Shown here: positions 1 to 64,000 of the stretch, piece after piece | Layout: every line of letters starts with the position of its first letter | Position numbering within the stretch: position 1 is the first letter of the stretch | DNA from: Streptomyces sp. SJL17-4 | Lineage (GTDB): Bacteria; Actinomycetota; Actinomycetes; Streptomycetales; Streptomycetaceae | Direction of reading: 5' to 3' | DNA length: 64,000 bases | NCBI RefSeq assembly: GCF_036826855.1 | Contig: NZ_CP104578.1 | Location: 2,914,001-2,978,000 of the forward strand | Program-made: the position numbers and the translations under genes | The notes under the pieces: model-generated | Told to the model about the DNA's origin: nothing | Database searches by the model: none | Seen by the model: only the letters and a program-made list of their open reading frames with translations

Positions 1-1
1 G

Positions 2-298
2 TGGGCCGACGACTTCGCGGCCTCGCTCGACCTCGCGTCCGGCAGCATGACCCTGGCCAAGCACAGCTTCGACCACTGCGTCGAGATGGAGGGCACCATC
101 CTGAACAGGGTCGTCGCGAACGGCACGCACGACAGCCTGGTCACCCATATGCGGGTCGGCGTCTTCCTGGCGTCGTGGCGCATCGCGCAGAGCCGCTGGC
201 GCGAGACGAGCGACCGCACCATCGGCTCGCTGGTCGCGATCCGGCGAGAGGCGTTCGACCTCGTCAGCGACCTCGGGTCGGACCCGCGCACGGCCTGA
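2..298 (+). CDS. 3' end of an unrecognised gene (5' end outside window)
   Basis: The frame is open from the window edge (W-A-D-D-F-A) to TGA at 296-298, about 98 visible residues. An internal ATG at 47 would give 83 residues, but the reading upstream of it is equally protein-like, so I treat the gene as truncated by the window. The visible part looks all-helical (VEMEGTILNRVV, VFLASWRIAQSRWRE) and has no motif, signal peptide or membrane segment I recognise. The next feature on this strand is a decayed EccA-type ATPase, so the pair could be a relic of one locus, but that is only proximity. Function unknown. Confidence 0.6.
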   Translation, partial: WADDFAASLDLASGSMTLAKHSFDHCVEMEGTILNRVVANGTHDSLVTHMRVGVFLASWRIAQSRWRETSDRTIGSLVAIRREAFDLVSDLGSDPRTA

Positions 299-650
299 TC
301 CGGCTCTGACGTCGCCGGTCCGGTTCTGACGGCGATCACGGGGGAACAACGGGGGAACACGGGGGACAACGGGGACACGGGGGACAACGGGCACACGGGG
401 GACAACGGGGGAAACAACGGGAGTACAGGGGTTACGGGGTCACGGGGGATACGGGGTCACGGGGGGTACGGGGGGTACGGGGTCACACGGTCCCCCAGGG
501 GTGGAAGGTGCCTCACCGGGCGACCGGATGAGTGCGGCGGTCGCGGGGCGTCAGGCATTCTTGGTGTCTGCGGTCGTTCGACACCGGTCGTAGCCGGTCT
601 GAGCCGGCCGGGAGCCGGTCTGAGCCGGTCGTAGCCGGTCTGAGCCGCTC
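299..650. repeat. Low-complexity gap with G-rich and 20-bp tandem repeats
   Basis: No credible gene. Positions 337-489 are an irregular tandem array built from the theme ACGGGGGACAACGGG and TACGGGGTCACGGGG. At 586-605 and 627-646 there is an exact 20-bp repeat, GGTCGTAGCCGGTCTGAGCC, with a variant copy between (606-626). The second array runs into the 5' edge of the decayed AAA+ gene and sits where its N-terminal codons would be expected. Long ORFs on both strands here are repeat-driven. Confidence 0.7.
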
Positions 651-1935
651 TTCGGAGCGCTGCGGAACAAGTGCGCGCTGACGGTCCATTCGCGGTTCGA
701 TCTCGGTGTCTACGTCACCTTCCGGCTGGAGACCTCGCGCGACCTCTGGCTCGCCGGCATGGCGCAGCAGCTCTCCGCGGGGCGTGTCGACGAGGCCGAG
801 CCCGCTCTCCTCACCGCCGTTCTCGACTGTGACGAGACGCGGTTCCTCTGCACCCGCTACGCCTACCTCAAGGAGAACTGGCCGCTGGTGCTGGAGTTCT
901 CGCGGGGCATCGAGACGTCCTTCCTGCGCGACGAGGCCCAGCTGTACGTCGGGTACGCGCTCGCCCGCCAGCGCGTCTTCCACGAGGTCCTGAACACCGT
1001 GGCGCCCCTCCCCCGCGCGCTGGGCCGGGGCGGGTACCGCCGAGGGCGCCGACGCCGCGGATCGACGCCTCGACGAGGCGCTCGCCCGCCTCGACCGGAT
1101 GATCGGGCTCGAACCCGTCAAGCGGCAGGTGCGGACCCTCGTGGCCCAGCTGCGGATGGCCACCGTCCGCAGGGAGCAGGGGCTGCCGACGACCGCCGGG
1201 CCGCAGCACTTCGTCTTCGCCGGCCCCCCGGGCACCGGCAAGACGACCGTGGCCCGCATCATCGGCGACATCTTCGCCGGCCCCGGAATGCTGGAGACGG
1301 GGACGCTCGTCGAGACCTCGCGGGTCGACCTCGTGGGCGAACACCTCGGGTCGTCGGCGATGAAGACGAAGGCCGTCATCGACTCCGCCCTCGGCGGTGT
1401 CCTCTTCGTCGACGAGGCCTACGCGCTGTACAACACCGGCTACTCCGGAGGAGACGCCTTCGGCAAGGAGGCCCTTCAGGTGCTGCTCAAGCGGGCCGAG
1501 GACGACCGCGACCAGCTTGTCGTCATCCTGGCCGGCCACCCGGAGGAGATGGCCGAACTGCTCTCCACGAACCCGGGCCTCACCTCCCGTTTCAGTACGC
1601 GGATCGACTTCCCGTCGTACTCGGCGGCGGAACTCCTCCGGATCGCCCACGGCGTTCTGGAGGCGCAGGGCGACATCGTGGACGAGGACGCCGACGCCGT
1701 CCTCCACTCCCACTTCCAGGGGGTCGTACGGGACGGACTCGTCGACCGGTTGGGCAACGGGCGGCTCGCTCGTGAGCTCTGCCGAAAGGCCGCCTCGGCC
1801 CGCGATCTGCGCCTCTACGACACCCACGGCGGGCATGTCGCCCCCAGCCGGGACGACCTCGTCACCGTGCGCGTCGCCGACCTCAACACGGCGTACGTGG
1901 AGTTGCGTTCCGCCGGCGGTCCACCGTCCAGGTGA
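651..1935 (+). pseudogene. EccA/CbxX-type AAA+ ATPase, decayed: TPR-like N-part and AAA part in different frames
   Basis: Frame 3 from about 651 to 1010 encodes a TPR-like segment (RFDLGVYVTFRL, AGRVDEAEPALLTAV, YLKENWPLVLEFSRG) like the N-terminal domain of type VII secretion ATPase EccA. Frame 1 from about 1021 (LDEALARLDRMIGLEPVK) to TGA at 1933-1935 encodes a full AAA+ domain with Walker A GPPGTGKTT, Walker B GGVLFVDEAYAL and an arginine finger region SRFSTRIDF. The two blocks are one family in order but differ by one base, and the linker residues normally between them are largely missing. Frame 1 has a stop at 991-993 and no start codon before ATG 1099. If translated, 1099-1935 gives a 278-residue AAA-only protein. 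The switch lies in C/G runs at 1000-1035, so a sequencing error could explain the shift but not the missing N-terminus. Confidence 0.55.
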
Positions 1936-1959
1936 GACCCGCCCACCCGGTCGGCGACC

Positions 1960-3045
1960 CTACGCCGTGCGCTTGCGTGGGGTCGCCTTCTTCGCGGTCG
2001 TCTTCTTCGCCGCCGTCTTCTTCGTCGCCGTGCTCTTCGTCGCCGTGCTCTTCGCCGGCGTCTTCTTCGTCGCCGTCTTCGCCGTCTTCGCCGTCGACTT
2101 GTGCGCCGCGGCCGCCGTCTTCTTCGCCGGTGTCTTCGACGTGGACTTCTTCGTGTCCGTCGACTTCGGTGTGCGTGCGCGCGACGTCAGCTGGGTGACC
2201 TCCGCCTCCGCCTTCCCCTCCGCCTTCCCCTCCGCCTTCCCCTCCCCCTCCCCGCCCTCGCCCCTGGCCTCCTTCGCCGCCCTCACGCTGTTCTCCAGGG
2301 CCGCCATCAGGTCGATGACCTGGCCGCCGCCGCGCTCCTCGCCCGTGTCCGGGGGTGCGACTCCCTCGCCGCCCTCCGCCTTCGCCGCGATCATCTCCTC
2401 GACCGCCGTGCGGTAGTCGTCGTGCAGGGTGCTCATGTCGACCTCGCCCAGGGTGGCCATCAGGGCGTCCGCCAGGTCGAGTTCGGCGTCCCTCACGCTC
2501 ACCGGGTTCTCCGGGGCCACGCCCTCCGGCGCGCGGATCTCGTCCGGCCAGAGCAGGCCGTGCATGGCGATCACGTCGTCCACGACCCGGAGCATCCCCA
2601 GGCGCTCCCGCCCCCTGAGGGCGTACTTGGCCACGGCCACCTTCTCGCTGCGCTTCAGCGCCTCGCGGAGCAGGGTGTACGGCTTGGCCGCCGGGACGCC
2701 GTTCGCCGAGAGGTAGTACGCGGCGTCCATCTGCAGCGGGTCGATGTCGCCGGCCGGTACGAAGGCGACGATCTCGATCGTCTTCGCCGTGGGGAGCGGC
2801 AGCGCGGCCAGGTCCTCCTCGGTGATCGGGATCATGGTCCCGTCGGCATCCTCGTACGCCTTGCCGATCTCCGCCTGCGGGACCTCCTCGCCGTCGAGTT
2901 CGCACACCTTCTTGTAGCGGACGCGACCGCCGTCCTCGGTGTGGATCTGCCGGAAGGAGACGGACCGGCTCTCGGTGGCGTTCACGAGTTTGATCGGGAT
3001 GCTGACCAGGCCGAAGGATATGGCGCCGTTCCAGATGGATCGCAC
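1960..3045 (-). CDS. ku: Ku DNA end-binding protein (NHEJ)
   Basis: 361 residues starting M-R-S-I-W-N-G-A-I-S-F-G-L-V, the typical opening of bacterial Ku. The protein forms a ring-shaped homodimer on double-strand break ends and recruits LigD-type enzymes. The Ku core spans about residues 1-255. From about 285 to the end it carries a long tail of Lys/Ala/Thr/Ser (KKSTSKTPAKKTA, TAKKATPRKRTA), the basic extension seen in many actinobacterial Ku proteins and thought to help DNA binding or threading. It is transcribed away from the polymerase gene at 3119; the 73-bp gap must hold both promoters. Start ATG at 3045. Confidence 0.96.
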   Translation of the reverse strand: MRSIWNGAISFGLVSIPIKLVNATESRSVSFRQIHTEDGGRVRYKKVCELDGEEVPQAEIGKAYEDADGTMIPITEEDLAALPLPTAKTIEIVAFVPAGDIDPLQMDAAYYLSANGVPAAKPYTLLREALKRSEKVAVAKYALRGRERLGMLRVVDDVIAMHGLLWPDEIRAPEGVAPENPVSVRDAELDLADALMATLGEVDMSTLHDDYRTAVEEMIAAKAEGGEGVAPPDTGEERGGGQVIDLMAALENSVRAAKEARGEGGEGEGKAEGKAEGKAEAEVTQLTSRARTPKSTDTKKSTSKTPAKKTAAAAHKSTAKTAKTATKKTPAKSTATKSTATKKTAAKKTTAKKATPRKRTA

Positions 3046-3118
3046 GAGTGTTCCCTTCGGGTCGGATCAGGACGTTTCGTCGTGCCCGATTTGTCGTCAA
3101 TCGTGGGATTCTCATCGT

Positions 3119-4015
3119 ATGACGCCTCTCACAGAGGTGGAGGGGCGGCGCCTGGCGCTCAGCAACCTGGACAAGGTGCTCCACCCGGTCACCGGCACCA
3201 CCAAGGGCGAGCTGCTCCACTACTACGCGACCGTCGGGGCCGCGATCCTGCCGCATCTGCGCGATCGCCCGGTGTCCTTCCTGCGCTATCCGGACGGCCC
3301 CGACGGGCAGCTCTTCTTCACGAAGAATCCGCCGCCCGGCACACCCTCCTGGGTGAGGACCACCCCGGTGCCGCGCTCCGAGGACCCCCGGGCCCGGCAG
3401 GTGGTCGTCGAGGACCTCGCCTCGCTGATGTGGGCCGCGAACCTCGTCGTGGAGTTCCACACGCCCCAGTGGCGGGCCTCCTCCCCCGCCGTCGCCGACC
3501 GGCTCGTGTTCGACCTCGACCCCGGGCCGCCGGCGACGGTCGTCGAGTGCTGCCGCGTCGCCCTTCACCTGCGCGAGCGGCTCGCCGCGGACGGCCTCGA
3601 CGCCTTCGCCAAGACCTCCGGCTCCAAGGGGCTGCACCTGCTCGTCCCGGTGGTGCCCACGCCGTCCCCGCGCGTCTCGGCGTACGCGCGGAAGCTCGCC
3701 GTCGAGGCGGAGGCCGCGCTGCCGCGGCTCGTCGTGCACCGGATGGCCCGGGCCCTGCGGCCCGGGAAGGTCTTCGTCGACCACAGCCAGAACGCCGCCG
3801 CCAAGACCACCGCCACGCCCTACACCCTGCGGGCGCGGCCCCTCCCCATGGTCTCGGCGCCCGTCACGTGGGAGGAGGTCGAGGAGTGCGCCGGGGCCGC
3901 CGCGGACCCCGAGTCCCTCGTCCTCCTCATGGATGACATCGCGCCACGTCTTGAGCGGTACGGGGAGCTCCTCGCGCCACTTTTCGCGCCCGAGCGGGCG
4001 GGGGACGTGCCGTGA
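3119..4015 (+). CDS. LigD-type NHEJ polymerase/primase domain protein
   Basis: 298 residues, a stand-alone polymerase domain of LigD (archaeo-eukaryotic primase fold). Motifs: FDLDPG with the metal-binding pair D132 and D134, SGSKGLH at 167-173, and VDHSQN with D221 as the third acid. In NHEJ it fills gaps and adds (ribo)nucleotides at ends held by Ku. ATG 3119 is chosen because the earlier in-frame ATG at 2939 lies inside ku on the other strand and the domain begins directly after 3119. The start lacks a clear Shine-Dalgarno (GGGATTCTCATCGT precedes it), so a leaderless message is possible. The ligase follows downstream; this genome carries the activities as separate proteins rather than a LigD fusion. 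Confidence 0.93.
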   Translation: MTPLTEVEGRRLALSNLDKVLHPVTGTTKGELLHYYATVGAAILPHLRDRPVSFLRYPDGPDGQLFFTKNPPPGTPSWVRTTPVPRSEDPRARQVVVEDLASLMWAANLVVEFHTPQWRASSPAVADRLVFDLDPGPPATVVECCRVALHLRERLAADGLDAFAKTSGSKGLHLLVPVVPTPSPRVSAYARKLAVEAEAALPRLVVHRMARALRPGKVFVDHSQNAAAKTTATPYTLRARPLPMVSAPVTWEEVEECAGAAADPESLVLLMDDIAPRLERYGELLAPLFAPERAGDVP

Positions 4016-4034
4016 ACCGGGCCCGGGGCGCGCC

Positions 4035-5402
4035 GTGAACGGGGCCTGGGCGCACGCCCGGGGCGGGCGTGGCGACGCCGCGAGCGCCGGTGGCGGGGCT
4101 CCTGGCGGGCCTGACGGGGCCACCCCGAGCGCCGGTGACGGGGCTCCGGGCGGACGTCACGGGACCCCGGGCCGGGCCGGGGTCGCGGCCGGTGGCACTC
4201 CGGGCCGCGGGGCGGGCCGGAACCCGGGGAGCAGCGCGGACGGTGGCGCTCAGGGCCGTGGCCGCGGTGAGCCCCGCCCGCCCGGCGGCCTCGCCCCTGA
4301 CCCTGACTCCGGCCGTGGCTCCGGTCCTGAGTCTCGCCGTCGCCCTCGCCCCGACCGCGGCTCCGACTCGGGCTCCAGCTCCCGCTCCGGTCCTCGTCCT
4401 GACCCTCGCCCCAACCCCAACCCCGGCCCCGGCCCCGATCTCGGCCCCGGCCCAGCCCCAGGCCGCAGCCCCAGTCCCGACCCCCGCCCCCGCCCCAGCC
4501 CCAGCCCCCGTGACGTCGTGCTTCTTCCGCCCGTCGACGTCATGCGGCCCCGCTCCGCCGACGCGATCCCCGAGCAGGGAAAGCCGCCCCGGGAGCTCCA
4601 GTACTCGCTCAAGCTCGACGGATTCCGCGCGCTCGCCTTCGTCCTCGGCGACGGGAGGGTCGTCCTCCAGTCGCGTTCCCGGCGCGACCTCGCTCCCGAG
4701 TTCCCCGGGATCGCCGCGCACCTGCGTGACCAGCTGCCGCCCGGGATCGTCCTCGACGGCGAGCTGTGCGCCTACCGGGACGGACGGCTGAGCTTCACCG
4801 ACCTGCTGCGTTCCCCCGCCGACCGGGCACGGGCCGGCGTTCCGGTCTCGTACATCGCCTTCGACCTGCTCGCCGTCCCGGGGCGCGACGTCCGGGCCCT
4901 GCCGCTCCGCGACCGGTGGGAGCTGCTCGGGACGGCCCTGCGCGACGCCGAGCCGCCGCTCCAGCGGGTGCTCGCCACCCAGGACGAGGAGACCGCGCGC
5001 GGCTGGTTCCGCGATCTGCGGGACGCGGGGGTCGAGGGGATCGTCGCCAAGTCACTGACCTCCCCGTATCGGGCCGGCTCCACCTGGGCCTGGCGGAAGA
5101 TCCGGCACATGGAGACGAGCGACGGCGTGCTGCTCGGTGTCGTCGGCCCGCCCGACCGGCCCCGGGCCCTGGTCGTACGCCTCGCGGACGGTCGTACGGT
5201 GTCCACCTCGCCCCGGCTCACCCCGGCGCAGTCGCGCGAGGTCGGCGCCCTGGCCGGGGACCGCGCGGGGCCGCTCGCCCAGGACCCCGAGCACGGCCCG
5301 GTGCGGTGGATCGACCCGCCGCTCCCCGTCGAACTGCGGCAGCTCGCCGTGCGACAGCGCCAGGAGAACGCGACCTTCGTCCGCGTCCGGTCCGAGGGGT
5401 AG
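4035..5402 (+). CDS. ATP-dependent DNA ligase (NHEJ) with long low-complexity N-terminal extension
   Basis: The ligase core begins near GTG 4518 (V-L-L-P-P-V-D-V-M-R-P) and carries the nucleotidyltransferase lysine motif K-L-D-G (K193 in this numbering), motif IV EGIVAKS and motif V-like WRKIRHMET, ending with an OB-type region. It seals ends held by Ku. The frame is open upstream to GTG 4035, 19 nt after the polymerase stop, giving 455 residues with about 160 of Gly, Pro, Asp, Arg and Ser in tandem motifs (GDGAPGG, PNPNPGPGPDLGPGP). Whether that tail is translated is uncertain: neither GTG 4035, GTG 4518 nor ATG 4542 has a good ribosome binding site. The minimal ligase (4518-5402) would be 294 residues. 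Confidence 0.85.
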   Translation: MNGAWAHARGGRGDAASAGGGAPGGPDGATPSAGDGAPGGRHGTPGRAGVAAGGTPGRGAGRNPGSSADGGAQGRGRGEPRPPGGLAPDPDSGRGSGPESRRRPRPDRGSDSGSSSRSGPRPDPRPNPNPGPGPDLGPGPAPGRSPSPDPRPRPSPSPRDVVLLPPVDVMRPRSADAIPEQGKPPRELQYSLKLDGFRALAFVLGDGRVVLQSRSRRDLAPEFPGIAAHLRDQLPPGIVLDGELCAYRDGRLSFTDLLRSPADRARAGVPVSYIAFDLLAVPGRDVRALPLRDRWELLGTALRDAEPPLQRVLATQDEETARGWFRDLRDAGVEGIVAKSLTSPYRAGSTWAWRKIRHMETSDGVLLGVVGPPDRPRALVVRLADGRTVSTSPRLTPAQSREVGALAGDRAGPLAQDPEHGPVRWIDPPLPVELRQLAVRQRQENATFVRVRSEG

Positions 5403-5611
5403 GCCGCCGCCGGACCGGGTTCCCGGGGGTGGGCACTGCGGTTTCCGGGTGGGCACTGAGTGCAACTGCCCCGCTGCGTACCGCACATGGCGCAAACAGA
5501 GCGCAACTGGGGCTCCGCGCACGCCCGGTGTCGCCGGTAAGGCCTTGCTGTCCCTCCCGTGGTGCACACTTGCTGCCTGGTACAGGGCTCACGGGGAAGG
5601 CGGCCTGGCAA

Positions 5612-7774
5612 ATGCTGACGGGGATCGAGGAGGTCGACTGGGCCTCGTTGGGGCACGCGTACGGCCCCGCGGACGACGTGCCGGAGCTGCTCCGCGGACT
5701 CGCCTCCGCCGATCCCGCCGAGCGGGAGACGGCCCTCGACGGCATGTACGGGGCCGTGCACCACCAGGGCGACGTCTACGACTCCACCCTCGCCTGCATC
5801 CCCTTCCTCCTCGAACTCGTCGCCGACCCCGCCGTCGAGGACCGCGGCTGCATCGTCGAGCTGCTGACCAGCATCGGCGGGATCGAGCTCGACGACGACG
5901 AGGAACTGGACGAACTCGACCCCGACGACGAGGAGTTCATCCCCGCCGCCAACTACGCGATGGCCGCCGCCGCGATCGCCGCCGGCGCCGACGTGTTCCT
6001 CGGTCTCGTCTCCGATCCCGACCCCGAGGTGCGGCTCGCCGCGCCCTGCGCGCTCGCCTCGCTGCACCCCGAGCCCGCGCGGGTGCTGACCCTGCTCCGG
6101 GAGCGGCTCACCGTCGAGCGGGACACCGAGGTCCGGCTCGCCCTGGTCGCCGCCGTCGGGCGGATCGCCCTGCGCCACGCGTCGCTGCGCACCGAGACCG
6201 TCGACTGGCTCGGCTGGCTCGCCCGCGCCGCCCAGGACCCCGGCCTGCGGCTCGCGGCCCTCGCCCAGCGGGCGCGCTGCGCGCCCGCCGACATCCCGGA
6301 CGACATCGTGCCGTGGGTGACGGGACTCCTGGAGGAGATCAGGACCTCGGCGCGGGGACCGGTCGCCCCCGGCACCGAGCGCGCCGCGACACCGACCCTC
6401 ATCGGGCAGGTCCGCGAGCTCCTGGAGGAGCACGCCGCCGGGCGCCCCGCTCCGTGGACGGAGGAACTGCTCCGGACCCTGCACGCGGCGCTCGACGACC
6501 GGGTCGACGACCGGATCGCGCTCATCCTGGCGCAGCTGCGCAGCCCCGACTGGGGGCAGCGTTCGGACGCGATCTGGCTGTGCGGCGGGTTGATACGGAT
6601 CTGGCGGGGGCGGTACGAGGAGGTCGTCCGGCTCGTCGGCGCCCAGCTCGACGATCCCGAGCCCCGGCTATGGGAGGCCGCGACCTCGTTCCTGGAGCGT
6701 CTCTTCGAGCTGGGCGCTCCCGCCGCCGACGCGCTCGCCACCCGCCTCGCGGTGGGACCTGCGGCGGGGGTCGACACCGGCACCGGCACCGGCACCGGCC
6801 AGGGCAGCGGAAGGGGCAGCAGCGTCGGCGGCAGCGGCAGCGTCCAGAGCGGCTTCGTCGGGCGGTCCGGGCGCGACGGGGCGCTCCTCGCGCTCGCCCG
6901 CGCCGGGGACACCCGCGCCGTCCCGCTGCTCGCCCGCGCCCTGGAGGAGCGCGAGGTGCGGCGCGAGCTGCTGTACGCCATGGACGGCCTCGGACCCTCG
7001 GCCGCCATGCTGGCCCCGCTGCTGCGGCGCCGGCTCGCCGAGGTCGAGCTCGACGAGCGGCTGTACGACCGGGCGGCGCCCCTGCTGTACGCCCTCGCGG
7101 CGGTACGGGGCTCCCAGGCCGTGCCGGAGGTCCTGCGGGTCCTGCGCGGCGCGCCGTCGAACCGGCGCGACTGGGTCCGCGAGTCCGCGCTGCGGACCTT
7201 GGCGGCGTTCGGGCCCGCGGCCCAGGAGGCCGTACCGGACATGCGCGGGCTCCTGGCCGCCGACTCGGCCACGGTCGCCACGACGGCGGCGCGCGCCCTG
7301 TGGGCGGCCGAGGGTGATCTGGGCGAGGTCCTGACCGCCCTGGAGCGGTGGCTCCGGCCGGGCGTCTCGGGTGCGGACTGGTGCTCCGCCGCTCAGGCCC
7401 TCGGCGAGATCGGCCCGGCGGCCGCCTCGACGGCCCCCGCCCTCGGACCGGGCCTGGCCTCGCGGGACCTGTGGGTACGGGTCCGCAGCGCCGCGGCCCT
7501 GTGGCGGGTGTCCGGGGACGCGGCGGCGGCGCTGCCGGTGCTGCTCGCGGCCTGGGAGGAGAACCGGCACGCGCGCGTGGACGTGGCCGAGTGCCTGGCC
7601 GAGATGGGCCCGGCGGCCTCGGAGGCGCAGCTGGTGATCCTCACCGAGCTGACCCGCCGGCGCCGCCACAACGCCCGCGAGGGCGCCTCGGGCAGCCATG
7701 ACATCCACCTCGACGAGAAGCTCCTGACCGTGTGCCGGGCGGCTCTTGCGAGGATGGAGCGGGGCGCGTTCTAG
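5612..7774 (+). CDS. HEAT-repeat protein
   Basis: 720 residues from ATG 5612 (M-L-T-G-I-E-E-V-D-W-A-S-L). Sequence shows repeated paired helices of PBS-lyase/HEAT type throughout (DPDPEVRLAAPCALASL, ALVAAVGRIALRHAS, PAAASTAPALGPGLASRDLWV). An acidic stretch (DDDEELDELDPDDEE) lies near residue 105 and a Gly/Thr/Ser linker (TGTGTGTGQGSGRGS) near residue 395 separates two HEAT blocks. No signal peptide or catalytic motif. Such proteins act as scaffolds; the partner is unknown. The reading continues upstream in frame but loses protein character, so 5612 is preferred. Confidence 0.85.
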   Translation: MLTGIEEVDWASLGHAYGPADDVPELLRGLASADPAERETALDGMYGAVHHQGDVYDSTLACIPFLLELVADPAVEDRGCIVELLTSIGGIELDDDEELDELDPDDEEFIPAANYAMAAAAIAAGADVFLGLVSDPDPEVRLAAPCALASLHPEPARVLTLLRERLTVERDTEVRLALVAAVGRIALRHASLRTETVDWLGWLARAAQDPGLRLAALAQRARCAPADIPDDIVPWVTGLLEEIRTSARGPVAPGTERAATPTLIGQVRELLEEHAAGRPAPWTEELLRTLHAALDDRVDDRIALILAQLRSPDWGQRSDAIWLCGGLIRIWRGRYEEVVRLVGAQLDDPEPRLWEAATSFLERLFELGAPAADALATRLAVGPAAGVDTGTGTGTGQGSGRGSSVGGSGSVQSGFVGRSGRDGALLALARAGDTRAVPLLARALEEREVRRELLYAMDGLGPSAAMLAPLLRRRLAEVELDERLYDRAAPLLYALAAVRGSQAVPEVLRVLRGAPSNRRDWVRESALRTLAAFGPAAQEAVPDMRGLLAADSATVATTAARALWAAEGDLGEVLTALERWLRPGVSGADWCSAAQALGEIGPAAASTAPALGPGLASRDLWVRVRSAAALWRVSGDAAAALPVLLAAWEENRHARVDVAECLAEMGPAASEAQLVILTELTRRRRHNAREGASGSHDIHLDEKLLTVCRAALARMERGAF

Positions 7775-7817
7775 GGGTGTGGCCGGTGGGATGGCGAGTG
7801 CCCCCTGGAGCGACCGG

Positions 7818-7861
7818 GTCTACGAGTAGACAAAAAGGACTTCCCTCCGAATAAGGTCTAC
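7818..7861. promoter_or_regulatory. Palindrome GTCTAC-GA-GTAGAC plus a third half-site
   Basis: GTCTACGAGTAGAC at 7818-7831 is a perfect 6+6 inverted repeat with a 2-bp centre. A third copy of the half-site GTCTAC lies at 7856-7861. The stretch between is unusually A/T-rich for this genome (GACAAAAAGGACTT, GAATAAGG). It lies 120-160 bp upstream of the lipoprotein/sensor-kinase operon, so it is a reasonable promoter and operator region. No regulator assigned. Confidence 0.4.
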
Positions 7862-7980
7862 TGGAAGCGGACCCGGACCGGGTCCGCCGCCCGGCCGTCC
7901 CGGCCACCCCGCCGTCGCGGCCGTCCCGGCCGCCCTGGCCACCCCGGGCGCCCCACCGATCGACCCGTACGAGGAGCAGT

Positions 7981-8781
7981 GTGAGACCGCGCGGAGTGCA
8001 GCTCGCCGCAGCCGGTGTCCTGTGCGCCCTCGTGCTCGGCGGCGCCGTCGGCTGCGGACGCAACGAGGGCGGGCTCCAGAGCGCCGGTGCCACGCCCACC
8101 GCCGTCGGGCCCGTACGGCTCTGGCCCGACCTGCCGCCCGCCACGGATCCGCCGATCGACTACGGGGAGTCCGACACCGAGCGCGTCCCCGGCATCACGG
8201 TCGCCGACAACGACGTCCACTCCGTCGACGCCGTCGCGGTGGTCGACGCCGAGGTGCGCGCCCGCCCCGACACGTACAGCGGCGGCGACGGGCTCTACGA
8301 GGAGACCGCCCGCGCGATCAGGGCCTGCGACACCGCGCCGGCCGCCTGTCCCATCATGCGGCCGTACTACCGCGACCTCACCGGCAACGGCCGGGACGAG
8401 CTGATCGTCGGGATCCGGATGCCGGACCAGCAGGTCGGCGTGCGCGTCTACCTCGCCGAGAACGGCGGCCTCACCCGCATCATGTCCACCGTCGACCAGG
8501 TCATCAGCGTGGAGCTGGCCGGCCGGGACCTGATCATGCGGGTCAGTTCGGCGGGCATCCCCGGGTACGAGTACCGCACCGCCTGGTCCTGGGACGAGCA
8601 GCAGCACAGCATGCTGCCCACCCGCGACGAGATCGTCCGGGTGAAGCCCGGCCGCACGGCGTCCCCGGCCGTCCCCGCGCCCCGCCTGGTCAGCCCGACG
8701 CCGACGCCGACCACGGCCTCGCCCTCGACGCCGATCCCGACGCCACCGGACGTGGCCGTACCCGTCGAGCCGAACCCGTGA
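7981..8781 (+). CDS. Putative lipoprotein, partner of sensor kinase
   Basis: 266 residues with GTG start preceded by GAGGAGCA (good Shine-Dalgarno). Residues 1-25 form a signal peptide ending AVGC, a usable though not perfect lipobox, so the protein is probably tethered outside the membrane. The middle contains an FG-GAP/VCBS-like motif (DLTGNGRDELIVGIRM). The C-terminal 40 residues are Pro/Thr/Ser-rich (PTPTPTTASPSTPIPTPP). The stop codon overlaps the start of the histidine kinase (GTGA), implying translational coupling, so it may sense or modulate the kinase signal, comparable in layout to CseA with CseC. That role is inferred. Confidence 0.75.
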   Translation: MRPRGVQLAAAGVLCALVLGGAVGCGRNEGGLQSAGATPTAVGPVRLWPDLPPATDPPIDYGESDTERVPGITVADNDVHSVDAVAVVDAEVRARPDTYSGGDGLYEETARAIRACDTAPAACPIMRPYYRDLTGNGRDELIVGIRMPDQQVGVRVYLAENGGLTRIMSTVDQVISVELAGRDLIMRVSSAGIPGYEYRTAWSWDEQQHSMLPTRDEIVRVKPGRTASPAVPAPRLVSPTPTPTTASPSTPIPTPPDVAVPVEPNP

Positions 8782-10055
8782 GGGCGCCCCGGCTGCCCGC
8801 CTGGACCGCGACCCTCACCTGGAAGGCCGCGGTCTTCATCGCGGTGATGTGCTGCGCCCTGGCCGCGCTGCTCGGCATCCTCGTCCATGTGTCGGTGACC
8901 GGTCAGACCGTGAACGACTCCCGGGAGAAGGCCCTCGCGCGGCTCACCGAGGTCACCCGGCTCTACGAGGCCGGCGAGCCGCTCCCCCGGTTCGCCGGGG
9001 TCGACCCGCCCGGGCTCCCGGCCTCCCTCCACGCGCTCGCCGTCCGGGGCGAGCGCGGCACGGTGGTCGCCGACGACCGGGGCAGGCCGACGATGTGGGC
9101 GGCGGGCCCGGCGGACGGCCGCGCCCTCGCCGTACGCGTCGACTACACGCAGAGCGCCGAGACGATCGACGCGCTCGACCGCTCGATCCTCGGCTCCTCC
9201 GTCCTCGCGATCGGGGCGACGCTGCTCGTGGGCGCCTTCGCGGTCACCCGGGTCACCCGGCGGCTGCACCTCACCGCCCAGGTGGCCCGCCGGATCAGTG
9301 CGGGCGATCTCGACGCGCGCGTCGACGACCCCCGTACGAAGGACTCCTCGCGGCCCCAGGACGAGGTGGCCACGGTGTCCGGGGCGCTCGACACGATGGC
9401 GTCCTCGCTCCAGCGCAAGCTGCAGAGCGAGCAGCGGTTCACCGCCGACGTGGCGCACGAGCTGCGCACCCCGCTCACCGGGCTCTCGGCGGCGGCCGAG
9501 CTGCTGCCGGAGGGGCGGCCGTCGGAGCTCGTCCGGGACCGGGTGCGGGCGATGCGCGGGCTCACCGAGGACCTCCTGGAGATCTCGCGGCTCGACGCCC
9601 GCAACGAGACCGTGGACCTGGCCGTGCACGAACTCGGTCCGCTCGCCGAGCGGGTGGTGCGCGCCTCGGGCACCGGGACCGAGGTGCGGGTCGCCCGGGA
9701 CACGACCGTGGAGACGGACCGGCGGCGCCTGGAGCGGGTGCTCGGCAATCTGATCGCCAACGCCCACAAGCACGGCGCCCCGCCGGTGGTCCTGACGGTG
9801 GACGGTCCTGTGGTGTCCGTACGGGACCACGGGCCCGGCTATCCCGCGTATCTGCTGGAATCGGGGCCGCAGCGGTTCCGTACCGAGAGCGGGGGCAAGG
9901 GGCACGGCCTCGGGCTGACGATCGCGGTGGGGCAGGCGGAGGTGATCGGCGCGGAGCTCGTCTTCGCCCGTGCCGCCGATGGCGAGGGCGCCGAGGCCCG
10001 GCTTCGGCTGCCCGAGTACGTGAGCCTCGCCGACCACCCCGTACCGGAGGACTGA
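8778..10055 (+). CDS. Sensor histidine kinase (no adjacent response regulator)
   Basis: 425 residues from GTG 8778, overlapping the lipoprotein stop by 4 nt. Order: TM1 (about 15-40), extracytoplasmic loop of about 95 residues, TM2 (about 137-160), HAMP, HisKA with phosphoacceptor H227 in DVAHELRTP, then ATPase domain with N box NLIANAHKHG (324-333), G1 VRDHGPGY and G2 GGKGHGLGLTIA. The kinase is complete, but the genes on both sides contain no receiver domain, so its response regulator must be encoded elsewhere. It precedes a SEDS/PBP pair, which suggests, without proving, a link to cell envelope signals. Confidence 0.9.
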   Translation: MRAPRLPAWTATLTWKAAVFIAVMCCALAALLGILVHVSVTGQTVNDSREKALARLTEVTRLYEAGEPLPRFAGVDPPGLPASLHALAVRGERGTVVADDRGRPTMWAAGPADGRALAVRVDYTQSAETIDALDRSILGSSVLAIGATLLVGAFAVTRVTRRLHLTAQVARRISAGDLDARVDDPRTKDSSRPQDEVATVSGALDTMASSLQRKLQSEQRFTADVAHELRTPLTGLSAAAELLPEGRPSELVRDRVRAMRGLTEDLLEISRLDARNETVDLAVHELGPLAERVVRASGTGTEVRVARDTTVETDRRRLERVLGNLIANAHKHGAPPVVLTVDGPVVSVRDHGPGYPAYLLESGPQRFRTESGGKGHGLGLTIAVGQAEVIGAELVFARAADGEGAEARLRLPEYVSLADHPVPED

Positions 10056-10086
10056 ACACCACCCCACGGCACACCGTCACACAAAA

Positions 10087-10121
10087 GGGACATAGGGCAT
10101 ACCGCTTGCTACGTTGCGGCC
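10087..10121 (+). promoter_or_regulatory. Likely leaderless promoter of the SEDS gene
   Basis: TACGTT at 10110-10115 ends six bases before ATG 10122, the spacing expected if transcription starts at or next to the A of the start codon. A GGGACA hexamer at 10087-10092 lies 17 bp upstream as a partial -35. There is no Shine-Dalgarno before the ATG. Confidence 0.4.
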
Positions 10122-11501
10122 ATGACCGCACCGCGCACGGACGCTCCCCCTCCCGGGGTACGCATGCCGAAGCGCCGCGGCGTGGAACTCTCCCTCCTCG
10201 TCTGCGCCGTCCTCATCTGCGTCTACGGGTACGCCGAGGTCGGCCTCGCCCGCAGCGGGGCCGTACCGCCGGACGCCGCCCGTTACGGGGCCGGGCTCGG
10301 TCTGCTCGCGCTCGTCGCCCATCTCGCGGTCCGGTTCCGCGCCCCGTACGCCGATCCGCTGCTCCTGCCGATCGCGGTCCTGCTCAACGGCCTCGGCCTG
10401 GTGCTGATCTACCGGCTCGACCTGGAGACGCCGAAGGACCAGGCGGCGGCGACCCAGTTGATCTGGTCGACGCTCGGGGTCGCGCTCTTCATCGTGGTCG
10501 TCCTGCTGCTCCGCGACCATCGCGCGCTCCAGGGGTACGCGTACGTGTCGATGGCCGCCGCGCTCGCCCTGATGATCCTGCCGATCTTCTTCCCGGCCGT
10601 GAACGGGGCCAAGATCTGGATCCGGCTCGGCGGTCTCTCCTTCCAGCCGGGCGAGTTCGCCAAGATCCTGCTCGCGGTCTTCTTCGCCGCGTACCTCGCC
10701 GCCAACCGCAACGCGCTCGCGTACACGGGCCGCCGGATCTGGAAGTTCCAGTTCCCGACCGGCCGGGTGCTCGGGCCGATCGTGGCGATCTGGCTGCTGA
10801 GCGTCGGCGTCCTCGTCCTCGAACGGGACCTGGGCACCTCGCTGCTCTTCTTCGGGCTCTTCGTGATCATGCTGTACGTGGCGACGGGCCGGACCGGCTG
10901 GATCGCGGTTGGGCTCGTCCTCGCCGCCGCCGGAGCCTTCCTCGTCGGCTCGCTCGAACCCCACGTCCACAGCCGGGTGGAGGACTGGCTCGACCCGTTC
11001 GCCTCGATCCGGGCCGGGGACGGGCCCGGGCAGCTCGCCCAGTCGCTGTTCTCGTTCGCCGCCGGCGGGATGCTCGGCGCGGGGCTCGGTCTCGGCCATT
11101 CCGTCCTCATCGGCTTCGCGACCAAGTCCGACTTCATCCTGGCCACGGCCGGCGAGGAGTTGGGGCTCGTCGGCCTGACCGCGCTCTTCCTGCTGTACGC
11201 GCTGCTCGTCGCCCGCGGCTACCGCGCAGGCCTCTCGCTGCGGGACCCCTTCGGACGGCTCCTCGCGATCGGGCTCGCCTCGATCGTGGCGCTCCAGGTG
11301 TTCGTGATCGCGGGCGGGGTGATGGGCCTGATCCCGCTGACCGGGATGGCGATGCCGTTCCTGGCCCAGGGAGGTTCGTCGGTGGTCACGAACTGGGTGA
11401 TCGTGGCACTCCTCATCCGGGTCAGCGACTCGGCGCGCGCACCGCAGCCGGACGACGCCGACACCGGGACGCTCGCGCCGGTGAAGGAGGGGGCCACGTG
11501 A
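10122..11501 (+). CDS. SEDS-family peptidoglycan polymerase (FtsW/RodA/SpoVE)
   Basis: 459 residues with about 12 hydrophobic segments. SEDS hallmarks: NGAKIWIRLGGLSFQPGEFAKI, the conserved WxxPFA-like stretch VEDWLDPFASI, LGLGHS, TKSDFILATAGEELGL and the C-terminal AMPFLAQGGSSVVTNW. It polymerises lipid II glycan strands in the membrane together with a class B PBP, which is the very next gene. A housekeeping ftsW in the dcw cluster is expected elsewhere, so this is more likely the RodA-type or sporulation paralogue found with a second PBP in streptomycetes. Confidence 0.94.
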   Translation: MTAPRTDAPPPGVRMPKRRGVELSLLVCAVLICVYGYAEVGLARSGAVPPDAARYGAGLGLLALVAHLAVRFRAPYADPLLLPIAVLLNGLGLVLIYRLDLETPKDQAAATQLIWSTLGVALFIVVVLLLRDHRALQGYAYVSMAAALALMILPIFFPAVNGAKIWIRLGGLSFQPGEFAKILLAVFFAAYLAANRNALAYTGRRIWKFQFPTGRVLGPIVAIWLLSVGVLVLERDLGTSLLFFGLFVIMLYVATGRTGWIAVGLVLAAAGAFLVGSLEPHVHSRVEDWLDPFASIRAGDGPGQLAQSLFSFAAGGMLGAGLGLGHSVLIGFATKSDFILATAGEELGLVGLTALFLLYALLVARGYRAGLSLRDPFGRLLAIGLASIVALQVFVIAGGVMGLIPLTGMAMPFLAQGGSSVVTNWVIVALLIRVSDSARAPQPDDADTGTLAPVKEGAT

Positions 11502-11529
11502 TCCGTCCGTACGCCCTGGAGGCCAACAG

Positions 11530-13005
11530 GTGATCCGGTACGCCCGGCGGGCCGCCGCGCTCTGTCTCGTGCTCCTCGTGGCGCTCCTCGTGAACTCCGC
11601 GCGCGTGATGGTCTTCGAGGCCGAGTCGCTCGACGACAACCCGGCCAACCGGCGGATCGCGATCAACCGCTACGCACAGCCGCGCGGCGAGATCGTCGTC
11701 GACGGGAAGCCGGTCACCGGCTCCCGGGACAGCGGTCAGCAGCTGCGCTGGGAACGGACGTACCGCAAGGGCCCGTTGTACGCGCCGCTCACCGGCTACT
11801 CCTCGCAGACGTACGGCACGACCCTCGTCGAGCACGCCGAGGACGCGGTCCTGGCCGGCACCGACCCGATGCTGGCGCCGCTGCCGCTCTGGAACGACCT
11901 CACCCGGGGCCGGCAGCCCGGCGGCGACGTCGTGACGACGATCCGCACCTCGATGCAGGAGGCGGCCTTCCGGGGCCTCGACGGGAAGCGGGGCGCGGTC
12001 GTCGCGGTCGAGCCGCACAGCGGGCGGATCCTGGCGCTGGTCAGCTCCCCCTCGTACGACCCGGGTGTCCTCTCCGGTACGGGGCAGGGGGTCAAGGACG
12101 CCTGGAAGCGGCTCACCACCTCGCCGAACCAGCCGATGCTGAACCGGGCGCTGCGGCAGACGTACCCGCCGGGCTCCACGTTCAAGATCGTGACGGCCGC
12201 GGCGGCGCTCGACGCGGGGGTGGTGCGGGACGTGGACGCGCCGACGGACACCCCGGACCCGTTCGTGCTGCCCGGCACCCGGCAGGTGCTGCCGAACGAG
12301 GCGAAGGGCTGCGGCGACGCGTCCCTCGCCTACGCGATCCAGTGGTCGTGCAACACGGTGATGGCCGGCCTGGGGGTGGAGGTGGGCCTGGACGGGATGG
12401 TCGACGCGGTGGAGAAGTTCGGCTTCAACGACACGGGGCTGCGGGTGCCGTCCTGGGTGGCGAAGTCCAACTTCGACCGGCGGATGAGCCCGGACCAGCT
12501 CGCGCTGTCGTCGATCGGACAGTTCGACACGACGGCGACGCCGCTCCAGATGGCGATGGTGGCGTCGGCGGTCGCCAACAACGGCGAGATCGCGCATCCG
12601 TACGTCGTCGACCGCTCGACGACCTCGGGCGGGACGACGATCGACCGTACGGGCCGCCGCAGTTACCGGCAGGCGATGAACCCCGCGACGGCGATGCAGC
12701 TCCAGCGTCTGATGGTGAAGGCGGTGACGGAGGGGACGGGCACGAACGCGGCGATCCCGGGGGCGCGGGTCGGCGGCAAGACGGGCACGGCCCAGCACGG
12801 CTTCGGCAACACCGGCACCCCGTACGCCTGGTTCATCGCCTGGGCCCAGGCGGAGGACGCGGCCCAGCCGGCGGTCGCGGTGGCGGTGGTCGTCGAGGAC
12901 GCGGAGGCGTCCCGTACGGACATCAGCGGGGGCGGCAGCGCGGCGCCGATCGCGAGGGCGGTGATGGAGGAGGCGCTGCGGCTGGAGGCGGCGGCGCGGG
13001 GGTAG
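11530..13005 (+). CDS. Class B penicillin-binding protein (transpeptidase)
   Basis: 491 residues, GTG start with GGAGG eight bases upstream (CTGGAGGCCAACAG). A single N-terminal membrane segment (ALCLVLLVALLVNSARVMVF) anchors it. The transpeptidase motifs are complete: S216-T-F-K219 (SxxK), S273-C-N (SxN) and K417-T-G. It crosslinks peptidoglycan made by the SEDS partner 28 bp upstream. The N-terminal dimerisation region is short, like PbpA-type proteins of actinobacteria. No PASTA domains. Confidence 0.93.
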   Translation: MIRYARRAAALCLVLLVALLVNSARVMVFEAESLDDNPANRRIAINRYAQPRGEIVVDGKPVTGSRDSGQQLRWERTYRKGPLYAPLTGYSSQTYGTTLVEHAEDAVLAGTDPMLAPLPLWNDLTRGRQPGGDVVTTIRTSMQEAAFRGLDGKRGAVVAVEPHSGRILALVSSPSYDPGVLSGTGQGVKDAWKRLTTSPNQPMLNRALRQTYPPGSTFKIVTAAAALDAGVVRDVDAPTDTPDPFVLPGTRQVLPNEAKGCGDASLAYAIQWSCNTVMAGLGVEVGLDGMVDAVEKFGFNDTGLRVPSWVAKSNFDRRMSPDQLALSSIGQFDTTATPLQMAMVASAVANNGEIAHPYVVDRSTTSGGTTIDRTGRRSYRQAMNPATAMQLQRLMVKAVTEGTGTNAAIPGARVGGKTGTAQHGFGNTGTPYAWFIAWAQAEDAAQPAVAVAVVVEDAEASRTDISGGGSAAPIARAVMEEALRLEAAARG

Positions 13006-13044
13006 CCGCTCGGGCTGCGCCCCGACGGCCATGGGCCCGGGCAC

Positions 13045-13133
13045 CCCGCGCCCTCCGTCCGCCCGTCCGCCCGTCCGCCCGCCCGTCCGCCCGTCCGCCC
13101 GTCCGCCCGATCGCCCGATCGCCCGATCGCCCG
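13045..13133. repeat. Tandem CCCGTCCG / CCCGATCG octamers
   Basis: A run of about ten octamers, first CCCGTCCG-type and then CCCGATCG-type, fills the gap between two convergent genes (PBP on plus, membrane protein on minus). Simple-sequence expansion; no gene. Confidence 0.75.
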
Positions 13134-13135
13134 CG

Positions 13136-13978
13136 TCAGGCGATCGGCTTGCGGATCTCCGCACGGATCTTGGCCGTCTTCTCGGCGAGTTCGGCCAGGT
13201 CGATGTCCTTCGGGTCTGCCGTGGCCTCTCCTGCGCCGACGAGGGCGACGGCGGCGGCGGTGTTCTCGTCGCCCCAGGCGCACATGGGGAGCGTCGTCGC
13301 GCTGAGTCCGTCCTTCGACGTGGTGACCTGGCAGCTGACGGTCACGTCGTACCCGGCGGGTGTGAAGTCCCTGGGCTTGACGACGAGCGTGGAGCCCTTG
13401 TCCGTGGCGGCCCCCTTGAGGATGGACGAGCGGGTGGAACCGGGGCTCTTGATCTGCCCGTACAGCCCGGAGAGGACGAGGACGGACTCGTCCTTGCCGC
13501 TGTACTGCCCGACCGCCGCCGTCGCGTCCTTCACGGTGAAGTCGGGGGTGTCCTCGATCTCCTTGCCCTGGGTGTCGGAGAGGTCGGAGACGAGGGTGTA
13601 GTCGCCGCCGAGGACGGTCTGCGGGACGACCAGCTTGTGCGTCGCGGCGGGGAAGGGGCCGGTGACGCCGTCGAGCCCGGCCTTGACCCCGTAGCCGATG
13701 CCGCCGACCACGACCAGGGAGCCGACGACGATGGCGACGATCGCGCCTGCCCCCAGCTTCTTCTTCGGCGGCGGCCCCATGGGCGGCTGCCCCCAGCCGC
13801 CGGGGCCGGGCGCCGGGCCCGCCGGGTACTGCGGCGGAACACCGTGCGGGGGGTAGGCCTGCTGGGGGTGTCCCGGCGGAGGGAAGCCCTGCGGGGCGCC
13901 GTACGGGCCGGGCTGCTGCGGGGGCGGCACCGGCCCGCCGTACGGGTTGTGGGGCTGCTGGTTCGGCGGTGGCGGCAT
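13136..13978 (-). CDS. Membrane-anchored protein with Pro/Gln-rich N-terminus
   Basis: 280 residues from ATG 13978 (M-P-P-P-P-N-Q-Q-P-H); ATG 13993 would add five residues. The first 75 residues are Pro, Gly, Gln and Tyr-rich (GFPPPGHPQQAYPP), followed by a KKK stop-transfer signal and one membrane helix (GAGAIVAIVVGSLVVVGGIGYGV). About 180 residues follow outside, ending in IRAEIRKPIA. This layout (disordered cytoplasmic tail, one helix, small exported domain) is common among uncharacterised streptomycete proteins. I recognise no specific family and no catalytic residues. Confidence 0.75.
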   Translation of the reverse strand: MPPPPNQQPHNPYGGPVPPPQQPGPYGAPQGFPPPGHPQQAYPPHGVPPQYPAGPAPGPGGWGQPPMGPPPKKKLGAGAIVAIVVGSLVVVGGIGYGVKAGLDGVTGPFPAATHKLVVPQTVLGGDYTLVSDLSDTQGKEIEDTPDFTVKDATAAVGQYSGKDESVLVLSGLYGQIKSPGSTRSSILKGAATDKGSTLVVKPRDFTPAGYDVTVSCQVTTSKDGLSATTLPMCAWGDENTAAAVALVGAGEATADPKDIDLAELAEKTAKIRAEIRKPIA

Positions 13979-14031
13979 GGTCATGACGATCACGCTACGT
14001 CACCCGTACGACAAGCCGTTCTTCCGGGGAG

Positions 14032-15141
14032 TCAGCCCTGTGCCGCCCCGTCCGCGATCGCGTCCGCGACCTCCGCCACCCGGGCCTGCTCCTCCTTCGC
14101 GAAGCGCTCCGCGTCGAGTTGTTCCGCGATCTCCTCGTCCTGGGCCATGAGGAGGTCGAGGTTGGAGTCGCCGAGGTCGAAGACGCCCATGTCGAGGTAG
14201 GCCTTCTGGAGGCGTTCGCCCCAGAGGCCGATGTCCTTGACGCAGGGGACGATCCGGCTGAAGAGCAGCTTGCGGAAGAGGTGCAGGAACTCGCTCTGCT
14301 CGGTCAGTTCCTCGGCCTCCTTCCGCGGGATGCCGAAGTTCTCCAGCACCTCGACGCCGCGCAGCCGGTCGCGCATCAGGTAGCAGCCCTCGATGACGAA
14401 CTCCTCGCGTTCGCGGAGTTCGGCGTCGGACAGCTGCTTGTAGTAGTCGCGCAGGGCCATCCGGCCGAACGCGACGTGCCGGGCCTCGTCCTGCATCACG
14501 TACGCGAGGATCTGCTTGGGCAGCGGCTTGTCGGTGGTGTCGCGGATCATGCCGAAGGCGGCGAGGGCGAGGCCCTCGATGAGGACCTGCATGCCGAGGT
14601 AGGGCATGTCCCAGCGGGAGTCGCGCAGGGTGTCGTCGAGGAGGCTCCGCAGGTTGTCGTTGATCGGGTAGAGCATGCCGATCTTGTCGTGGAGGAAGCG
14701 GCCGTAGATCTCGGCGTGCCGGGCCTCGTCCATGGTCTGGGTGGCCGAGTAGAACTTGGCGTCCAGGTCGGGGACGGACTCGACGATCCGGGCGGCGCAG
14801 ATCATGGCGCCCTGCTCGCCGTGGAGGAACTGGCTGAACTGCCAGGAGGCGTAGTGACGGCGGAGGTCGCCCTTGTCCTTCTCGGTCATCTTCGCCCAGT
14901 GGCGGGTGCCGTGGAGGGTCAGGACCTCGTCGGGCGTGCCGAGGGGGTCGTACGGGTCGACCTCCAGGCCCCAGTCGATCCGGGTGGCGCCGTCCCACTG
15001 CTTGTCCTTGCCCTTCTGGTAGAGGGCGAGGAGGCGCTCGCAGCCCTCCTCGTACTCCCAGGAGAAGCGGGCGGCGCCGGTGGCGGGGACCTGCCAGCTC
15101 GGGGTGGACGGGGCCGTGGTGTAGAGGTCGCGCGTCGACAC
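14032..15141 (-). CDS. Ferritin-like diiron protein
   Basis: 369 residues from GTG 15141, chosen because GGAGG lies seven bases upstream and because the 31 extra residues of the longer frame look non-coding. Two carboxylate/histidine sets typical of a diiron four-helix bundle are visible: E109, then DEARHAE (E139, H142), and E189, then DEARHVAF (E219, H222). The order E...ExxH...E...ExxH suits an oxygen-activating diiron oxidase or oxygenase, or a ribonucleotide-reductase-like ferritin. Substrate unknown. Another diiron protein is divergently transcribed 186 bp away, so they may work in one pathway or share control. Confidence 0.85.
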   Translation of the reverse strand: MSTRDLYTTAPSTPSWQVPATGAARFSWEYEEGCERLLALYQKGKDKQWDGATRIDWGLEVDPYDPLGTPDEVLTLHGTRHWAKMTEKDKGDLRRHYASWQFSQFLHGEQGAMICAARIVESVPDLDAKFYSATQTMDEARHAEIYGRFLHDKIGMLYPINDNLRSLLDDTLRDSRWDMPYLGMQVLIEGLALAAFGMIRDTTDKPLPKQILAYVMQDEARHVAFGRMALRDYYKQLSDAELREREEFVIEGCYLMRDRLRGVEVLENFGIPRKEAEELTEQSEFLHLFRKLLFSRIVPCVKDIGLWGERLQKAYLDMGVFDLGDSNLDLLMAQDEEIAEQLDAERFAKEEQARVAEVADAIADGAAQG

Positions 15142-15327
15142 TGACGCCTCCTTGGGGGGTCGGGCCTTTCCCGTGGTGCGAGTCCTGTGGCCAGGCTCAC
15201 ACGTTGGTAGACGGATCGTCAACAAGTCGCGCACAAGGGATTGACGAGGTTACTGACGGGCAGTCTGATACGAGGTGACCATCGGTGACGTCACGCCGTC
15301 GCGACGAGCACAGCGAGGTGCGCAACC

Positions 15328-16317
15328 ATGACCCCCTTCACCCGGTCCACGGCTTCTACGGCGTCCACGTCGTCCACGGATTCCACGGATTCCACGGAGC
15401 CGGACTTCAGCCTCCTCCGGGACGCCCTGGGGCCGCTGCGCGACCGCGAGCAGGTCGCCGAACGCCTTCTGGAGTCCTCCCGGAAGCATTCCTACGACCC
15501 GGACGTCGCGCTCGACTGGGATGCGCCGTTCGAGGACGGCAAGTGGTTCTGGCCGCCCGAGCTGCTCTCCCTGTACGACACGCCGCTATGGCGGAAGATG
15601 TCCGAGGAGCAGCGGATCGCGCTCTCGCGCCACGAGGCGGCGTCGCTCGCGTCGCTCGGCGTCTGGTTCGAGATCATCCTGATGCAGCTGCTCGTCCGGC
15701 ACATCTACGACAAGTCGCTGACCAGCCATCACGTCCGGTACGCGCTGACCGAGATAGCGGACGAGTGCCGGCACTCGATGATGTTCGCACGTTTGATCCA
15801 GCGGGGCGGGACCCCGGCGTACCCGGTGCCGAGGCTCTACCACAACCTCGCTCGCCTGCTGAAGACCGTGTCCACCACGCCGGGCTCGTTCGCCTCGACT
15901 CTGCTCGGCGAGGAGATCCTCGACTGGATGCAGCGGCTGACGTTCCCGGACGAGCGGGTGCAGACCCTGGTGCGCGGGGTGACCCGCATCCATGTGGTCG
16001 AGGAGGCACGGCATGTGCGGTACGCCCGCGAGGAACTGCGGCGCCAGATGGTGACCGCGCCGCGCTGGGAGCAGGAGTTCACCCGACTGAGCTGCGGAGA
16101 GGCGGCGCGGGTCTTCTCCACGTGCTTCGTGAACCCGCGAGTGTACGAGGCGGTGGGCCTGGACCGCCGCGAGGCGGTCGCGCAGGTGAGGGCGAGCGGG
16201 CACCGACGCGAGGTCATGCAGTCCGGCGCGCGCCGCCTGACGGACTTCCTGGACGACATCGGGGTACTGCGGGGGGCGGGGCGACGCCTGTGGAAGTCCT
16301 CGGGCCTACTGGCCTGA
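15328..16317 (+). CDS. AurF-like diiron oxygenase
   Basis: 329 residues. Iron ligands in family order: E103 (RHEAAS), EIADECRHS (E146, H149), GEEILDW (E195/E196) and VVEEARHVRYA (E225/E226, H229). This pattern fits the p-aminobenzoate N-oxygenase (AurF) family, enzymes that use a diiron centre and O2 to oxidise amines or related groups. The N-terminal 24 residues are a Ser/Thr repeat (STASTASTSSTDSTDST) encoded by a GTCCACGG-type DNA repeat; a later start cannot be excluded. Divergent from the ferritin-like gene; a TetR gene follows 576 bp downstream. Confidence 0.85.
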   Translation: MTPFTRSTASTASTSSTDSTDSTEPDFSLLRDALGPLRDREQVAERLLESSRKHSYDPDVALDWDAPFEDGKWFWPPELLSLYDTPLWRKMSEEQRIALSRHEAASLASLGVWFEIILMQLLVRHIYDKSLTSHHVRYALTEIADECRHSMMFARLIQRGGTPAYPVPRLYHNLARLLKTVSTTPGSFASTLLGEEILDWMQRLTFPDERVQTLVRGVTRIHVVEEARHVRYAREELRRQMVTAPRWEQEFTRLSCGEAARVFSTCFVNPRVYEAVGLDRREAVAQVRASGHRREVMQSGARRLTDFLDDIGVLRGAGRRLWKSSGLLA

Positions 16318-16535
16318 GGCTGCGCCGCCGCCACCCGATGCGGGCGCCTCGGGCCTACTGGCCCGAGGCGACGCCGCCGCCACCCCGCGCGAGCCGCGCC
16401 CGCGCCACCGACGCGTGGGGCCGCACCCGCACCCGCCACCGCGTGGAGCCGCGCCCGCGCCCTCGCCACCCGCCGTGTGGGCCCGCACCCGCACCCACCG
16501 CCGTGCGGGGCCGCGCCCGCACCCTCGCCACCCCC

Positions 16536-16576
16536 GTGTGGGCAATCGTCCCGCAGGGCGGGACGGGTGGGCACAC
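16536..16576. repeat. Dispersed inverted-repeat element, copy 1
   Basis: Imperfect palindrome with arms GTGTGGGCAATCGTCCCGC and GCGGGACGGGTGGGCACAC around AGG; 15 of 19 arm positions pair. From memory, intergenic elements with this NGGGCAATCG...CGGGTGGGCAC pattern recur in streptomycete genomes. It could form an RNA hairpin downstream of the AurF-like gene. Confidence 0.6.
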
Positions 16577-16695
16577 GGGACGGCGCCCTCTGGCGGCGCC
16601 TCCGCCCCTTGCGCCTGGACCCGCACCAACACGTGCGGCGCGCACCCGGTGCGGGCTCAGGCGCGGAAGCCTAGGCCCGGCACGGGGCGCCGTCC

Positions 16696-16738
16696 GTTGT
16701 GCCCACCCGTTCCGCCCTGCGGAACGAATGCCCACAAC
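16696..16738. repeat. Dispersed inverted-repeat element, copy 2 (opposite orientation)
   Basis: Arms GTTGTGCCCACCCGTTCCGC and GCGGAACGAATGCCCACAAC around CCT. It is the same element as copy 1 in reverse orientation, with compensating changes that keep the inner stem paired (GTTCCGC/GCGGAAC here, GTCCCGC/GCGGGAC there). Compensatory change points to selection on the folded form. Confidence 0.6.
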
Positions 16739-16893
16739 GGGCGGGCGGGCAGCGGGAGCGGGCGGCAGCCCGCAGCGGCAAGCGGCGGGATCGGGCCGCA
16801 GCCCGCAGCGGCGGGCCGGCGCAGCGGGCGGTAGCGCGCAGCCGCGGCCGGCGTCAGATGGGGCGGCAAGGGGGGCCCGCTACGCTGCGCAGC

Positions 16894-17616
16894 ATGACTG
16901 CCGCCGCCACCCCCGCGTACCGCAGGCTCAGCGTCGAGGCACGCCGCGGCCAGCTCCTCGAAGCCGCCCAGGGCCTCTTCGCCCACCGCACGCCCGAGGA
17001 CGTCTCCCTCGACGACGTCGCCGAGGCGGCCGGCGTCTCCCGGCCGCTCGTCTACCGCTACTTCCCCGGCGGCAAGCAGCAGCTCTACGAGGCCGCCCTC
17101 CGTTCCTCCGCCGACGCCCTGAACCACTGCTTCACCGAGCCCCCCGTCGGGCCCCCCACGGAGCGGCTCGGCCGGGTGCTCGACCGCTATCTGACCTTCG
17201 TCGACGAGCACGACGCCGGTTTCAGCGCCCTCCTGCGGGGCGGCAGCGTCGCCGAGACCTCCCGTACCACCGCGATCGTCGACGAGGTCCGCCGCGCCGC
17301 CGCCGAACAGATCCTCGTCCACCTCGGCGTGGACCGGCCCGGCCCCCGCCTCAACATGCTGGTCCGCACATGGATCGCCGCCGTGGAAGCCGCCTCCCTC
17401 ATCTGGCTCGACGAGGACAAGCGACCCCCGGCCCGCGAGCTGCGGGAGTGGCTCGTGGACCATCTCATCGCCCTCCTCGCGGCCAGTACGGCCAGCGACG
17501 AGGAGACGGCCCGCGTCGTCGGACGCCTCCTCGCCCAGGAGACCCCCGAGGGGCCCGTGGCCCGGCTGGCCCGCCGGGTGATCCCGGTGGTCGGCGAGGC
17601 CGCCCATCTGCTCTGA
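16894..17616 (+). CDS. TetR-family transcriptional regulator
   Basis: 240 residues from ATG 16894. The N-terminal helix-turn-helix is typical (SLDDVAEAAGVSRPLVYRYFPG, about residues 38-59), followed by an all-helical ligand/dimer domain. The frame stays open upstream but only through repeat DNA. TACGCT at 16881-16886 sits seven bases before the ATG, a leaderless-type arrangement. Its targets may be itself, the small protein downstream, or the diiron genes upstream; no operator was identified. Confidence 0.9.
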   Translation: MTAAATPAYRRLSVEARRGQLLEAAQGLFAHRTPEDVSLDDVAEAAGVSRPLVYRYFPGGKQQLYEAALRSSADALNHCFTEPPVGPPTERLGRVLDRYLTFVDEHDAGFSALLRGGSVAETSRTTAIVDEVRRAAAEQILVHLGVDRPGPRLNMLVRTWIAAVEAASLIWLDEDKRPPARELREWLVDHLIALLAASTASDEETARVVGRLLAQETPEGPVARLARRVIPVVGEAAHLL

Positions 17617-17650
17617 GCCGGAACCGGACACCGGAGGGGACACTGGAGGG

Positions 17651-17959
17651 GTGAGAAGCCAGAACACCTCCTTCCGTGGCGGCCCCCTCGACGGCCGGGT
17701 CCTGCCGATCCTGCTCGGCCCGACCGGCCACCCGCCGAAGTGGTACGAGATCCCGGTCCCGGCCCACGACGGGAACCCCCCGACCCTCCACACCTACCGG
17801 CGCGAGCCCGCGGGCTACACGAAGCGTCTGGGGCTCCAGCGCGGCTGGGTCTACGCGTACGCCCCGGAGGGCCGCGAGCGTCGCGAGCTGAAGTGGCCGT
17901 GGTCGAAGCCGAACTCCGGCACGACCCCTCCCCGGGACACCGCTGAGCCGAACGGGTGA
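17651..17959 (+). CDS. Small hypothetical protein
   Basis: 102 residues with GTG start; a GGAGGGG lies about ten bases upstream. The sequence is protein-like (SFRGGPLDGRVLPILLGPTG, GLQRGWVYAYAPEGRERRELKW) and soluble, with no signal peptide. It begins 34 bp after the TetR gene on the same strand and is probably cotranscribed. Family not recognised. Confidence 0.6.
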   Translation: MRSQNTSFRGGPLDGRVLPILLGPTGHPPKWYEIPVPAHDGNPPTLHTYRREPAGYTKRLGLQRGWVYAYAPEGRERRELKWPWSKPNSGTTPPRDTAEPNG

Positions 17960-18002
17960 GGCCGCCGGACGCGCCCCTCTTCGTACGGTAATCGGATGAA
18001 GT

Positions 18003-18038
18003 GACACGTCATCATCCCCGTGGAGGTGGTGACGTGTC
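18003..18038 (+). promoter_or_regulatory. RNA hairpin covering the RBS and GTG start of the NlpC/P60 gene
   Basis: GACACGTCA (18003-18011) pairs perfectly with TGACGTGTC (18030-18038). The stem extends with TCATC (18012-18016) against GGTGG (18025-18029), counting two G-U pairs, giving a 14-bp stem and the loop CCCGTGGA. The Shine-Dalgarno GGAGG (18022-18026) is split between loop and stem and the GTG start (18034-18036) is buried in the stem. In DNA form the outer arms could equally be an operator. Confidence 0.5.
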
Positions 18039-19374
18039 GCGAAGGCTGCTGCGTACGGTCTGCACGGGGGCTCTGGCCGCTGCGACGGCACTCGCGGGCG
18101 TCCTCCCGGCGGGCGCCGCCGCGCCGGTCCCACCGGCCGATCCCCCGGTGGAGGCGCCGATCGCCTGGGCGGACCCGGCAGCGGAACCGGTGGGCCCGGT
18201 GGACCCCGACGCGGACGCGGCGGCGGAACCGGTGGGGCCGGATCCGGACCCGGATCCGACCGTGGACCCGGACGAACCGGTCGACCCACTCGCATCCGCC
18301 GCGCCCACCCCACCCCCCGCCACCGACGACGCCGCCGCGCTCCCTCCCCCCGGCGGCGACTCCGTCACCGCCCTGCTCACCCGGATGCGGACGCTCTACC
18401 AGCAGGCCGAGGAGGCGACCGAGCGGTTCAACGCCGCCGAGGAGGCGCTGAAGCGCCAGACCGCCGACACCAAGCGGGTCACCGCCCGGCTCACCGCCGC
18501 CCGTACCGCCCTGGCGCAGGGGCGTGCCGCGGCCGGGCGGATCGCCCGGGACCAGTACCGGGGCAGGTCCGAGTTCTCCTCCTACCTGCGGCTGCTGTTC
18601 GCGCCGGACCCCCAGTCGGCACTCGACCAGGGGCATCTGATGGCGCGGGTTTCCCGCGAGCGGGCGACGGCCGTGGCGCGGCTCGAGAAGGCCGAGCGGC
18701 AGGCCCGCGGCCTGGCGAGCGCCTCCCGCAAGGCGCTCGACCGGCAGCAGACCCTCGCCGCCACGCAGCGGACCCGGCGTGACGAGGTGCGGGCCCGGCT
18801 CGCGGAGGTCGAGAAGCTGCTCGCCGCGCTCTCTCCCGAGCAGCTGGCCCGGCTCACCGAGCTGGAGCGGGTCCAGACGGCCGGCGCGCAGCGCGAGCTG
18901 CTCGACTCGGGTGCCCTGACAGGCCGGCGCACTCCGTCGGGGGCGGGTGCGGCGGCGCTGCGGTTCGCGGTGGGCCAGATCGGCAAGCCGTACGAGTGGG
19001 GGGCGGAGGGCCCGGAGACGTACGACTGCTCGGGGCTCACCCAGCAGGCATGGGCGACGGCGGGCCGGGAGGTGCCGCGGACCAGTCAGGAGCAGTGGGC
19101 GACGCTGCCCCGGGTGTCGCTCGCAGAGCTCCGTCCGGGGGACCTGGTCGTGTACTTCCCCGGCGCGACCCATGTGGCGGTCTATCTCGGCGAGGGCCTG
19201 GTGGTGCACGCGCCGCGGCCCGGCGGGAAGGTGAAGGTCTCGCCGATCGCGGCGAACCCGCTGCTCGGAGCGGTGCGCCCGGATCCGGACGGGGCGGCCC
19301 TGGCCGCGTACACCCCGCCGGTGCTGCCGGCGGGGGCGAGGGACGGCGGGGACGAGGGGCACGACCGCGGCTGA
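18034..19374 (+). CDS. Secreted NlpC/P60 cell-wall hydrolase with coiled coil
   Basis: 446 residues from GTG 18034, which has GGAGG eight bases upstream; the longer frame from 18001 has none. Residues 1-30 are a signal peptide (ALAAATALAGVLPAGAAA). A Pro/Asp-rich spacer follows (EPVGPDPDPDPTVDPDEP), then a long coiled coil (about 115-290) rich in Ala, Arg and Glu, then the C-terminal NlpC/P60 domain with C332 (YDCSGL), H380 (ATHVAVYLG) and H392 (VVHAPRPG). This matches RipA/RpfB-interacting type endopeptidases that cut peptidoglycan stem peptides. Its leader can fold over the ribosome binding site. Confidence 0.92.
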   Translation: MSRRLLRTVCTGALAAATALAGVLPAGAAAPVPPADPPVEAPIAWADPAAEPVGPVDPDADAAAEPVGPDPDPDPTVDPDEPVDPLASAAPTPPPATDDAAALPPPGGDSVTALLTRMRTLYQQAEEATERFNAAEEALKRQTADTKRVTARLTAARTALAQGRAAAGRIARDQYRGRSEFSSYLRLLFAPDPQSALDQGHLMARVSRERATAVARLEKAERQARGLASASRKALDRQQTLAATQRTRRDEVRARLAEVEKLLAALSPEQLARLTELERVQTAGAQRELLDSGALTGRRTPSGAGAAALRFAVGQIGKPYEWGAEGPETYDCSGLTQQAWATAGREVPRTSQEQWATLPRVSLAELRPGDLVVYFPGATHVAVYLGEGLVVHAPRPGGKVKVSPIAANPLLGAVRPDPDGAALAAYTPPVLPAGARDGGDEGHDRG

Positions 19375-19426
19375 AATGCCGACCGCTGAACACCAACTCC
19401 CTCCCAGGGCCGACCCCTTGCCCATT

Positions 19427-19463
19427 CGAGTAATAAGCAACAAGCTATAGGGGTCCTTACTCG
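19427..19463. promoter_or_regulatory. A/T-rich promoter-like segment bounded by CGAGTAA / TTACTCG
   Basis: Perfect 7-bp inverted arms CGAGTAA (19427-19433) and TTACTCG (19457-19463) enclose TAAGCAACAAGCTATAGGGG, the most A/T-rich stretch for several kb. TATAGG is a fair -10. It lies 34 bp upstream of the MFS start, so it may be the promoter with an overlapping operator. Confidence 0.4.
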
Positions 19464-19496
19464 CCGCACCTGCCCGAACGGACGCGGAGCCCCGTC

Positions 19497-20882
19497 ATGC
19501 CCACGTTGCTGCCCTCCACCGGCCCCCAACGCACCCTCGCCGCCTCCAACTTCGTGAACACCGTCGGCAGTGGGCTCTTCCTGACCGCCGGCGTCCTGTA
19601 CTTCACCCAGGCCGTGCACCTCTCCGCCGCCACGGTGGGGCTCGGCCTCGGCATCGCCGGGACGCTCTCCCTCGCCGTGGGCATCGGGGTCGGCCATCTC
19701 GCGGACCGGTGCGGGGCTCGGGGCGTGTACGTGGCCACGCTCGCGGTGCAGGCGGTGGCGACGGGGGCCTTCGTCTTCGCGGACAGTTTCTGGCCGTTCG
19801 TCCTCGCGGTCTCGGCGGCGACCGGGGCGAAGGCGGCCGGACTGGCCGCGCGTGCGCCGCTCGTCCGGCACTACGGAGGGGAGCGGCCACAGGAGTTCCG
19901 GGCCTATCTGCGGGCCGTGACCAACGTCGGCATCTCGCTGGGCGCACTCCTCGCGGGCTGGGCGGTCCAGGTCGGCACGCTCGGCGCGTACCAGCTCCTG
20001 GTGCTGGGGAACGCGTTGGCGTTCGGTGCCTCGGCCGCCGTGCTGTTCCTGCTGCCGCCGGTGGCTCCCGCGCCCGTCGCCCGGGGGCCGCGGTGGATCG
20101 CGCTGCGGGACCGGCCGTATCTCGCGCTCACCGCGCTCGACGGGGTGATGGCGATGCAGTTCAAGGTGCTGACCGTGGCGATCCCACTGTGGCTGGTGGG
20201 GTCCACCAGTGCCCCGCACTGGCTCGTCCCGGGCGCGATGCTCGCCAACACCGTGATCGTCGTGGGACTCCAGGTGCGGGCGAGCCGGGGCATCGACTCA
20301 CCCCGCGCGGGCGGCCACGCCTACCGGCGTGCCGGAGCGGCGTTCCTCGTCTCCTGCGCGCTGGTCCCGCTCTCGGCGGGCGCGCCGGTGGCGGTGGCCG
20401 TCGGCCTGCTCCTGGCGGCCGTCGTGGTCCACACGATCGGCGAGCTCTGGCACTCCGCGGGCGGTTTCGAGGTGTCGTACGCCCTCGCCCCGCCCCGCGC
20501 CACCGGCCAGTACCTGGGGGTCTTCGGCCTGGGCGCGGGCCTCTCGGAGGCGGTCGGCCCCGGCCTGCTCATCGCGCTGTGCATCGGCTGGGGCCGCCCC
20601 GGCTGGTACGTCGTCGGCGCGCTCTTCGCCCTGACGGGCCTGCTGACACCGTGGGCGGTCCGCCGGGCGGAGGCGGCCGGGCGCTACGAGAAGGCAGAGG
20701 CAGCCGGGCGCTACGAGAAGGCGGAGGCGGCCGGGCGCTACGAGAAGAGGGAGATGATCCCGAGCACCCAGATGCCCGACATGACGACGATTCCCGCGAG
20801 GGCTCCGGCGCCCACGATCACCCCGGAGAGCGTCGAGCCTCCCGGCTCGGGTGCGCTCTCCTCGTCCGGGTCCTCGACATAG
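19497..20882 (+). CDS. MFS transporter with repeat-extended C-terminus
   Basis: 461 residues with about 12 membrane segments, of the drug/sugar exporter type of major facilitator proteins (motif near GHLADRCGARGVY). The transporter proper ends around residue 390 (LTPWAVRR). Then come three exact 9-residue repeats (AEAAGRYEK) from a 27-bp tandem repeat (20667-20747), and a 45-residue Ser/Pro-rich tail that is the antisense of the neighbouring minus-strand gene. The tail is therefore probably accidental read-through after repeat expansion. Substrate unknown. Confidence 0.85.
   Translation: MPTLLPSTGPQRTLAASNFVNTVGSGLFLTAGVLYFTQAVHLSAATVGLGLGIAGTLSLAVGIGVGHLADRCGARGVYVATLAVQAVATGAFVFADSFWPFVLAVSAATGAKAAGLAARAPLVRHYGGERPQEFRAYLRAVTNVGISLGALLAGWAVQVGTLGAYQLLVLGNALAFGASAAVLFLLPPVAPAPVARGPRWIALRDRPYLALTALDGVMAMQFKVLTVAIPLWLVGSTSAPHWLVPGAMLANTVIVVGLQVRASRGIDSPRAGGHAYRRAGAAFLVSCALVPLSAGAPVAVAVGLLLAAVVVHTIGELWHSAGGFEVSYALAPPRATGQYLGVFGLGAGLSEAVGPGLLIALCIGWGRPGWYVVGALFALTGLLTPWAVRRAEAAGRYEKAEAAGRYEKAEAAGRYEKREMIPSTQMPDMTTIPARAPAPTITPESVEPPGSGALSSSGSST
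20667..20747. repeat. Three 27-bp tandem repeats across two convergent gene ends
   Basis: Units at 20667-20693, 20694-20720 and 20721-20747 (GCGGAGGCGGCCGGGCGCTA then CGAGAAG; unit 2 has two changes). On the plus strand they encode AEAAGRYEK three times. The TAG stop of the minus-strand gene (20738-20740) lies inside the third unit. Confidence 0.85.
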
Positions 20883-21268
20883 GACTCCGGGTCGTCGTCC
20901 CAGGCGACGGGCCGCCCGAGCCACTCGGCGCAGGCCGTGCGCACCGCCACGAGCTGCTCCTCGGCGAAGCGGGTCGCCGCCGACGCCTCGGGCCCGCGCC
21001 AGGCGAGGGCCTTCATCCGCCACCCGGGAGTCCCGTAGCGCGCCTCGAAGGCGGCGGTCTCCTCCTCGTCCCGGTCCGCTTCGAGGTACATCCAGCGCCC
21101 GGCCTCGGCCGCGTCCCCGTACAGCCGGTACACCTCGGCGAGCCGACGCCGCAGCATCAGGTCGCACGGGAACGAGGAGACCAGCCCGCGCAGCCGCTGC
21201 CGCGCCATGGGCACCCGCCCGGAGGCGAGGTCGGCGTCGACGCGGGCGAGGGTGTTCAACGGGGACAT
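20738..21268 (-). CDS. DUF6584-like protein with C-terminal membrane helix
   Basis: 176 residues from ATG 21268 (M-S-P-L-N-T-L-A-R-V-D-A-D-L); a longer frame to 21304 adds 12 unlikely residues. The N-terminal part has a short TPR-like pattern (RLRGLVSSFPCDLMLRRRLAEVYRLYGD) and matches, from memory, the DUF6584 family of streptomycetes. One membrane helix lies at the C-terminus (VIVGAGALAGIVVMSGIWVLGII). The last 145 nt overlap the 3' end of the MFS gene on the other strand. Function unknown. Confidence 0.75.
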   Translation of the reverse strand: MSPLNTLARVDADLASGRVPMARQRLRGLVSSFPCDLMLRRRLAEVYRLYGDAAEAGRWMYLEADRDEEETAAFEARYGTPGWRMKALAWRGPEASAATRFAEEQLVAVRTACAEWLGRPVAWDDDPESYVEDPDEESAPEPGGSTLSGVIVGAGALAGIVVMSGIWVLGIISLFS

Positions 21269-21385
21269 GCGCCTATGATCGCGCAGCGGGTCTCGGTGGT
21301 TCACCCGGTTTACGCCGATGACCGCCGGCCTTACGCGGATGACCGGCGGCCCGGGACTCGGGCGCCGGCCATCGGGACGGGGAGG

Positions 21386-22621
21386 TCAGGCTCCCGCGAC
21401 CGCCGCCAGGTACGCGTTCGTCTTCTCGGGGTCGAAGAAGAAGTTCTCGAAGTCCGACGGGTCGTTGAAGCCGTTCGCGAAGCGGTCGGCGACCGGCTGG
21501 AGGCCGCCCGCCGCGCCGATGAGGTTCAGGACGTGCTCCGGCGGGACGCCCAGCATCGCGTTCGTCCACTTGGTGACGTGCTGGGCCGTCTGCCAGTAGC
21601 GGTCGAAGGCCGACTGCATCCACTCCTCGTCGAAGGGCTTGTCGCCCTGCTCGACGATCGCCGCCAGGTACGCCGCCGCGCACTTCGACGCCGAGTTCGA
21701 GCCCTGGCCGGTGATCGGGTCGTTGGCCACGACCACGTCGGCCACGCCGAGGACCAGCCCGCCGCCGGGCAGCCGGCCGATCGGGTTGCGGACCGTCGGC
21801 GCGTACCGGCCGGCGAGAGTGCCGCCCGCGTCGGTCAGTTCGACCTTGGTGGCCCGCGCGTACTCCCAGGGCGTGAACTTCTCCATCAGTTCCAGGGTCA
21901 GCGAGAGGTGCTCCGCCGGGTCCTTGACGCCCTTGAAGGCGTCGAGCGGGCCGCCGGGGACGCCCTCCCAGAAGAGGATGTCCGCGCGGCCGCCCGTCGT
22001 CAGCGTCGGCATGACGAACAGCTCGCCCACGCCCGGGACCAGGTTGCACCGCACCGCGTCGAAGTCCGGGTGCTCCGGGCGCGGGCCGAGGCCGTGGACG
22101 TACGCGACGGCCAGCGCGCGCTGCGGCTCGCTGTACGGCGAACGGGACGCGTCCCGGCCGAACATCGAGACCAGCTCGCCCTTGCCCGCCGCGACGAGCA
22201 CCAGGTCGTAACTGCGCGAGAAGTAGTCCAGGTCGCTGACGGCCGCGCCGTGTATCACCAGCTGGCCGCCGCGCTGGGCGAAGGTCTCCATCCAGCCGGC
22301 CATCTTCACCCGCTGGTCGACGGACTGCGCGTACCCGTCGAGCTTCCCGACCCAGTCGATCGCGCGCGTGGAGTCCGGCGCGGCGACCGAGACGCCGAGG
22401 CCCTCGATGCGCGGTGCCTGGGACTCCCAGAAGTTGAGGCCGAGGTCCCGCTCGTGCTGGAGCGCGGTGTCGAACATGCACTGGGTGGACATGACCCGGC
22501 CGGACCGGATCTCGTCCGCCGTCCGGTTCGACATGAGGCTGACCTCGTACCCCGACGACTGGAGTCCGAGGGCGAGCTGCAGACCGGACTGGCCGGCGCC
22601 GACTATGAGTATCTTCCGCAT
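21386..22621 (-). CDS. Styrene/indole monooxygenase-like FAD oxygenase
   Basis: 411 residues. N-terminal Rossmann motif ILIVGAGQSGLQLALGLQ for FAD and the GD-like motif GLVLGVADVVVANDPITGQGSN. Overall it resembles StyA-type two-component flavoprotein monooxygenases, which epoxidise styrene or indole with FADH2 supplied by a separate reductase. No reductase gene is present nearby. It lies 38 bp downstream of the conservon GTPase on the same strand and is probably cotranscribed, in the position often filled by a cytochrome P450 (CvnE). Its signalling role, if any, is inferred. Confidence 0.85.
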   Translation of the reverse strand: MRKILIVGAGQSGLQLALGLQSSGYEVSLMSNRTADEIRSGRVMSTQCMFDTALQHERDLGLNFWESQAPRIEGLGVSVAAPDSTRAIDWVGKLDGYAQSVDQRVKMAGWMETFAQRGGQLVIHGAAVSDLDYFSRSYDLVLVAAGKGELVSMFGRDASRSPYSEPQRALAVAYVHGLGPRPEHPDFDAVRCNLVPGVGELFVMPTLTTGGRADILFWEGVPGGPLDAFKGVKDPAEHLSLTLELMEKFTPWEYARATKVELTDAGGTLAGRYAPTVRNPIGRLPGGGLVLGVADVVVANDPITGQGSNSASKCAAAYLAAIVEQGDKPFDEEWMQSAFDRYWQTAQHVTKWTNAMLGVPPEHVLNLIGAAGGLQPVADRFANGFNDPSDFENFFFDPEKTNAYLAAVAGA

Positions 22622-22659
22622 GGGTGGTGCTCCTGGCGTGACGGGGAGGGCGGGGCGAT

Positions 22660-23436
22660 CTATTCGGGGGTGTGCTCGAGCGCGTGCGCGACCATCGCGA
22701 GCAGGCTCTCGACGACGCTGTACCGCTTGCGCGCGTCCATGATCACCACGGGTACGTGCGCGGGCACGGTCAACGCCTCCCTGACGTCGTCCGCCTCGAA
22801 CAGCTCAGTGCCCTCGAAGTGGTTGACGGCCACGATGTACGGCAGCCCGTAGCTCTCGAAGTAGTCGAGGGCGGGGAAGCAGTCCGTGAGCCGCCGCGTG
22901 TCGGCCAGCACGATCGCGCCGATCGCCCCGCGCACCAGGTCGTCCCACATGAACCAGAAGCGCTGCTGTCCCGGCGTACCGAAGACGTACAGCACCAGGT
23001 CGTTGTCGAGGGTGATCCGGCCGAAGTCCATCGCCACCGTGGTGGTGAGCTTGTCCGGCGTGGCGGTGAGGTCGTCGGTGTCCTCGCTCGCCCGGGTCAT
23101 CAGCGCCTCGGTCTGGAGCGGGGTGATCTCCGAGACCGCGCGCACGAAGGTGGTCTTGCCGACGCCGAAGCCGCCCGCGACGACGATCTTCGTCGCGATC
23201 GGGGCGCGGGTGTGGTCGAGCTGCCAGTCCTGCGCGCCGTCCTCGGTGCCGGGGGCAGCGGCGTCCGTGGCCGCGTCCCGGGTGGCGGCGTCCTGACCGG
23301 TCGCGGCCGACGCGGTCGTATCTCGCTGGAACAGGTCGGCCTCGGGGGCCTGGAGCTGCGCGGGTATGCCCGGCACCGCCGGTGACGCGGTGTCGGCATC
23401 GGAGACGGCGGAGGCGTCAGAGACGACGGAGTCCAC
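22660..23436 (-). CDS. cvnD: Conservon GTPase CvnD
   Basis: 258 residues from GTG 23436, overlapping the end of cvnC by 20 bp. A 72-residue Ala/Asp/Thr-rich N-terminal extension precedes a small Ras/Rap-like GTPase domain: P-loop GGFGVGKTT (88-96), switch II FGTPGQQRF, and NHFEG in place of NKxD. In the conservon model CvnA-D form a membrane-associated complex resembling eukaryotic G-protein receptors, with CvnD as the GTP switch. The extension is longer than usual for this family, and an internal start cannot be excluded. Confidence 0.93.
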   Translation of the reverse strand: MDSVVSDASAVSDADTASPAVPGIPAQLQAPEADLFQRDTTASAATGQDAATRDAATDAAAPGTEDGAQDWQLDHTRAPIATKIVVAGGFGVGKTTFVRAVSEITPLQTEALMTRASEDTDDLTATPDKLTTTVAMDFGRITLDNDLVLYVFGTPGQQRFWFMWDDLVRGAIGAIVLADTRRLTDCFPALDYFESYGLPYIVAVNHFEGTELFEADDVREALTVPAHVPVVIMDARKRYSVVESLLAMVAHALEHTPE

Positions 23437-23839
23437 TCAGCACCCTTTCGAGGAGCGCGCGGTCGGGCTGGCCGGTGCCGTGACCGGTCCCGTACACACG
23501 GATCTTTCCCTGGTCGGCCAGGTCGCTGAGGAGCACCCGGACGACCCCCAACGGCATCTTCAGAAGCGCCGAGATCTCCGCGACCGTCCGCATCCGGCGG
23601 CAGATCTCGACGATGGCCCGCATCTCCGGCATCAGACCGCGGGCGCCCGGCCCGCCGTCCGTCAGGAGCTTGCGCACGGCGGGCGCTTCGAGCGCCGCCA
23701 CGAAGGTCTCGACGAGCAGGACATGGCCGAAGCGGGTACGCCCGCCGGTCAGCGAGTACGGGCGTACGCGCGCGGGGCGGCGGCCGTCCCCTCGTACGGG
23801 CAGCCGGTGGGCGGGAAACCCCGAGGACAGTGACGTCAC
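23417..23839 (-). CDS. cvnC: Conservon DUF742 protein CvnC
   Basis: 140 residues from GTG 23839, which overlaps the cvnB stop (GTGA). The DUF742 signature is clear: RVRPYSLTGGRTR, MPEMRAIVEICR, the helix-turn-helix-like SALLKMPLGVVRVLLSDLAD and DRALLERVLSGLRRL. CvnC bridges CvnA, CvnB and CvnD in the complex. The palindrome TGACGTCA falls at its start codon. The far longer open frame upstream is a shadow of cvnB. Confidence 0.92.
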   Translation of the reverse strand: MTSLSSGFPAHRLPVRGDGRRPARVRPYSLTGGRTRFGHVLLVETFVAALEAPAVRKLLTDGGPGARGLMPEMRAIVEICRRMRTVAEISALLKMPLGVVRVLLSDLADQGKIRVYGTGHGTGQPDRALLERVLSGLRRL

Positions 23840-24327
23840 TGGGTGCTCTCCATCGATTTGCGCAGCTCGCTGCGGACTTCGGGGGTGAGTACGTGACCGG
23901 CGCGGCCCACGAAGAGCGCCATGTGGTAGGCCACCACGCTCATGTCGCAGTCGGGCGTGGCGTGCACGCCGAGCAGCGAGCCGTCGCTGATCGACATCAC
24001 GAAGACGCTGCCCTCCTCCATCGCCACCATGGTCTGCTTGACCCCGCCGCCGTCCATCAGGCGCGCGGCGCCGATGGTCAGGCTGCCGATGCCGGAGACG
24101 ATGGTGGCCAGGTCGGCGCTGGAGCCGCGCGGCCCGTTCGGACGGCCGGCTTCGGCGGCGGCCGTCGTGCTCTGCTGGGCGGCCGGGTCGGACGAGAGCA
24201 GCATCAGGCCGTCGGAGGAGACGACGGCCACCGAGTGGACCCCGGGCACCTCCTCCACCAGATTCCCCAGCAGCCATTGCAGGTTGCGGGCTTCCGTGCT
24301 CAGTCCGAACGTTCCCGTCGCGGTCAA
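23836..24327 (-). CDS. cvnB: Conservon roadblock/LC7 protein CvnB
   Basis: 163 residues starting at TTG 24327, which overlaps the cvnA stop (TTGA). Roadblock/LC7 fold features: LQWLLGNLVEEVPGVHSVAVVSSDGLMLL at the start, MDGGGVKQTMVAMEEGSVFVMSISDGSLLGV in the middle. A 25-residue Ala/Gly insertion follows the first strand. Roadblock proteins regulate small GTPases, here CvnD. TTG is the only start that keeps the domain complete. Confidence 0.93.
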   Translation of the reverse strand: MTATGTFGLSTEARNLQWLLGNLVEEVPGVHSVAVVSSDGLMLLSSDPAAQQSTTAAAEAGRPNGPRGSSADLATIVSGIGSLTIGAARLMDGGGVKQTMVAMEEGSVFVMSISDGSLLGVHATPDCDMSVVAYHMALFVGRAGHVLTPEVRSELRKSMESTQ

Positions 24328-27300
24328 CTGCGTGCCTCCTCGACTGTGTCCCCCGTCATCTCCTCTGTACGTGCAGTCCTTACGTCATCTATCCGCGCCG
24401 TTTCCATCTCCGCCTCCACGTCACGGCGCCCGGCCTTGGCGCCCTGGTGGAAGCCGCCGAGGCGGCGGCGCAGGGCCTCCGCGTCCACACCGCCCTGACG
24501 GGGGGTCGTGGTGGCGGGCCCGGCGGGGCGGACCACCTGCGGGGTGCGCTTGGGCAGGCCCTTGTCGGTGACGCGCTCCCCCTGCGGGGTACGCGGCCCG
24601 GGAACCGGCGGGTCGACGACCGGCTCGGGGGCGGTGGGAGCCTGCGGCTTCTCGTCGGCTGCGCGCTCGTGGGCGTCCGGCTCCGGCGGCGGGTCGGGCA
24701 GCCGGACCTGGAGCGTGGTCTCGGAGACGCTCTGGCCGAGGGGGGCGGGCTCGTCATGGGGCGCGGGGCCGTCGTGGATGAACTCGGGCTCGTCGTACGC
24801 GGGCTCGGGCTCGTCGTACGCGGGCGCGGGCTCGTCGTACGCGGGCTCGGGCTCGTCGTCGGTGGGCCTGGGCTCGTACGATCGCTCCTGCGGCTCGGGC
24901 TCGTACGCCGCCTGCGCCTCCGGCTCGCGCGTCGGCTCCTCCGGCTCCCGCGCGGGCTCCTCCGTCGGCTCCTGCTCCCGCTGTTCCCTCGCCGCCGTCA
25001 CCTCCGCCGCCAGGAACGCCCGCTCCGCCGCCTCCACGAGGGGGTCGCGGTTCCGGGACGGCAGCGTGTTGGAGTTGGCCTCCGCGACCGAGCCGGGCAG
25101 GTGGAGCGTGGGAGCCGCACCCGCCACCCGTACGGGCTCCGTGACGGTGGCCGGCAGGGCGGTGGGGAGCAGGGGCTGCGGCAGGACCACCACGGCCGCC
25201 GTGCCGCCCTGCTGCTGCTCGCGCAGCTCGACGCGGACGCCGTGGCGGGCGGCGAGCAGGGCGATGACCCGCATGCCGAGGCCCTCGCCCTCGAAGGCGG
25301 CGGGGTCGGCCTCGGCCAGCCGCGCGTTGAGCTCGGCGAGCCGGGAGGCGGTCATGCCGATGCCCGTGTCCTGCACGGAGAGCATCACCTCGCCGGACTC
25401 CAGAAGCCAGCCGGAGAGCTGGACCTCGGCGTCGGGCGGCGAGAAGGAGGTGGCGTTCTCCAGGAGTTCGGCGATGAGGTGGCTCAGGTCGTCCGCGGCG
25501 AAGCCGGCGATCTGGGCGTGCGGCGGCAGGGACTGGATGGTGACCCGCTCGTACCGCTCGATCTCGCTGACGGCGGCGCGCAGCACGTCGACCAGCGGGA
25601 CGGGCCCGGCGTGGCCGTGGACGTGCTCGTGGCCGGCGAGGACGAGGAGGTTCTCGCTGTGGCGGCGCATGACGGTCGCCATGTGGTCGAGCTTGAAGAG
25701 GGTCGCGAGGCGGTCCGGGTCCTGCTCGCGCTCCTCCAGCTTCTCGATGACGCCGAGCTGTCGCTCGACGAGCCCGAGGCTGCGCAGCGAGAGGTTGACG
25801 AAGGTGTGGTGGACGGTGCTCCTGAACCGTTCGAGGTCGGCGGTGAGGAGGGCGACCCGGCCCTGGAGCTCGGCCCGCTGGGTGGCGAGCTCGGCGCCGA
25901 GGGCCTCCTTGGCGGCGGCCAGGTCGGTGTGCCCGTCGGTGAGCCGCTCGGTGTGCGCGGCGAGGCCCGTGAGCTTGCCGTGCAGGGTGTTGAGGGAGCG
26001 GACGACCTGCGCGAACTCGTCGTTGCGGCCGGTGAAGCGGACCAGCTCCTCGGCGCCGGGCTCGGGGGCGGCGGCCAGCCGGGCGGCGCCGAGCCGGAGG
26101 ACGGCGAGCGGCCGGGTGAGGGTGCGGGCGACGTACGTGGAGATGCCGACCGCGACGAGCAGACAGCCTCCGAGGAAGGCGATGCGCAGTTCGAGGGCGG
26201 TGACGTCGTCGTCCCGGAGGGCGACGAAGTGCTCGACCCGCTCGGCGGCGAGCCGGGACTCGACGCCGCGCATCTGCTCGATCCGGGAGGACAGCGCGGC
26301 GTCCAGGCCGGCCGGGTCGGTCTCGCGCTCGGTCTCCGTCAGCCGGGGCTGGTCGGTGAGGGAGGCGAGGGAGCGCTCGGCGCTCTTGACGTCGGGGCCG
26401 GCGACGGTCGTGGCGATCGCGTCACGGGCGACGGTGCCCGCGGCCTGGTCGAAGTCGCCGAGGGCGGCGAGCTCACGGACCCGGGCCTGCTGGGCCGCGG
26501 CGGCGAGGGTGTCGCGGGCGCGCTCGGCCTCGGCGGTGCCCTCGGGCACGTCGGGGACGTAGGTGCCGGTCTCGACGTCGTAGTGGACCTCGCCGGTGGG
26601 CTCGGGCTGCGGCACGGAGAGCGCGGCGAGGAGCAGGCCGCGGGTGGCGGAGGCCTGTTCGACGGCGCGGCCGAGGGCGGCGGGGGCGCGGGTGGCCTCG
26701 GTGAGCGCGGTGCCGGAGGCGCGGGCCGGGGTCCTGTCGGCCAGCTCGTCGGCGAGGGCCTGGAGCTTGGCGATCACCTCCGAGTACGCCCGGTGGGCCT
26801 CCAGGGCCGTGCCCTTGCCGGTGAGGGCGGTCCGGCGGACGGAGGGGACGCCGGCGAGGTCGCGGCGGAGCTCGGCGGAGGCGGCGGGCCGGATCTCGTC
26901 GATCTGGCGGTCGACCCGGGTCGACCTCGTGCTGGTGATCTGGCGCCTGTGCTTGGCGTCGCCGTTCTGGGAGTCGCGGCCGGCGGCGATGTAGGCGACG
27001 ACCTCGTCGCGCTCGTCGGCGAGCGAGTGGGCCAGGGTGACGGCCTGCCGGTCGAGTTCGGCGAGGGTGACCAGGCTCTGGGAGTCGTTGAGCTCGGTGG
27101 AGGCGGCGAGGACCGCGGGCGCTCCGGCGGCGAGGACCGTGATGCCGACGAGGGCGACACCCGCGACGAGACGGTTGCGGACGCGCTTGGGGCGACCGAG
27201 GGGGGTGCTGCCGTCGGGGGTGCTGCCGGTGGTCGCGCTGCCGTCGGGGAGGCGGCCGGCGGGCGCCGCGGCGCCGTCCGGGGTCGGCACCGCACCGGGG

Positions 27301-27359
27301 GTCTGGCTCCGCGTGCCGTTCTTGCTCCGAGGCCGCTTCATCTGCACCGGTGCTCGCAT
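24324..27359 (-). CDS. cvnA: Conservon sensor kinase-like protein CvnA
   Basis: 1011 residues from ATG 27359 (TTG 27380 adds seven). Order: basic, Pro-rich N-terminus; TM1 near residues 63-86 (GVALVGITVLAAGAPAVL); a large extracytoplasmic nitrate/nitrite-sensing-like domain to about 390; TM2 (LGGCLLVAVGISTYVA); HAMP; coiled coil; the H-box-like FKLDHMATVMRRHSENL; and an ATPase domain with LIAELLENATSFSPP, VQDTGIGM and EGEGLGMRVIALLAARHG. The last 250 residues are Pro/Glu-rich with repeats of AYDEPEP. It heads the operon cvnABCD-monooxygenase. Confidence 0.93.
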   Translation of the reverse strand: MRAPVQMKRPRSKNGTRSQTPGAVPTPDGAAAPAGRLPDGSATTGSTPDGSTPLGRPKRVRNRLVAGVALVGITVLAAGAPAVLAASTELNDSQSLVTLAELDRQAVTLAHSLADERDEVVAYIAAGRDSQNGDAKHRRQITSTRSTRVDRQIDEIRPAASAELRRDLAGVPSVRRTALTGKGTALEAHRAYSEVIAKLQALADELADRTPARASGTALTEATRAPAALGRAVEQASATRGLLLAALSVPQPEPTGEVHYDVETGTYVPDVPEGTAEAERARDTLAAAAQQARVRELAALGDFDQAAGTVARDAIATTVAGPDVKSAERSLASLTDQPRLTETERETDPAGLDAALSSRIEQMRGVESRLAAERVEHFVALRDDDVTALELRIAFLGGCLLVAVGISTYVARTLTRPLAVLRLGAARLAAAPEPGAEELVRFTGRNDEFAQVVRSLNTLHGKLTGLAAHTERLTDGHTDLAAAKEALGAELATQRAELQGRVALLTADLERFRSTVHHTFVNLSLRSLGLVERQLGVIEKLEEREQDPDRLATLFKLDHMATVMRRHSENLLVLAGHEHVHGHAGPVPLVDVLRAAVSEIERYERVTIQSLPPHAQIAGFAADDLSHLIAELLENATSFSPPDAEVQLSGWLLESGEVMLSVQDTGIGMTASRLAELNARLAEADPAAFEGEGLGMRVIALLAARHGVRVELREQQQGGTAAVVVLPQPLLPTALPATVTEPVRVAGAAPTLHLPGSVAEANSNTLPSRNRDPLVEAAERAFLAAEVTAAREQREQEPTEEPAREPEEPTREPEAQAAYEPEPQERSYEPRPTDDEPEPAYDEPAPAYDEPEPAYDEPEFIHDGPAPHDEPAPLGQSVSETTLQVRLPDPPPEPDAHERAADEKPQAPTAPEPVVDPPVPGPRTPQGERVTDKGLPKRTPQVVRPAGPATTTPRQGGVDAEALRRRLGGFHQGAKAGRRDVEAEMETARIDDVRTARTEEMTGDTVEEARS

Positions 27360-27731
27360 TCTTGATTCGTCCGCCCACAAAGCAGAGGTGACGGCCGGTC
27401 ACATGGAGCGCCCCCACCCCTGGTATGGCTTCCGACCATTCCAGCGCTTCTGGGAAGGGGGCGCGCATCGGCCGCTCCGCCACCCGAACGAGTGAACAAC
27501 ACTCCTGAGTTGGCGAACAACTTCTCCGGGCGGGCCGGACAGACCCCGAAGGGCCCTCGGTTGGATCTTCCGCGCGGGCTTTGGCAGGATGCCCGCCCGC
27601 AGCTCCCCGGAGCCCGCCGCTCCGGCTCCCGCGCGGCCTCCGCCGGGTTGGTACAGGCCATTTGCGCACGTTCGCAGGTCCTGTGGAGACGTACGCCGGG
27701 AACGTACGCCGCGCCGGGCACACTGGTCGTC
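27360..27731. promoter_or_regulatory. Divergent promoter region between cvnA and the phosphatase gene
   Basis: 372 bp without a supported gene. For the plus strand, TTGGAT near 27561 and CAGGAT near 27585 are separated by about 18 bp and form a sigma-70-type promoter candidate. CACACT at 27719-27724 lies seven bases before ATG 27732, an alternative leaderless start. An inverted repeat GAGTG-AACAA-CACTC lies at 27490-27504. An ORF from 27492 runs in frame into the phosphatase gene but is not protein-like before 27732. Confidence 0.4.
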
Positions 27732-28523
27732 ATGCGCAGCGACGTCGCCACTCTCCCCGGCAGCCCCGAACGCCCCAACGAGGACTGGGTGGCCGCCGTC
27801 CAGCCCGCCTCGGGCGGCGGGGGAACCGTCGTCCTCCTCGACGGCGTGACACCACCGGCCGGTGATGACGGTTGCGTGCACACGGTGCCGTGGTTCACCG
27901 CGCGCCTCGGCGGGGCTTTGACCGAACTGTCCGCTTCCCGGCGGGACATGCCCTTGCCCGAGATCCTGTCGCAGGCAATCCGGCGCACCGCGGACGCCCA
28001 TCGGGACACCTGTGACCTTTCTCACGCCCGTACGCCTCAGGCGACCGTCGTGCTCGCCCGTTGGGACGAGACCTCGGTCGAACACCTCGTCCTCTCCGAC
28101 TCCGTACTCCTCCTGGAGTCGCCGGACGGGGCCGTACGGGCCGTGCTCGACGACCGGCTCGACCGCGTCCCCGACGAGATCCTGCGGTCGCTCGCGGCGA
28201 CGGACCGGCTCCGGAACCAGGAGGGCGGCTTCTTCACGGCGGCGGCCGACCCGGCGGTCGCCGGGCGGGCCGTGACGGGAACGAGCCCGCGCGCGGAGGT
28301 ACGGGCCCTGGCGGCGCTCACGGACGGGGCGAGCCGCTGGGTCGAGCTGTTCGGCGAGGGCGACTGGACGGACTGCTTCGGCGTCCTGCGCGAGGAGGGC
28401 ACGCTCGGGCTGCTCCACCGCGTGCGCGCCCTGGAGGAGGCGGCCGAGTCGGCCGGCGGGACGCGGCGGGGGAAGCCGCACGACGACGCGACGGCGGTAC
28501 TGGTGGAGCTGGGGGGCCGCTGA
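27732..28523 (+). CDS. PP2C-like serine/threonine phosphatase
   Basis: 263 residues from ATG 27732. PP2C-like metal-binding motifs are present in order: PNEDW near residue 15 (usually NxD), LLDGV near 35, LTDGASRW near 200 and a final HDDATAV. The protein is compact and lacks membrane segments or sensor domains. It probably removes phosphate from serine or threonine residues. It is divergent from the conservon operon and separated from marR by a short convergent gap. Confidence 0.75.
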   Translation: MRSDVATLPGSPERPNEDWVAAVQPASGGGGTVVLLDGVTPPAGDDGCVHTVPWFTARLGGALTELSASRRDMPLPEILSQAIRRTADAHRDTCDLSHARTPQATVVLARWDETSVEHLVLSDSVLLLESPDGAVRAVLDDRLDRVPDEILRSLAATDRLRNQEGGFFTAAADPAVAGRAVTGTSPRAEVRALAALTDGASRWVELFGEGDWTDCFGVLREEGTLGLLHRVRALEEAAESAGGTRRGKPHDDATAVLVELGGR

Positions 28524-28543
28524 GCCGCGCCGTCGCCGTACGC

Positions 28544-29053
28544 TCAGCCCTCGAATCTGACGTTGAAGTGGTTCAGGAGGCGGGCGAGTTCGGCGACCTC
28601 GGCACGGTCCCAGTCGGCGAGCTTGCGGACGTACCGCTCGCGCCGCGCGTCCCGGACGCTCCGGAAGCGGTCCCGGCCCTCCTCGGTGAGCCGGACCAGC
28701 GAGGCGCGGCCGTCGGCGGGGTCGGGGTCGCGGGCGACGAGCCCGAGGTCTTCGAGGGCCCGGAGCTGCCGGCTCATGGTCGCCTTGCCGACCCCGAAGT
28801 ACCCGGCGAGCTCGGTGGCCCGCTGGGGACCGGCGTCGTCGAGCCGCACGAACAGTCCGTAGGCCGCGGGCTCCAGTTCGGGATGGACCTCACGGGCCAT
28901 CTCGCCGGACTGGGCACGGGCACGACGCAGGAAGACGGCGAGCTCACGCTCGAGCGCAAGAAACACCGGGTCGACCCCGCCGGTCGGGGCGTGGGGCTCA
29001 CCGCCGCCGGCCGGCGGGACCCCGCCTTCACTGCCCGTACCGCTTCCGTGCAC
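28544..29053 (-). CDS. MarR-family transcriptional regulator
   Basis: 169 residues from GTG 29053, chosen because GGGAGG lies 8-9 bases upstream. After a Gly-rich N-terminal tail the winged helix is clear: AAYGLFVRLDDAGPQRATELAGYFGVGKATMSRQLRALEDLGLVARDPDPADGRAS contains the recognition helix (residue stretch given only to locate it is about 70-125) and the DxRxS-type wing. Divergent from the GH25 lysozyme gene, so it may control that gene and itself. Ligand unknown. Confidence 0.9.
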   Translation of the reverse strand: MHGSGTGSEGGVPPAGGGEPHAPTGGVDPVFLALERELAVFLRRARAQSGEMAREVHPELEPAAYGLFVRLDDAGPQRATELAGYFGVGKATMSRQLRALEDLGLVARDPDPADGRASLVRLTEEGRDRFRSVRDARRERYVRKLADWDRAEVAELARLLNHFNVRFEG

Positions 29054-29318
29054 GTCAGCACCTCCCACACGTTCTCCGGCGACCCGCCGACGGCTTTCCG
29101 CCCGCTGAAAGTTTCTTTCGGCCGAGGCCATCGCCGCAGCTCTTCCAGTATTTCGCAGGCTTAGACCAACGGCGGTATCCAGGCCCTCTTCCCGGGCCGG
29201 GTCTACGTGCGTAGCGTCGTCCACGGGACCCTGGCTGACATGTCCACACCATGACCTGTCGGCCGGTGTCCAGGACCGTCGACATCGCTCCCCCCACCGA
29301 TCCTTTCGGAGGCACGCA
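29054..29318. other. 265-bp divergent intergenic region, marR and lysozyme
   Basis: No gene. Holds both promoters. Besides the palindrome at 29107 it contains TACGTGCGTA at 29204-29213 (4-bp arms) inside the sequence GGGTCTACGTGCGTAGCGT, a plausible promoter/operator for the lysozyme gene. The lysozyme leader ends with TTTCGGAGGCACGCA, a good ribosome binding site. Confidence 0.4.
29107..29119. promoter_or_regulatory. Candidate MarR operator GAAAG-TTT-CTTTC
   Basis: A perfect 5-3-5 palindrome, A/T-rich against its surroundings, 54 bp upstream of the MarR start in the intergenic region shared with the lysozyme gene. MarR proteins usually bind palindromes of this size near their own promoter. 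Binding is not shown. Confidence 0.3.
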
Positions 29319-30149
29319 ATGCGTGTGCACAGATCCGGAACGACCCTCGCCGGCGCCGCGCTCGCGGCCCTGGCCCTTCTCGTCCCCCTCGCCGCGTCCG
29401 CCGGAGCCACCCAGGCCCCGGGCGCCGGCCAGACACCCCCGCGCGGTTCCGCCAGCATGGGCATGGGCGTCCTCGAGCACGACGGGCGCGGCACCGCTCC
29501 TGGTGGCGCCTCCGCGCAGGCCGTCCAGACCGAAGGCGTGGACGTCTCCAGCCACCAGGGCAACGTCGCCTGGTCCACCCTGTGGAACAGCGGCGTCAAG
29601 TGGGCCTACGTCAAGGCGACGGAGGGCACCTACTACAAGAACACCTACTTCAACCAGCAGTACACCGGCTCGTACAACGTCGGCATGATCCGGGGCACGT
29701 ACCACTTCGCGACCCCGGACACGACGACGGGCGCGGCCCAGGCCGACTACTTCGTCAACAACGGCGGCGGCTGGTCGAAGGACGGGAAGACGCTGCCCGG
29801 CGTGCTCGACATCGAGTGGAACCCGTACGGCGCGACCTGCTACGGCAAGACCCAGGCCGGGATGGTGGCCTGGATCCGCGACTTCGTGAACCGGTACAAG
29901 GTCAGGACCGGCCGGGACGCCGTGATCTACACGGCGACCAGCTGGTGGACGCAGTGCACCGGCAACTCCTCCGCCTTCGCCACGACCAACCCTCTGTGGA
30001 TCGCGCGGTACGCGTCGACGGTGGGCGAACTCCCGGCCGGCTGGCAGTACTACACGATGTGGCAGTACACCTCCTCCGGCCCGACGGTCGGCGACCACAA
30101 CCACTTCAACGGCGACCTCTCGCGGGTGCAGGCGCTGGCCAACGGCTGA
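29319..30149 (+). CDS. Secreted GH25 lysozyme (muramidase)
   Basis: 276 residues with strong ribosome binding site (GGAGG). Signal peptide at residues 1-29 (AALALLVPLAASAGA). A linker of about 40 residues leads to a GH25 domain: D75 in VDVSSHQG and the catalytic D164/E166 in LDIEWNPYG, with WAYVKATEGTYY and MWQYTSSG conserved. The family cleaves the N-acetylmuramic acid bond of peptidoglycan, including O-acetylated forms in the Streptomyces enzyme cellosyl. The domain fills the protein; there is no cell-wall-binding module. Confidence 0.95.
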   Translation: MRVHRSGTTLAGAALAALALLVPLAASAGATQAPGAGQTPPRGSASMGMGVLEHDGRGTAPGGASAQAVQTEGVDVSSHQGNVAWSTLWNSGVKWAYVKATEGTYYKNTYFNQQYTGSYNVGMIRGTYHFATPDTTTGAAQADYFVNNGGGWSKDGKTLPGVLDIEWNPYGATCYGKTQAGMVAWIRDFVNRYKVRTGRDAVIYTATSWWTQCTGNSSAFATTNPLWIARYASTVGELPAGWQYYTMWQYTSSGPTVGDHNHFNGDLSRVQALANG

Positions 30150-30230
30150 CGCCTTCCGCGTACGGCGGCCCTCGGGTGTGCGGCGGCACCCCGGGGGCCG
30201 CTCGGGCTTTTCCGGCCCTCCCCCTTGCCT

Positions 30231-30246
30231 ATTGGTATGGACCAAT
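30231..30246. promoter_or_regulatory. DasR-responsive (dre-like) operator before the LPMO gene
   Basis: ATTGGTATGGACCAAT is a near-perfect palindrome that matches the DasR consensus A-C/T-TGGTCTAGACCA-G/C-T at 13-14 of 16 positions, differing mainly at the centre. It sits 95 bp upstream of the LPMO start. DasR is the GntR regulator of chitin and N-acetylglucosamine use, and chitin-binding/LPMO genes are known targets. Confidence 0.6.
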
Positions 30247-30341
30247 GCGACGCTCTACGGCGATCGCCCGGGATTCAACTTCCGTGCGCTCAGCGCGCGT
30301 TGCTCGTCCGTCCTCCCCCACGCACGAGAGAGAGCCCCCGC

Positions 30342-31226
30342 ATGCAGTCCACCCGCCGCACCGCCGCCGGCGTCGCCGCCCTGTCCGCAGCCGCGGCCCT
30401 GGTCACCCTCACCCCCACCCCCGCCAGTGCCCACGGAGCCGTCTTCAACCCCGTGAGCCGCGTCGCCGCCTGTTACGCGGAGGGCCCCGAGACCCCCAAG
30501 TCGCAGGTGTGCAAGGACCTCGTCGCCGACTCCGGCACCCAGCCGCTCTACGACTGGAACGAGGTCAACATCGCCAACGCCGCCGGGCAGCACCAGGCCC
30601 TCATCCCGGACGGCAAGCTCTGCTCGGCGAACCGCGAGAAGTACCGGGCGCTCGACTGGGCGCGCACCGACTGGCCGGCGACGGCGGTCGCGGCGGGCGG
30701 CTTCGACTTCAAGGTCCGGGTGACGGCCGCCCACTCCGGCACCATGACCGTCTACATCACCAAGCCGGGCTTCGACCCCACGCAGCCGCTGAAGTGGTCG
30801 GACCTGGACGCGACCCCCGTCGCCGTCCACCACACCACCCGCACGGCCACCGACGGCTTCTACACCTTCACGGGGAACCTCCCCGCCCGCACCGGCCGCC
30901 ACATCGTCTACAAGGTGTGGCAGCGCAACGACAGCCCCGAGGCCTTCTACAGCTGCTCGGACGTCACCTTCGGCGGTACGGCCGCACAGGCGGCCACGAC
31001 GACGGTGCAGGCCCCGACCGAGGCGAAGATCGCGGCGGGCGCGTCGCAGTCCACCGTGAGCCACGCGGGTCACGGCGGCGACGAGCAGGCCCCGGCCCTC
31101 TCCGCCGAGACGGCCGAGACCCCCGCCTCGCCGCTGCCCATGGCCCTCGCGGGCGCGGGCGCCCTCGCCGCCTTCGGCGCGGGCAGCCTGCTCCTGGGCC
31201 GCCGCCGGAACTCGTCGGCCTCCTAG
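30342..31226 (+). CDS. AA10 lytic polysaccharide monooxygenase with C-terminal membrane anchor
   Basis: 294 residues from ATG 30342. The signal peptide ends ASA-H31, leaving His at the mature N-terminus, the first ligand of the copper histidine brace; H131 (VTAAHSGTM) is the second, and the axial Phe lies in EAFYSCSDV. The family oxidatively cleaves chitin or cellulose. Unlike simple secreted LPMOs the protein continues with a 60-residue spacer and a membrane helix (MALAGAGALAAFGAGSLLLG) followed by RRR, so it is probably held at the cell surface. A dre-like operator precedes it. Confidence 0.93.
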   Translation: MQSTRRTAAGVAALSAAAALVTLTPTPASAHGAVFNPVSRVAACYAEGPETPKSQVCKDLVADSGTQPLYDWNEVNIANAAGQHQALIPDGKLCSANREKYRALDWARTDWPATAVAAGGFDFKVRVTAAHSGTMTVYITKPGFDPTQPLKWSDLDATPVAVHHTTRTATDGFYTFTGNLPARTGRHIVYKVWQRNDSPEAFYSCSDVTFGGTAAQAATTTVQAPTEAKIAAGASQSTVSHAGHGGDEQAPALSAETAETPASPLPMALAGAGALAAFGAGSLLLGRRRNSSAS

Positions 31227-31270
31227 AGGTCCAGAGGTCGGCCGGAATCCTCCGGCTCCCGGGGCTCGGG

Positions 31271-31350
31271 TCCCGAGCTCCGGGAGCCGGGGCTCGTTCC
31301 CGAGCTCCGGGAGCCGGGGCTCGTTCCCGAGCTCCGGGAGCCGGGGCTCG
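31271..31350. repeat. Three 27-bp tandem repeats forming GC hairpins
   Basis: Unit TCCCGAGCTCCGGGAGCCGG then GGCTCGT at 31271-31297 and 31298-31324, with a third nearly complete copy from 31325. Each copy is self-complementary (GAGCTCC...GGGGCTC) and could fold. Located between the convergent LPMO and DUF4240 genes, it may act as a two-way terminator. Confidence 0.7.
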
Positions 31351-31367
31351 GTCCGGTCCCGAGAGTC

Positions 31368-31991
31368 CTAGGAGCCGGGCGTGCCGAGCGGGAAGAGGGC
31401 GGCGAGCCGGGATGCCGCCACCCCCTCCGGACGGGAGCCCCGTGTCTCGCCGCCTTCTTCCCACTCCTCCTCGAAGTCCCCCGAGAGCTCGTCCGCGAGC
31501 TCCTCGGCACGTTCGTCGACGGCGTCGTCGAACTCCTCGCCGTCGTCGTCCTCCTGGCCGGTCAGCTCGTCGTACGCGTCCTGCGCGACGTAGTCGAGCC
31601 CCTCCCACTCCGGCCACTCGTCGTCGTCCCACTCGTCCGGGTGCCGGCCCACCAGGGCCCGTATCCCCGGCACGTCGGCCAGCGCGTCGGGGTCGGCGAC
31701 GACCGAGTCGTACACCTTCCTCCCCTGCCCGACCAGCCAGAGGGTGAAGTAGTGGAAGCCGTCGTCGCTGCAGGCTCCGCTCTCGATCCGGTTCGCGGCG
31801 CGCCACAGCGCGCGCGTGCCCGCGACCTCGCAGGCGTCGTCGAGACGCACCTGGAACTCCACACTCTCGGCCGGCGGGCGCCGGAGCAACTCCGCCCGCA
31901 GCCACTCCGTCCGCTCCTCCAGGTCACCGGTGCGGCGGCTCAACTCGTCGATGAGGGCCCAGAAGGCGTCTTCGTTCATGCGTACGAGCAT
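31368..31991 (-). CDS. DUF4240 domain protein
   Basis: 207 residues from ATG 31991, which has GGGGG seven bases upstream; ATG 31979 (M-N-E-D-A-F-W) is the alternative and the start of the recognisable domain. DUF4240 features: FWALIDELSRR, RIESGACSDDGFHYFTLWLVGQGRKVYDSVVADPDAL. The C-terminal third is very acidic (EDDDGEEFDDAVDERAEELA), which is common in this family. Function unknown. Confidence 0.8.
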   Translation of the reverse strand: MLVRMNEDAFWALIDELSRRTGDLEERTEWLRAELLRRPPAESVEFQVRLDDACEVAGTRALWRAANRIESGACSDDGFHYFTLWLVGQGRKVYDSVVADPDALADVPGIRALVGRHPDEWDDDEWPEWEGLDYVAQDAYDELTGQEDDDGEEFDDAVDERAEELADELSGDFEEEWEEGGETRGSRPEGVAASRLAALFPLGTPGS

Positions 31992-32056
31992 GACACCCCC
32001 GGCTGACATCCGGGTGACGATTTACCTGCGAGTACGCGCACACGACGCAGGGCATG

Positions 32057-32096
32057 ACGGAGCGGGGTGCCCCCTGTCGAGGACACCCCGCTCCGT
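32057..32096 (-). terminator. Stem-loop terminator after lon
   Basis: Perfect 13-bp arms ACGGAGCGGGGTG (32057-32069) and CACCCCGCTCCGT (32084-32096) with a 14-nt loop, 35 bp beyond the lon stop. Very stable. No U-tract in the lon direction, which is usual for streptomycete terminators. Confidence 0.65.
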
Positions 32097-32130
32097 CTCT
32101 CCGTCTCTCCGTCCCACGGGAGTTACGTCG

Positions 32131-34554
32131 TTACGCCGCCGCCACTCCCACCGGCACCGCCGCCGGCACCAGGGCGATCTCCAGGACCTGGCGGACGTCC
32201 GTCACCGGGTGGACCTCCAGCTTCTCCAGGATCTCGGCCGGGACGTCGTCCAGGTCGGCCTCGTTCCGCTTGGGGATCACGACCGTGGTGATGCCCGCCC
32301 GGTGCGCGGCGAGGAGCTTCTGCTTCACGCCGCCGATCGGGAGGACCCGGCCGGTGAGGGAGACCTCGCCGGTCATGGCCACGTCCGTACGGACGAGCCG
32401 CCCGCTCAGCAGGGAGGCGAGGGCGGTCGTCATGGTGACGCCCGCGCTCGGGCCGTCCTTGGGGACCGCGCCCGCGGGGAAGTGGATGTGCACGCCCCGG
32501 TCCTTCAGTCCGGTGACGGGCAGTTCCAGTTCCGCGCCGTGCGAGCGGAGGAAGGAGAGCGCGATCTGCGCCGACTCCTTCATCACGTCGCCCAGCTGGC
32601 CGGTGAGGGTCAGCCCGGCGGCGCCGGTCTCCGGGTCGGCCAGGGAGGCCTCGACGAAGAGGACGTCACCGCCCGCGCCGGTCACGGCGAGCCCGGTGGC
32701 GACACCCGGCACGGCGGTACGGCGCTCCGCCGGGTCCTGGGCCGACTCCGGTACGTGGTGCGGCCGCCCGATGAGCTCGCGCAGGTCGTCGGGACCGACC
32801 GAGAACGGCAGCTCGCGGTCGCCCAGTTCGTGCTGGGCCGCGACCTTGCGGAGCAGCCGGGAGATGGCCCGCTCCAGGGTGCGGACGCCCGCCTCACGGG
32901 TGTACTCGCCGGCCAGCCTGCGCAGGCTCGCGTCCTCCAGGACGACCTCGCCGGGCTCCAGGCCCGCGCGCTCCAGCTGCCGGGGCAGCAGGTGGTCACG
33001 GGCGATGACGACCTTCTCGTCCTCCGTGTAGCCGTCGAGCCTGACCAGCTCCATGCGGTCGAGCAGGGCTTCCGGGATGGCTTCGAGGACGTTGGCGGTG
33101 GCCAGGAAGACGACGTCGGAGAGGTCGAGTTCGACCTCCAGGTAGTGGTCGCGGAAGGTGTGGTTCTGCGCCGGGTCGAGGACTTCGAGGAGGGCCGCCG
33201 CGGGGTCGCCGCGGAAGTCGGAGCCGACCTTGTCGATCTCGTCGAGCAGGACCACCGGGTTCATGGACCCGGCCTCCTTGATGGCGCGGACGATCCGGCC
33301 GGGCAGGGCGCCGACGTAGGTCCTGCGGTGGCCGCGGATCTCCGCCTCGTCCCGTACGCCGCCGAGGGCGACCCGGACGAACTCGCGTCCCATCGCGTGC
33401 GCGACGGACTCGCCGAGCGAGGTCTTGCCGACGCCGGGCGGGCCGACCAGGGCGAGGACGGCTCCGCCTCGGCGGCCGCCGACGACGCCGAGGCCGCGGT
33501 CGGCGCGCCGCTTGCGCACCGCCAGGTACTCGGTGATCCGCTCCTTCACGTCGTCCAGGCCGGCGTGCTCGGCGTCGAGGACGGCGCGGGCGCCGCGGAT
33601 GTCGTACCGGTCCTCGGTCCGCTCGTTCCAGGGCAGTTCGAGGATGGTGTCGAGCCAGGTGCGGATCCAGGAGCCCTCGGGGGACTGGTCGCTGGACCGC
33701 TCCAGCTTCTCGACCTCCTTGAGGGCGGCCTCGCGGACCTTCTCGGGCAGGTCGGCGGCCTCCACGCGGGCGCGGTAGTCGTCGGACTCGTCCGCTGCGT
33801 CCTTGGCGGACTCGCCGTTGAGGTCGCGAAGCTCCTTGCGTACGGCTTCGAGCTGGCGGCGGAGCAGGAACTCGCGCTGCTGCTTGTCGACGCCCTCCTG
33901 GACGTCCTTGGCGATGGTCTCGGCGACGTCCTGCTCGGCGAGGTGCTCGCGGAGCTGGGCGGTGGCGAGCTTGAGGCGGGCGACCGGGTCGGCGGTCTCC
34001 AGGAGCGCGACCTTCTGCTCGACGGTGAGGAAGGGCGAGTATCCGGAGTTGTCGGCGAGGGCGCCGATGCCGTCGATCTGCTGGACGCGGTCGACGACCT
34101 GCCAGGCACCGCGCTTCTTGAGCCAGCTGGTGGCGAGCGCCTTGTACTCCTTGATCAGGTCGGTGACCTGACCGGGCAGCGGGTCCGGCAGGGCCTCCTC
34201 GACGGTGCTGCCCTCGACCCACAGGGCCGCGCCGGGTCCGGTCGTACCGGCGCCGATGCGCACGCGGCCGATGCCGCGGATCAGGGCGCCGGGGTCGCCG
34301 TCGGACAGCCGTCCGACCTGCTCGACGGTGCCCAGGACGCCGGTCCCGGCGTAGGTCCCGTCGACGCGGGGCACGAGCAGCACCCGCGGCTTGCCCGCTC
34401 CGGGCCGCGCGGCGGCCTGGGCGGCCTCCACCGCGGCACGGACGTCGTTGTCGGACAGGTCGAGCGGCACCACCATTCCGGGCAGCACGACCTCGTCGTC
34501 AAGCGGCAGTACGGGCAGAGTGAGCGGCACGGACGGCTTGGAGTCGGAAGCCAT
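32131..34554 (-). CDS. lon: ATP-dependent protease Lon
   Basis: 807 residues from ATG 34554 (GGGGAG seven bases upstream). N-terminal LON substrate-binding domain (about 10-200), AAA+ module with Walker A GPPGVGKTS and Walker B VVLLDEIDKV, and C-terminal peptidase with the Ser-Lys dyad S703 (KDGPSAG) and K746 (PIGGVKQK). It degrades damaged and regulatory proteins in the cytoplasm. The HAIR-like site upstream predicts repression by HspR, as known for lon in S. lividans and S. coelicolor. Confidence 0.97.
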   Translation of the reverse strand: MASDSKPSVPLTLPVLPLDDEVVLPGMVVPLDLSDNDVRAAVEAAQAAARPGAGKPRVLLVPRVDGTYAGTGVLGTVEQVGRLSDGDPGALIRGIGRVRIGAGTTGPGAALWVEGSTVEEALPDPLPGQVTDLIKEYKALATSWLKKRGAWQVVDRVQQIDGIGALADNSGYSPFLTVEQKVALLETADPVARLKLATAQLREHLAEQDVAETIAKDVQEGVDKQQREFLLRRQLEAVRKELRDLNGESAKDAADESDDYRARVEAADLPEKVREAALKEVEKLERSSDQSPEGSWIRTWLDTILELPWNERTEDRYDIRGARAVLDAEHAGLDDVKERITEYLAVRKRRADRGLGVVGGRRGGAVLALVGPPGVGKTSLGESVAHAMGREFVRVALGGVRDEAEIRGHRRTYVGALPGRIVRAIKEAGSMNPVVLLDEIDKVGSDFRGDPAAALLEVLDPAQNHTFRDHYLEVELDLSDVVFLATANVLEAIPEALLDRMELVRLDGYTEDEKVVIARDHLLPRQLERAGLEPGEVVLEDASLRRLAGEYTREAGVRTLERAISRLLRKVAAQHELGDRELPFSVGPDDLRELIGRPHHVPESAQDPAERRTAVPGVATGLAVTGAGGDVLFVEASLADPETGAAGLTLTGQLGDVMKESAQIALSFLRSHGAELELPVTGLKDRGVHIHFPAGAVPKDGPSAGVTMTTALASLLSGRLVRTDVAMTGEVSLTGRVLPIGGVKQKLLAAHRAGITTVVIPKRNEADLDDVPAEILEKLEVHPVTDVRQVLEIALVPAAVPVGVAAA

Positions 34555-34575
34555 GATCTCCCCTTCGGCAGTCAA

Positions 34576-34596
34576 GTTGAGCTATGCCGACTCAAT
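34576..34596. promoter_or_regulatory. HAIR element (HspR binding site) at the lon promoter
   Basis: GTTGAGC-N7-ACTCAAT, against the HAIR consensus CTTGAGT-N7-ACTCAAG; spacing is exact and 11 of 14 arm positions agree. It lies 22 bp upstream of the lon start codon. HspR uses such inverted repeats to repress dnaK, clpB and lon outside heat shock. Confidence 0.75.
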
Positions 34597-34684
34597 GCAT
34601 GTGAGCCCATGAATGTTCCCGGACGCCCGTTCGCTCTGAGCGATCACCCTCGCGCAGGCTGTTCTCGGCCGATGTAATGCCTGC

Positions 34685-35344
34685 ATGGATATCGCAGCTC
34701 TTACATCGGCGTGGGTGACGGGCTGGACCGTCTCCCGCGGGACCCCGGCCGCCGTCGACGAGCCCTGGGGCCACCGGATCGACGTGGGGCTGCCCCGGCA
34801 CGTCGTACGGCATGTACTGCCCGCCCCCGACGCGGCCACGGTCGGCGCGCTCTGCGCCCGGCTCACCACCCCGTACAGCTGGCTCAAGATCATGGCGGGG
34901 CCCGAGGACGCGCACGCGTGGATCACGGAGGGATGGACGGTCCCCGACGACCCGGGCTTCATGATGGTCAAGCCGCTGGACCCCGGCGCCCGGCCCGCAC
35001 CGCCCGAGGGGTACGCGCGGACCACCGAGGTCCGGGACGGTGTCATCCGGGTCCGCGTCCTGGCACCCGACGGCACCCTCGCCGCCCGCGGCCAGATCGC
35101 CCCGACCGGTTCCACGGCCGTCGCCGACCAGATCGAGACCGATCCCGCGCACCGTCGGCGCGGCCTCGGCGCCAACGTCATGCGCACCCTGGAGGCGGCC
35201 GCCGCCCAGGCCGGCGCCGAGACCGGGGTGCTCTCCGCGACCACGGACGGCCTCGCGCTGTACGACTCCCTCGACTGGCGCTACCGGGGGCCGCTGACCG
35301 GCATCGTCCGGGACGGCGGCGGTACCGGTCCCGGGACCGGCTGA
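34685..35344 (+). CDS. GNAT-family acetyltransferase
   Basis: 219 residues from ATG 34685. The C-terminal half holds the GNAT acetyl-CoA fold: IAPTGSTAVADQIETDPAHRRRGLG (motif A with R/Q-x-x-G-x-G/A as RRRGLGANVM) and LYDSLDWRYRGPLTG. The N-terminal half is specific to this branch. TGTAAT at 34673-34678 sits six bases before the ATG with no Shine-Dalgarno, so the message is probably leaderless. Substrate unknown. Divergent from lon, sharing the HAIR-containing region. Confidence 0.82.
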   Translation: MDIAALTSAWVTGWTVSRGTPAAVDEPWGHRIDVGLPRHVVRHVLPAPDAATVGALCARLTTPYSWLKIMAGPEDAHAWITEGWTVPDDPGFMMVKPLDPGARPAPPEGYARTTEVRDGVIRVRVLAPDGTLAARGQIAPTGSTAVADQIETDPAHRRRGLGANVMRTLEAAAAQAGAETGVLSATTDGLALYDSLDWRYRGPLTGIVRDGGGTGPGTG

Positions 35345-35408
35345 CGGCTCGGACCCGAACCTGACCGTCCGGCTGCGCGCGGTGCCCGTCACCCGGCATG
35401 CTCGGTCC

Positions 35409-36029
35409 ATGGTGCGAGGCGTACGGGGCACGTGGTGCGGGACCCTGCTTCTGGTCGGGGTCCTGGTCGGCGGTACGAGCGGCTGCGGGCCGGAGACGCC
35501 GCCCGCGCCGGGCGGGCCGCCCTCGCGGGTGAGCGGAGCGCCCTCGGGGTCGAGCGAACCGGCCGAGCCGAGCACCGCGACGCCCTCCGGTGCCACGACG
35601 ACTCCCGGCGCCACGACGACCCCCGGGGCAACGACAGTGCCGGGCGCCACCACGGCGCCCGGCGCTCCCACAGCGGACCCCCACCCGGCCGAGGTCCTCG
35701 TCGAGGTCGTCGTCAACGGCGGCCTCGCCGGAGTCCGCAACCAGCTCGTCGTCCACTACGACGGCTCCTGGACCAGCCGCTCCGGCACCAAGCCGCCCCG
35801 CACCGGCCGGCAGACCCCCGCCGAGGCCGCCGAGCTCCGGGCCGCCCTGGAGGACCCCGCGTACGCCCGGGTCCCGGAGCGGCCGACGGGCGGCCCGGTC
35901 TTCGACGGCTTCCAGTACTACGTGACGTACCGCCACCGCCTCGTCGTCGCGGGCGACGGCGAGCGCCCGGCCGCGCTCCAGCGGGTCTTCGCCGCCCTCC
36001 CGGAGGGCGGCCCGCCGACGAACCCGTGA
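35409..36029 (+). CDS. Putative lipoprotein with Thr/Pro repeat
   Basis: 206 residues from ATG 35409 (GTG 35382 would add nine). A short signal peptide ends LVGGTSGC, a plausible lipobox, so the protein is probably membrane-tethered. Residues 45-75 carry a five-fold repeat of GATTxPGATT type, encoded by a tandem DNA repeat, as a wall-spanning linker. The C-terminal domain (VVVNGGLAGVRNQLVVHYDGSW, GFQYYVTYRHRLVVAGDGE) resembles small inhibitor-like or protealysin-like domains, but I cannot name a family. Confidence 0.7.
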   Translation: MVRGVRGTWCGTLLLVGVLVGGTSGCGPETPPAPGGPPSRVSGAPSGSSEPAEPSTATPSGATTTPGATTTPGATTVPGATTAPGAPTADPHPAEVLVEVVVNGGLAGVRNQLVVHYDGSWTSRSGTKPPRTGRQTPAEAAELRAALEDPAYARVPERPTGGPVFDGFQYYVTYRHRLVVAGDGERPAALQRVFAALPEGGPPTNP

Positions 36030-36031
36030 AC

Positions 36032-36072
36032 CGTGAACCGAACCGGGGCGATCGCGTGAACCGAACCGGGGC
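36032..36072 (+). promoter_or_regulatory. Direct repeats CGTGAACCGAACCGGGGC before the ECF sigma gene
   Basis: Two exact 18-bp copies at 36032-36049 and 36055-36072, each containing GAACC, the core of many ECF -35 elements. The second lies at promoter distance from the sigma start at 36093. This would fit autoregulation by the sigma factor, but the repeat may be a simple duplication. Confidence 0.35.
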
Positions 36073-36092
36073 ACGCGCGCGATAGAGAAGGC

Positions 36093-36728
36093 GTGAGACT
36101 GTTGCGCCCCGCAGGGGGAGGCCCCGCCGGGGGCGACGAGGACGACGACACGGCGCTGCTGCGCGCGGTCGCCCGGGGGGACTCCGAGGCGCTCGCCGTG
36201 CTGTACGACCGGCACGCCGGCTGGCTGCACGCGCGCCTCGCCCGGCGCTGCGCGGACGAGGAGACCGTACGGGAGGTCCTCCAGGACACCTTCGTCACGG
36301 TCTGGCGCTCGGCCGGCGGCCACCGGGGCCGGGGCGAGGCCGGCGGCTGGATCTGGGTGATCGCGGCCCGGCGGCTGGTGGACGCGCAGCGGGCCCGGGC
36401 CCGCGCGGAACGCGTCGTGGAACGGGCGGCCGAACACGCCGCCGTACCCACGGAGCCGCCCGCCGCCACCTCCTCCGCCGAGGACCGGGTGCTCGCCGGA
36501 CTGGAGTACGGGGAGGTCGGCGCGGCCCTCGACCGGATCTCGCCCGAACTCGCCGAGGTCCTGCGGGCGACCGTCGTCGACGGCCTGACGACCCGCGAGA
36601 CCGCCCGGCTCCTCGGCATACCCGAGGGCACGGTCAAGACCCGCGCCCTGCGCGCCCGCCGCGAGCTGCGCGCCGCGCTCGGAGCGGCCCACCCCGGCGG
36701 CCCACACGCCTTGGGAGGCACCGCATGA
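36093..36728 (+). CDS. ECF-family RNA polymerase sigma factor
   Basis: 211 residues from GTG 36093 with AGAAGG six bases upstream. Region 2 (SEALAVLYDRHAGWLHARL, VREVLQDTFVTVWRSAGG, RGEAGGWIWVIAARRLVDAQR) and region 4 (LDRISPELAEVLRATVVDGLTTRETARLLGIPEGTVKTRALRARRELR, about 145-195) are both complete. First gene of a five-gene run with overlapping start and stop codons: sigma, anti-sigma, ABC ATPase and two membrane proteins. Confidence 0.93.
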   Translation: MRLLRPAGGGPAGGDEDDDTALLRAVARGDSEALAVLYDRHAGWLHARLARRCADEETVREVLQDTFVTVWRSAGGHRGRGEAGGWIWVIAARRLVDAQRARARAERVVERAAEHAAVPTEPPAATSSAEDRVLAGLEYGEVGAALDRISPELAEVLRATVVDGLTTRETARLLGIPEGTVKTRALRARRELRAALGAAHPGGPHALGGTA

Positions 36729-37924
36729 CGACACAGCGCCCCCCTGTCGACGGCCTCGGGAGCCCCCGGCTCCCCTGGCACGTCTCCGACGACCTCGCGC
36801 GCCGGTACGCCGACGGGTCCGCCGCAGAGACCGATGCCTGGTCGCTGGAGAAGCACGTCGAGTCCTGCGCGGGCTGCGCGGGCCGCGTCTCGGCCGCCGT
36901 ACGGGCCGGAACGGCCGGCCCGGTACTCGAGAGCGTCCGCGCCGAGCTGCTGGCGTCGCTCGGGCACGGTCCGGCGCCGGAGGGCACCCGGGCCGCCCGC
37001 CCGGGTGCCCACGGACCCCGGACCGAACCCGCCACGTCCCACGGACGCCGGACCGAATCCGCCACGTCCCTCGGACGCCGGTTCGCAGCCGCCGCCTTCC
37101 TCGGACGCCGACCCGGGTCCGCCGCCTCGCTCGGCACCCGACCCGAATCCGCCGCACCTCTCGGCACCCGGCCCACATCCGCCGTACCTCTCGAACGCCG
37201 ACCCGAATCCGCCGCCTCGCTCAGCGCCCGGCCCGCCCGCGTCTCGCCCGCTCCCGCCCCGCCCGCGCTCGCCCCGCCGACCCCGCCCGCCCCCACCCCC
37301 CTCGGCCGGTGGGCCAGGCTCTGGTGGGCCGTCGGGCCCGCTCTCCGCGGGTCCTGGCTGGTGGCCGTGCTGCTGGTCGTCGGCGGGGCTTTCGGGCTCG
37401 CGTACGGAGCCGGGGTCCAAGGGACACGGAATCTGCTGCTCGCCCTCTCGCCCCTCCTTCCGCTCGCCGGTGTCGCCGTCTCGTACGGACGTCACGCCGA
37501 CCCGCTGTACGAGATCACCGCCGCCACCCCGTCCGGCGGGCTGCGGCTGCTGCTCACCCGTACCGCCGCCGTCCTCGCCGTGTGCGTACCGCTGCTGACC
37601 GCCGGCGGCGCGCTGCTGCCGCCGGTGGCCGGCTTCCCGGGGGCGGCCGCCTGGCTGCTTCCCGGTCTGGCGCTGACCCTGGCCACGCTCGCGCTCGGCT
37701 CGTTCGTCGGCTGCCGGGCGGCGGCCGCGACGCTCGGCGCCGGGTGGCTGCTCGCCGTCACGGGTCCGCTGCTCGAACCCGCGGACACGGCCGCCTCGGC
37801 CACCGCGCTCGCCCCGTACTTCTCCGGCCCCGCCGCCCAAGGGGGGTGGGCCGCCGCCGCGCTGGCCTGCGCGGCCCTCCTCGCGGTGCGGCGCCGTTCC
37901 TTCGACCACCTGGAGTCCCGGTGA
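36725..37924 (+). CDS. Zinc-finger anti-sigma factor fused to a multi-pass membrane domain
   Basis: 399 residues, start overlapping the sigma stop (ATGA). The N-terminal ZAS motif H44-x3-C48-x2-C51 (EKHVESCAGC) is the sigma-binding zinc site. Residues 95-180 are about eight imperfect ten-residue repeats (LGRRPGSAAS, LGTRPESAAP, LERRPESAAS). The C-terminal 200 residues hold about six membrane helices rather than the single helix of typical membrane anti-sigmas, and look like a transporter subunit. It probably holds the sigma at the membrane and may sense the state of the ABC exporter. Confidence 0.85.
   Translation: MTTQRPPVDGLGSPRLPWHVSDDLARRYADGSAAETDAWSLEKHVESCAGCAGRVSAAVRAGTAGPVLESVRAELLASLGHGPAPEGTRAARPGAHGPRTEPATSHGRRTESATSLGRRFAAAAFLGRRPGSAASLGTRPESAAPLGTRPTSAVPLERRPESAASLSARPARVSPAPAPPALAPPTPPAPTPLGRWARLWWAVGPALRGSWLVAVLLVVGGAFGLAYGAGVQGTRNLLLALSPLLPLAGVAVSYGRHADPLYEITAATPSGGLRLLLTRTAAVLAVCVPLLTAGGALLPPVAGFPGAAAWLLPGLALTLATLALGSFVGCRAAAATLGAGWLLAVTGPLLEPADTAASATALAPYFSGPAAQGGWAAAALACAALLAVRRRSFDHLESR
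37012..37250. repeat. About eight 30-bp imperfect repeats inside the anti-sigma gene
   Basis: In-frame DNA repeats of the type CTCGGCACCCGACCCGAATC followed by CGCCGCC encode the decapeptide linker between zinc finger and membrane domain. All copies keep the reading frame. Confidence 0.75.
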
Positions 37925-38718
37925 ACCCCTCGACCGCCGTCGCGGTGAGCGGACTGACCGTCCGCCACCGCCGTACCGTCGCCCTCGACCGGCTCGATCT
38001 GTCCCTCGGTCCCGGCGTCCACGGCCTGCTCGGCCCGAACGGCGCGGGCAAGACCTCCCTCATCCGGGTCCTCGCGACCGTCGCCGCGCCCTCCTCCGGC
38101 CGGGTGGAGCTGCTCGGCGGGGACGCCACCAGCCACCGTGAACGTACCGACATCAGGCGCCGACTCGGCTATCTGCCACAGGAGTTCGGCTACTACCCGG
38201 CCTTCACCGTGCGGGAGTTCGTGGCCTACGTCGCATGGCTCAAGGAGGTACCGGCCGGCCGCGTCCCGGCAGCGGTCGAGCGCGCGGTGGCGCGGGTCGG
38301 GCTCGGCGACCGGATCGACGCAAGGATGAAGACACTGTCGGGCGGCATGGTCCGGCGCGCCGGAATCGCCCAGGCCATCGTGAACGAACCGGAGTTGCTG
38401 CTGCTCGACGAGCCGACCGCCGGCCTCGATCCGGAGCAGCGGGTCGATTTCCGTTCGCTGCTACGGGAGTTGGGCTCGGAGGCGACGGTGGTGGTCTCCA
38501 CGCACCTGGTGGAGGACGTGGCCGCGGCCTGCACCGACGTCGCCCTCATCGAGGCGGGCCGCCTCGCCTTCCAGGGCTCGACGGCCGAACTCACCGCCCT
38601 CGGCGGGGAGTCCACCGACGGCGACGACTCCACGACCCACGCCGTCGAGCGCGGCTACACGGCCGCCCTGCACGCCCACCGAGCCCCCTCGGACGCCGCG
38701 AAGGGAGCACTCCGGTGA
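37921..38718 (+). CDS. ABC transporter ATP-binding protein
   Basis: 265 residues, GTG start overlapping the anti-sigma stop. Walker A GPNGAGKTS (38-46), Q-loop YLPQEFGYYP, signature LSGGMVRR, Walker B LLLLDEPTAGLDP and the switch histidine STHLVED are all present, so the ATPase should be active. This is a drug/antibiotic-exporter type (CcmA-like) ATPase. It presumably pairs with the membrane proteins on either side. Confidence 0.94.
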   Translation: MNPSTAVAVSGLTVRHRRTVALDRLDLSLGPGVHGLLGPNGAGKTSLIRVLATVAAPSSGRVELLGGDATSHRERTDIRRRLGYLPQEFGYYPAFTVREFVAYVAWLKEVPAGRVPAAVERAVARVGLGDRIDARMKTLSGGMVRRAGIAQAIVNEPELLLLDEPTAGLDPEQRVDFRSLLRELGSEATVVVSTHLVEDVAAACTDVALIEAGRLAFQGSTAELTALGGESTDGDDSTTHAVERGYTAALHAHRAPSDAAKGALR

Positions 38719-40061
38719 CCGCCACCCTCACCCCGCCCCCGGCCTCGACCCCTCCCTCGCCCCGGACCGCCGGAAGGGCCACCCGCACGCCGAAGCCCGT
38801 TCTCATCGAGCTGCGCCGCGGGCTCGGCCCCTGGACCGGTGCCGCCGTCCTCCTCACCATCCTCGTGACGATGTACGGCAAGGCCCCCGGCTGGCAGGGG
38901 CGTTGGGCCGATGCCACCAACATGCTGCACGTGACCACCGGGATGCTCGTCGGGCCGCTCGCGCTCGCAGCGGGCTGCTGGCAGGGCGGCCGGGACCGAC
39001 GGCGCGGGACGCTGGACCTCTGGGAGTCCGCGCCCCGTTCGCCACTCCGCCGCCTGTTCGTCGCGGTCGCCCCGTCGGCGCTCTGGCCGGCCGCGGGGGT
39101 GCTCCTCGGCGACGCCGTCTGTCTCCTCGCGACCTGGCCGTACGCCTCCGGCGGCCGTCCCTTCCTCGAACTCCTCGCCGCCGACGCGGTCGCCGTCGCC
39201 GCCCTGGGCGCGATCGGCCATGTCGTCGGACGTACGGTCCGCTGGCGGCTGACGGCCCCGCTCCTGGGCATCATCGGGTACGTCGGGCTCGGGATCGGCG
39301 CGTACAGCCACCAACCCGTCCGTTGGCTCAGCCCCGCCTCGGAGCACCAGTTCCTCTGGGACCGGCCGGTGTGGTGGTTCGGTCCGGTGTCGATGGCGTG
39401 GACGGCCGGACTCGCGCTCACCGCGCTCCTGGCGTACGGCCTCCGCCGGGCGCGGCTGCGACCGCTGGCCCTGGTCCCGCTGGCCGTTGCGGTCGCCGCC
39501 GCCGCTCTGATCCTGCGCCTGCCGACGGACGAGGGCCCGTGGCGCCCGGACCCGGCCCTGGCCCGCCCGCTCTGCGACGACGGCACACCGCAGGTCTGCC
39601 TCACGGCCGTGGACGAACGCCTGCTGCCGGAGGTGTCGGCGGCGCTCGCCCCGCTCAACGCGCGCCTCAAGGGGCTGCCCGGCGCCCCGGTCCGCTGGGT
39701 CGGCGGCCCGTTCGGACCCGCGCGCCCCGGGGACGTCGAACTGCCCGACGCGGCGGCGGACGCGGTGCGCGGCCGGCTTCCGCACCCGGATCTGTATCTG
39801 AACTCGGCGGTGTCGTGGCTGTTCTCGGACACGTGCGAGCCGGGTGACGGCACGGGTCGGGACGCGGAGCGGGCGAGCATCATCAACCTCGCCGTCATCG
39901 AGTGGCTGGCGCCGACGCCCTTGGGCTACGGCCCCGATCCGACCGTCGTCCGGCCGTACATCGACCGCCTCCGGGCCAAGTCGCCTGCCGCCCAACGCGA
40001 TTACCTGGGCCGCTATCTGGCGGCGAACACCTGTCACCCCGACGAGGTGCCGGTCCCGTGA
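38715..40061 (+). CDS. ABC transporter permease-like membrane protein
   Basis: 448 residues from GTG 38715, overlapping the ATPase stop. About six membrane segments in the first 260 residues (AAVLLTILVTMYG, LVGPLALAAGCWQGG, ALLAYGLRRARLRPLALVPLAVAVAAAALIL), then about 180 soluble residues (RPLCDDGTPQVCLTAVDERLL, SDTCEPGDGTG) that probably face outside and contain four cysteines. Such ABC-2-like proteins with an exported tail occur in streptomycete export operons. Substrate unknown. Confidence 0.8.
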   Translation: MTATLTPPPASTPPSPRTAGRATRTPKPVLIELRRGLGPWTGAAVLLTILVTMYGKAPGWQGRWADATNMLHVTTGMLVGPLALAAGCWQGGRDRRRGTLDLWESAPRSPLRRLFVAVAPSALWPAAGVLLGDAVCLLATWPYASGGRPFLELLAADAVAVAALGAIGHVVGRTVRWRLTAPLLGIIGYVGLGIGAYSHQPVRWLSPASEHQFLWDRPVWWFGPVSMAWTAGLALTALLAYGLRRARLRPLALVPLAVAVAAAALILRLPTDEGPWRPDPALARPLCDDGTPQVCLTAVDERLLPEVSAALAPLNARLKGLPGAPVRWVGGPFGPARPGDVELPDAAADAVRGRLPHPDLYLNSAVSWLFSDTCEPGDGTGRDAERASIINLAVIEWLAPTPLGYGPDPTVVRPYIDRLRAKSPAAQRDYLGRYLAANTCHPDEVPVP

Positions 40062-40669
40062 GGTCCTCGTCCCTGCTCTATCTGCGCTCCCGCGCCCTGC
40101 CCGGCGCCCTGGCCGCCCTCGCCGGAACGGCGGTGGCCGCCGCCTGGGCGGCCCGGTGGCTGGAGTCGCTGCCCGACTTCGACCACACGGCCCGGCTGCC
40201 GGTCGTCGTCCTCGGCCCGCTGCTCGCGGCCGCCGCGATCGGCGCCAGCCTCCACACGCCGAGCGACGAGCTGGACCGTACGGCGGTACGCGCCTGGTGG
40301 CCGCGCCGTCTCGCCCATGTGCTCGCCCCGGCCGTCCTCGCCGTCGCGCTGCTGGCCCTGGCGGTGCCGGGGCACGCGGAGGAGTTCGGCGCGCTCGCGG
40401 CCGTACGCAACACCCTCGGCCTGGTGGGGGTGGCGGCGGGCGCCGCCGCTGTCACCGGCGCCCGGCTGAGCTGGATGCCGCCGGCCTTCTTCGTGGGCAC
40501 CGTCTATCTCGCGGCCCCGTCCGCCCCGGGCGGCGGGGCCCAGTGGTGGGCCTGGGTGATGCAGCCGGGCACCCAGGCGGGAGCGTGGACGGTGGCGGTC
40601 GCCACGCTCGTGGCGGGCACGGGCCTGCACGCGTGGCGAGGCGCTCGGCGGGTGACCGGCGAGTCCTGA
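40058..40669 (+). CDS. Membrane protein, last gene of the sigma/ABC operon
   Basis: 203 residues from GTG 40058, again overlapping the previous stop (GTGA). Six or so hydrophobic segments and little else; Ala/Val-rich. Probably a second permease subunit of the transporter. Its final codons (V-T-G-E-S) and stop are the first copy of a 33-bp tandem repeat that continues into the intergenic region. Confidence 0.75.
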   Translation: MRSSSLLYLRSRALPGALAALAGTAVAAAWAARWLESLPDFDHTARLPVVVLGPLLAAAAIGASLHTPSDELDRTAVRAWWPRRLAHVLAPAVLAVALLALAVPGHAEEFGALAAVRNTLGLVGVAAGAAAVTGARLSWMPPAFFVGTVYLAAPSAPGGGAQWWAWVMQPGTQAGAWTVAVATLVAGTGLHAWRGARRVTGES

Positions 40670-40731
40670 GCGACAGCGCGGCGGGTGACCGGCGAGCCCT
40701 GAGCAACAGCGCGGCGGGCGGCGAGTCCTGA
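40646..40731. repeat. 33-bp tandem repeats duplicating a gene end
   Basis: Unit CGGCGGGTGACCGGCGAGTC then CTGAGCGACAGCG, starting at 40646, 40679 and (shortened by 5 bp) 40712. Copy 1 contains the real stop codon of the operon's last gene; copies 2 and 3 repeat the same stop outside the gene. Confidence 0.8.
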
Positions 40732-40805
40732 GGAAGCGCCCGCCGTACGGTCGGTACCCGTGAAGTAACCGGATGACTTCGAAGTGCCTTCTTCCCCGAA
40801 TCTCC

Positions 40806-40868
40806 GCCGTGCCGCAGGATTTCCACATCGACGCGTGGGAATCCCGCGGCACGGCTTTCTCCTTGTGC
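40806..40868 (+). terminator. Large stem-loop terminator
   Basis: Arms 40806-40826 and 40835-40855, 21 bp with two mismatches (outer GCCGTGCCGC / GCGGCACGGC perfect), 8-nt loop ATCGACGC, followed by TTTCTCCTTGT. It ends the sigma/ABC operon, or attenuates transcription into the MFS gene 115 bp on. The rest of the 313-bp gap (40670-40982) holds no gene. Confidence 0.7.
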
Positions 40869-40982
40869 CGCGCCCCCTGTCGGGCCGGCTTCTCACGCGG
40901 ACTTCAAGGGAACGCCACTCGCCTGCCGCAGGAATGCGGCTGATTCCCCACGACTATTCCTTCGCGCACAAGGAGCAATTCT

Positions 40983-42467
40983 GTGTCCACCCCACAATCC
41001 CCGTCGAGCAGCGGTACGGAGCGCATGAGCGGGCGCGCATGGGGCGTGCTGTTCGTGCTGTGCGGCGCGATCTTCCTCGAAGGCATCGACGTGGCCATGC
41101 TCAATGTGGCCCTGCCGTCGATCCGCGAGGACCTGGACATGTCGACCGGCATGCTCCAGTGGGTGATGAGCGCCTACGTCCTCGGTTACGGCGGGTTCAT
41201 GCTGCTGGGCGGCCGGGCCGCCGACCTGTTCGGACGCCGCCGGATGTTCGTCTTCTGGCTCGTCGTCTTCCTGCTCTTCTCCGGCCTCGGCGGGTTCGCC
41301 ACCGAGGGCTGGATGCTCATCGTGGCCCGCTTCGTGACCGGTGTCGCCGCCGCGTTCATGACCCCGGCCGGTCTGTCCATCATCACCACGAGTTTCGACG
41401 AGGGCCCTCAGCGCAACAAGGCCCTGCTCGTCTACTCCGGCACCGCGGCCGGCGGCTTCTCGATCGGCCTCGTCGTGGGCGGCCTGCTGGCCGCTGTCGA
41501 CTGGCGCTGGGTGTTCTTCGCGCCGGTCGTCCTCAGCTTCCTCATCCTGATCGCCGCGATCGCCCTCATTCCCAGGTCGCCGCGCCCGGACCGCACGGGC
41601 CAGGGCGTCGACCTGGCGGGCGCGATCAGCGTCACCGGCGGCATCCTGCTCCTCGTCTTCGGCGTCGAGCGTGCCGCGCACGTCCCGGTGGCCACGACGA
41701 TCGGCACGGTCGCGGCGAGCCTGGTGCTGTTCCTGGTCTTCGTCGCCGTCGAGCGCAGGTCGTCCTCGCCGCTGGTGCGCCTGGGCATCTTCCGCAACGG
41801 TTCGCTGGTCCGCGCCAACCTGGCCGGCCTGCTCTTCGCCGCGGGCTTCTTCGGCTTCCAGTTCATCGCGGTGCTCTATCTGCAGGAGCTGCGCGGCTGG
41901 TCGACCCTGCAGACCAGTTTCGCCCTCATCGTCATCGGTGTGGACGCGATCCTCTCCCCCACCCTCACCCCCCGGCTCGTGGCCAGGTTCGGCAACGCCC
42001 GGGTGATCTTCGGCGGTCTGCTCCTCGCCGCCCTGTCCTACGCGCTGTTCCTGCCGGTCGGCGCGGACTGGACGTACCTGGCGATGTTCCCGAGCCTGAT
42101 CATCCTGGGACTGGCCTTCTCCCTGGCCTACGGGCCGCTGACCATCGTCGCCACCGACGGGATCGCCGAGGAGGAGCAGGGCGTCGCCGGCGGTCTGCTG
42201 TACACGTCCTTCCAGTTCGGCGCCGCGCTCGGGCTGTCCACCGTCGCCGCGGTGAACATCGCGGCCACGGACGGCAGCTCGCCGGCGGCGCTCCTCGACG
42301 GCTACCGGGCCGCCCTGGTCGTGCCGCTCGTCGCCGCCCTCGTGGCCGCCCTCATCAGCGCCTTCGGCCTCCGTGGCCGGGCGGGGGCGACCGGCGCCGG
42401 ATCCGAACCCGTACCCGTACCCGTACCGGCGGAAGTTCCCCGTCCGACCGAGCGCGTCGACGTGTGA
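40983..42467 (+). CDS. MFS transporter, EmrB/QacA drug-exporter type
   Basis: 494 residues, GTG start with AAGGAG nine bases upstream. Fourteen predicted membrane segments. DHA2-family motifs: LEGIDVAMLNVALPSI (motif D1-like), GGRAADLFGRRRM (motif A) and a long central loop region. It exports drugs or small metabolites using the proton gradient. The C-terminus is Pro/Val-rich (EPVPVPVPAEVP). An FMN-binding-type protein follows 11 bp downstream and is cotranscribed. Confidence 0.93.
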   Translation: MSTPQSPSSSGTERMSGRAWGVLFVLCGAIFLEGIDVAMLNVALPSIREDLDMSTGMLQWVMSAYVLGYGGFMLLGGRAADLFGRRRMFVFWLVVFLLFSGLGGFATEGWMLIVARFVTGVAAAFMTPAGLSIITTSFDEGPQRNKALLVYSGTAAGGFSIGLVVGGLLAAVDWRWVFFAPVVLSFLILIAAIALIPRSPRPDRTGQGVDLAGAISVTGGILLLVFGVERAAHVPVATTIGTVAASLVLFLVFVAVERRSSSPLVRLGIFRNGSLVRANLAGLLFAAGFFGFQFIAVLYLQELRGWSTLQTSFALIVIGVDAILSPTLTPRLVARFGNARVIFGGLLLAALSYALFLPVGADWTYLAMFPSLIILGLAFSLAYGPLTIVATDGIAEEEQGVAGGLLYTSFQFGAALGLSTVAAVNIAATDGSSPAALLDGYRAALVVPLVAALVAALISAFGLRGRAGATGAGSEPVPVPVPAEVPRPTERVDV

Positions 42468-42478
42468 CAGGAATCGAT

Positions 42479-42967
42479 ATGGCCACCCGTGTGGAATCCT
42501 TCTCGGAAATCGAAGAGAAATTCAACGCCTATATCCAGGACATCGTCTACTGCACCATGATCACGGTGGACAGTACGTCGCGCCCCAGGGCCCGAGTGCT
42601 GCTGCCCGTCTGGGAAGTGGTGGACGGAAAGCCGGTCGGCTGGCTCGCCGCCTACAAGACGCCCGTCAAGGTGGCGCATCTGGCGAACAACCCGCACACC
42701 ACCTACTCGTACTGGAACCCCCGCCAGAACGCCGTGTTCATCGACAGCGTCTCCACCTGGGCGGAGGACCGGCAGAGCAGGCAGCACGCCTGGGACCTCT
42801 ACCGCGCGGGAAGCCCCGCGGGCGTCGGGTACGACCCCGTCCGATTCTGGCGCGGTGGTCCCGAGGACCCCGAGTACCACGTCCTGCGCATCGACCCGTG
42901 GAGGGTGCAGGTGCTCCGCGGCTCGGACCTCAGCAGCCGCATCTGGACGGACGGGGCCCGGCGCTGA
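42479..42967 (+). CDS. Pyridoxamine 5'-phosphate oxidase-like (FMN split-barrel) protein
   Basis: 162 residues from ATG 42479. Split-barrel pattern: YCTMITVDSTSRPRARVLLPVWEVVDGKPVGWLAAYKTPVKVAHLANNPHTTYSYW is the core (about residues 18-75), followed by YHVLRIDPWRVQVLRG. Members bind FMN, F420 or haem and reduce or detoxify small molecules. Partner of the MFS exporter upstream. Cofactor cannot be told from sequence alone. Confidence 0.82.
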   Translation: MATRVESFSEIEEKFNAYIQDIVYCTMITVDSTSRPRARVLLPVWEVVDGKPVGWLAAYKTPVKVAHLANNPHTTYSYWNPRQNAVFIDSVSTWAEDRQSRQHAWDLYRAGSPAGVGYDPVRFWRGGPEDPEYHVLRIDPWRVQVLRGSDLSSRIWTDGARR

Positions 42968-43048
42968 ACTCGGGGTTTGTCCCCACCGCCGCCGCCCCGC
43001 GAGGATGGCCGGGGACCCACTGCCGAGCCGAGAGCGGAGCGACCGACC

Positions 43049-43720
43049 ATGCCAGGAACCGTCACCCTCGACCGTCGCGAAGGACCGTACGGAGAGGTCG
43101 TGCTCCGCCGTCGCGAGGAGCACTACGAGATCATCGCCAACGGGACCTTCCTGATGGACACCTCCGACGGGCGCTCCGAGCGGCTCCTGATCGACGCGGC
43201 GCAGGCCGCGCTCCCCGAGCGGTCCCGCGCCGGCGCGTCCGTCCTCGTCGGAGGTCTCGGCGTCGGTTTCTCGCTCGCCCACGCCGCCGCCGACCCCCGC
43301 TGGGGCCGGATCACGGTCGTCGAGCGGGAGGAGGCGATCATCGACTGGCACCGCCAGGGGCCCCTCGCCTCGATCTCCGGGGGCGCGCTCGCCGATTCCC
43401 GGACCGTGATCCTGCACACGGACCTGGTGGACCACCTCAGCACCTCCACGGACACCTACGACGCCCTCTGTCTGGACATCGACAACGGGCCCGACTGGAC
43501 GGTCACCGAGGACAACGAATCCCTGTACGCAGCCGAGGGATTGGCGGCCTGCGCGGCCCGTCTGAACCCCGGCGGAGTGCTCGCCGTGTGGTCCGCCCGA
43601 CCCTCCGCCGATTTCGAAGGGTCCTTGCGGAATGCCGGATTCAGCGGGGTACGGACGGAAGAGATCCCCGTTGCCCGGGGCGTCCCCGACGTGGTTCACC
43701 TCGGCGTCCGCCCCGAGTAA
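43049..43720 (+). CDS. Spermidine-synthase-like methyltransferase-fold protein
   Basis: 223 residues from ATG 43049. The SAM-binding fold of spermidine synthases: VLVGGLGVGFSLAHA (motif I), ITVVEREEAIIDWHR (motif II), YDALCLDIDNGPDW (replacing the catalytic DxxD/DSTDP region) and LNPGGVLAVWSA. The aminopropyl-transfer residues are not convincingly conserved, so the real reaction may differ. Own promoter region of 81 bp upstream. Confidence 0.82.
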   Translation: MPGTVTLDRREGPYGEVVLRRREEHYEIIANGTFLMDTSDGRSERLLIDAAQAALPERSRAGASVLVGGLGVGFSLAHAAADPRWGRITVVEREEAIIDWHRQGPLASISGGALADSRTVILHTDLVDHLSTSTDTYDALCLDIDNGPDWTVTEDNESLYAAEGLAACAARLNPGGVLAVWSARPSADFEGSLRNAGFSGVRTEEIPVARGVPDVVHLGVRPE

Positions 43721-43791
43721 GTCCTGGATAGCCGGGACGCCGCCGCTACCTCTAGGCTGCTGAGCCGACATCGGCGACGCGAGGCGGGGCA

Positions 43792-44529
43792 ATGGAGCAG
43801 ACACACACCACTCACCACGGTGCGGCGGCCACTCCGGGTGCCCAGCGCCGGGTGCTCGTGGTCGAGGACGACGCCACGATCGTGGAGGCGATCTCCGCTC
43901 GGCTGCGCGCCGAGGGCTTTCTCGTCCAGACCGCGACCGACGGCCCCGCGGCCGTCGACGCGGCCGAGGCATGGCAGCCGGACCTGATGGTCCTCGACGT
44001 GATGCTGCCCGGATTCGACGGCCTGGAGGTGTGCCGCCGGGTCCAGGCCCAGCGCCCCGTCCCGGTCCTCATGCTGACCGCCCGCGACGACGAGACCGAC
44101 ATGCTGGTCGGCCTCGGCGTGGGCGCGGACGACTACATGACCAAGCCGTTCTCGATGCGGGAGCTGGCCGCCCGGGTGCACGTGCTGCTCCGCCGGGTGG
44201 AGCGGGCCGCGCTGGCGGCCGTGACCCCGCGCAGCGGCATCCTGCGCCTCGGCGAGCTGGAGATCGACCACGCGCAGCGCCGGGTCCGGGTGCGGTCCGA
44301 GGACGTGCACCTGACCCCGACCGAGTTCGACCTGCTGGTCTGCCTGGCGAGCACGCCGCGGGCGGTCCTCTCCCGCGAGCAGCTGCTCGCCGAGGTGTGG
44401 GACTGGGCGGACGCCTCGGGCACCCGGACCGTGGACAGCCACATCAAGGCGCTGCGCCGGAAGATCGGGGCCGAGCGGATCCGCACGGTCCATGGCGTCG
44501 GTTACGCGCTGGAGACCCCGGCGCTGTGA
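43792..44529 (+). CDS. OmpR-family response regulator
   Basis: 245 residues, ATG with GAGGCGGGG upstream. Receiver domain with acidic pair E25-D26-D27, phosphoacceptor D69 (LMVLDVMLPG), T96 and K118 (MTKPFS). C-terminal winged-helix DNA-binding domain (VHLTPTEFDLLVCLASTPRAVLSREQLL, SHIKALRRKIG). Overlaps the kinase gene (GTGA), forming a standard two-component pair just upstream of the 2-oxoglutarate dehydrogenase gene. Confidence 0.95.
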   Translation: MEQTHTTHHGAAATPGAQRRVLVVEDDATIVEAISARLRAEGFLVQTATDGPAAVDAAEAWQPDLMVLDVMLPGFDGLEVCRRVQAQRPVPVLMLTARDDETDMLVGLGVGADDYMTKPFSMRELAARVHVLLRRVERAALAAVTPRSGILRLGELEIDHAQRRVRVRSEDVHLTPTEFDLLVCLASTPRAVLSREQLLAEVWDWADASGTRTVDSHIKALRRKIGAERIRTVHGVGYALETPAL

Positions 44530-45650
44530 GCCGGCGGAGGCCCGGGGGGCCGCGGGAGCAGCGGGGACCGGACGGCGGGGTGCGCCGGCCGCGCCGGATC
44601 GTGATCTCGATCAAGACCAAGCTGGGCGCGCTGGTCGTCGGGGCGGTCCTGCTGACCTCGGGCCTGGCCCTGGTGGCGATCCGCACGTCCACCGAGTTCC
44701 GGTACATCACGATCTTCGCGATGATCGCGACCCTGCTGATCACCCAGTTCGTGGCGCAGTCCCTGACGGCGCCGCTGGACGAGATGACCACGGTGGCCGG
44801 GACGATCTCGCGCGGCGACTTCACCCGGCGGGTGCGGGGCGCGGACCGGCGCGACGAGCTGGGCGACCTGGCGTCGACGATCAACCGCATGGCGGACGAT
44901 CTGGAGGCGGTGGACCGGCACCGCAAGGAGCTGGTCGCCAATGTGTCGCACGAGCTGCGGACCCCGATCGCCGCGCTCAGGGCCGTACTCGAGAACGTCG
45001 TGGACGGGGTGTCCGAGGCGGATCCGGAGACGATGCGGTCGGCGCTGAAGCAGACCGAGCGGCTGGGCCGGCTGGTGGAGACACTGCTCGACCTGTCACG
45101 TCTTGACAACGGTGTCGTGGCGCTGCGGGCGAGCCGCTTCGAGGTCTGGCCGTATTTGTCCGGGGTTCTACGCGAAGCGAACCTGGCCGCCTCGCAGCGC
45201 GGCCTCTCGTCCACCTCGGGCCTGCACAACCGCACGGATGTGCATCTACATCTGGACGTGTCGCCGCCCGAGCTGGTGGCGCACGCGGACGCGGAGCGGC
45301 TGCACCAGGTGATGGCGAACCTGATCGACAACGCGGTGAAGCACTCGCCGCCGCACGGCCGCGTCACGGTCCGGGCCCGGCGCGGCCCGTACCGGGACTC
45401 CCTGGAGCTGGAGGTCGAGGACGAGGGCCCCGGCATCCCGGAGTCGGAGCGGCACAAGGTCTTCGAGCGGTTCAACCGGGGCACGGCGCCGCTCCGGCAG
45501 GGCCCCGGGAGCGACGGCGGCACGGGGCTGGGCCTCGCGATCGCCCGCTGGGCGGTGGATCTGCACGGCGGCGGGATCGGGGTGGCCGAATCATCACGCG
45601 GCTGCCGCATCAGGGTCACTCTTCCGGGCAGCCTCCCTCCGAGAGATTGA
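44526..45650 (+). CDS. Sensor histidine kinase, partner of the adjacent regulator
   Basis: 374 residues from GTG 44526. Two closely spaced membrane helices (GALVVGAVLLTSGLALVAI and FAMIATLLITQFVAQSL) leave only a few residues outside, so it likely senses within the membrane or the cytoplasm. HAMP, HisKA with H142 (NVSHELRTP), N box NLIDNAVKHSPP, G1 DEGPGIPES and G2 GGTGLGLAIARW are intact. Confidence 0.94.
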   Translation: MSRRRPGGPREQRGPDGGVRRPRRIVISIKTKLGALVVGAVLLTSGLALVAIRTSTEFRYITIFAMIATLLITQFVAQSLTAPLDEMTTVAGTISRGDFTRRVRGADRRDELGDLASTINRMADDLEAVDRHRKELVANVSHELRTPIAALRAVLENVVDGVSEADPETMRSALKQTERLGRLVETLLDLSRLDNGVVALRASRFEVWPYLSGVLREANLAASQRGLSSTSGLHNRTDVHLHLDVSPPELVAHADAERLHQVMANLIDNAVKHSPPHGRVTVRARRGPYRDSLELEVEDEGPGIPESERHKVFERFNRGTAPLRQGPGSDGGTGLGLAIARWAVDLHGGGIGVAESSRGCRIRVTLPGSLPPRD

Positions 45651-45804
45651 CGTAGGGTTCGAACCGGAAGGGCTCGTTCTGCGTGTACGTGAGGGAGACC
45701 TCCGCGCATGTGAGCGGGAGCTGGTCAGAGGTGCGGCCGAAGACGGCCGTGCCTGCGCTTTTCCGTACCCTCACACATGCGGAACCACGCTTGTTTCCCG
45801 CCAT
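45616..45804 (-). CDS. Possible small protein, doubtful
   Basis: 62 residues, ending PLTCAEVSLTYTQNEPFRF then EPYVNLSEGGCPEE. The second half looks protein-like and its codons are GC3-rich; the first half is less so and the start is unclear. It overlaps the 3' end of the kinase by 35 bp on the opposite strand and fills part of the 290-bp gap before kgd, whose promoter must also lie here. Could be chance. Confidence 0.25.
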   Translation of the reverse strand: MAGNKRGSACVRVRKSAGTAVFGRTSDQLPLTCAEVSLTYTQNEPFRFEPYVNLSEGGCPEE

Positions 45805-45940
45805 TCACGGCACCGAAACACCTCGTCAAGTGTGACTTGCGCGACGTTGGCGCTCCCTGCCTGCACCTCTCGGCCGGACAGGCGTAGCCTTTATTTCCGC
45901 TGTCCATCACCTTGTGAAGCGGAAGAGGGCGGTTGCCGCC

Positions 45941-48900
45941 GTGTCGTCTCAGTCCCCCAGTACCCCGAGCTCCCCGACCGACCAGGACGGGCAGGGCAAG
46001 AGCCCCGCAGCCGCCTTCGGTGCCAATGAGTGGCTCGTCGACGAGATCTACCAGCAGTACCTCCAGGACCCGAATTCGGTCGATCGTGCCTGGTGGGACT
46101 TCTTCGCCGACTACAAGCCCGGAGCGTCGGAGTCCCCGACCGCCCCGGCTTCCACCACGCCGAGCGCCCCTGCGGTGCCGCAGGCGGGCCCCGCACAGGC
46201 CGCGCCTGCCGCTCCTGCGGCCGTTCCGGCTCCCGCGCCCGCTCCGGTCGCGGCTCCGGCTCCGGCGCCCGCCGCGGCGCCCGTGAAGCCCGCAGCGGCC
46301 CCTGCCGCTCCGGCCGCCGCGAAGCCCGCCGCCGCGCCCGCCCCGGCCAAGGCTCCGGTCGCCGCCAAGCCGGCCGCCGAGGCCCCCGCCGGCCCCGAGC
46401 TGATCACGCTGCGCGGCCCCGCCGCCGCGGTCGCGAAGAACATGAACGCCTCCCTGGAGGTGCCGACGGCCACGTCCGTCCGCGCCGTCCCGGTGAAGCT
46501 GCTCTTCGACAACCGGATCGTGATCAACAACCACCTGAAGCGCGCCCGGGGCGGGAAGATCTCCTTCACGCACCTGATCGGCTACGCGATGGTGCAGGCG
46601 ATCAAGGCCATGCCGTCGATGAACTACTCCTTCGCGGAGAAGGACGGCAAGCCGACCCTGGTCAAGCCGGAGCACGTGAACTTCGGTCTCGCGATCGACC
46701 TGGTGAAGCCCAACGGCGACCGCCAGCTCGTCGTCGCGGGCATCAAGAAGGCCGAGACGCTCAACTTCTTCGAGTTCTGGCAGGCGTACGAGGACATCGT
46801 CAAGCGGGCCCGCGTCGGCAAGCTGACGATGGAGGACTTCACCGGCGTCACGGTCTCCCTGACCAACCCCGGCGGCCTCGGCACCGTCCACTCCGTCCCG
46901 CGTCTGATGCCCGGACAGTCGGTCATCATGGGCGTCGGCTCGATGGACTACCCGGCCGAGTTCCAGGGCACCTCCCAGGACACCCTGAACAAGCTGGGCA
47001 TCTCGAAGGTCATGACCCTGACCTCGACGTACGACCACCGCGTCATCCAGGGCGCCGCCTCCGGCGAGTTCCTGCGCGTCGTCGCCAACTTCCTCCTCGG
47101 CGAGGAGGGCTTCTACGACGACATCTTCAAGGCCCTGCGCATCCCCTACGAGCCGGTCCGCTGGCTCAAGGACATCGACGCCTCGCACGACGACGACGTC
47201 ACCAAGGCCGCGCGCGTCTTCGAGCTCATCCACTCCTACCGGGTCCGCGGCCACGTCATGGCCGACACCGACCCGCTGGAGTACAAGCAGCGCAAGCACC
47301 CCGACCTGGACATCACCGAGCACGGCCTCACCCTGTGGGACCTGGAGCGGGAGTTCGCGGTCGGTGGCTTCGCCGGCAAGTCGATGATGAAGCTCCGCGA
47401 CATCCTCGGCGTGCTCCGCGACTCGTACTGCCGCACCACCGGCGTCGAGTTCATGCACATCCAGGACCCGAAGCAGCGCAAGTGGATCCAGGACCGCGTC
47501 GAGCGCCCGCACTCCCGCGTGGAGCGCGAGGAGCAGCTGCGGATCCTGCGCCGGCTGAACGCCGCGGAGGCCTTCGAGACCTTCCTGCAGACGAAGTACG
47601 TCGGCCAGAAGCGCTTCTCCCTGGAGGGCGGCGAGTCCGTCATCCCGCTGCTCGACGCGGTCATCGACTCGGCCGCCGAGTCGCGCCTCGACGAGGTCGT
47701 CATCGGCATGGCCCACCGCGGCCGCCTGAACGTCCTGGCGAACATCGTCGGCAAGTCGTACGCGCAGATCTTCCGCGAGTTCGAGGGCAACCTCGACCCG
47801 AAGTCGATGCACGGCTCCGGCGACGTCAAGTACCACCTGGGCGCCGAGGGCACCTTCACCGGTCTCGACGGCGAGCAGATCAAGGTCTCCCTCGCCGCGA
47901 ACCCCTCGCACCTGGAGGCGGTCGACCCGGTCCTGGAAGGCATCGTCCGCGCCAAGCAGGACGTCATCAACAAGGGCGGCACGGACTTCACGGTCCTGCC
48001 CGTCGCCCTGCACGGTGACGCGGCCTTCGCCGGCCAGGGTGTCGTCGCCGAGACGCTGAACATGTCGCAGCTGCGCGGCTACCGCACCGGCGGCACGGTC
48101 CACATCGTCATCAACAACCAGGTCGGCTTCACCGCCGCCCCGGAGTCCTCGCGTTCCTCGATGTACGCGACCGACGTGGCCCGCATGATCGAGGCGCCGA
48201 TCTTCCACGTGAACGGCGACGACCCGGAGGCCGTGGTCCGCGTCGCGCGGCTCGCCTTCGAGTTCCGCCAGACGTTCAACAAGGACGTCGTGATCGACCT
48301 CATCTGCTACCGCCGCCGCGGTCACAACGAGGGCGACAACCCCTCGTTCACCAACCCGCAGATGTACAACCTGATCGACAAGAAGCGTTCGGTGCGCAAG
48401 CTGTACACCGAGTCGCTCATCGGTCGCGGCGACATCACCCTCGAAGAGGCGGAGCAGTCGCTCCAGGACTTCCAGGGCCAGCTGGAGAAGGTGTTCGCGG
48501 AGGTCCGCGAGGCCACCACCGCCCCGGCCCCGGCGCACGTCCCGGACGCCCGCGCCGAGTTCCCGGTCGGCGTCACCACCGCGGTCTCCACCGAGGTCGT
48601 GAAGCGGATCGCCGAGTCGCAGGTCACCGTCCCCGAGCGGATCACGGTCCACCCGCGTCTGCTGCCGCAGATGCAGCGCCGCGCCGCCTCCGTCGAGGAC
48701 GGCACGATCGACTGGGGCATGGGCGAGACCCTCGCCATCGGCTCGCTGCTCATGGAGGGCACCCCGGTCCGGCTGTCCGGCCAGGACTCCCGCCGCGGCA
48801 CCTTCGGCCAGCGTCACGCGGTCCTGGTGGACCAGGAGACCGGCGAGGACTACACCCCGCTGCTCTACCTGACCGAGGACCAGGCCCACTACAACGTCTA

Positions 48901-49756
48901 CGACTCGCTGCTCAGCGAGTACGCGGCGATGGGCTTCGAGTACGGCTACTCGCTGGAGCGCCCGGACGCCCTGGTCATCTGGGAGGCCCAGTTCGGTGAC
49001 TTCGTCAACGGCGCGCAGACCGTCGTCGACGAGTTCATCTCCTCGGCCGAGCAGAAGTGGGGCCAGACCTCCGGCGTCACGCTGCTCCTGCCGCACGGCT
49101 ACGAGGGCCAGGGCCCGGACCACTCGTCCGCGCGCCCGGAGCGCTTCCTCCAGATGTGCGCCCAGGACAACATGACGGTCGCCATGCCGACGCTGCCGTC
49201 GAACTACTTCCACCTCCTGCGCTGGCAGGTCCACAACCCGCACCACAAGCCGCTCATCGTCTTCACCCCGAAGTCGATGCTGCGTCTGAAGGCCGCGGCG
49301 TCCAAGGCGGAGGAGTTCACCACCGGCGGCTTCCGCCCGGTGATCGGCGACACGACCGTGAACGCGGCCGACGTCCGCAAGGTCGTCTTCTGCGCCGGCA
49401 AGGTCTACTACGACCTGGAGGCCGAGCGTCAGAAGCGCGGTGACACGGAGACCGCGATCATCCGTCTGGAGCGTCTGTACCCGCTGCCGGGTGCCGAGCT
49501 CCAGGCCGAGATCGCCAAGTACCCGAACGCCGCGAAGTACATCTGGGCGCAGGAGGAGCCGGCGAACCAGGGTGCGTGGCCGTTCATCGCGCTCAACCTG
49601 ATCGACCACCTGGACCTGGCGGTCGGCGCGGACATCCCGGCGGGCGAGCGCCTGCGCCGGATCTCGCGTCCGCACTCCTCGTCCCCGGCGGTCGGCTCGG
49701 CCAAGCGCCACCAGGCCGAGCAGCAGCAGCTGGTCAACGAGGTCTTCGACGCCTGA
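45941..49756 (+). CDS. sucA: Multifunctional 2-oxoglutarate dehydrogenase/decarboxylase (E2-E1 fusion)
   Basis: 1271 residues from GTG 45941 (an earlier GTG at 45914 would add nine). Order: N-terminal E1 segment ([16 protein letters not shown]) ; a 90-residue Ala/Pro linker ([18 protein letters not shown]); an E2 acyltransferase domain with H366 in YDHRVIQGA; and a full ThDP-dependent E1 domain ([37 protein letters not shown]). This fusion, known as Kgd in mycobacteria and OdhA in corynebacteria, converts 2-oxoglutarate to succinyl-CoA in the TCA cycle. It lacks a lipoyl domain, which is supplied by another E2. Regulation by an FHA protein (GarA/OdhI) is known in relatives. Confidence 0.97.
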
Positions 49757-49764
49757 CCCGTCGC

Positions 49765-49817
49765 TCCGTACGTGTACGGAAGGAGGCCCGGCACCCCACC
49801 AGGGGTGCCGGGCCTCC
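49765..49817 (+). terminator. Tandem hairpins ending sucA
   Basis: TCCGTAC-GT-GTACGGA at 49765-49780, then a perfect 16-bp stem GGAGGCCCGGCACCCC (49782-49797), loop ACCA, GGGGTGCCGGGCCTCC (49802-49817). It lies between convergent sucA and fxsT, 18 bp before the fxsT stop, so it may serve both. Confidence 0.85.
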
Positions 49818-49834
49818 GGCGTGTCCGGGGTCGG

Positions 49835-52800
49835 TCAGAGGTTGGCCTCGAAGTCCCAGTACGGACGGTTGCGCTGCCGGGCCGAGAGGGTGTGCGGGTG
49901 CTGGGCGCCGAGCGTCCTGGTGAGGGTGAGCAGGGCGTCCTCCTCCAGCTTTGCGGCCTCTTCGGTCTCGCGCAGTCCGCGCAGGTCGGTGGCGAGCGAG
50001 ACCTGGCAGGAGAGGGTCAGCGGGTGCTCGGAGCCCATGACGTGCCGGGCCCGGCGCAGGGTGTCCCGGCTGAGTTCCGCGGCGTCGGACACGCGCCCGT
50101 TGAAGTTGCGGGCGGCCGTGGCGTTGAGGGCGCAGCCGAGGACCCAGGGGTGGTCGGGTCCGAGGGCGGCGGTGAGTCCGGCGAGCGCCGCCTCCAGCAT
50201 GGTCATGGCCTCGGTGCGCTCGCCCGCGGACTGCATCACGAGGGCGGTGTTGGCGAGGACGCCGGTGGAGACGGGGTGGGCGGGGCCGAGCAGGGCGCGG
50301 TAGCCGGCCTCGGCCTCGTTGATGAGTTCGCGGGCCCGGTCGAGGTCGCCGTGCTCGCGCAGGTAGTTGGCGTAGTTGGTGACCGCGGAGAGCGTGAGGT
50401 AGTGGCCGCGTCCCTGGGCCTGTTCGAGGTGGTCGAGGACGCCGGCCATGACGGCGCCGATGTCGTCCTTGAAGCCGCCTTCGCGGCGCCGGCAGAGGGC
50501 GAGCTGGCTGCGTGCGTAGAGGGTCTGCTGGTGCTGGGCGCCGAGGATCTTCACATGGAGGCGGACGTTCGCCTCCTGGCGGCCGAGCGCCTCGCGGTAG
50601 CGGCCGAGCAGCCGGAGATCCTGGGCGACCGCGTTGTTGGAGTTGAGGGTGGAGGGGTGGTGGGGGCGCAGGATGTTCTCGCAGCGGGAGAGGGTGTCGG
50701 CGTCCTGCTCGTGCGCCTCCTGGTAGCGGCCGAGCATCCGCAGGACGACGCCGACGTTGTGACGGGCGGCGAGGGTGAGCTGCTGGGTCTCGCCGAGGAG
50801 GCTCTGCGCCTCGGCGAGGACCTCGCGCTGGAGGCGTTCGGATTCCTTGTACTGGCCGAGGAAGCGCAGGTCTCGGGCGATGCAGATCTTGGACTTGAGG
50901 TTGCCGAGCTCGTCGGGGTGGTCGGCCGTGGCGAGCAGGGTGCGGCGGGCGAGGTCGAGTTCGTATGCCTCTCGGAAGCCGCCGCTGCGGCGCAGGATGT
51001 CGCCTTCCACGGTGGTGAGTTCCTGCATCTGCGGGGAGAGCGGGTCCATGAAGCCGGTCCAGTTGCCGCGGATGCGACCGGCGAGGCGGGTGCCCGCCTT
51101 GTACTCGCCGCTGCGGTCGCAGTAGCGCAGGCAGTTGAGGACGGTGGTCTGGATCCTCGGGTCGGTGCTGCGCAGTGCCCCGGAGGGCTCCAGGTGGGGC
51201 AGGAGCTCGGAGTAGCGGGGCCAGTTCCGGCTGTCCGTCGGGTTCCCCGGGTCGGCCTCGGCGAGCAGCGTCCGGACAGCCTTGCGGTGGGCGTCGCGGT
51301 GCTCGCCGTCGGTGAGCCGGGAGACGATGTCGTGCACCAGCCGGTGCATGTGGATCGACTCCTGCTGCGGTACGGCCTCGTCGCTGGTGACGGGGCCGCG
51401 GGTCTCCCGGGTGAGCACCGAGTAGTTGACGAGGGTGTCGAGGGCCCGGGTCCAGGCGGGCAGGTCGGTGGCCATCCACCGCAGGTCCTCGGGGAGGGAG
51501 GCCTGCGGGTGGGCACGGACGATGCCGAGGGGGATGCGGCCGGGGGCGAAGGAGGCGCAGAGGCTGAGGATGTCGATGGCCTGCGGCTGGGCGCGTCGGA
51601 GCCGGTTGATCAGTATCGACCAGGAGGTGAGCGAGGTGTTCGGCATGCCGTCGCCGGTGCTCGGCTCGTCGACGGTGGAGAGCCGTCCCTCACGGACCAT
51701 GCGCAGGTACTCGGAGGCCTCCATGCCGGACTCGCCGAGCCAGGCGGCGGCCTGGACGAGGGGCAGGGGTACGTCTCCGAACTCGGCGGCGACCTCGTCG
51801 GCCTCGACGGCGGTGATGTGCGGGGCCCGGCGCATGAGGTAGCCGGTGGACTCCGCGCGGTCGAAGTTGCGGACCGGGAGCACGTCGGTGTGTTCACGCC
51901 AGCCGTGGTTGCGGGAGGTGATGAGGACGTGTCCGGGTCCCTGCGGGACCGTGACGTCGACGTCCCTGATGTCGTCCCAGCCGTCGAAGACGACGAGCCA
52001 GCGGCTGTGCGGGTCGCCGCGGCGGAGGGCTTCGCGGACGGCGCGGATGCGTTCGCCCGGCTCGCTGCCGGTGGGCAGTTCGAGGGCGACGGCGAGTTCG
52101 CCGAGGCGGTCGCGCTGGATGTTCCGGTCGTCGGAGCTGACCCACCAGATGACGTCGTAGTCGGAGCTGAAGCGGTGGGCGTACTCGGCGGCGATCTGGG
52201 TCTTGCCGATGCCGGACATGCCGAGGAGGGTGTACGCGGCGTTGCCGCGCTCGGCGTCCATGAGCCGTTCCTGGAGCTCGGTGAGGAGGTCGTCCCGGCC
52301 GGTGAAGCGGGGGTTGCGGCGGGGTACCTCGCCCCAGATGTCCGGCGGGGTCTCGGGGTAGCGGACGAGGGCGCCGGGCGCGATCCGGCGGGCCGGGGAA
52401 CGGCGTGGTTCGATGTCGAGCCTGCTGAGGAGCCGGGCCTCCGCCTCCTCTTCGCCGACGCCCCAGAGGCTGACCGGTTCGAGGACGGCCGTGGAGGGGA
52501 GGAGGGTGCGGTTGGTGAGGTTGACGGCGGCGAAGCGGTCGGCCTGGCTCGCGACGAAGCCGCGCAGGACGTCGTTCCACTCGCCGGCCGGCCGGGGGCC
52601 CAGTTCGAAGAACCAGTCGTCGAGGACGAGGAGGACCCTGCCGCGGGCGAGGAGCAGATCGCCGAGGGAGTCCTCCAGGGGGACCTCGCGGGGCGGGTCC
52701 CAGCGTTGCAGGGTGGCGCGGACACCGTGGGTGTCGAGGCGCTGGTTGATCCAGGCCGCCCACGGTCGGTGGTAGCCGGGAAAGACGACAAGGACGTGCT

Positions 52801-52858
52801 CGGGAGCCGCTCTGCCACCGTGGTCCGCCGAAGCGCCGCCCGACCGCTGTTCCGCCAT
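49835..52858 (-). CDS. fxsT: FxSxx-COOH-system TPR protein (TIR-like, NB-ARC, TPR)
   Basis: 1007 residues from ATG 52858 (GGGAG eight bases upstream; longer frame to 52954 looks non-coding). Order: TIR-like domain (about 20-150; EHVLVVFPGYHRPWAAWIN), NB-ARC/STAND ATPase with Walker A GMSGIGKT (213-220) and Walker B WLVVFDGWDD (287-296), a winged-helix region, then about 12 TPRs from residue 600 (LGRYQEAHEQDADTL, HPSTLNSNNAVAQDLRLLGRYREAL). The NB-ARC with TPR layout is typical of signal-integrating, oligomerising STAND proteins. Named FxsT in systems that modify FxSxx-COOH peptides. Last gene of the island operon, 58 bp after the hydroxylase gene. Confidence 0.88.
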   Translation of the reverse strand: MAEQRSGGASADHGGRAAPEHVLVVFPGYHRPWAAWINQRLDTHGVRATLQRWDPPREVPLEDSLGDLLLARGRVLLVLDDWFFELGPRPAGEWNDVLRGFVASQADRFAAVNLTNRTLLPSTAVLEPVSLWGVGEEEAEARLLSRLDIEPRRSPARRIAPGALVRYPETPPDIWGEVPRRNPRFTGRDDLLTELQERLMDAERGNAAYTLLGMSGIGKTQIAAEYAHRFSSDYDVIWWVSSDDRNIQRDRLGELAVALELPTGSEPGERIRAVREALRRGDPHSRWLVVFDGWDDIRDVDVTVPQGPGHVLITSRNHGWREHTDVLPVRNFDRAESTGYLMRRAPHITAVEADEVAAEFGDVPLPLVQAAAWLGESGMEASEYLRMVREGRLSTVDEPSTGDGMPNTSLTSWSILINRLRRAQPQAIDILSLCASFAPGRIPLGIVRAHPQASLPEDLRWMATDLPAWTRALDTLVNYSVLTRETRGPVTSDEAVPQQESIHMHRLVHDIVSRLTDGEHRDAHRKAVRTLLAEADPGNPTDSRNWPRYSELLPHLEPSGALRSTDPRIQTTVLNCLRYCDRSGEYKAGTRLAGRIRGNWTGFMDPLSPQMQELTTVEGDILRRSGGFREAYELDLARRTLLATADHPDELGNLKSKICIARDLRFLGQYKESERLQREVLAEAQSLLGETQQLTLAARHNVGVVLRMLGRYQEAHEQDADTLSRCENILRPHHPSTLNSNNAVAQDLRLLGRYREALGRQEANVRLHVKILGAQHQQTLYARSQLALCRRREGGFKDDIGAVMAGVLDHLEQAQGRGHYLTLSAVTNYANYLREHGDLDRARELINEAEAGYRALLGPAHPVSTGVLANTALVMQSAGERTEAMTMLEAALAGLTAALGPDHPWVLGCALNATAARNFNGRVSDAAELSRDTLRRARHVMGSEHPLTLSCQVSLATDLRGLRETEEAAKLEEDALLTLTRTLGAQHPHTLSARQRNRPYWDFEANL

Positions 52859-52916
52859 GTGTGCATCTCCCGTCCCGCTCACGCGCCACGCAGTGTCATG
52901 TGCCGTGGGCACAGTG

Positions 52917-54215
52917 TTACGCAAGGGCTCGCCGGCCGGAGCTGAGGCTCGCAAGGTGCCTCCTCATTTGCCGGGCGAACTCCCTTCCCTCATTGGTCAG
53001 TTCATCGGATTCAAGCAGTATCGCAAGGGCTTCGACCACCTGATCGTGGACCTGCTCGAACCGTTGTGCGGACCGCACGCGCCACTGCTCGGGCACACCG
53101 GAGGCACGACCGACCCGCGCCGCCCGGTGCCACAGGTCGGCGAGCGCGAGGTGGGCGTAGACCCCCTGGAGGACGCCGGCGACCGGGCGGGCGTCCGTGC
53201 GCCAGCCGACCCGGTAGGTGGGGGCCGCCCGGTCCGGCGGGTGGAGGCGGTGGAGCGGGACCAGCTCGTGGAGCGTGGCGAGCTTGCTGTGGTGCAGTTC
53301 GTGGACCAGGGTCTCGGCCATGTCCGCGGCACCGGCGGAGGGCGTCATGAGGACCGCTCCGGGGGCGGCGCTCAGCGTGGCTCCGATGGCACGCGCCCCG
53401 CGCGGGACGAGGGGCACGACGGCGTCCACCGAGCGGCCCACCTCGACGGCCCGCTCCCGGTCGGTCCCGCGCAGCAGACGGCGGGCGGCGGTCCAGCGGG
53501 CGGCCCAGCAGGCGTGGTCGGTGTCGGTGTGGTCGGCCGCGGCCCGAGCCGGGATGCCCATGTCCGGCGGCAGCCGGTAGGGGTCGAGGTCCTCGAGTCG
53601 GGTGGCGCCGCCGGGCAGGGCGCGCAGCCCGCGCCAGCCGGGGCCGCTGCCCGTCAGGGTCGTCGCGGGGCCGTTCGCGCGTCGGCGGAGCACGGCGCGG
53701 GAGCCCGTACCGTCCCCGCCCCCGATCCGTACCGCGCGGGAGCGGGCGTCGATCCGGAGCCGGCGCGCGCCGCCCGCCTCGACCCGGCCGACGCCGGGGA
53801 GCGGGAGCACTCCGCCGGGGACCTCGACGACCAGGTCCACCGACAGCCCGGCGCGCAGGGCCGCGGTGACGGCGAGGAGTTCGAGATGGGCGAGGTGGCG
53901 GTCGAGGCCGGCCCCGAGCGGCTCGGTGAGCGCGGCGGCGAGCCAGGCACCGGTGGTCGGGTAGTCCAGGACGACGCGCACGACGTCCGGGCGGGCGCGC
54001 TCGGCCCGTTCCAGCAGGAGCCAGCCCGCCTCGAAGCGGCGCAGGACCGCGGGCGCCACCGTCTCGCGGTGACGCTGGACCCGCACCAGGAGGGTCTTGA
54101 GCAGGAGCAGCCGACGGGCGTGCAGCCCGGCGCGCAGAAAGGACGCCCCGGCCGGTCCGGGGCGGGTGGTGGCGAGACCTGCGAGCACCGCCGGGTCCGG
54201 CGGGGCGGTGATCAC
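52917..54215 (-). CDS. HExxH-motif peptide hydroxylase-like protein
   Basis: 432 residues from GTG 54215. The metal motif H305-E-L-H-H309 lies in ETLVHELHHSKLATL, in the C-terminal half, followed by a conserved-looking YRVGWRTDARPVAGVLQGVYAHLALADLW. This is the HEXXH-motif family found with FxSxx-COOH/RiPP loci, now described as alpha-ketoglutarate-dependent peptide beta-hydroxylases; earlier it was taken for a peptidase. Family assignment is from motif and context. It follows the precursor-like peptide gene by 168 bp, so it probably modifies that peptide. No signal peptide. Confidence 0.8.
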   Translation of the reverse strand: MITAPPDPAVLAGLATTRPGPAGASFLRAGLHARRLLLLKTLLVRVQRHRETVAPAVLRRFEAGWLLLERAERARPDVVRVVLDYPTTGAWLAAALTEPLGAGLDRHLAHLELLAVTAALRAGLSVDLVVEVPGGVLPLPGVGRVEAGGARRLRIDARSRAVRIGGGDGTGSRAVLRRRANGPATTLTGSGPGWRGLRALPGGATRLEDLDPYRLPPDMGIPARAAADHTDTDHACWAARWTAARRLLRGTDRERAVEVGRSVDAVVPLVPRGARAIGATLSAAPGAVLMTPSAGAADMAETLVHELHHSKLATLHELVPLHRLHPPDRAAPTYRVGWRTDARPVAGVLQGVYAHLALADLWHRAARVGRASGVPEQWRVRSAQRFEQVHDQVVEALAILLESDELTNEGREFARQMRRHLASLSSGRRALA

Positions 54216-54383
54216 CCCCGGCTCCTGGCGCGGGTCCGGGCCCGGGTCCGGGCGCGGGTCCGGCCGCAGGGTGGACCGGACGGCGCGGACCGGCCCGAGG
54301 CGCCGAGGGGTGACCGGCCGCCGGGCGTCGATACGGCCGAAAACGATCGCCCTGTACGGGCGTCCCGCAGGTGCACCCGGCGG

Positions 54384-54581
54384 TCAGCCGATGAACTCGT
54401 CCTCTTTCCAGGACTCGACGAGATCCGAGGGGCGGAGCAGCACTCTCTCCACCGCGGCCCCGAGAGCGGCATCGTCCGTGACCCGCAGGGTCCGCAGGTC
54501 GACGGCCGCGAGATCGGACAGTTGCGGAGACCAGACGGCATCCCGGCCGACACCGGTCGCCCACCCCGTGTGCTCGAACAC
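54384..54581 (-). CDS. Small RiPP-precursor-like peptide (FxsA-like leader)
   Basis: 65 residues from GTG 54581, selected because GAGGAG lies 8 bases upstream; earlier in-frame starts (ATG 54665, TTG 54674) lack a ribosome binding site. The centre LSDLAAVDLRTLRVTDDAAL resembles the conserved leader of FxSxx-COOH precursors (L-x-D-L-x-x-V-x-L-R-T-L-R), followed by a helix GAAVERVL. The C-terminus is ESWKEDEFIG, so the end is F-I-G rather than F-x-S-x-x. It lies directly before the HExxH enzyme and 115 bp after the vWA-like gene. Precursor role is inferred from leader, size and context. Confidence 0.65.
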   Translation of the reverse strand: MFEHTGWATGVGRDAVWSPQLSDLAAVDLRTLRVTDDAALGAAVERVLLRPSDLVESWKEDEFIG

Positions 54582-54695
54582 TCTCGGCTCCTCCTCACCG
54601 ACGCTGTCCCCCACGGTCGTAGCGGTGCGGCGGTTCTTCCCGACGCCAGGAGACCGGAAACCCATTCGATTCAACTGCCCCCATGTGCGCCCCCG

Positions 54696-57600
54696 TTATC
54701 CAGCCGTCCAGGACCACCACGGGGGCATGACACGGCGGCGCTCCTCGGACGTGAGCGGCACCCCTTCCCTCGCCCTGGCGCTCTCCACCCCCGCGAGCAG
54801 CGCCCGGGTCCGCTCCACGTCGTCCCAGTCGACCTCCACCAGCTCCCCCGTGAGGCGACGCCACTGCGCCGTCGCCGCGAGCAGCACCGTTCGGGCCCGC
54901 GCCGGTCGGCCCATCAGGACGAGCACCGCCCCCTGGGCGTGCAGCGCGCGGGCGCCGGTGACCGTGCCCGGGTCGTCACCGTGGGCGGCACGGGAGTCCT
55001 CCCCGGCGTTGCGGTACGCGGCGAGGGCGTCGCCGATCACACCGTCCCGCGCGGTTTCGGCCAACTCCAGACGGACCCGGCCCAGTTGCAGCCACACCTC
55101 GGCGCGGGCGCCGGGGTCGTGGGTGCCCCGGAGGGCCTGTTCGAGCACATGGCGGCTCTCGAAGAGATCGGGCAGGAACCCGGCGCGGTGGAAGCGGAGG
55201 GCGAGGACGCTGCCGATCAGGGTCCGCGCCCGCGCGCGCTCGGGCGCTCCGGCGGGCAGGCGCGTGAGGGCCTCGCGCAGCACGCCCTCGGCCCGGTCGA
55301 CCGGCGTCGTGCCCGTACCCGCCGCGGCGCGCCGCAGCAGCGAGCCGCCCCAGGTGAGCAGCAGCGGGCCGCGCTGCTCGCTGTCGGCGGGGGCGAGCAG
55401 GGTGGCCTCCTCGTACGCCGCGTCGGCGGCCGCCCCGTCGCCCTCCGTGTCGTACAGCCGGGCGCGTGCGGTGGTGAAGCGCAGCCGCAGGGCGCGCGCG
55501 TCGCCGAGGAGGGGTTCGGCGCGGTCGAGCACGGGGCCGATGCGGCCCGGTTCGGCCTCGGCGAGGTGGAGGGCGTCGGCGAGGTCGAGGAGGGCGGCGG
55601 CGCTCTCGTGCAGGGTGAGGGCGGCGGTGAGTTCGGCGGCCGCCGCCTCGCCGTCACCGCGCGCGAGGAGCAGCCGGCCGCGTCGCAGATGGAGGGTGTG
55701 GCGGGCGGATTCCGGCCAGCGGTCGGCGTCCTCGGCTAGGGCGGTGAGGGCCGCGTCGAGATGGCCGGTCTCGTCGGTGTCCCGCCACAACGCGTGGTGG
55801 ACGACGGCGAGTTCGAGGCGGGCCTCGGCCCATGCCTCGCCGCCGGCGTCGGCGAGCTCCCCGGCCCGTACGAGCGTGTCGGCGGCCGCTCCGAGGAGCG
55901 CGGGGCGGCGGCCGGTGCGGCGGGCGGAGGCGGTGCCGGCCTCGGCGTACAGGGCGCGGGCGAGGACGATCCGGGCCTCGACCGGTTCCGCCGGGAGCGC
56001 CGCCTCGGCGCGCTCGCGTGCCCCGGCGAGCAGGGCCGGGTCGGACTGGGCGCGGCCCTGCGCGAGGAGCCGGCGGGCCTCGGTGAGCGGGTCGGGGGTG
56101 ACGAGGTCGGGGTGGTAGAAGCGGAGCACGCGCGCGGGGATACGGGCGAAGAGCTCGGTCTCGGGGCCGTCGGGTCCCAGGGGCTCGTCGGTCGCCTCGG
56201 TCTCCTCGGGGAGGTCGGTGGCCCGACCGTGGCTCCGGCGGGCCCCGGAGCCGGCACCGGGACCGGGGCCGGGACCCGTTCCGGTGTCGGCCTCGGTGTC
56301 GGCGCCCGCGAGGCGCGCGGCGGCGAGCGCCGGGAAGTTGCGCATGCCCTGGCCGAAATTGCGCTCCACATAGGCGGAGCAGTGCTTGAGGACGAGGGCG
56401 GCGGCGCTGGGGTCGAGCGAGCCGAGGAAGTGCTGCTGGATGCCGGGCGGATAGCTGAAGCAGGGGTACGGGGTGGGCCCGGGCAGTCGTCGCAGCAGCC
56501 CGCTGAGCAGGACCTCGGCAAGCTCCATGGGCCCGGTGTCGGGCAGCATGGCGCGCTGCACGAGCTGCATCACGGGCAGGGTCAGCGGGGCCGCCGCGAG
56601 GTGGACGGCGAGCCGGAGCGCGCCGGGTGAGGCCGCGGCCCGGAAGGCGCGGAGGAGGTCGTCGTCGCTCCGTACGGTGCGGGAGGTCCTTGGCGCGCGC
56701 GGCTCCACGGCTTCGGGGGCGAGCCAGGCGGCCCAGCCGCGTACGGCGTTGCCGCCGTGCCCGGTGTGGAGCCGGGTCCAGGAGGCGAAGGCCTCGGGGG
56801 TCGGGGTGAGCACGGGGACGGCCCTGCGGCCGGGGAGCCCGGGTCCCCAGGGCTCGTCGTCCGAGCGGAACGCGGTGTGGCCGCCGGGGGTGGCGGAGCG
56901 CTGGAAGGTGCCGGGTTCGGCGGGGAGCGCGGTGCGGGGCCAGAGGCGCGGCGGCAGCGGCTGGACGAGGGCGAGCGGGGAGTTGCGGGGCCACTGGCGC
57001 AGGAAGCGCTGGGCGGCGCCGCGCTGCCAGAGGGGTCCGACGCAGTCGCTGACGACCAGGGTGAGACGGCGGCCGGTGGGGTCGTGGAGCTGGTCGACGG
57101 GGCGCAGCCGGGGGCGGCCGTCGGCACCGGAGGTGGTGGTGACCAGCGGGGGGCCTTCGCCGGTGTCGTACAGGCGGTGCACCTGGACGTCGCGGAAGGC
57201 GCCGGACTGCTGGCAGGCCTGCCGGAGTTCCTCGACCATCCGGCTCCAGACGACCATGGCGGGGCCGGTGTCCATGAGGAGCTGGATGTCGGGGCGCCGG
57301 CCGGTCGCCGGGCGCATCACGGGGGTGAGGATGCCGGCGGCGGCGCTGCGTTCGGCGGTGGCCTCCTCGTCGAGGACGCCCTCGCCGGGGCGGTGGGGTG
57401 CGCGGGCGTAGGCGCGCAGCGGGCGGAGGGCCTTCTGGAGTCCTAAGAGCCCGGGCAGGGCGTTGGCGCCGGGGGCGCGGACGGGCAGGGTCGCGCCCCG
57501 GTCCGTACGCCGGTCTCCGCCGCCGGTGACCCCGGGGGCGTGGGGGGCTCCGGTGGCTCCTGTGCCGCCGGTGACTCCGTCGGCCGCTCCGGCCGCTCCG

Positions 57601-57971
57601 TCTGCTCCCGTGACTCCCGGGGCCGCTCCTGTGGCTCCGGTGGCTCCCGTGGCCATGTGGAGGGAGACGGATTCGCGCGGCCCGCCGTGCCCGTCCGCCG
57701 CTCCCCCGTCCCCGTCCCTACCCCCGCCCGCGGCACCGGCTTCACCGCGGCCCGGGTCCTGTCCGTCGGCGGAGCCGTCCCCGGCCGTCTCCCGCCGAGG
57801 ATCGGTCGGCGCCCCCTCCGAGCCCTCCGACCCTTCCGGCGCCTCCTGGTCCGGGGAGCGGCCGGGGAGCCATTGGGACAGCCAGAGGGCGTCCGCGACG
57901 TCCTCGGCGGTGGGGTCCTGGCCACCGGCCCGCAGTCTGCGGGTGAGTTCCTCCAGATGCATCCGGTGCAT
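54696..57971 (-). CDS. SAV_2336-like protein: vWA-like domain plus TPR-like C-terminus
   Basis: 1091 residues from ATG 57971 with GAGGTG nine bases upstream, 7 bp after the MoxR stop. N-terminal helical region (LEELTRRLRAGGQDPTAEDVADALWL) typical of SAV_2336 proteins; residues 105-150 collagen-like G-x-T/A triplets (TGATGATGAAPGVTGADG); vWA-like domain from about 228 with a MIDAS-like D234-T-G-P-A (LLMDTGPAMVVW) and VVSDCVGPLW; then helical repeats (about 640-1060, Ala/Leu/Arg-rich, TPR-like). In ternary conflict systems a vWA protein works with a MoxR ATPase and a VMAP-fused effector, exactly the neighbours here. Confidence 0.8.
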   Translation of the reverse strand: MHRMHLEELTRRLRAGGQDPTAEDVADALWLSQWLPGRSPDQEAPEGSEGSEGAPTDPRRETAGDGSADGQDPGRGEAGAAGGGRDGDGGAADGHGGPRESVSLHMATGATGATGAAPGVTGADGAAGAADGVTGGTGATGAPHAPGVTGGGDRRTDRGATLPVRAPGANALPGLLGLQKALRPLRAYARAPHRPGEGVLDEEATAERSAAAGILTPVMRPATGRRPDIQLLMDTGPAMVVWSRMVEELRQACQQSGAFRDVQVHRLYDTGEGPPLVTTTSGADGRPRLRPVDQLHDPTGRRLTLVVSDCVGPLWQRGAAQRFLRQWPRNSPLALVQPLPPRLWPRTALPAEPGTFQRSATPGGHTAFRSDDEPWGPGLPGRRAVPVLTPTPEAFASWTRLHTGHGGNAVRGWAAWLAPEAVEPRAPRTSRTVRSDDDLLRAFRAAASPGALRLAVHLAAAPLTLPVMQLVQRAMLPDTGPMELAEVLLSGLLRRLPGPTPYPCFSYPPGIQQHFLGSLDPSAAALVLKHCSAYVERNFGQGMRNFPALAAARLAGADTEADTGTGPGPGPGAGSGARRSHGRATDLPEETEATDEPLGPDGPETELFARIPARVLRFYHPDLVTPDPLTEARRLLAQGRAQSDPALLAGARERAEAALPAEPVEARIVLARALYAEAGTASARRTGRRPALLGAAADTLVRAGELADAGGEAWAEARLELAVVHHALWRDTDETGHLDAALTALAEDADRWPESARHTLHLRRGRLLLARGDGEAAAAELTAALTLHESAAALLDLADALHLAEAEPGRIGPVLDRAEPLLGDARALRLRFTTARARLYDTEGDGAAADAAYEEATLLAPADSEQRGPLLLTWGGSLLRRAAAGTGTTPVDRAEGVLREALTRLPAGAPERARARTLIGSVLALRFHRAGFLPDLFESRHVLEQALRGTHDPGARAEVWLQLGRVRLELAETARDGVIGDALAAYRNAGEDSRAAHGDDPGTVTGARALHAQGAVLVLMGRPARARTVLLAATAQWRRLTGELVEVDWDDVERTRALLAGVESARAREGVPLTSEERRRVMPPWWSWTAG

Positions 57972-57978
57972 CCGATCG

Positions 57979-58995
57979 TCACCTCGGCTGATCGAGCGGT
58001 TGCATGAGCATGTCGGCGATGCGTTCCCTGGTGACCCGTTCGGCGCGGGAGGCGTGCTGGGTCAGATAGAGCGCGTTGAGGAGCTGGTCGGTGGCGATGA
58101 CCTCGCCGGGCTCGCGGTTGAGGAAGCGCTGGACGAGGCCCTGCTCCCCGTCGCCCGCGGTGGCCTCGCCGCCGAGGTGGGCCTCGATCATGGCGTGGAG
58201 CTGTTCCTCGCCGGGCGCTTCCAGCTCCAGGCGGATGCAGCGGCGCAACAGGGCGGCGGGGAAGTCCCGTTCGCCGTTGGAGGTGAGCACGATGAACGGG
58301 AAGGTGGTGCAGCGGACCCGGCCGCCGAGCACCGCCACCTTGCGGCCGTCGTCGCTGAGCACCTCGACGACGGGCTCCCGGTCGGCGAGCCGCTCCAGCT
58401 CGGGAATGGCGAACTCGCCCTCCTCCAAGGCGTTCAGGAGGTCGTTGGGCAGGTCCAGGTCGCTCTTGTCGAGTTCGTCGATGAGCAGCACCCGGGGCTG
58501 TTCGGAGGGGAGCAGCGCGGTACCGAGCGGGCCGAGCCGGATGTACGAGCCGATGCCGGCCGGGGCCGCGGCGGCGGAGCCGGGCGATCCGGCCTGGGCG
58601 CGCTCCAGCTGGACGTCCTGGAGCCGGCCGATGGCGTCGTACCGGTAGAGCCCGTCCTGGAGGGTGGTCCGGCTGACGATCGGCCACCGGAGCACGCGCC
58701 CGAGGCGCAGTTCGTGGGCGACGGCGTGGGCGAGGGTGGACTTGCCGGTGCCGGGGTTGCCGGTGACGAGGAGCGGACGCCGCAGGTACAGCGCGGCGTT
58801 GACGGCGTCGGTCTCGGCGGGCCTGGGGTGGTGGTTCTGGACGAGTCGGCGCTTGACGCCGAGCCGCCGGTCGGAGCCCGCCAGGGTGTCGTCGGCGCTG
58901 CCCGTGGAGAAGTCGCGCCAGGGCGGCGGGGCGGGCAACCGCTGTATCTCGTCGTGCGGAAGACCGGCACCACGGTAGATCCGCCAATCGTTCAC
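57979..58995 (-). CDS. MoxR-type AAA+ ATPase
   Basis: 338 residues from GTG 58995, with GGAGGAG seven bases upstream. Walker A GNPGTGKST (79-87), Walker B VLLIDELDKS (169-178), sensor 1 FIVLTSNGERDFP and sensor 2 region LLRRCIRLELEAP. A residue 135-148 Ala/Ser/Gly insertion lies between the two. MoxR ATPases remodel protein complexes together with vWA partners; the vWA-like gene follows immediately. Longer frames upstream are shadows of the trypsin gene. Confidence 0.92.
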   Translation of the reverse strand: MNDWRIYRGAGLPHDEIQRLPAPPPWRDFSTGSADDTLAGSDRRLGVKRRLVQNHHPRPAETDAVNAALYLRRPLLVTGNPGTGKSTLAHAVAHELRLGRVLRWPIVSRTTLQDGLYRYDAIGRLQDVQLERAQAGSPGSAAAAPAGIGSYIRLGPLGTALLPSEQPRVLLIDELDKSDLDLPNDLLNALEEGEFAIPELERLADREPVVEVLSDDGRKVAVLGGRVRCTTFPFIVLTSNGERDFPAALLRRCIRLELEAPGEEQLHAMIEAHLGGEATAGDGEQGLVQRFLNREPGEVIATDQLLNALYLTQHASRAERVTRERIADMLMQPLDQPR

Positions 58996-59116
58996 GATGG
59001 ACTCCTCCTGGCTGTGGTGTCGATGCCGGGTCCGTCGACGGTACCGCCCGGGAGCGGGGCCTGCCGATGGCTTAATCGGACGGATCTCGGGGCCGTCGTC
59101 CCGGTGGGCACTCCGG

Positions 59117-61165
59117 TCACTGCTCCCCCTCCGCGAGCAGGGGCGGGGGCTCCAGGCGACCGCCGTGCGGAGGCCGGTCGGGCGGGTCCAGGAGCAGGGC
59201 GAGGTTCTCGGCCCACGCGTACGCGGCCAGCGCCTCTGGGCCCGCCGCCCGGTCCGTCGCGCGCGTGCGCAGGGATCTGACGGGTCCTCGGACGTCCCAG
59301 GCGGTGGGGGTGGCGGAGAGCAGCCGGGCGGCCCGCTCGTGGAACTCCGCGCAGTCGCCGTGGTCGTGGACGCCGGTCCGCCAGAGGGCGAGCGGATGCC
59401 CGGCGGCGAGCGCCGCGTGCAGCGCCATGAACCCGTCTCCGCCGCCCACTCGGCCGCAGTACACGGGCACGGTGCCGCCCTCGGCCTCCCGGAGCCGGTC
59501 GTACGTCTCCGCCCAGGTCTCCCGGCGTACGCGCGCGGAGTGGGCGTCCTGGCCCGCGCCGGGCACCTCCGCGCGCAGCGGGGCGGCGCGGAGCGGCCCG
59601 CGCTCCGCCGCCTCCCAGCGCTCGCGCCATTCGGGAGCAGGTTCCCGGTCGTAGCGGCGGCGGTCGCGGATGACGACGAACCTGCGCTGGCCGAGCGTGG
59701 TCGCCCAGGCGTCCTCGGGGCCGCCCTGGGGCGGTTCGAGCCGCCAGGTGTCGAGGGGTTCGTCGAAGAGCTGGGGCGGCAGCACCGCCTCCACGGCGGC
59801 CAGGTGCCGTCCGCTGTCGCCGCGCCGCAGGGCGTCCGCGAGCGGCTCGCGCAGGGTCTCCCTGAGCTGGGCCCGCTCGACGCCCCGCTCGTCGAAGTGG
59901 AGCGGGCTGACCGTGTGCCCGTCGAGGAGGAGCTTGACCCGCCACGGGTAGCGGAGGTCGTAGATCGGCGGGTCGATCTCCAGGAGGACGTCGGCACGCG
60001 CGCGGGGTTCGCGTACGGAGAGGGGCGCCGGCCGGCCGGGACTGACGAGCCGGTCGATCTCGCGCCGGAGGTGCCGGTCGGCGTCGCCCGACTCGTCGAC
60101 GATCCAGTAGGTGAGGTCCGCGGTGTCCACCCGCTCGCCGTACCGCCCGCGCACGTGCCGGGCGACATGGGCGGCGTACAGGAGCACCGCGTCCAGTTCG
60201 AGGTCGCGGACGCCGTCCCTGCGGGGCGCCCGCAGTCCGCGCAGGAGTCCGGCGCCCTCGCTCCAGGTGCGCGGGTCGTCCTCCAGGGCGTCGGGCAGTT
60301 CGTCGTCCCTGATCCAGGCCTTGACCTGGTCGACGAGGTCCATGATCTCGCCGGGCGCGGTGGGCGCGGGCAGCTCGGCGAAGTGTCCGTACAGCTGGGT
60401 GCGCAGTCCCGGGCTGACGCCGGAGGAGCCGGTGAGGCGGCCCTGGGTGCGGGTCCAGTCGGGCCGGTCGTCCAGGGAGCGGTAGCGGGCGAGGTGGTAC
60501 CGGTCGTGGGCGCGGAGCGCCTCGCCCATCGCCTCGCCGCCGGGGAGGTCGTGCAGCCTGCGCAGCGCGGTGACGGGGACCACGGCTCCGCCGTCGCGGC
60601 CGCGTCCCTTGTTGAGGCCGACGACGGCGCCCTGCTGGTGGTCGACGACGGGCCCGCCGGAGCAGCCTTCGACGGGCATGACCCAGTCGGTGATGAGCGC
60701 CTTGCCGTCCGTGCCGATCAGGGTGCCGTGGACGTGCCGGATGCCGAGCTCGCCGGTCTCCCGGGACCAGCCGTGCAGTCCGACGGCGGTCGGCGGGACG
60801 GGCGGGCGCTCGCCGAGGCGCACACAGGACGCCTTCTGCGCGGCGGGCACGCGGATCAGCGCGATGTCGGGGAAGGCCCACCGGTCCGGCGGGTCGTCGG
60901 GCCGGTCGGGGCGCGGCAGGGCGAGCACGACGGTGCCGGTGGTCTCCCGGGAGGTCTTGCCGTCCTCCCAGGTGATGCCGACGGCGGGCTCGCTCCTCCA
61001 CACCGCGCTTCCTCCCTCGGCCACGACATGGGCGCAGGTCAGCACCCAGCCGGGGGCGATGAAGAAGCCGGTGCCCCAGTACCGGTCGCCGTGCGGGTCA
61101 TACCCGCAGTCGGGAGCGGCGATGCGTACGAGTGCGGGGCGCACGAGAGCGTCGAAGGCGCTCAT
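59117..61165 (-). CDS. Trypsin-like protease fused to VMAP-type domains
   Basis: 682 residues from ATG 61165, overlapping the upstream stop (ATGA). The N-terminal 190 residues are a trypsin-fold protease with H46 (LTCAHVV), D100 (FPDIALIRV) and S169 (EGCSGGPV), all intact. There is no signal peptide, so it acts inside the cell. The rest has a helical middle and a C-terminal region (RYPWRVKLLLDGHTVSPLHFDERGV, VEAVLPPQLFDEP) resembling the VMAP-M and VMAP-C modules. In such systems the protease is the effector, released or activated when the vWA/MoxR partners sense an invader. Activity is inferred. Confidence 0.82.
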   Translation of the reverse strand: MSAFDALVRPALVRIAAPDCGYDPHGDRYWGTGFFIAPGWVLTCAHVVAEGGSAVWRSEPAVGITWEDGKTSRETTGTVVLALPRPDRPDDPPDRWAFPDIALIRVPAAQKASCVRLGERPPVPPTAVGLHGWSRETGELGIRHVHGTLIGTDGKALITDWVMPVEGCSGGPVVDHQQGAVVGLNKGRGRDGGAVVPVTALRRLHDLPGGEAMGEALRAHDRYHLARYRSLDDRPDWTRTQGRLTGSSGVSPGLRTQLYGHFAELPAPTAPGEIMDLVDQVKAWIRDDELPDALEDDPRTWSEGAGLLRGLRAPRRDGVRDLELDAVLLYAAHVARHVRGRYGERVDTADLTYWIVDESGDADRHLRREIDRLVSPGRPAPLSVREPRARADVLLEIDPPIYDLRYPWRVKLLLDGHTVSPLHFDERGVERAQLRETLREPLADALRRGDSGRHLAAVEAVLPPQLFDEPLDTWRLEPPQGGPEDAWATTLGQRRFVVIRDRRRYDREPAPEWRERWEAAERGPLRAAPLRAEVPGAGQDAHSARVRRETWAETYDRLREAEGGTVPVYCGRVGGGDGFMALHAALAAGHPLALWRTGVHDHGDCAEFHERAARLLSATPTAWDVRGPVRSLRTRATDRAAGPEALAAYAWAENLALLLDPPDRPPHGGRLEPPPLLAEGEQ

Positions 61166-61614
61166 GCGGGCTCATCGGCCGCCGGGTCCGGTGCGGAGGG
61201 GTCGGGTGCGGGCGGCCGGGGTGCGGGAACGGCCGCGGGGTCCGCGACGGAGTCCGGCGCGGCGCCGGCCGCGGGCTCGGCGGAACGGCCCGGTTCGGTC
61301 CAGGTCAGCGAGACGTTCACGGAGGCCTTGCCCGAGCCGTCCGCGAGGACTCCGATCACCTTGCCGGACTGCGCCGACAGTTCGATGCCGAAGCTGACGG
61401 CGACCTCCACGGACCCCTGCGGGTCGAGCCCGGCCCGCAGCGAGCCGACCACCCCGCGCACCACGTCCGTGAGCCCGCCGGCCATCGAGACCACCCGGTC
61501 CTTGACGCCGGTGTCCTGGAAGCCACCGCCCCTGCCGAGTTCCTGCACGTCACTGACCCGGGCCCACACGGGCGTGCCGTCGTCCAGCCGAATACGCGCG
61601 ATCCCGTGCGTCAC
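61162..61614 (-). CDS. Trypsin-co-occurring (TRYPCO1/CU044_2847-like) protein
   Basis: 150 residues, first gene of the island operon. A single beta-rich domain of about 110 residues (GTPVWARVSDVQELGR, VEVAVSFGIELSAQSGKVIGVLADGSGKASVNVSLTW) followed by a Pro/Ala/Asp tail (PAPRPPAPDPSAPDPAAD). Small proteins of this kind are found beside trypsin-like effectors and probably serve as an adaptor or target that couples sensing to the protease. The stop overlaps the protease start, so the two are translationally coupled. Confidence 0.75.
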   Translation of the reverse strand: MTHGIARIRLDDGTPVWARVSDVQELGRGGGFQDTGVKDRVVSMAGGLTDVVRGVVGSLRAGLDPQGSVEVAVSFGIELSAQSGKVIGVLADGSGKASVNVSLTWTEPGRSAEPAAGAAPDSVADPAAVPAPRPPAPDPSAPDPAADEPA

Positions 61615-61696
61615 AGCGCCCCCGCTCCCCGAAACGATGATGGGGAAGGCTAGTCGGTGGGGCTGACGGGCGACAGGGGACGTGGGAGGTTCGGCC

Positions 61697-61708
61697 TATC
61701 CTGATCGC
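61697..61708 (+). promoter_or_regulatory. -10 hexamer TATCCT six bases before ATG (leaderless)
   Basis: TATCCT at 61697-61702 followed by GATCGC and ATG 61709. No Shine-Dalgarno. Typical spacing for transcription starting at the start codon. Confidence 0.4.
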
Positions 61709-61894
61709 ATGTACTTCACCGACCGTGGCATCGAGGAACTGGAGAAGCGGCGCGGCGAGGAGGAGGTCACCTTCGAGTGGCTCGCCGAGCAGCTGCGGAC
61801 GTTCGTCGATCTCAACCCCGACTTCGAGGTGCCGGTCGAGCGCCTCGCGACCTGGCTGGCCCGTCTTGACGACGAGGACGACGAGGACGAGTAG
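61709..61894 (+). CDS. DUF6104-like small protein
   Basis: 61 residues from ATG 61709: M-Y-F-T-D-R-G-I-E-E-L-E-K-R-R, then TFEWLAEQLRTFVDLNPDFEVP, ending in an acidic tail LDDEDDEDE. From memory this is the highly conserved streptomycete family DUF6104. Too short for a catalytic domain; helical and acidic, possibly an adaptor. It is monocistronic, with a leaderless-type promoter and a strong terminator 28 bp downstream. Confidence 0.85.
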   Translation: MYFTDRGIEELEKRRGEEEVTFEWLAEQLRTFVDLNPDFEVPVERLATWLARLDDEDDEDE

Positions 61895-61921
61895 GAGCCG
61901 CTCGCGGAGACGACTCTCCGA

Positions 61922-61950
61922 GGGGTGACCCCGCACGGGGTCACCCCTTC
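61922..61950. terminator. Perfect hairpin between convergent genes
   Basis: GGGGTGACCCC (61922-61932), loop GCAC, GGGGTCACCCC (61937-61947), then TTC. Lies between the DUF6104-like gene and the minus-strand hypothetical gene; the symmetric stem could stop transcription both ways. GC repeats of CCCGCGCGCG type follow to 62031. Confidence 0.8.
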
Positions 61951-62031
61951 GGCATGCCTGGGATCACCCTCCCGCGCGCGGCCGCCCTTTCCCGCGCGTG
62001 CGTGGGGCCGCCCCTTCCCGCGCGCGTGGGA

Positions 62032-62847
62032 TCACCCCTCCCGCAGTCGGTCGTAGGCGAGGCCGAACGCGCCGTGGGCGACGAGCAGCGCCCCGGCCGT
62101 CGCCCAGCCACCGCTGCGCCGGCCGAGGCCCCACACCAGCAGCGGCACCCCCGCCGCGAGCTGCGCCCCGCCCAGGACGCGCGCCTTGGGGCCGCGCAGG
62201 TACGGGCCGAGGGGGCCGCCCTCCACCACGTCGAGCTCGGCGCGTACGGCATCCCTCCAGCCCGACCATTCGAGCTGCTCGGCGCCCTGGGCCAGGGCCA
62301 CGGAGCGGAGCCGGTCGGCGCTCTCGCCGGGGAGGAGACCGGTCGGCAGGGCGAGCCCGACGCGGCCGAGGACGGCGACGACGCCGAGGAGCCGGGTGTG
62401 GGCGTCGGCGTCCGGATCGGGGACGGTGAGCGGTTCCAGGGCCTGGAGGTCCAGGACGGGATCGAGCGCGAGCCGGGCGGCGAAGGTGCGCATGGCCTCG
62501 TCCTCGCCGACGGGGGTGCCGTCCGCGAGCCAGGTGTAGCCGACCGTGCGGCGGAAGCCGGCGGCGAGCGTGAGACCGGCCCGGTCGCGGTCCCACCAGA
62601 GCGCGACGACGGGCCAGCCGGCGGCCGAGACGGCGAGGGCGGTGGCCCAGCCGGTGACGACCTGCTCGACGGACTCCCCGGCGTGGAGCCAGGGCTTCCC
62701 CTCCGGTACGAGCACGCTCCAGTCGTCGCCCGCGGGGGCGAGCAGGAGGTGCTCGCGGAGCAGCTGGGCGGGGGGCCGGACCGCCGGGGGATCGGCACGG
62801 CAGAGGAGCAGCGCCCCGACGGGATTCGGTCCGGATGTCGCGTTCAT
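62032..62847 (-). CDS. Hypothetical protein, streptomycete type
   Basis: 271 residues from ATG 62847 with GTGGAG six bases upstream. Soluble N-terminal part with several Trp (DDWSVLVPEGKPWLHAGESVEQVVTGWATAL, ALWWDRDRAGLTLAAGFRRTVGYTWLADG), and a C-terminal helix pair (GAQLAAGVPLLVWGLGRRSGGWATAGALLVAHGAFGLAY) that may enter the membrane. No family recognised. Divergent from the DUF4097 gene. Confidence 0.75.
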   Translation of the reverse strand: MNATSGPNPVGALLLCRADPPAVRPPAQLLREHLLLAPAGDDWSVLVPEGKPWLHAGESVEQVVTGWATALAVSAAGWPVVALWWDRDRAGLTLAAGFRRTVGYTWLADGTPVGEDEAMRTFAARLALDPVLDLQALEPLTVPDPDADAHTRLLGVVAVLGRVGLALPTGLLPGESADRLRSVALAQGAEQLEWSGWRDAVRAELDVVEGGPLGPYLRGPKARVLGGAQLAAGVPLLVWGLGRRSGGWATAGALLVAHGAFGLAYDRLREG

Positions 62848-62939
62848 GGACTCCACGCTAGGCCAATTTGTCCGCATGTCACGGCAATTGCCCCCACCCT
62901 GTCAGGGGAGAGTCAGGGTTGACTTCCCTTCGCCGCGAT

Positions 62940-62967
62940 ATATCGTGTCTATCGAGAAACACGATAT
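62940..62967. promoter_or_regulatory. Palindromic operator ATATCGTGT-N10-ACACGATAT
   Basis: Perfect 9-bp arms at 62940-62948 and 62959-62967, in an A/T-rich island 30 bp upstream of the DUF4097 start. A PadR regulator gene is second in this operon; PadR proteins typically bind long A/T-containing palindromes at their own promoter, so this is its probable operator. Confidence 0.6.
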
Positions 62968-62997
62968 GTTGCGTTGCCGAAACGGGAGGTCAGCACC

Positions 62998-63873
62998 ATG
63001 ACAGAGTGGTCCGTCACCGAGCCGACGAAGCTGGCCCCTGCCGACCCCGTGACCCGCCTGCAGGTCCGCATCGTCAACGGCACGGTGAACGTGGTGGGGA
63101 CGGACGAGAGTTCCGCTCGCGTGGAGGTCTCCGAGATCGAGGGGCCGCCGCTGGTCGTGTCCCAGGACGGCACCACCCTGACCGTGGGCTACGAGGACCT
63201 CCAGTGGAAGAGCGCCCTCAAGTGGCTCGACCGCAAGGAGTTCCGGCGCCGGGCCGTCGTCTCCGTCGCCGTCCCGGCGGGCGTGGACGTCGAGGTGACC
63301 GCGGTGGGCGCCGAGGCGGTCGTCACCGGCATCACGGGGCGCACCGAGGTGCGCGGCGTCTCCGGCGACACCACCCTCCTCCGGCTCTCCGGCCCGGTCC
63401 GCGCCGAGAGCGTCTCGGGCAACCTGGAGGCCCAGTCGGTCACGGGCGCGCTCCGGATCAACTCCGTGACCGGCGACGTGACGGTGATCGAGGGCGCGGG
63501 CGCCTCCGTCCGGGCCGAGACCGTCAGCGGCGACATGGTCATCGACCTCGACCCGGCCGAGCTCGACGGGCCGCCCGCCGACATCCGGCTCTCCAGCCTC
63601 TCCGGCGAGGTCGCCATCCGCCTCCCCCACCCGGCCGACGCCCGCGTCGAGGCCAACACGACGACGGGCTCCGTGTCGAACGCCTTCGAGGATCTACGCG
63701 TCGCCGGACAGTGGGGCACCAAATCCGTCACCGGCACCCTCGGTTCGGGCCGGGGCACCCTCAAGGCGACCACCGTCTCCGGCTCCATCGCGCTGCTCCG
63801 CCGTCCCGAGTCCGACGACGACGGCGACTCCACCCCCTCCCCCGCCCCCTCCGCGACCGGAAAGGTGCTCTGA
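62998..63873 (+). CDS. DUF4097 (putative adhesin-like beta-helix) protein
   Basis: 291 residues from ATG 62998 with GGGAGG eight bases upstream. The sequence is a series of short strands with recurring V-x-G-x-V and S-V-T/S-G motifs (TEVRGVSGDTTLLRLSGPVRAESVSGNLEAQSVTGALRINSVTGDV is the core, about residues 115-160), typical of DUF4097 right-handed beta-helix proteins such as LiaG-like. No signal peptide, so it is cytosolic here. Its C-terminus is Ser/Pro/Asp-rich. Overlaps nothing but is one base from the padR start, so the two are coupled. Confidence 0.88.
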   Translation: MTEWSVTEPTKLAPADPVTRLQVRIVNGTVNVVGTDESSARVEVSEIEGPPLVVSQDGTTLTVGYEDLQWKSALKWLDRKEFRRRAVVSVAVPAGVDVEVTAVGAEAVVTGITGRTEVRGVSGDTTLLRLSGPVRAESVSGNLEAQSVTGALRINSVTGDVTVIEGAGASVRAETVSGDMVIDLDPAELDGPPADIRLSSLSGEVAIRLPHPADARVEANTTTGSVSNAFEDLRVAGQWGTKSVTGTLGSGRGTLKATTVSGSIALLRRPESDDDGDSTPSPAPSATGKVL

Positions 63874-63874
63874 C

Positions 63875-64000
63875 ATGCCGCCCGTCTTCGCGCACGGCCG
63901 CCTCCGTCTCTATCTGCTCAAGCTGCTCGACGAGGCGCCACGCCACGGTTACGAGGTGATCCGCCTCCTGGAGGAGCGCTTCCAGGGCCTGTACGCACCC
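63875..64000 (+). CDS. PadR-family transcriptional regulator, 5' part (cut by window end)
   Basis: 42 residues visible from ATG 63875: F-A-H-G-R-L-R-L-Y-L-L-K-L-L, then DEAPRHGYEVIRLLEERFQGLY. This is the start of a PadR winged helix (LYLLKLLxExPxHGYE). Located one base after the DUF4097 stop, and probably autoregulating the operon through the palindrome at 62940-62967. The rest lies beyond the window. Confidence 0.9.
   Translation, partial: MPPVFAHGRLRLYLLKLLDEAPRHGYEVIRLLEERFQGLYAP

Follow-up and report, generated by a model that had tools for sequence, protein, structure and literature searches.

The window analysed here is a 64,000-nt stretch of contig NZ_CP104578.1 from Streptomyces sp. 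SJL17-4, in which a protease module and a peptide-modification module lie next to one another, raising the question of whether they constitute one system or two. All seven genes named in a preliminary description were located on the minus strand at 49835-61614, in the order given there (Table 1). Profile matches above cut-off for six genes bear out the identities it assigned, apart from the FxSxx label considered below. Codon-position GC marks out six of the seven frames; the MoxR frame went unselected, since it stays open into the VMAP gene, and this gene call is based on homology and motifs. Starts were refined for MoxR (58995), the precursor (GTG, 54581) and FxsT (52858). Along the strand from Trypco1 to FxsT, a 4-bp overlap is followed by spacers of 121, 7, 114, 168 and 58 bp.

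Table 1. Features of the cassette and its borders, numbered from the first base of the window.
Feature	Coordinates	Strand	Evidence
Trypco1 (trypsin-co-occurring domain 1), 150 aa	61162..61614	-	PF19493 55 bits (cut-off 24.6); NF041216 50 bits
Trypsin-like peptidase + VMAP-C fusion, 682 aa	59117..61165	-	PF13365 53 bits (cut-off 27.6); PF20028 111 bits (cut-off 27)
MoxR-like AAA+ ATPase, 338 aa	57979..58995	-	AAA_5 38 bits (cut-off 22)
SAV_2336 N-terminal (vWA-like) + TPR protein, 1091 aa	54696..57971	-	NF041121 419 bits (cut-off 200)
65-residue precursor, FxsA-type leader, Trp-containing tail	54384..54581	-	Homologue alignment; no family above cut-off
Stand-alone aKG-HExxH peptide-modifying enzyme, 432 aa	52917..54215	-	TIGR04267 121.5 bits (cut-off 40)
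FxsT (TIR, NB-ARC, TPR), 1007 aa	49835..52858	-	NF040586 747 bits (cut-off 300); PF13676, PF00931, PF13374
SigB-type promoter motif (putative) GTTTCC-N14-GGGAAG	54636..54661	-	55 nt upstream of precursor GTG; alignment of upstream regions
-10-like TAGCCT upstream of Trypco1	61647..61652	-	In 21/24 aligned upstream rows
Block present in window, absent at empty site of close relative L156	49830..61691		Sequence match both sides
Hairpin between convergent kgd and FxsT	49782..49819		Self-inverted match

The site beside kgd was compared among 65 Streptomyces genomes, with classes assigned by domain-specific queries and 'no cassette' denoting no cassette gene above threshold. No cassette was present at 29 sites, 9 were HExxH-only, 9 radical-SAM-only, 11 held both enzymes and 7 were partial. 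In 13 of the 65 loci almost nothing occupies the site, 300-452 bp separating kgd from the homologue of the gene at 62032-62877, and the cassette is therefore a block at a fixed site; a mobile-island reading was set aside for this reason. At the empty site of L156, positions 4-577 match window 49256-49829 and positions 565-764 match window 61692-61894. Of the 32 kgd-site loci that carry MoxR, 29 have FxsT and a peptide-modifying enzyme as well; the protease half stands alone at three kgd-site loci and the peptide half at one (L164). Among HExxH-selected loci whose upstream sequence extends to 9 kb or more, 60 of 65 keep the gene order. The preliminary description held that its proposal would fail if the halves were found apart in most relatives; these counts of order and co-occurrence show the reverse. 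Other cargo was also found at the kgd site, namely AMP-binding/PP-binding/thioesterase proteins (L142, L155) and a nitroreductase (L136, L142). Among the 80 loci kept of 180, window-type cassettes occur only in Streptomyces.

Trees of FxsT (62 rows), MoxR (58 rows) and VMAP (52 rows) group the rows by enzyme type and need 2 changes in total, the fewest possible. On the tree of the flanking kgd tail, HExxH-only needs 8 changes, radical-SAM-only 6 and two-enzyme 8, with the types still somewhat clustered. Tree input comprised 98 loci (33 hand-picked and all 65 kgd-site) plus the window. The row filters (an FxsT score of 200 bits or more, an assigned enzyme class, a frame longer than 500 aa and few unknown residues) retained 61 loci; L159 and L108 were among those removed. 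The MoxR tree is without L053, L054, L164 and L171, the VMAP tree without ten rows, including both outgroups. The peptide tail is of one type with the modifying enzyme, FxsT, MoxR and the VMAP protease. Judging by the kgd-tail tree, the cassette has been exchanged repeatedly. Some HExxH-only loci add detail: in L012, L018 and L017, VMAP, MoxR and SAV_2336 are 81-98% identical to those of the window and the HExxH enzyme 55-57%. The cassette behaves as a single exchanged block, though on these identities its halves do recombine among HExxH-only cassettes. Such co-inheritance can arise from physical linkage by itself. The block indel beside kgd, the conserved order and the type-sorted trees uphold the earlier idea of one unit, and very probably the seven genes form one; as a block they are either there or missing at a single site.

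Transcription of this unit may be divided. Ahead of the precursor gene, 76 of 78 HExxH-only rows have GTTTC(C/T)-N13/14-GGGAA(G/A), or 75 of 77 distinct upstream sequences without L110, which repeats the genome of L006. The SigB consensus combines GTTT near -35 and GGG(A/T)A(A/T) near -10 across a spacer of 12-14 nt, and GTTT is more conserved in promoters of the sporulation-linked SigF/H/N group (PMC8346170). The motif fits the SigB-family pattern and is a putative promoter, although its sixth -10 base, G in most rows, departs from the consensus given there. The motif was noticed by comparing upstream regions before it was counted, and the counts therefore describe it and test no prior hypothesis. 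Among random pieces, 31 of 4000 reached a motif score of 11 or more. In the 280 nt upstream of the other genes, matches numbered 0/70 for Trypco1, 0/71 for VMAP, 1/71 for MoxR, 0/72 for SAV_2336, 0/85 for FxsT and 5/83 for the HExxH gene, which sits close behind the precursor. A sigma-70 consensus scan gave no promoter-like site. The TAGCCT upstream of Trypco1, counted in 24 rows shown from a larger upstream set, is presumably a housekeeping-type -10-like element. That the precursor gene has a promoter motif of its own suggests two transcripts, counting against a single one.

The preliminary description linked the peptide module to the FxSxx-COOH systems, yet this is no standard member of them: the precursor ends in ..SWKEDEFIG, hence its last five residues are DEFIG, and the cassette has no radical SAM gene. 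FxSxx ends were found in 0 of 77 HExxH-only precursors versus 10 of 34 two-enzyme precursors, which together with the DEFIG end rules out the label. The acidic run of the window tail spans three residues, and the tail lacks RxD. A homologue search with the precursor returned 22 proteins, one being the window's own; W58, E60 and D61 are invariant across 22 aligned rows (the window and 21 of the 22 proteins found). The leader is common to the two-enzyme and radical-SAM-only classes, whose tails finish ..LWGF(N/D)(S/N).. or ..LNAFDS.. in the former and carry A(Y/H)(Y/F)(E/D).. in the latter (AVYGD in L159). Tail type matches enzyme type in all 30 kgd-site precursors. No precursor was recovered from 13 of 133 loci, a set with repeats because L090-L109 and L110-L174 draw in part on shared genomes; the kgd-site counts are free of repeats.

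The enzyme encoded next to the precursor belongs to the aKG-HExxH peptide beta-hydroxylase family by its TIGR04267 score and intact HExxH. This motif, W-R-x-D-x-R-P and one further His are intact in 68/68 HExxH-only rows. Its closest solved relatives are PDB 22nu (129 bits), titled radical SAM core domain-containing protein, and ChlH (8s5f, 60 bits). Related aKG-HEXXH enzymes hydroxylate and oxidatively cleave precursor peptides (PMC12636437), and we predict that this one likely oxidises its precursor too. ChlH and PflC/PosC have the HExxH catalytic domain family in common with the window enzyme but, unlike it, work in natural-product clusters; ChlH is reported to require a preinstalled cyclophane (PMC12636437), and the window cassette is without a radical-SAM enzyme for that. 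No radical-SAM partner was found within the cassette, and a genome-wide FxsB profile search gave none above cut-off (best 66.7 vs 370 bits); three fainter radical-SAM matches lie at other places in the genome, all under that cut-off. A radical-SAM/SPASM frame was present in 4 of 80 related loci. For FxsB-type enzymes, the genome and 80-locus searches rule out a hidden radical SAM nearby or elsewhere in the genome.

The NF040586 score of FxsT is that of an FxSxx-COOH system member. Its TIR Glu62 column, which we take to be the catalytic glutamate of NAD-cleaving TIR domains, is conserved in 64 of 72 HExxH-only rows and kept in few radical-SAM-only or two-enzyme rows. At the other end of the cassette, the order VMAP, MoxR, vWA, with Trypco1 adjoining the trypsin, and the PF20028 domain are those of a VMAP-ternary system. 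In the trypsin triad Asp100 and Ser169 are in place and the His lies within TCAHV; the Asp and Ser columns are conserved in 69 of 70 HExxH-only rows (window counted), and the His, Asp, Ser pattern recurs in 57 of 63 VMAP frames found across 80 loci. The MoxR-like protein scores 19 bits on bpMoxR, under the cut-off of 27. Its Walker A Lys and Walker B Asp/Glu are intact in 72/72 HExxH-only rows, and position and motifs fit a MoxR-type AAA+ beside VMAP. A fold search with a SAV_2336 model (mean pLDDT 69) returned several vWA chains, 0 of 805 matches having E <= 0.001, and most HExxH-only rows have a degenerate vWA MIDAS.

The two parts had been thought known only separately. However, VMAP-MoxR-vWA systems linked to peptide-processing genes and a separate TIR-AP-ATPase gene are already in print (Kaur et al. 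2020, PMC7159879), and the joining of protease and peptide modules is not new. The FxSxx type of that paper and the window cassette share trypsin-VMAP with Trypco1, a MoxR-like ATPase, a vWA-like TPR protein, a small precursor, an HExxH gene and a downstream separate TIR-AP-ATPase-TPR gene, but the radical-SAM/SPASM gene tied to this type in its text is absent here. The precursor end shows none of the FxSxx, RxD or four acidic residues given there; in the RxD and acidic types the AP-ATPase is fused to the vWA protein, whereas the NB-ARC of the window is a separate gene. The cassette is a radical-SAM-less variant outside the types in the text of Kaur et al. (PMC7159879). Cassettes with radical SAM and HExxH (L117, L126, L135 and others) share its site, gene order, homologous leader, FxsT, MoxR and VMAP and differ in the radical SAM and the tails; radical-SAM-only cassettes (L119, L120, L124 and others) share the kgd site and frame genes, but have other tails and no detected HExxH domain. 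No experiment on MoxR-vWA-VMAP peptide systems came up in searches of the open-licence literature, subscription papers and supplements being outside the scope.

As to function, we see evenly balanced chances that the whole is one exchangeable conflict or stress cassette combining a sentinel with a stress-induced modified peptide as FxsT ligand. Trypco1, trypsin-VMAP, MoxR and the SAV_2336 vWA-TPR protein would form a resting, ATP-driven sentinel that keeps the intracellular trypsin-like protease inactive. Under stress or development the SigB-family promoter would turn on the second unit, and the HExxH enzyme, with iron and 2-oxoglutarate, would oxidise the Trp-containing precursor tail, either beta-hydroxylating it or cleaving it oxidatively. 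The resulting peptide would remain cytosolic and bind the TPR region of FxsT. Once fired, the sentinel would let the protease cut or free the peptide or FxsT, which would assemble through NB-ARC and then kill or arrest the cell via its TIR domain. The wiring of protease, peptide and FxsT is a tentative proposal, with clearly less than even prospects. The part of signal, inhibitor or guard that the preliminary description suggested for the peptide is likewise tentative.

Alternatively, the locus could be a favoured insertion site where two independent systems, driven by separate promoters, happen to be neighbours. The separate SigB-type motif, the recombination of halves within the HExxH-only type, the three protease-only loci and the peptide-only one, and the other cargo in L142, L155 and L136 would all fit such an arrangement. 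Nevertheless we consider it fairly unlikely, as both halves occur in 29 of the 32 MoxR-bearing kgd-site loci, and the MoxR and VMAP trees follow the peptide-enzyme types exactly despite the repeated exchange implied by the kgd tail. The purpose of the cassette may lie in a stress or development circuit of Streptomyces and not in phage defence, a doubtful but serious alternative to which the SigB-type motif (76/78 rows), the more conserved GTTT of sporulation-linked SigF/H/N promoters (PMC8346170) and the restriction of window-type cassettes to Streptomyces (among the 80 loci kept of 180) all point; a core developmental gene set would not, however, be expected to be absent at the kgd site in 29 of 65 species, nor exchanged between lineages.

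The product of the HExxH enzyme might also act differently. Kaur et al. suggested a peptide toxin or signal (PMC7159879), and export of the modified peptide to warn or kill neighbours is conceivable, but the block has no transporter gene, the precursor has no obvious signal peptide on reading of its sequence, and FxsT is a receptor of the cytosolic TIR/NB-ARC/TPR type, making export distinctly improbable. It is unlikely, though less so, that the enzyme is mainly a metallopeptidase that removes the precursor tail: it is named a zincin-like peptidase by Kaur et al. (PMC7159879), PflC is proteolytic when the leader is missing (PMC12636437) and the HExxH glutamate is conserved in 68/68 rows, yet the best family (TIGR04267) and solved relatives (ChlH 8s5f) are aKG-dependent peptide hydroxylases.

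More speculatively, the kgd-site cassette could be a multi-allelic recognition locus, with three chemistries (radical SAM alone, both enzymes, HExxH alone) installed on homologous precursors and each recognised solely by the FxsT and protease sentinel that belong with it. Such a locus, in which some alleles are empty and alleles are exchanged whole, would act as a self/non-self or kind-recognition switch between Streptomyces hyphae, a logic comparable to the STAND-based incompatibility loci of filamentous fungi; we rate this as very unlikely. With empty, protease-only and three enzyme/peptide states, the fixed site is a natural experiment, and isogenic swaps at the kgd locus could show whether an NLR-like TIR protein depends on a modified peptide for its licensing. 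In its simplest state, with one oxygenase and one 65-residue substrate, the chemistry should be reconstitutable with two proteins, while the SigB-type motif offers a first expression condition to try. The hairpin between kgd and FxsT is possibly a terminator shared by these two genes.

All seven minus-strand genes named in the preliminary description were found in the window. Family searches assigned four of them to Trypco1, trypsin with VMAP-C, MoxR-like AAA+ and SAV_2336 N-terminal with TPR (the protease half), and two of the peptide half to aKG-HExxH and FxsT (TIR, NB-ARC and TPR); no family was assigned to the 65-residue precursor. Six of the seven frames stood out by codon-position GC, the MoxR frame being unselected because it continues into VMAP. 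PADLOC gave weak and partial matches only. The single TIGR04267 match in the genome is the window gene. A second SAV_2336 N-terminal match lies beyond the window, and so another SAV_2336-containing system may exist elsewhere in this genome.

Positions within the window of the block, its neighbours and its borders
Feature	Position	Strand	Remark
Seven-gene block	49835-61614	minus	Trypco1 to FxsT
FxsT	49835-52858	minus	TIR Glu62 column
SAV_2336 (vWA-like + TPR)	54696-57971	minus	DxSxS site
Stretch absent in L156	about 49830 to 61691		seven genes and ~77 bp upstream of Trypco1
DUF6104 gene	61682-61894		right border of block; PF19599, 126 bits
Gene beyond the block	62032-62877		homologue used to measure gap to kgd

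The two halves had been described as known just separately, yet their join was already reported by Kaur et al. (2020, PMC7159879). Passages of that paper link about 20% of actinobacterial VMAP-ternary systems to a peptide-processing module in which a zincin-like protein is accompanied by a small precursor and an AP-ATPase/TPR effector. In its FxSxx type, tied to a radical-SAM/SPASM gene, TPRs are found on the vWA protein and a TIR-AP-ATPase gene follows; in the other VMAP-linked types, defined by RxD or four acidic residues, AP-ATPase and vWA protein are fused. Unlike the FxSxx type, the window genome has no FxsB above the cut-off and the precursor does not end in FxSxx. The cassette is of a known kind but a variant outside the types described in that text, and the case for one co-inherited unit is stronger than in the preliminary description. 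For other VMAP systems, passages of a study of hypermutated sensors published in 2024 (PMC10907252) propose the vWA protein as sensor and the VMAP peptidase as effector; Streptomyces peptide modules do not come up in them.

Stand-alone relatives of the HExxH enzyme are common (133 significant among 7991 candidates scored), and every organism-named row among the 120 listed is Streptomyces. From a scan of genome contigs with the HExxH alignment as query, the best 80 of 180 relatives were retained, 65 of them with at least 9 kb of upstream sequence. The proposed comparison across streptomycetes bore out the gene order: Trypco1-VMAP-MoxR-SAV_2336-HExxH-FxsT, on one strand and without radical SAM, was held in 60 of these 65 loci (exceptions L048, L057, L077, L079 and L080). 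Radical-SAM/SPASM frames were present in 4/80 loci (L077, L079, L080, L081). Catalytic residues look intact in cassettes with HExxH as sole peptide-modifying enzyme (HExxH-only, as in the window): counting the window, MoxR Walker motifs are kept in 72/72 rows, the trypsin Asp and Ser columns in 69/70 and the HExxH motif in 68/68. The 80 loci yielded 63 VMAP frames, of which 57 show a His/Asp/Ser pattern.

The gene convergent with FxsT, kgd, was found in 149/150 sampled Streptomyces genomes. A census of 19.9 kb downstream of kgd covered 65 genomes assembled into 10 contigs or fewer for which the position of kgd was listed (G141, unlisted, was omitted). No cassette gene was above threshold at this site in 29 genomes. 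Full HExxH-only and full radical-SAM-only cassettes each occupied it in 9, and both enzymes were present in 11, of which 6 were complete; three of the others lacked Trypco1 and two lacked Trypco1 and VMAP within the fetched stretch, one of these two having masked bases there. The protease half stood alone in 3 genomes, the peptide half in one (L164) and an isolated HExxH gene in 3. Hence the halves are not apart in most relatives at this site: where MoxR is present (32 loci), FxsT and a peptide-modifying enzyme accompany it in 29; conversely, MoxR is present in 29 of the 33 loci with such an enzyme. TIGR04267 matched nowhere in the radical-SAM-only genomes G036, G064 and G103. The lone HExxH genes beside kgd (L116, L143, L147), where the rest of the cassette is absent, look like remnants; their species are near two-enzyme carriers on the kgd tree. 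One protease-only cassette has a 1499-residue frame (L141:14821-19320) with trypsin and VMAP-C, and an AAA_16-like match below cut-off.

On the FxsT tree (62 rows), HExxH-only and radical-SAM-only rows each fall on one side of a branch, and the minimum of 2 changes accounts for all enzyme types. The MoxR (58 rows) and VMAP (52 rows) trees also need 2 each, and no mixing of enzyme types was seen in the rows of these trees. In contrast, the tree of the adjacent kgd tail, which rests on a short stretch of 501 bp (66 rows), requires 8 changes for HExxH-only, 6 for radical-SAM-only and 8 for two-enzyme loci (of which supported branches force 6, 5 and 7), or 26 in total with empty and partial states as extra labels. 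Cassettes therefore appear, from these trees, to have been exchanged as blocks between lineages. Shuffled labels reached the kgd-tail values in 29, 1 and 13 of 500 trials respectively, so the types are somewhat clustered on this tree too. Thermomonosporaceae outgroups carry both enzymes, which suggests, with the root drawn at the midpoint, an ancestral two-enzyme state and a single loss of radical SAM on the way to the window type. Counting against a strict unit, the halves recombine within the HExxH-only type. Locus L012, for example, shares 95% identity with the window in VMAP and 98% in MoxR, but 57% in HExxH. Pairwise identities correlate most tightly for HExxH with FxsT (r 0.93), and between the two halves at r 0.77-0.89.

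In 13/65 loci the site is almost empty, with 300-452 bp separating kgd from the homologue of the gene beyond the block. Alignment with the close relative L156 places the borders of the missing stretch as tabulated, and between these two sequences the seven genes behave as a single insertion/deletion unit. Other cargo at the kgd site includes AMP-binding/PP-binding/thioesterase proteins (L142, L155) and a nitroreductase (L136, L142).

The preliminary description likened the peptide half to FxSxx-COOH systems, but the window precursor ends in SWKEDEFIG. A precursor search returned 22 proteins, the window's own among them, and when the window and 21 of these are aligned, Trp58, Glu60 and Asp61 are invariant and no FxSxx end occurs. 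At the kgd site 30 precursors were recovered, with three tail types, each fitting an enzyme type: Trp in 9 HExxH-only, F(N/D)(S/N/A) in 12 two-enzyme (counting L164) and A(Y/H)(Y/F)(E/D) in 9 radical-SAM-only precursors, L159 having AVYGD instead and L161 fitting the two-enzyme pattern too. These rules were composed after the sequences were seen, and the one for Trp is weak by itself. Among all recovered precursors, repeats included, motifs of the other types were near the end of 0/77 HExxH-only precursors and the two-enzyme motif was in 32/34 two-enzyme precursors (exceptions L077, L101), 10 of the 34 having a strict FxSxx end. Trp was within the last 62 residues of 76/77 HExxH-only frames (exception L063). 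A leader resembling LPDL..LDL..LR..(H/D)P.L..V is common to the three types. At the level of sequence, this supports enzyme-substrate pairing of tail with enzyme type.

Passages of PMC12636437 describe ChlH-type enzymes as hydroxylating Asp and His after cyclophane formation, and PflC/PosC as hydroxylating Gln and cleaving the backbone by oxidation. Unlike the ChlH-type systems, the window cassette has no cyclophane enzyme, and its HExxH enzyme should therefore act on the linear precursor tail, with Trp and nearby acidic residues as candidate positions. Beyond this step, the modified peptide may be the FxsT ligand and the protease the trigger, and killing may proceed through TIR. Most HExxH-only rows have a degenerate vWA metal site DxSxS, with Gly at the third position in 46/72 and Ala at the fifth in 42/72, whereas the other two types have Ser at the third in 17/18 and at the fifth in 15/18, window row excluded. 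TIR Glu62 has the opposite pattern, being kept in 64/72 HExxH-only rows and 2/17 of the other types.

TAGCCT, which we take to be housekeeping-like, precedes Trypco1 in 21/24 aligned rows. At a score of 11 or more, GTTTC(C/T)-N13/14-GGGAA(G/A) lies upstream of the precursor in 76/78 HExxH-only rows, window included (75/77 distinct), 10/34 two-enzyme and 2/9 radical-SAM-only rows, and in 31/4000 random pieces. It was absent upstream of Trypco1 (0/70), VMAP (0/71), SAV_2336 (0/72) and FxsT (0/85), and was found upstream of MoxR in 1/71 and of HExxH, closely behind the precursor, in 5/83. The motif fits the SigB-family promoter form, given as GTTTAA-N12-14-GGG(A/T)A(A/T) in a passage of PMC8346170, and a separate, stress-linked promoter is probable for the peptide half. 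In some HExxH-only precursors, a subgroup of L025, L039, L042, L020 and relatives, the tail has a further conserved motif resembling TF(S/P)(A/V)GLA.
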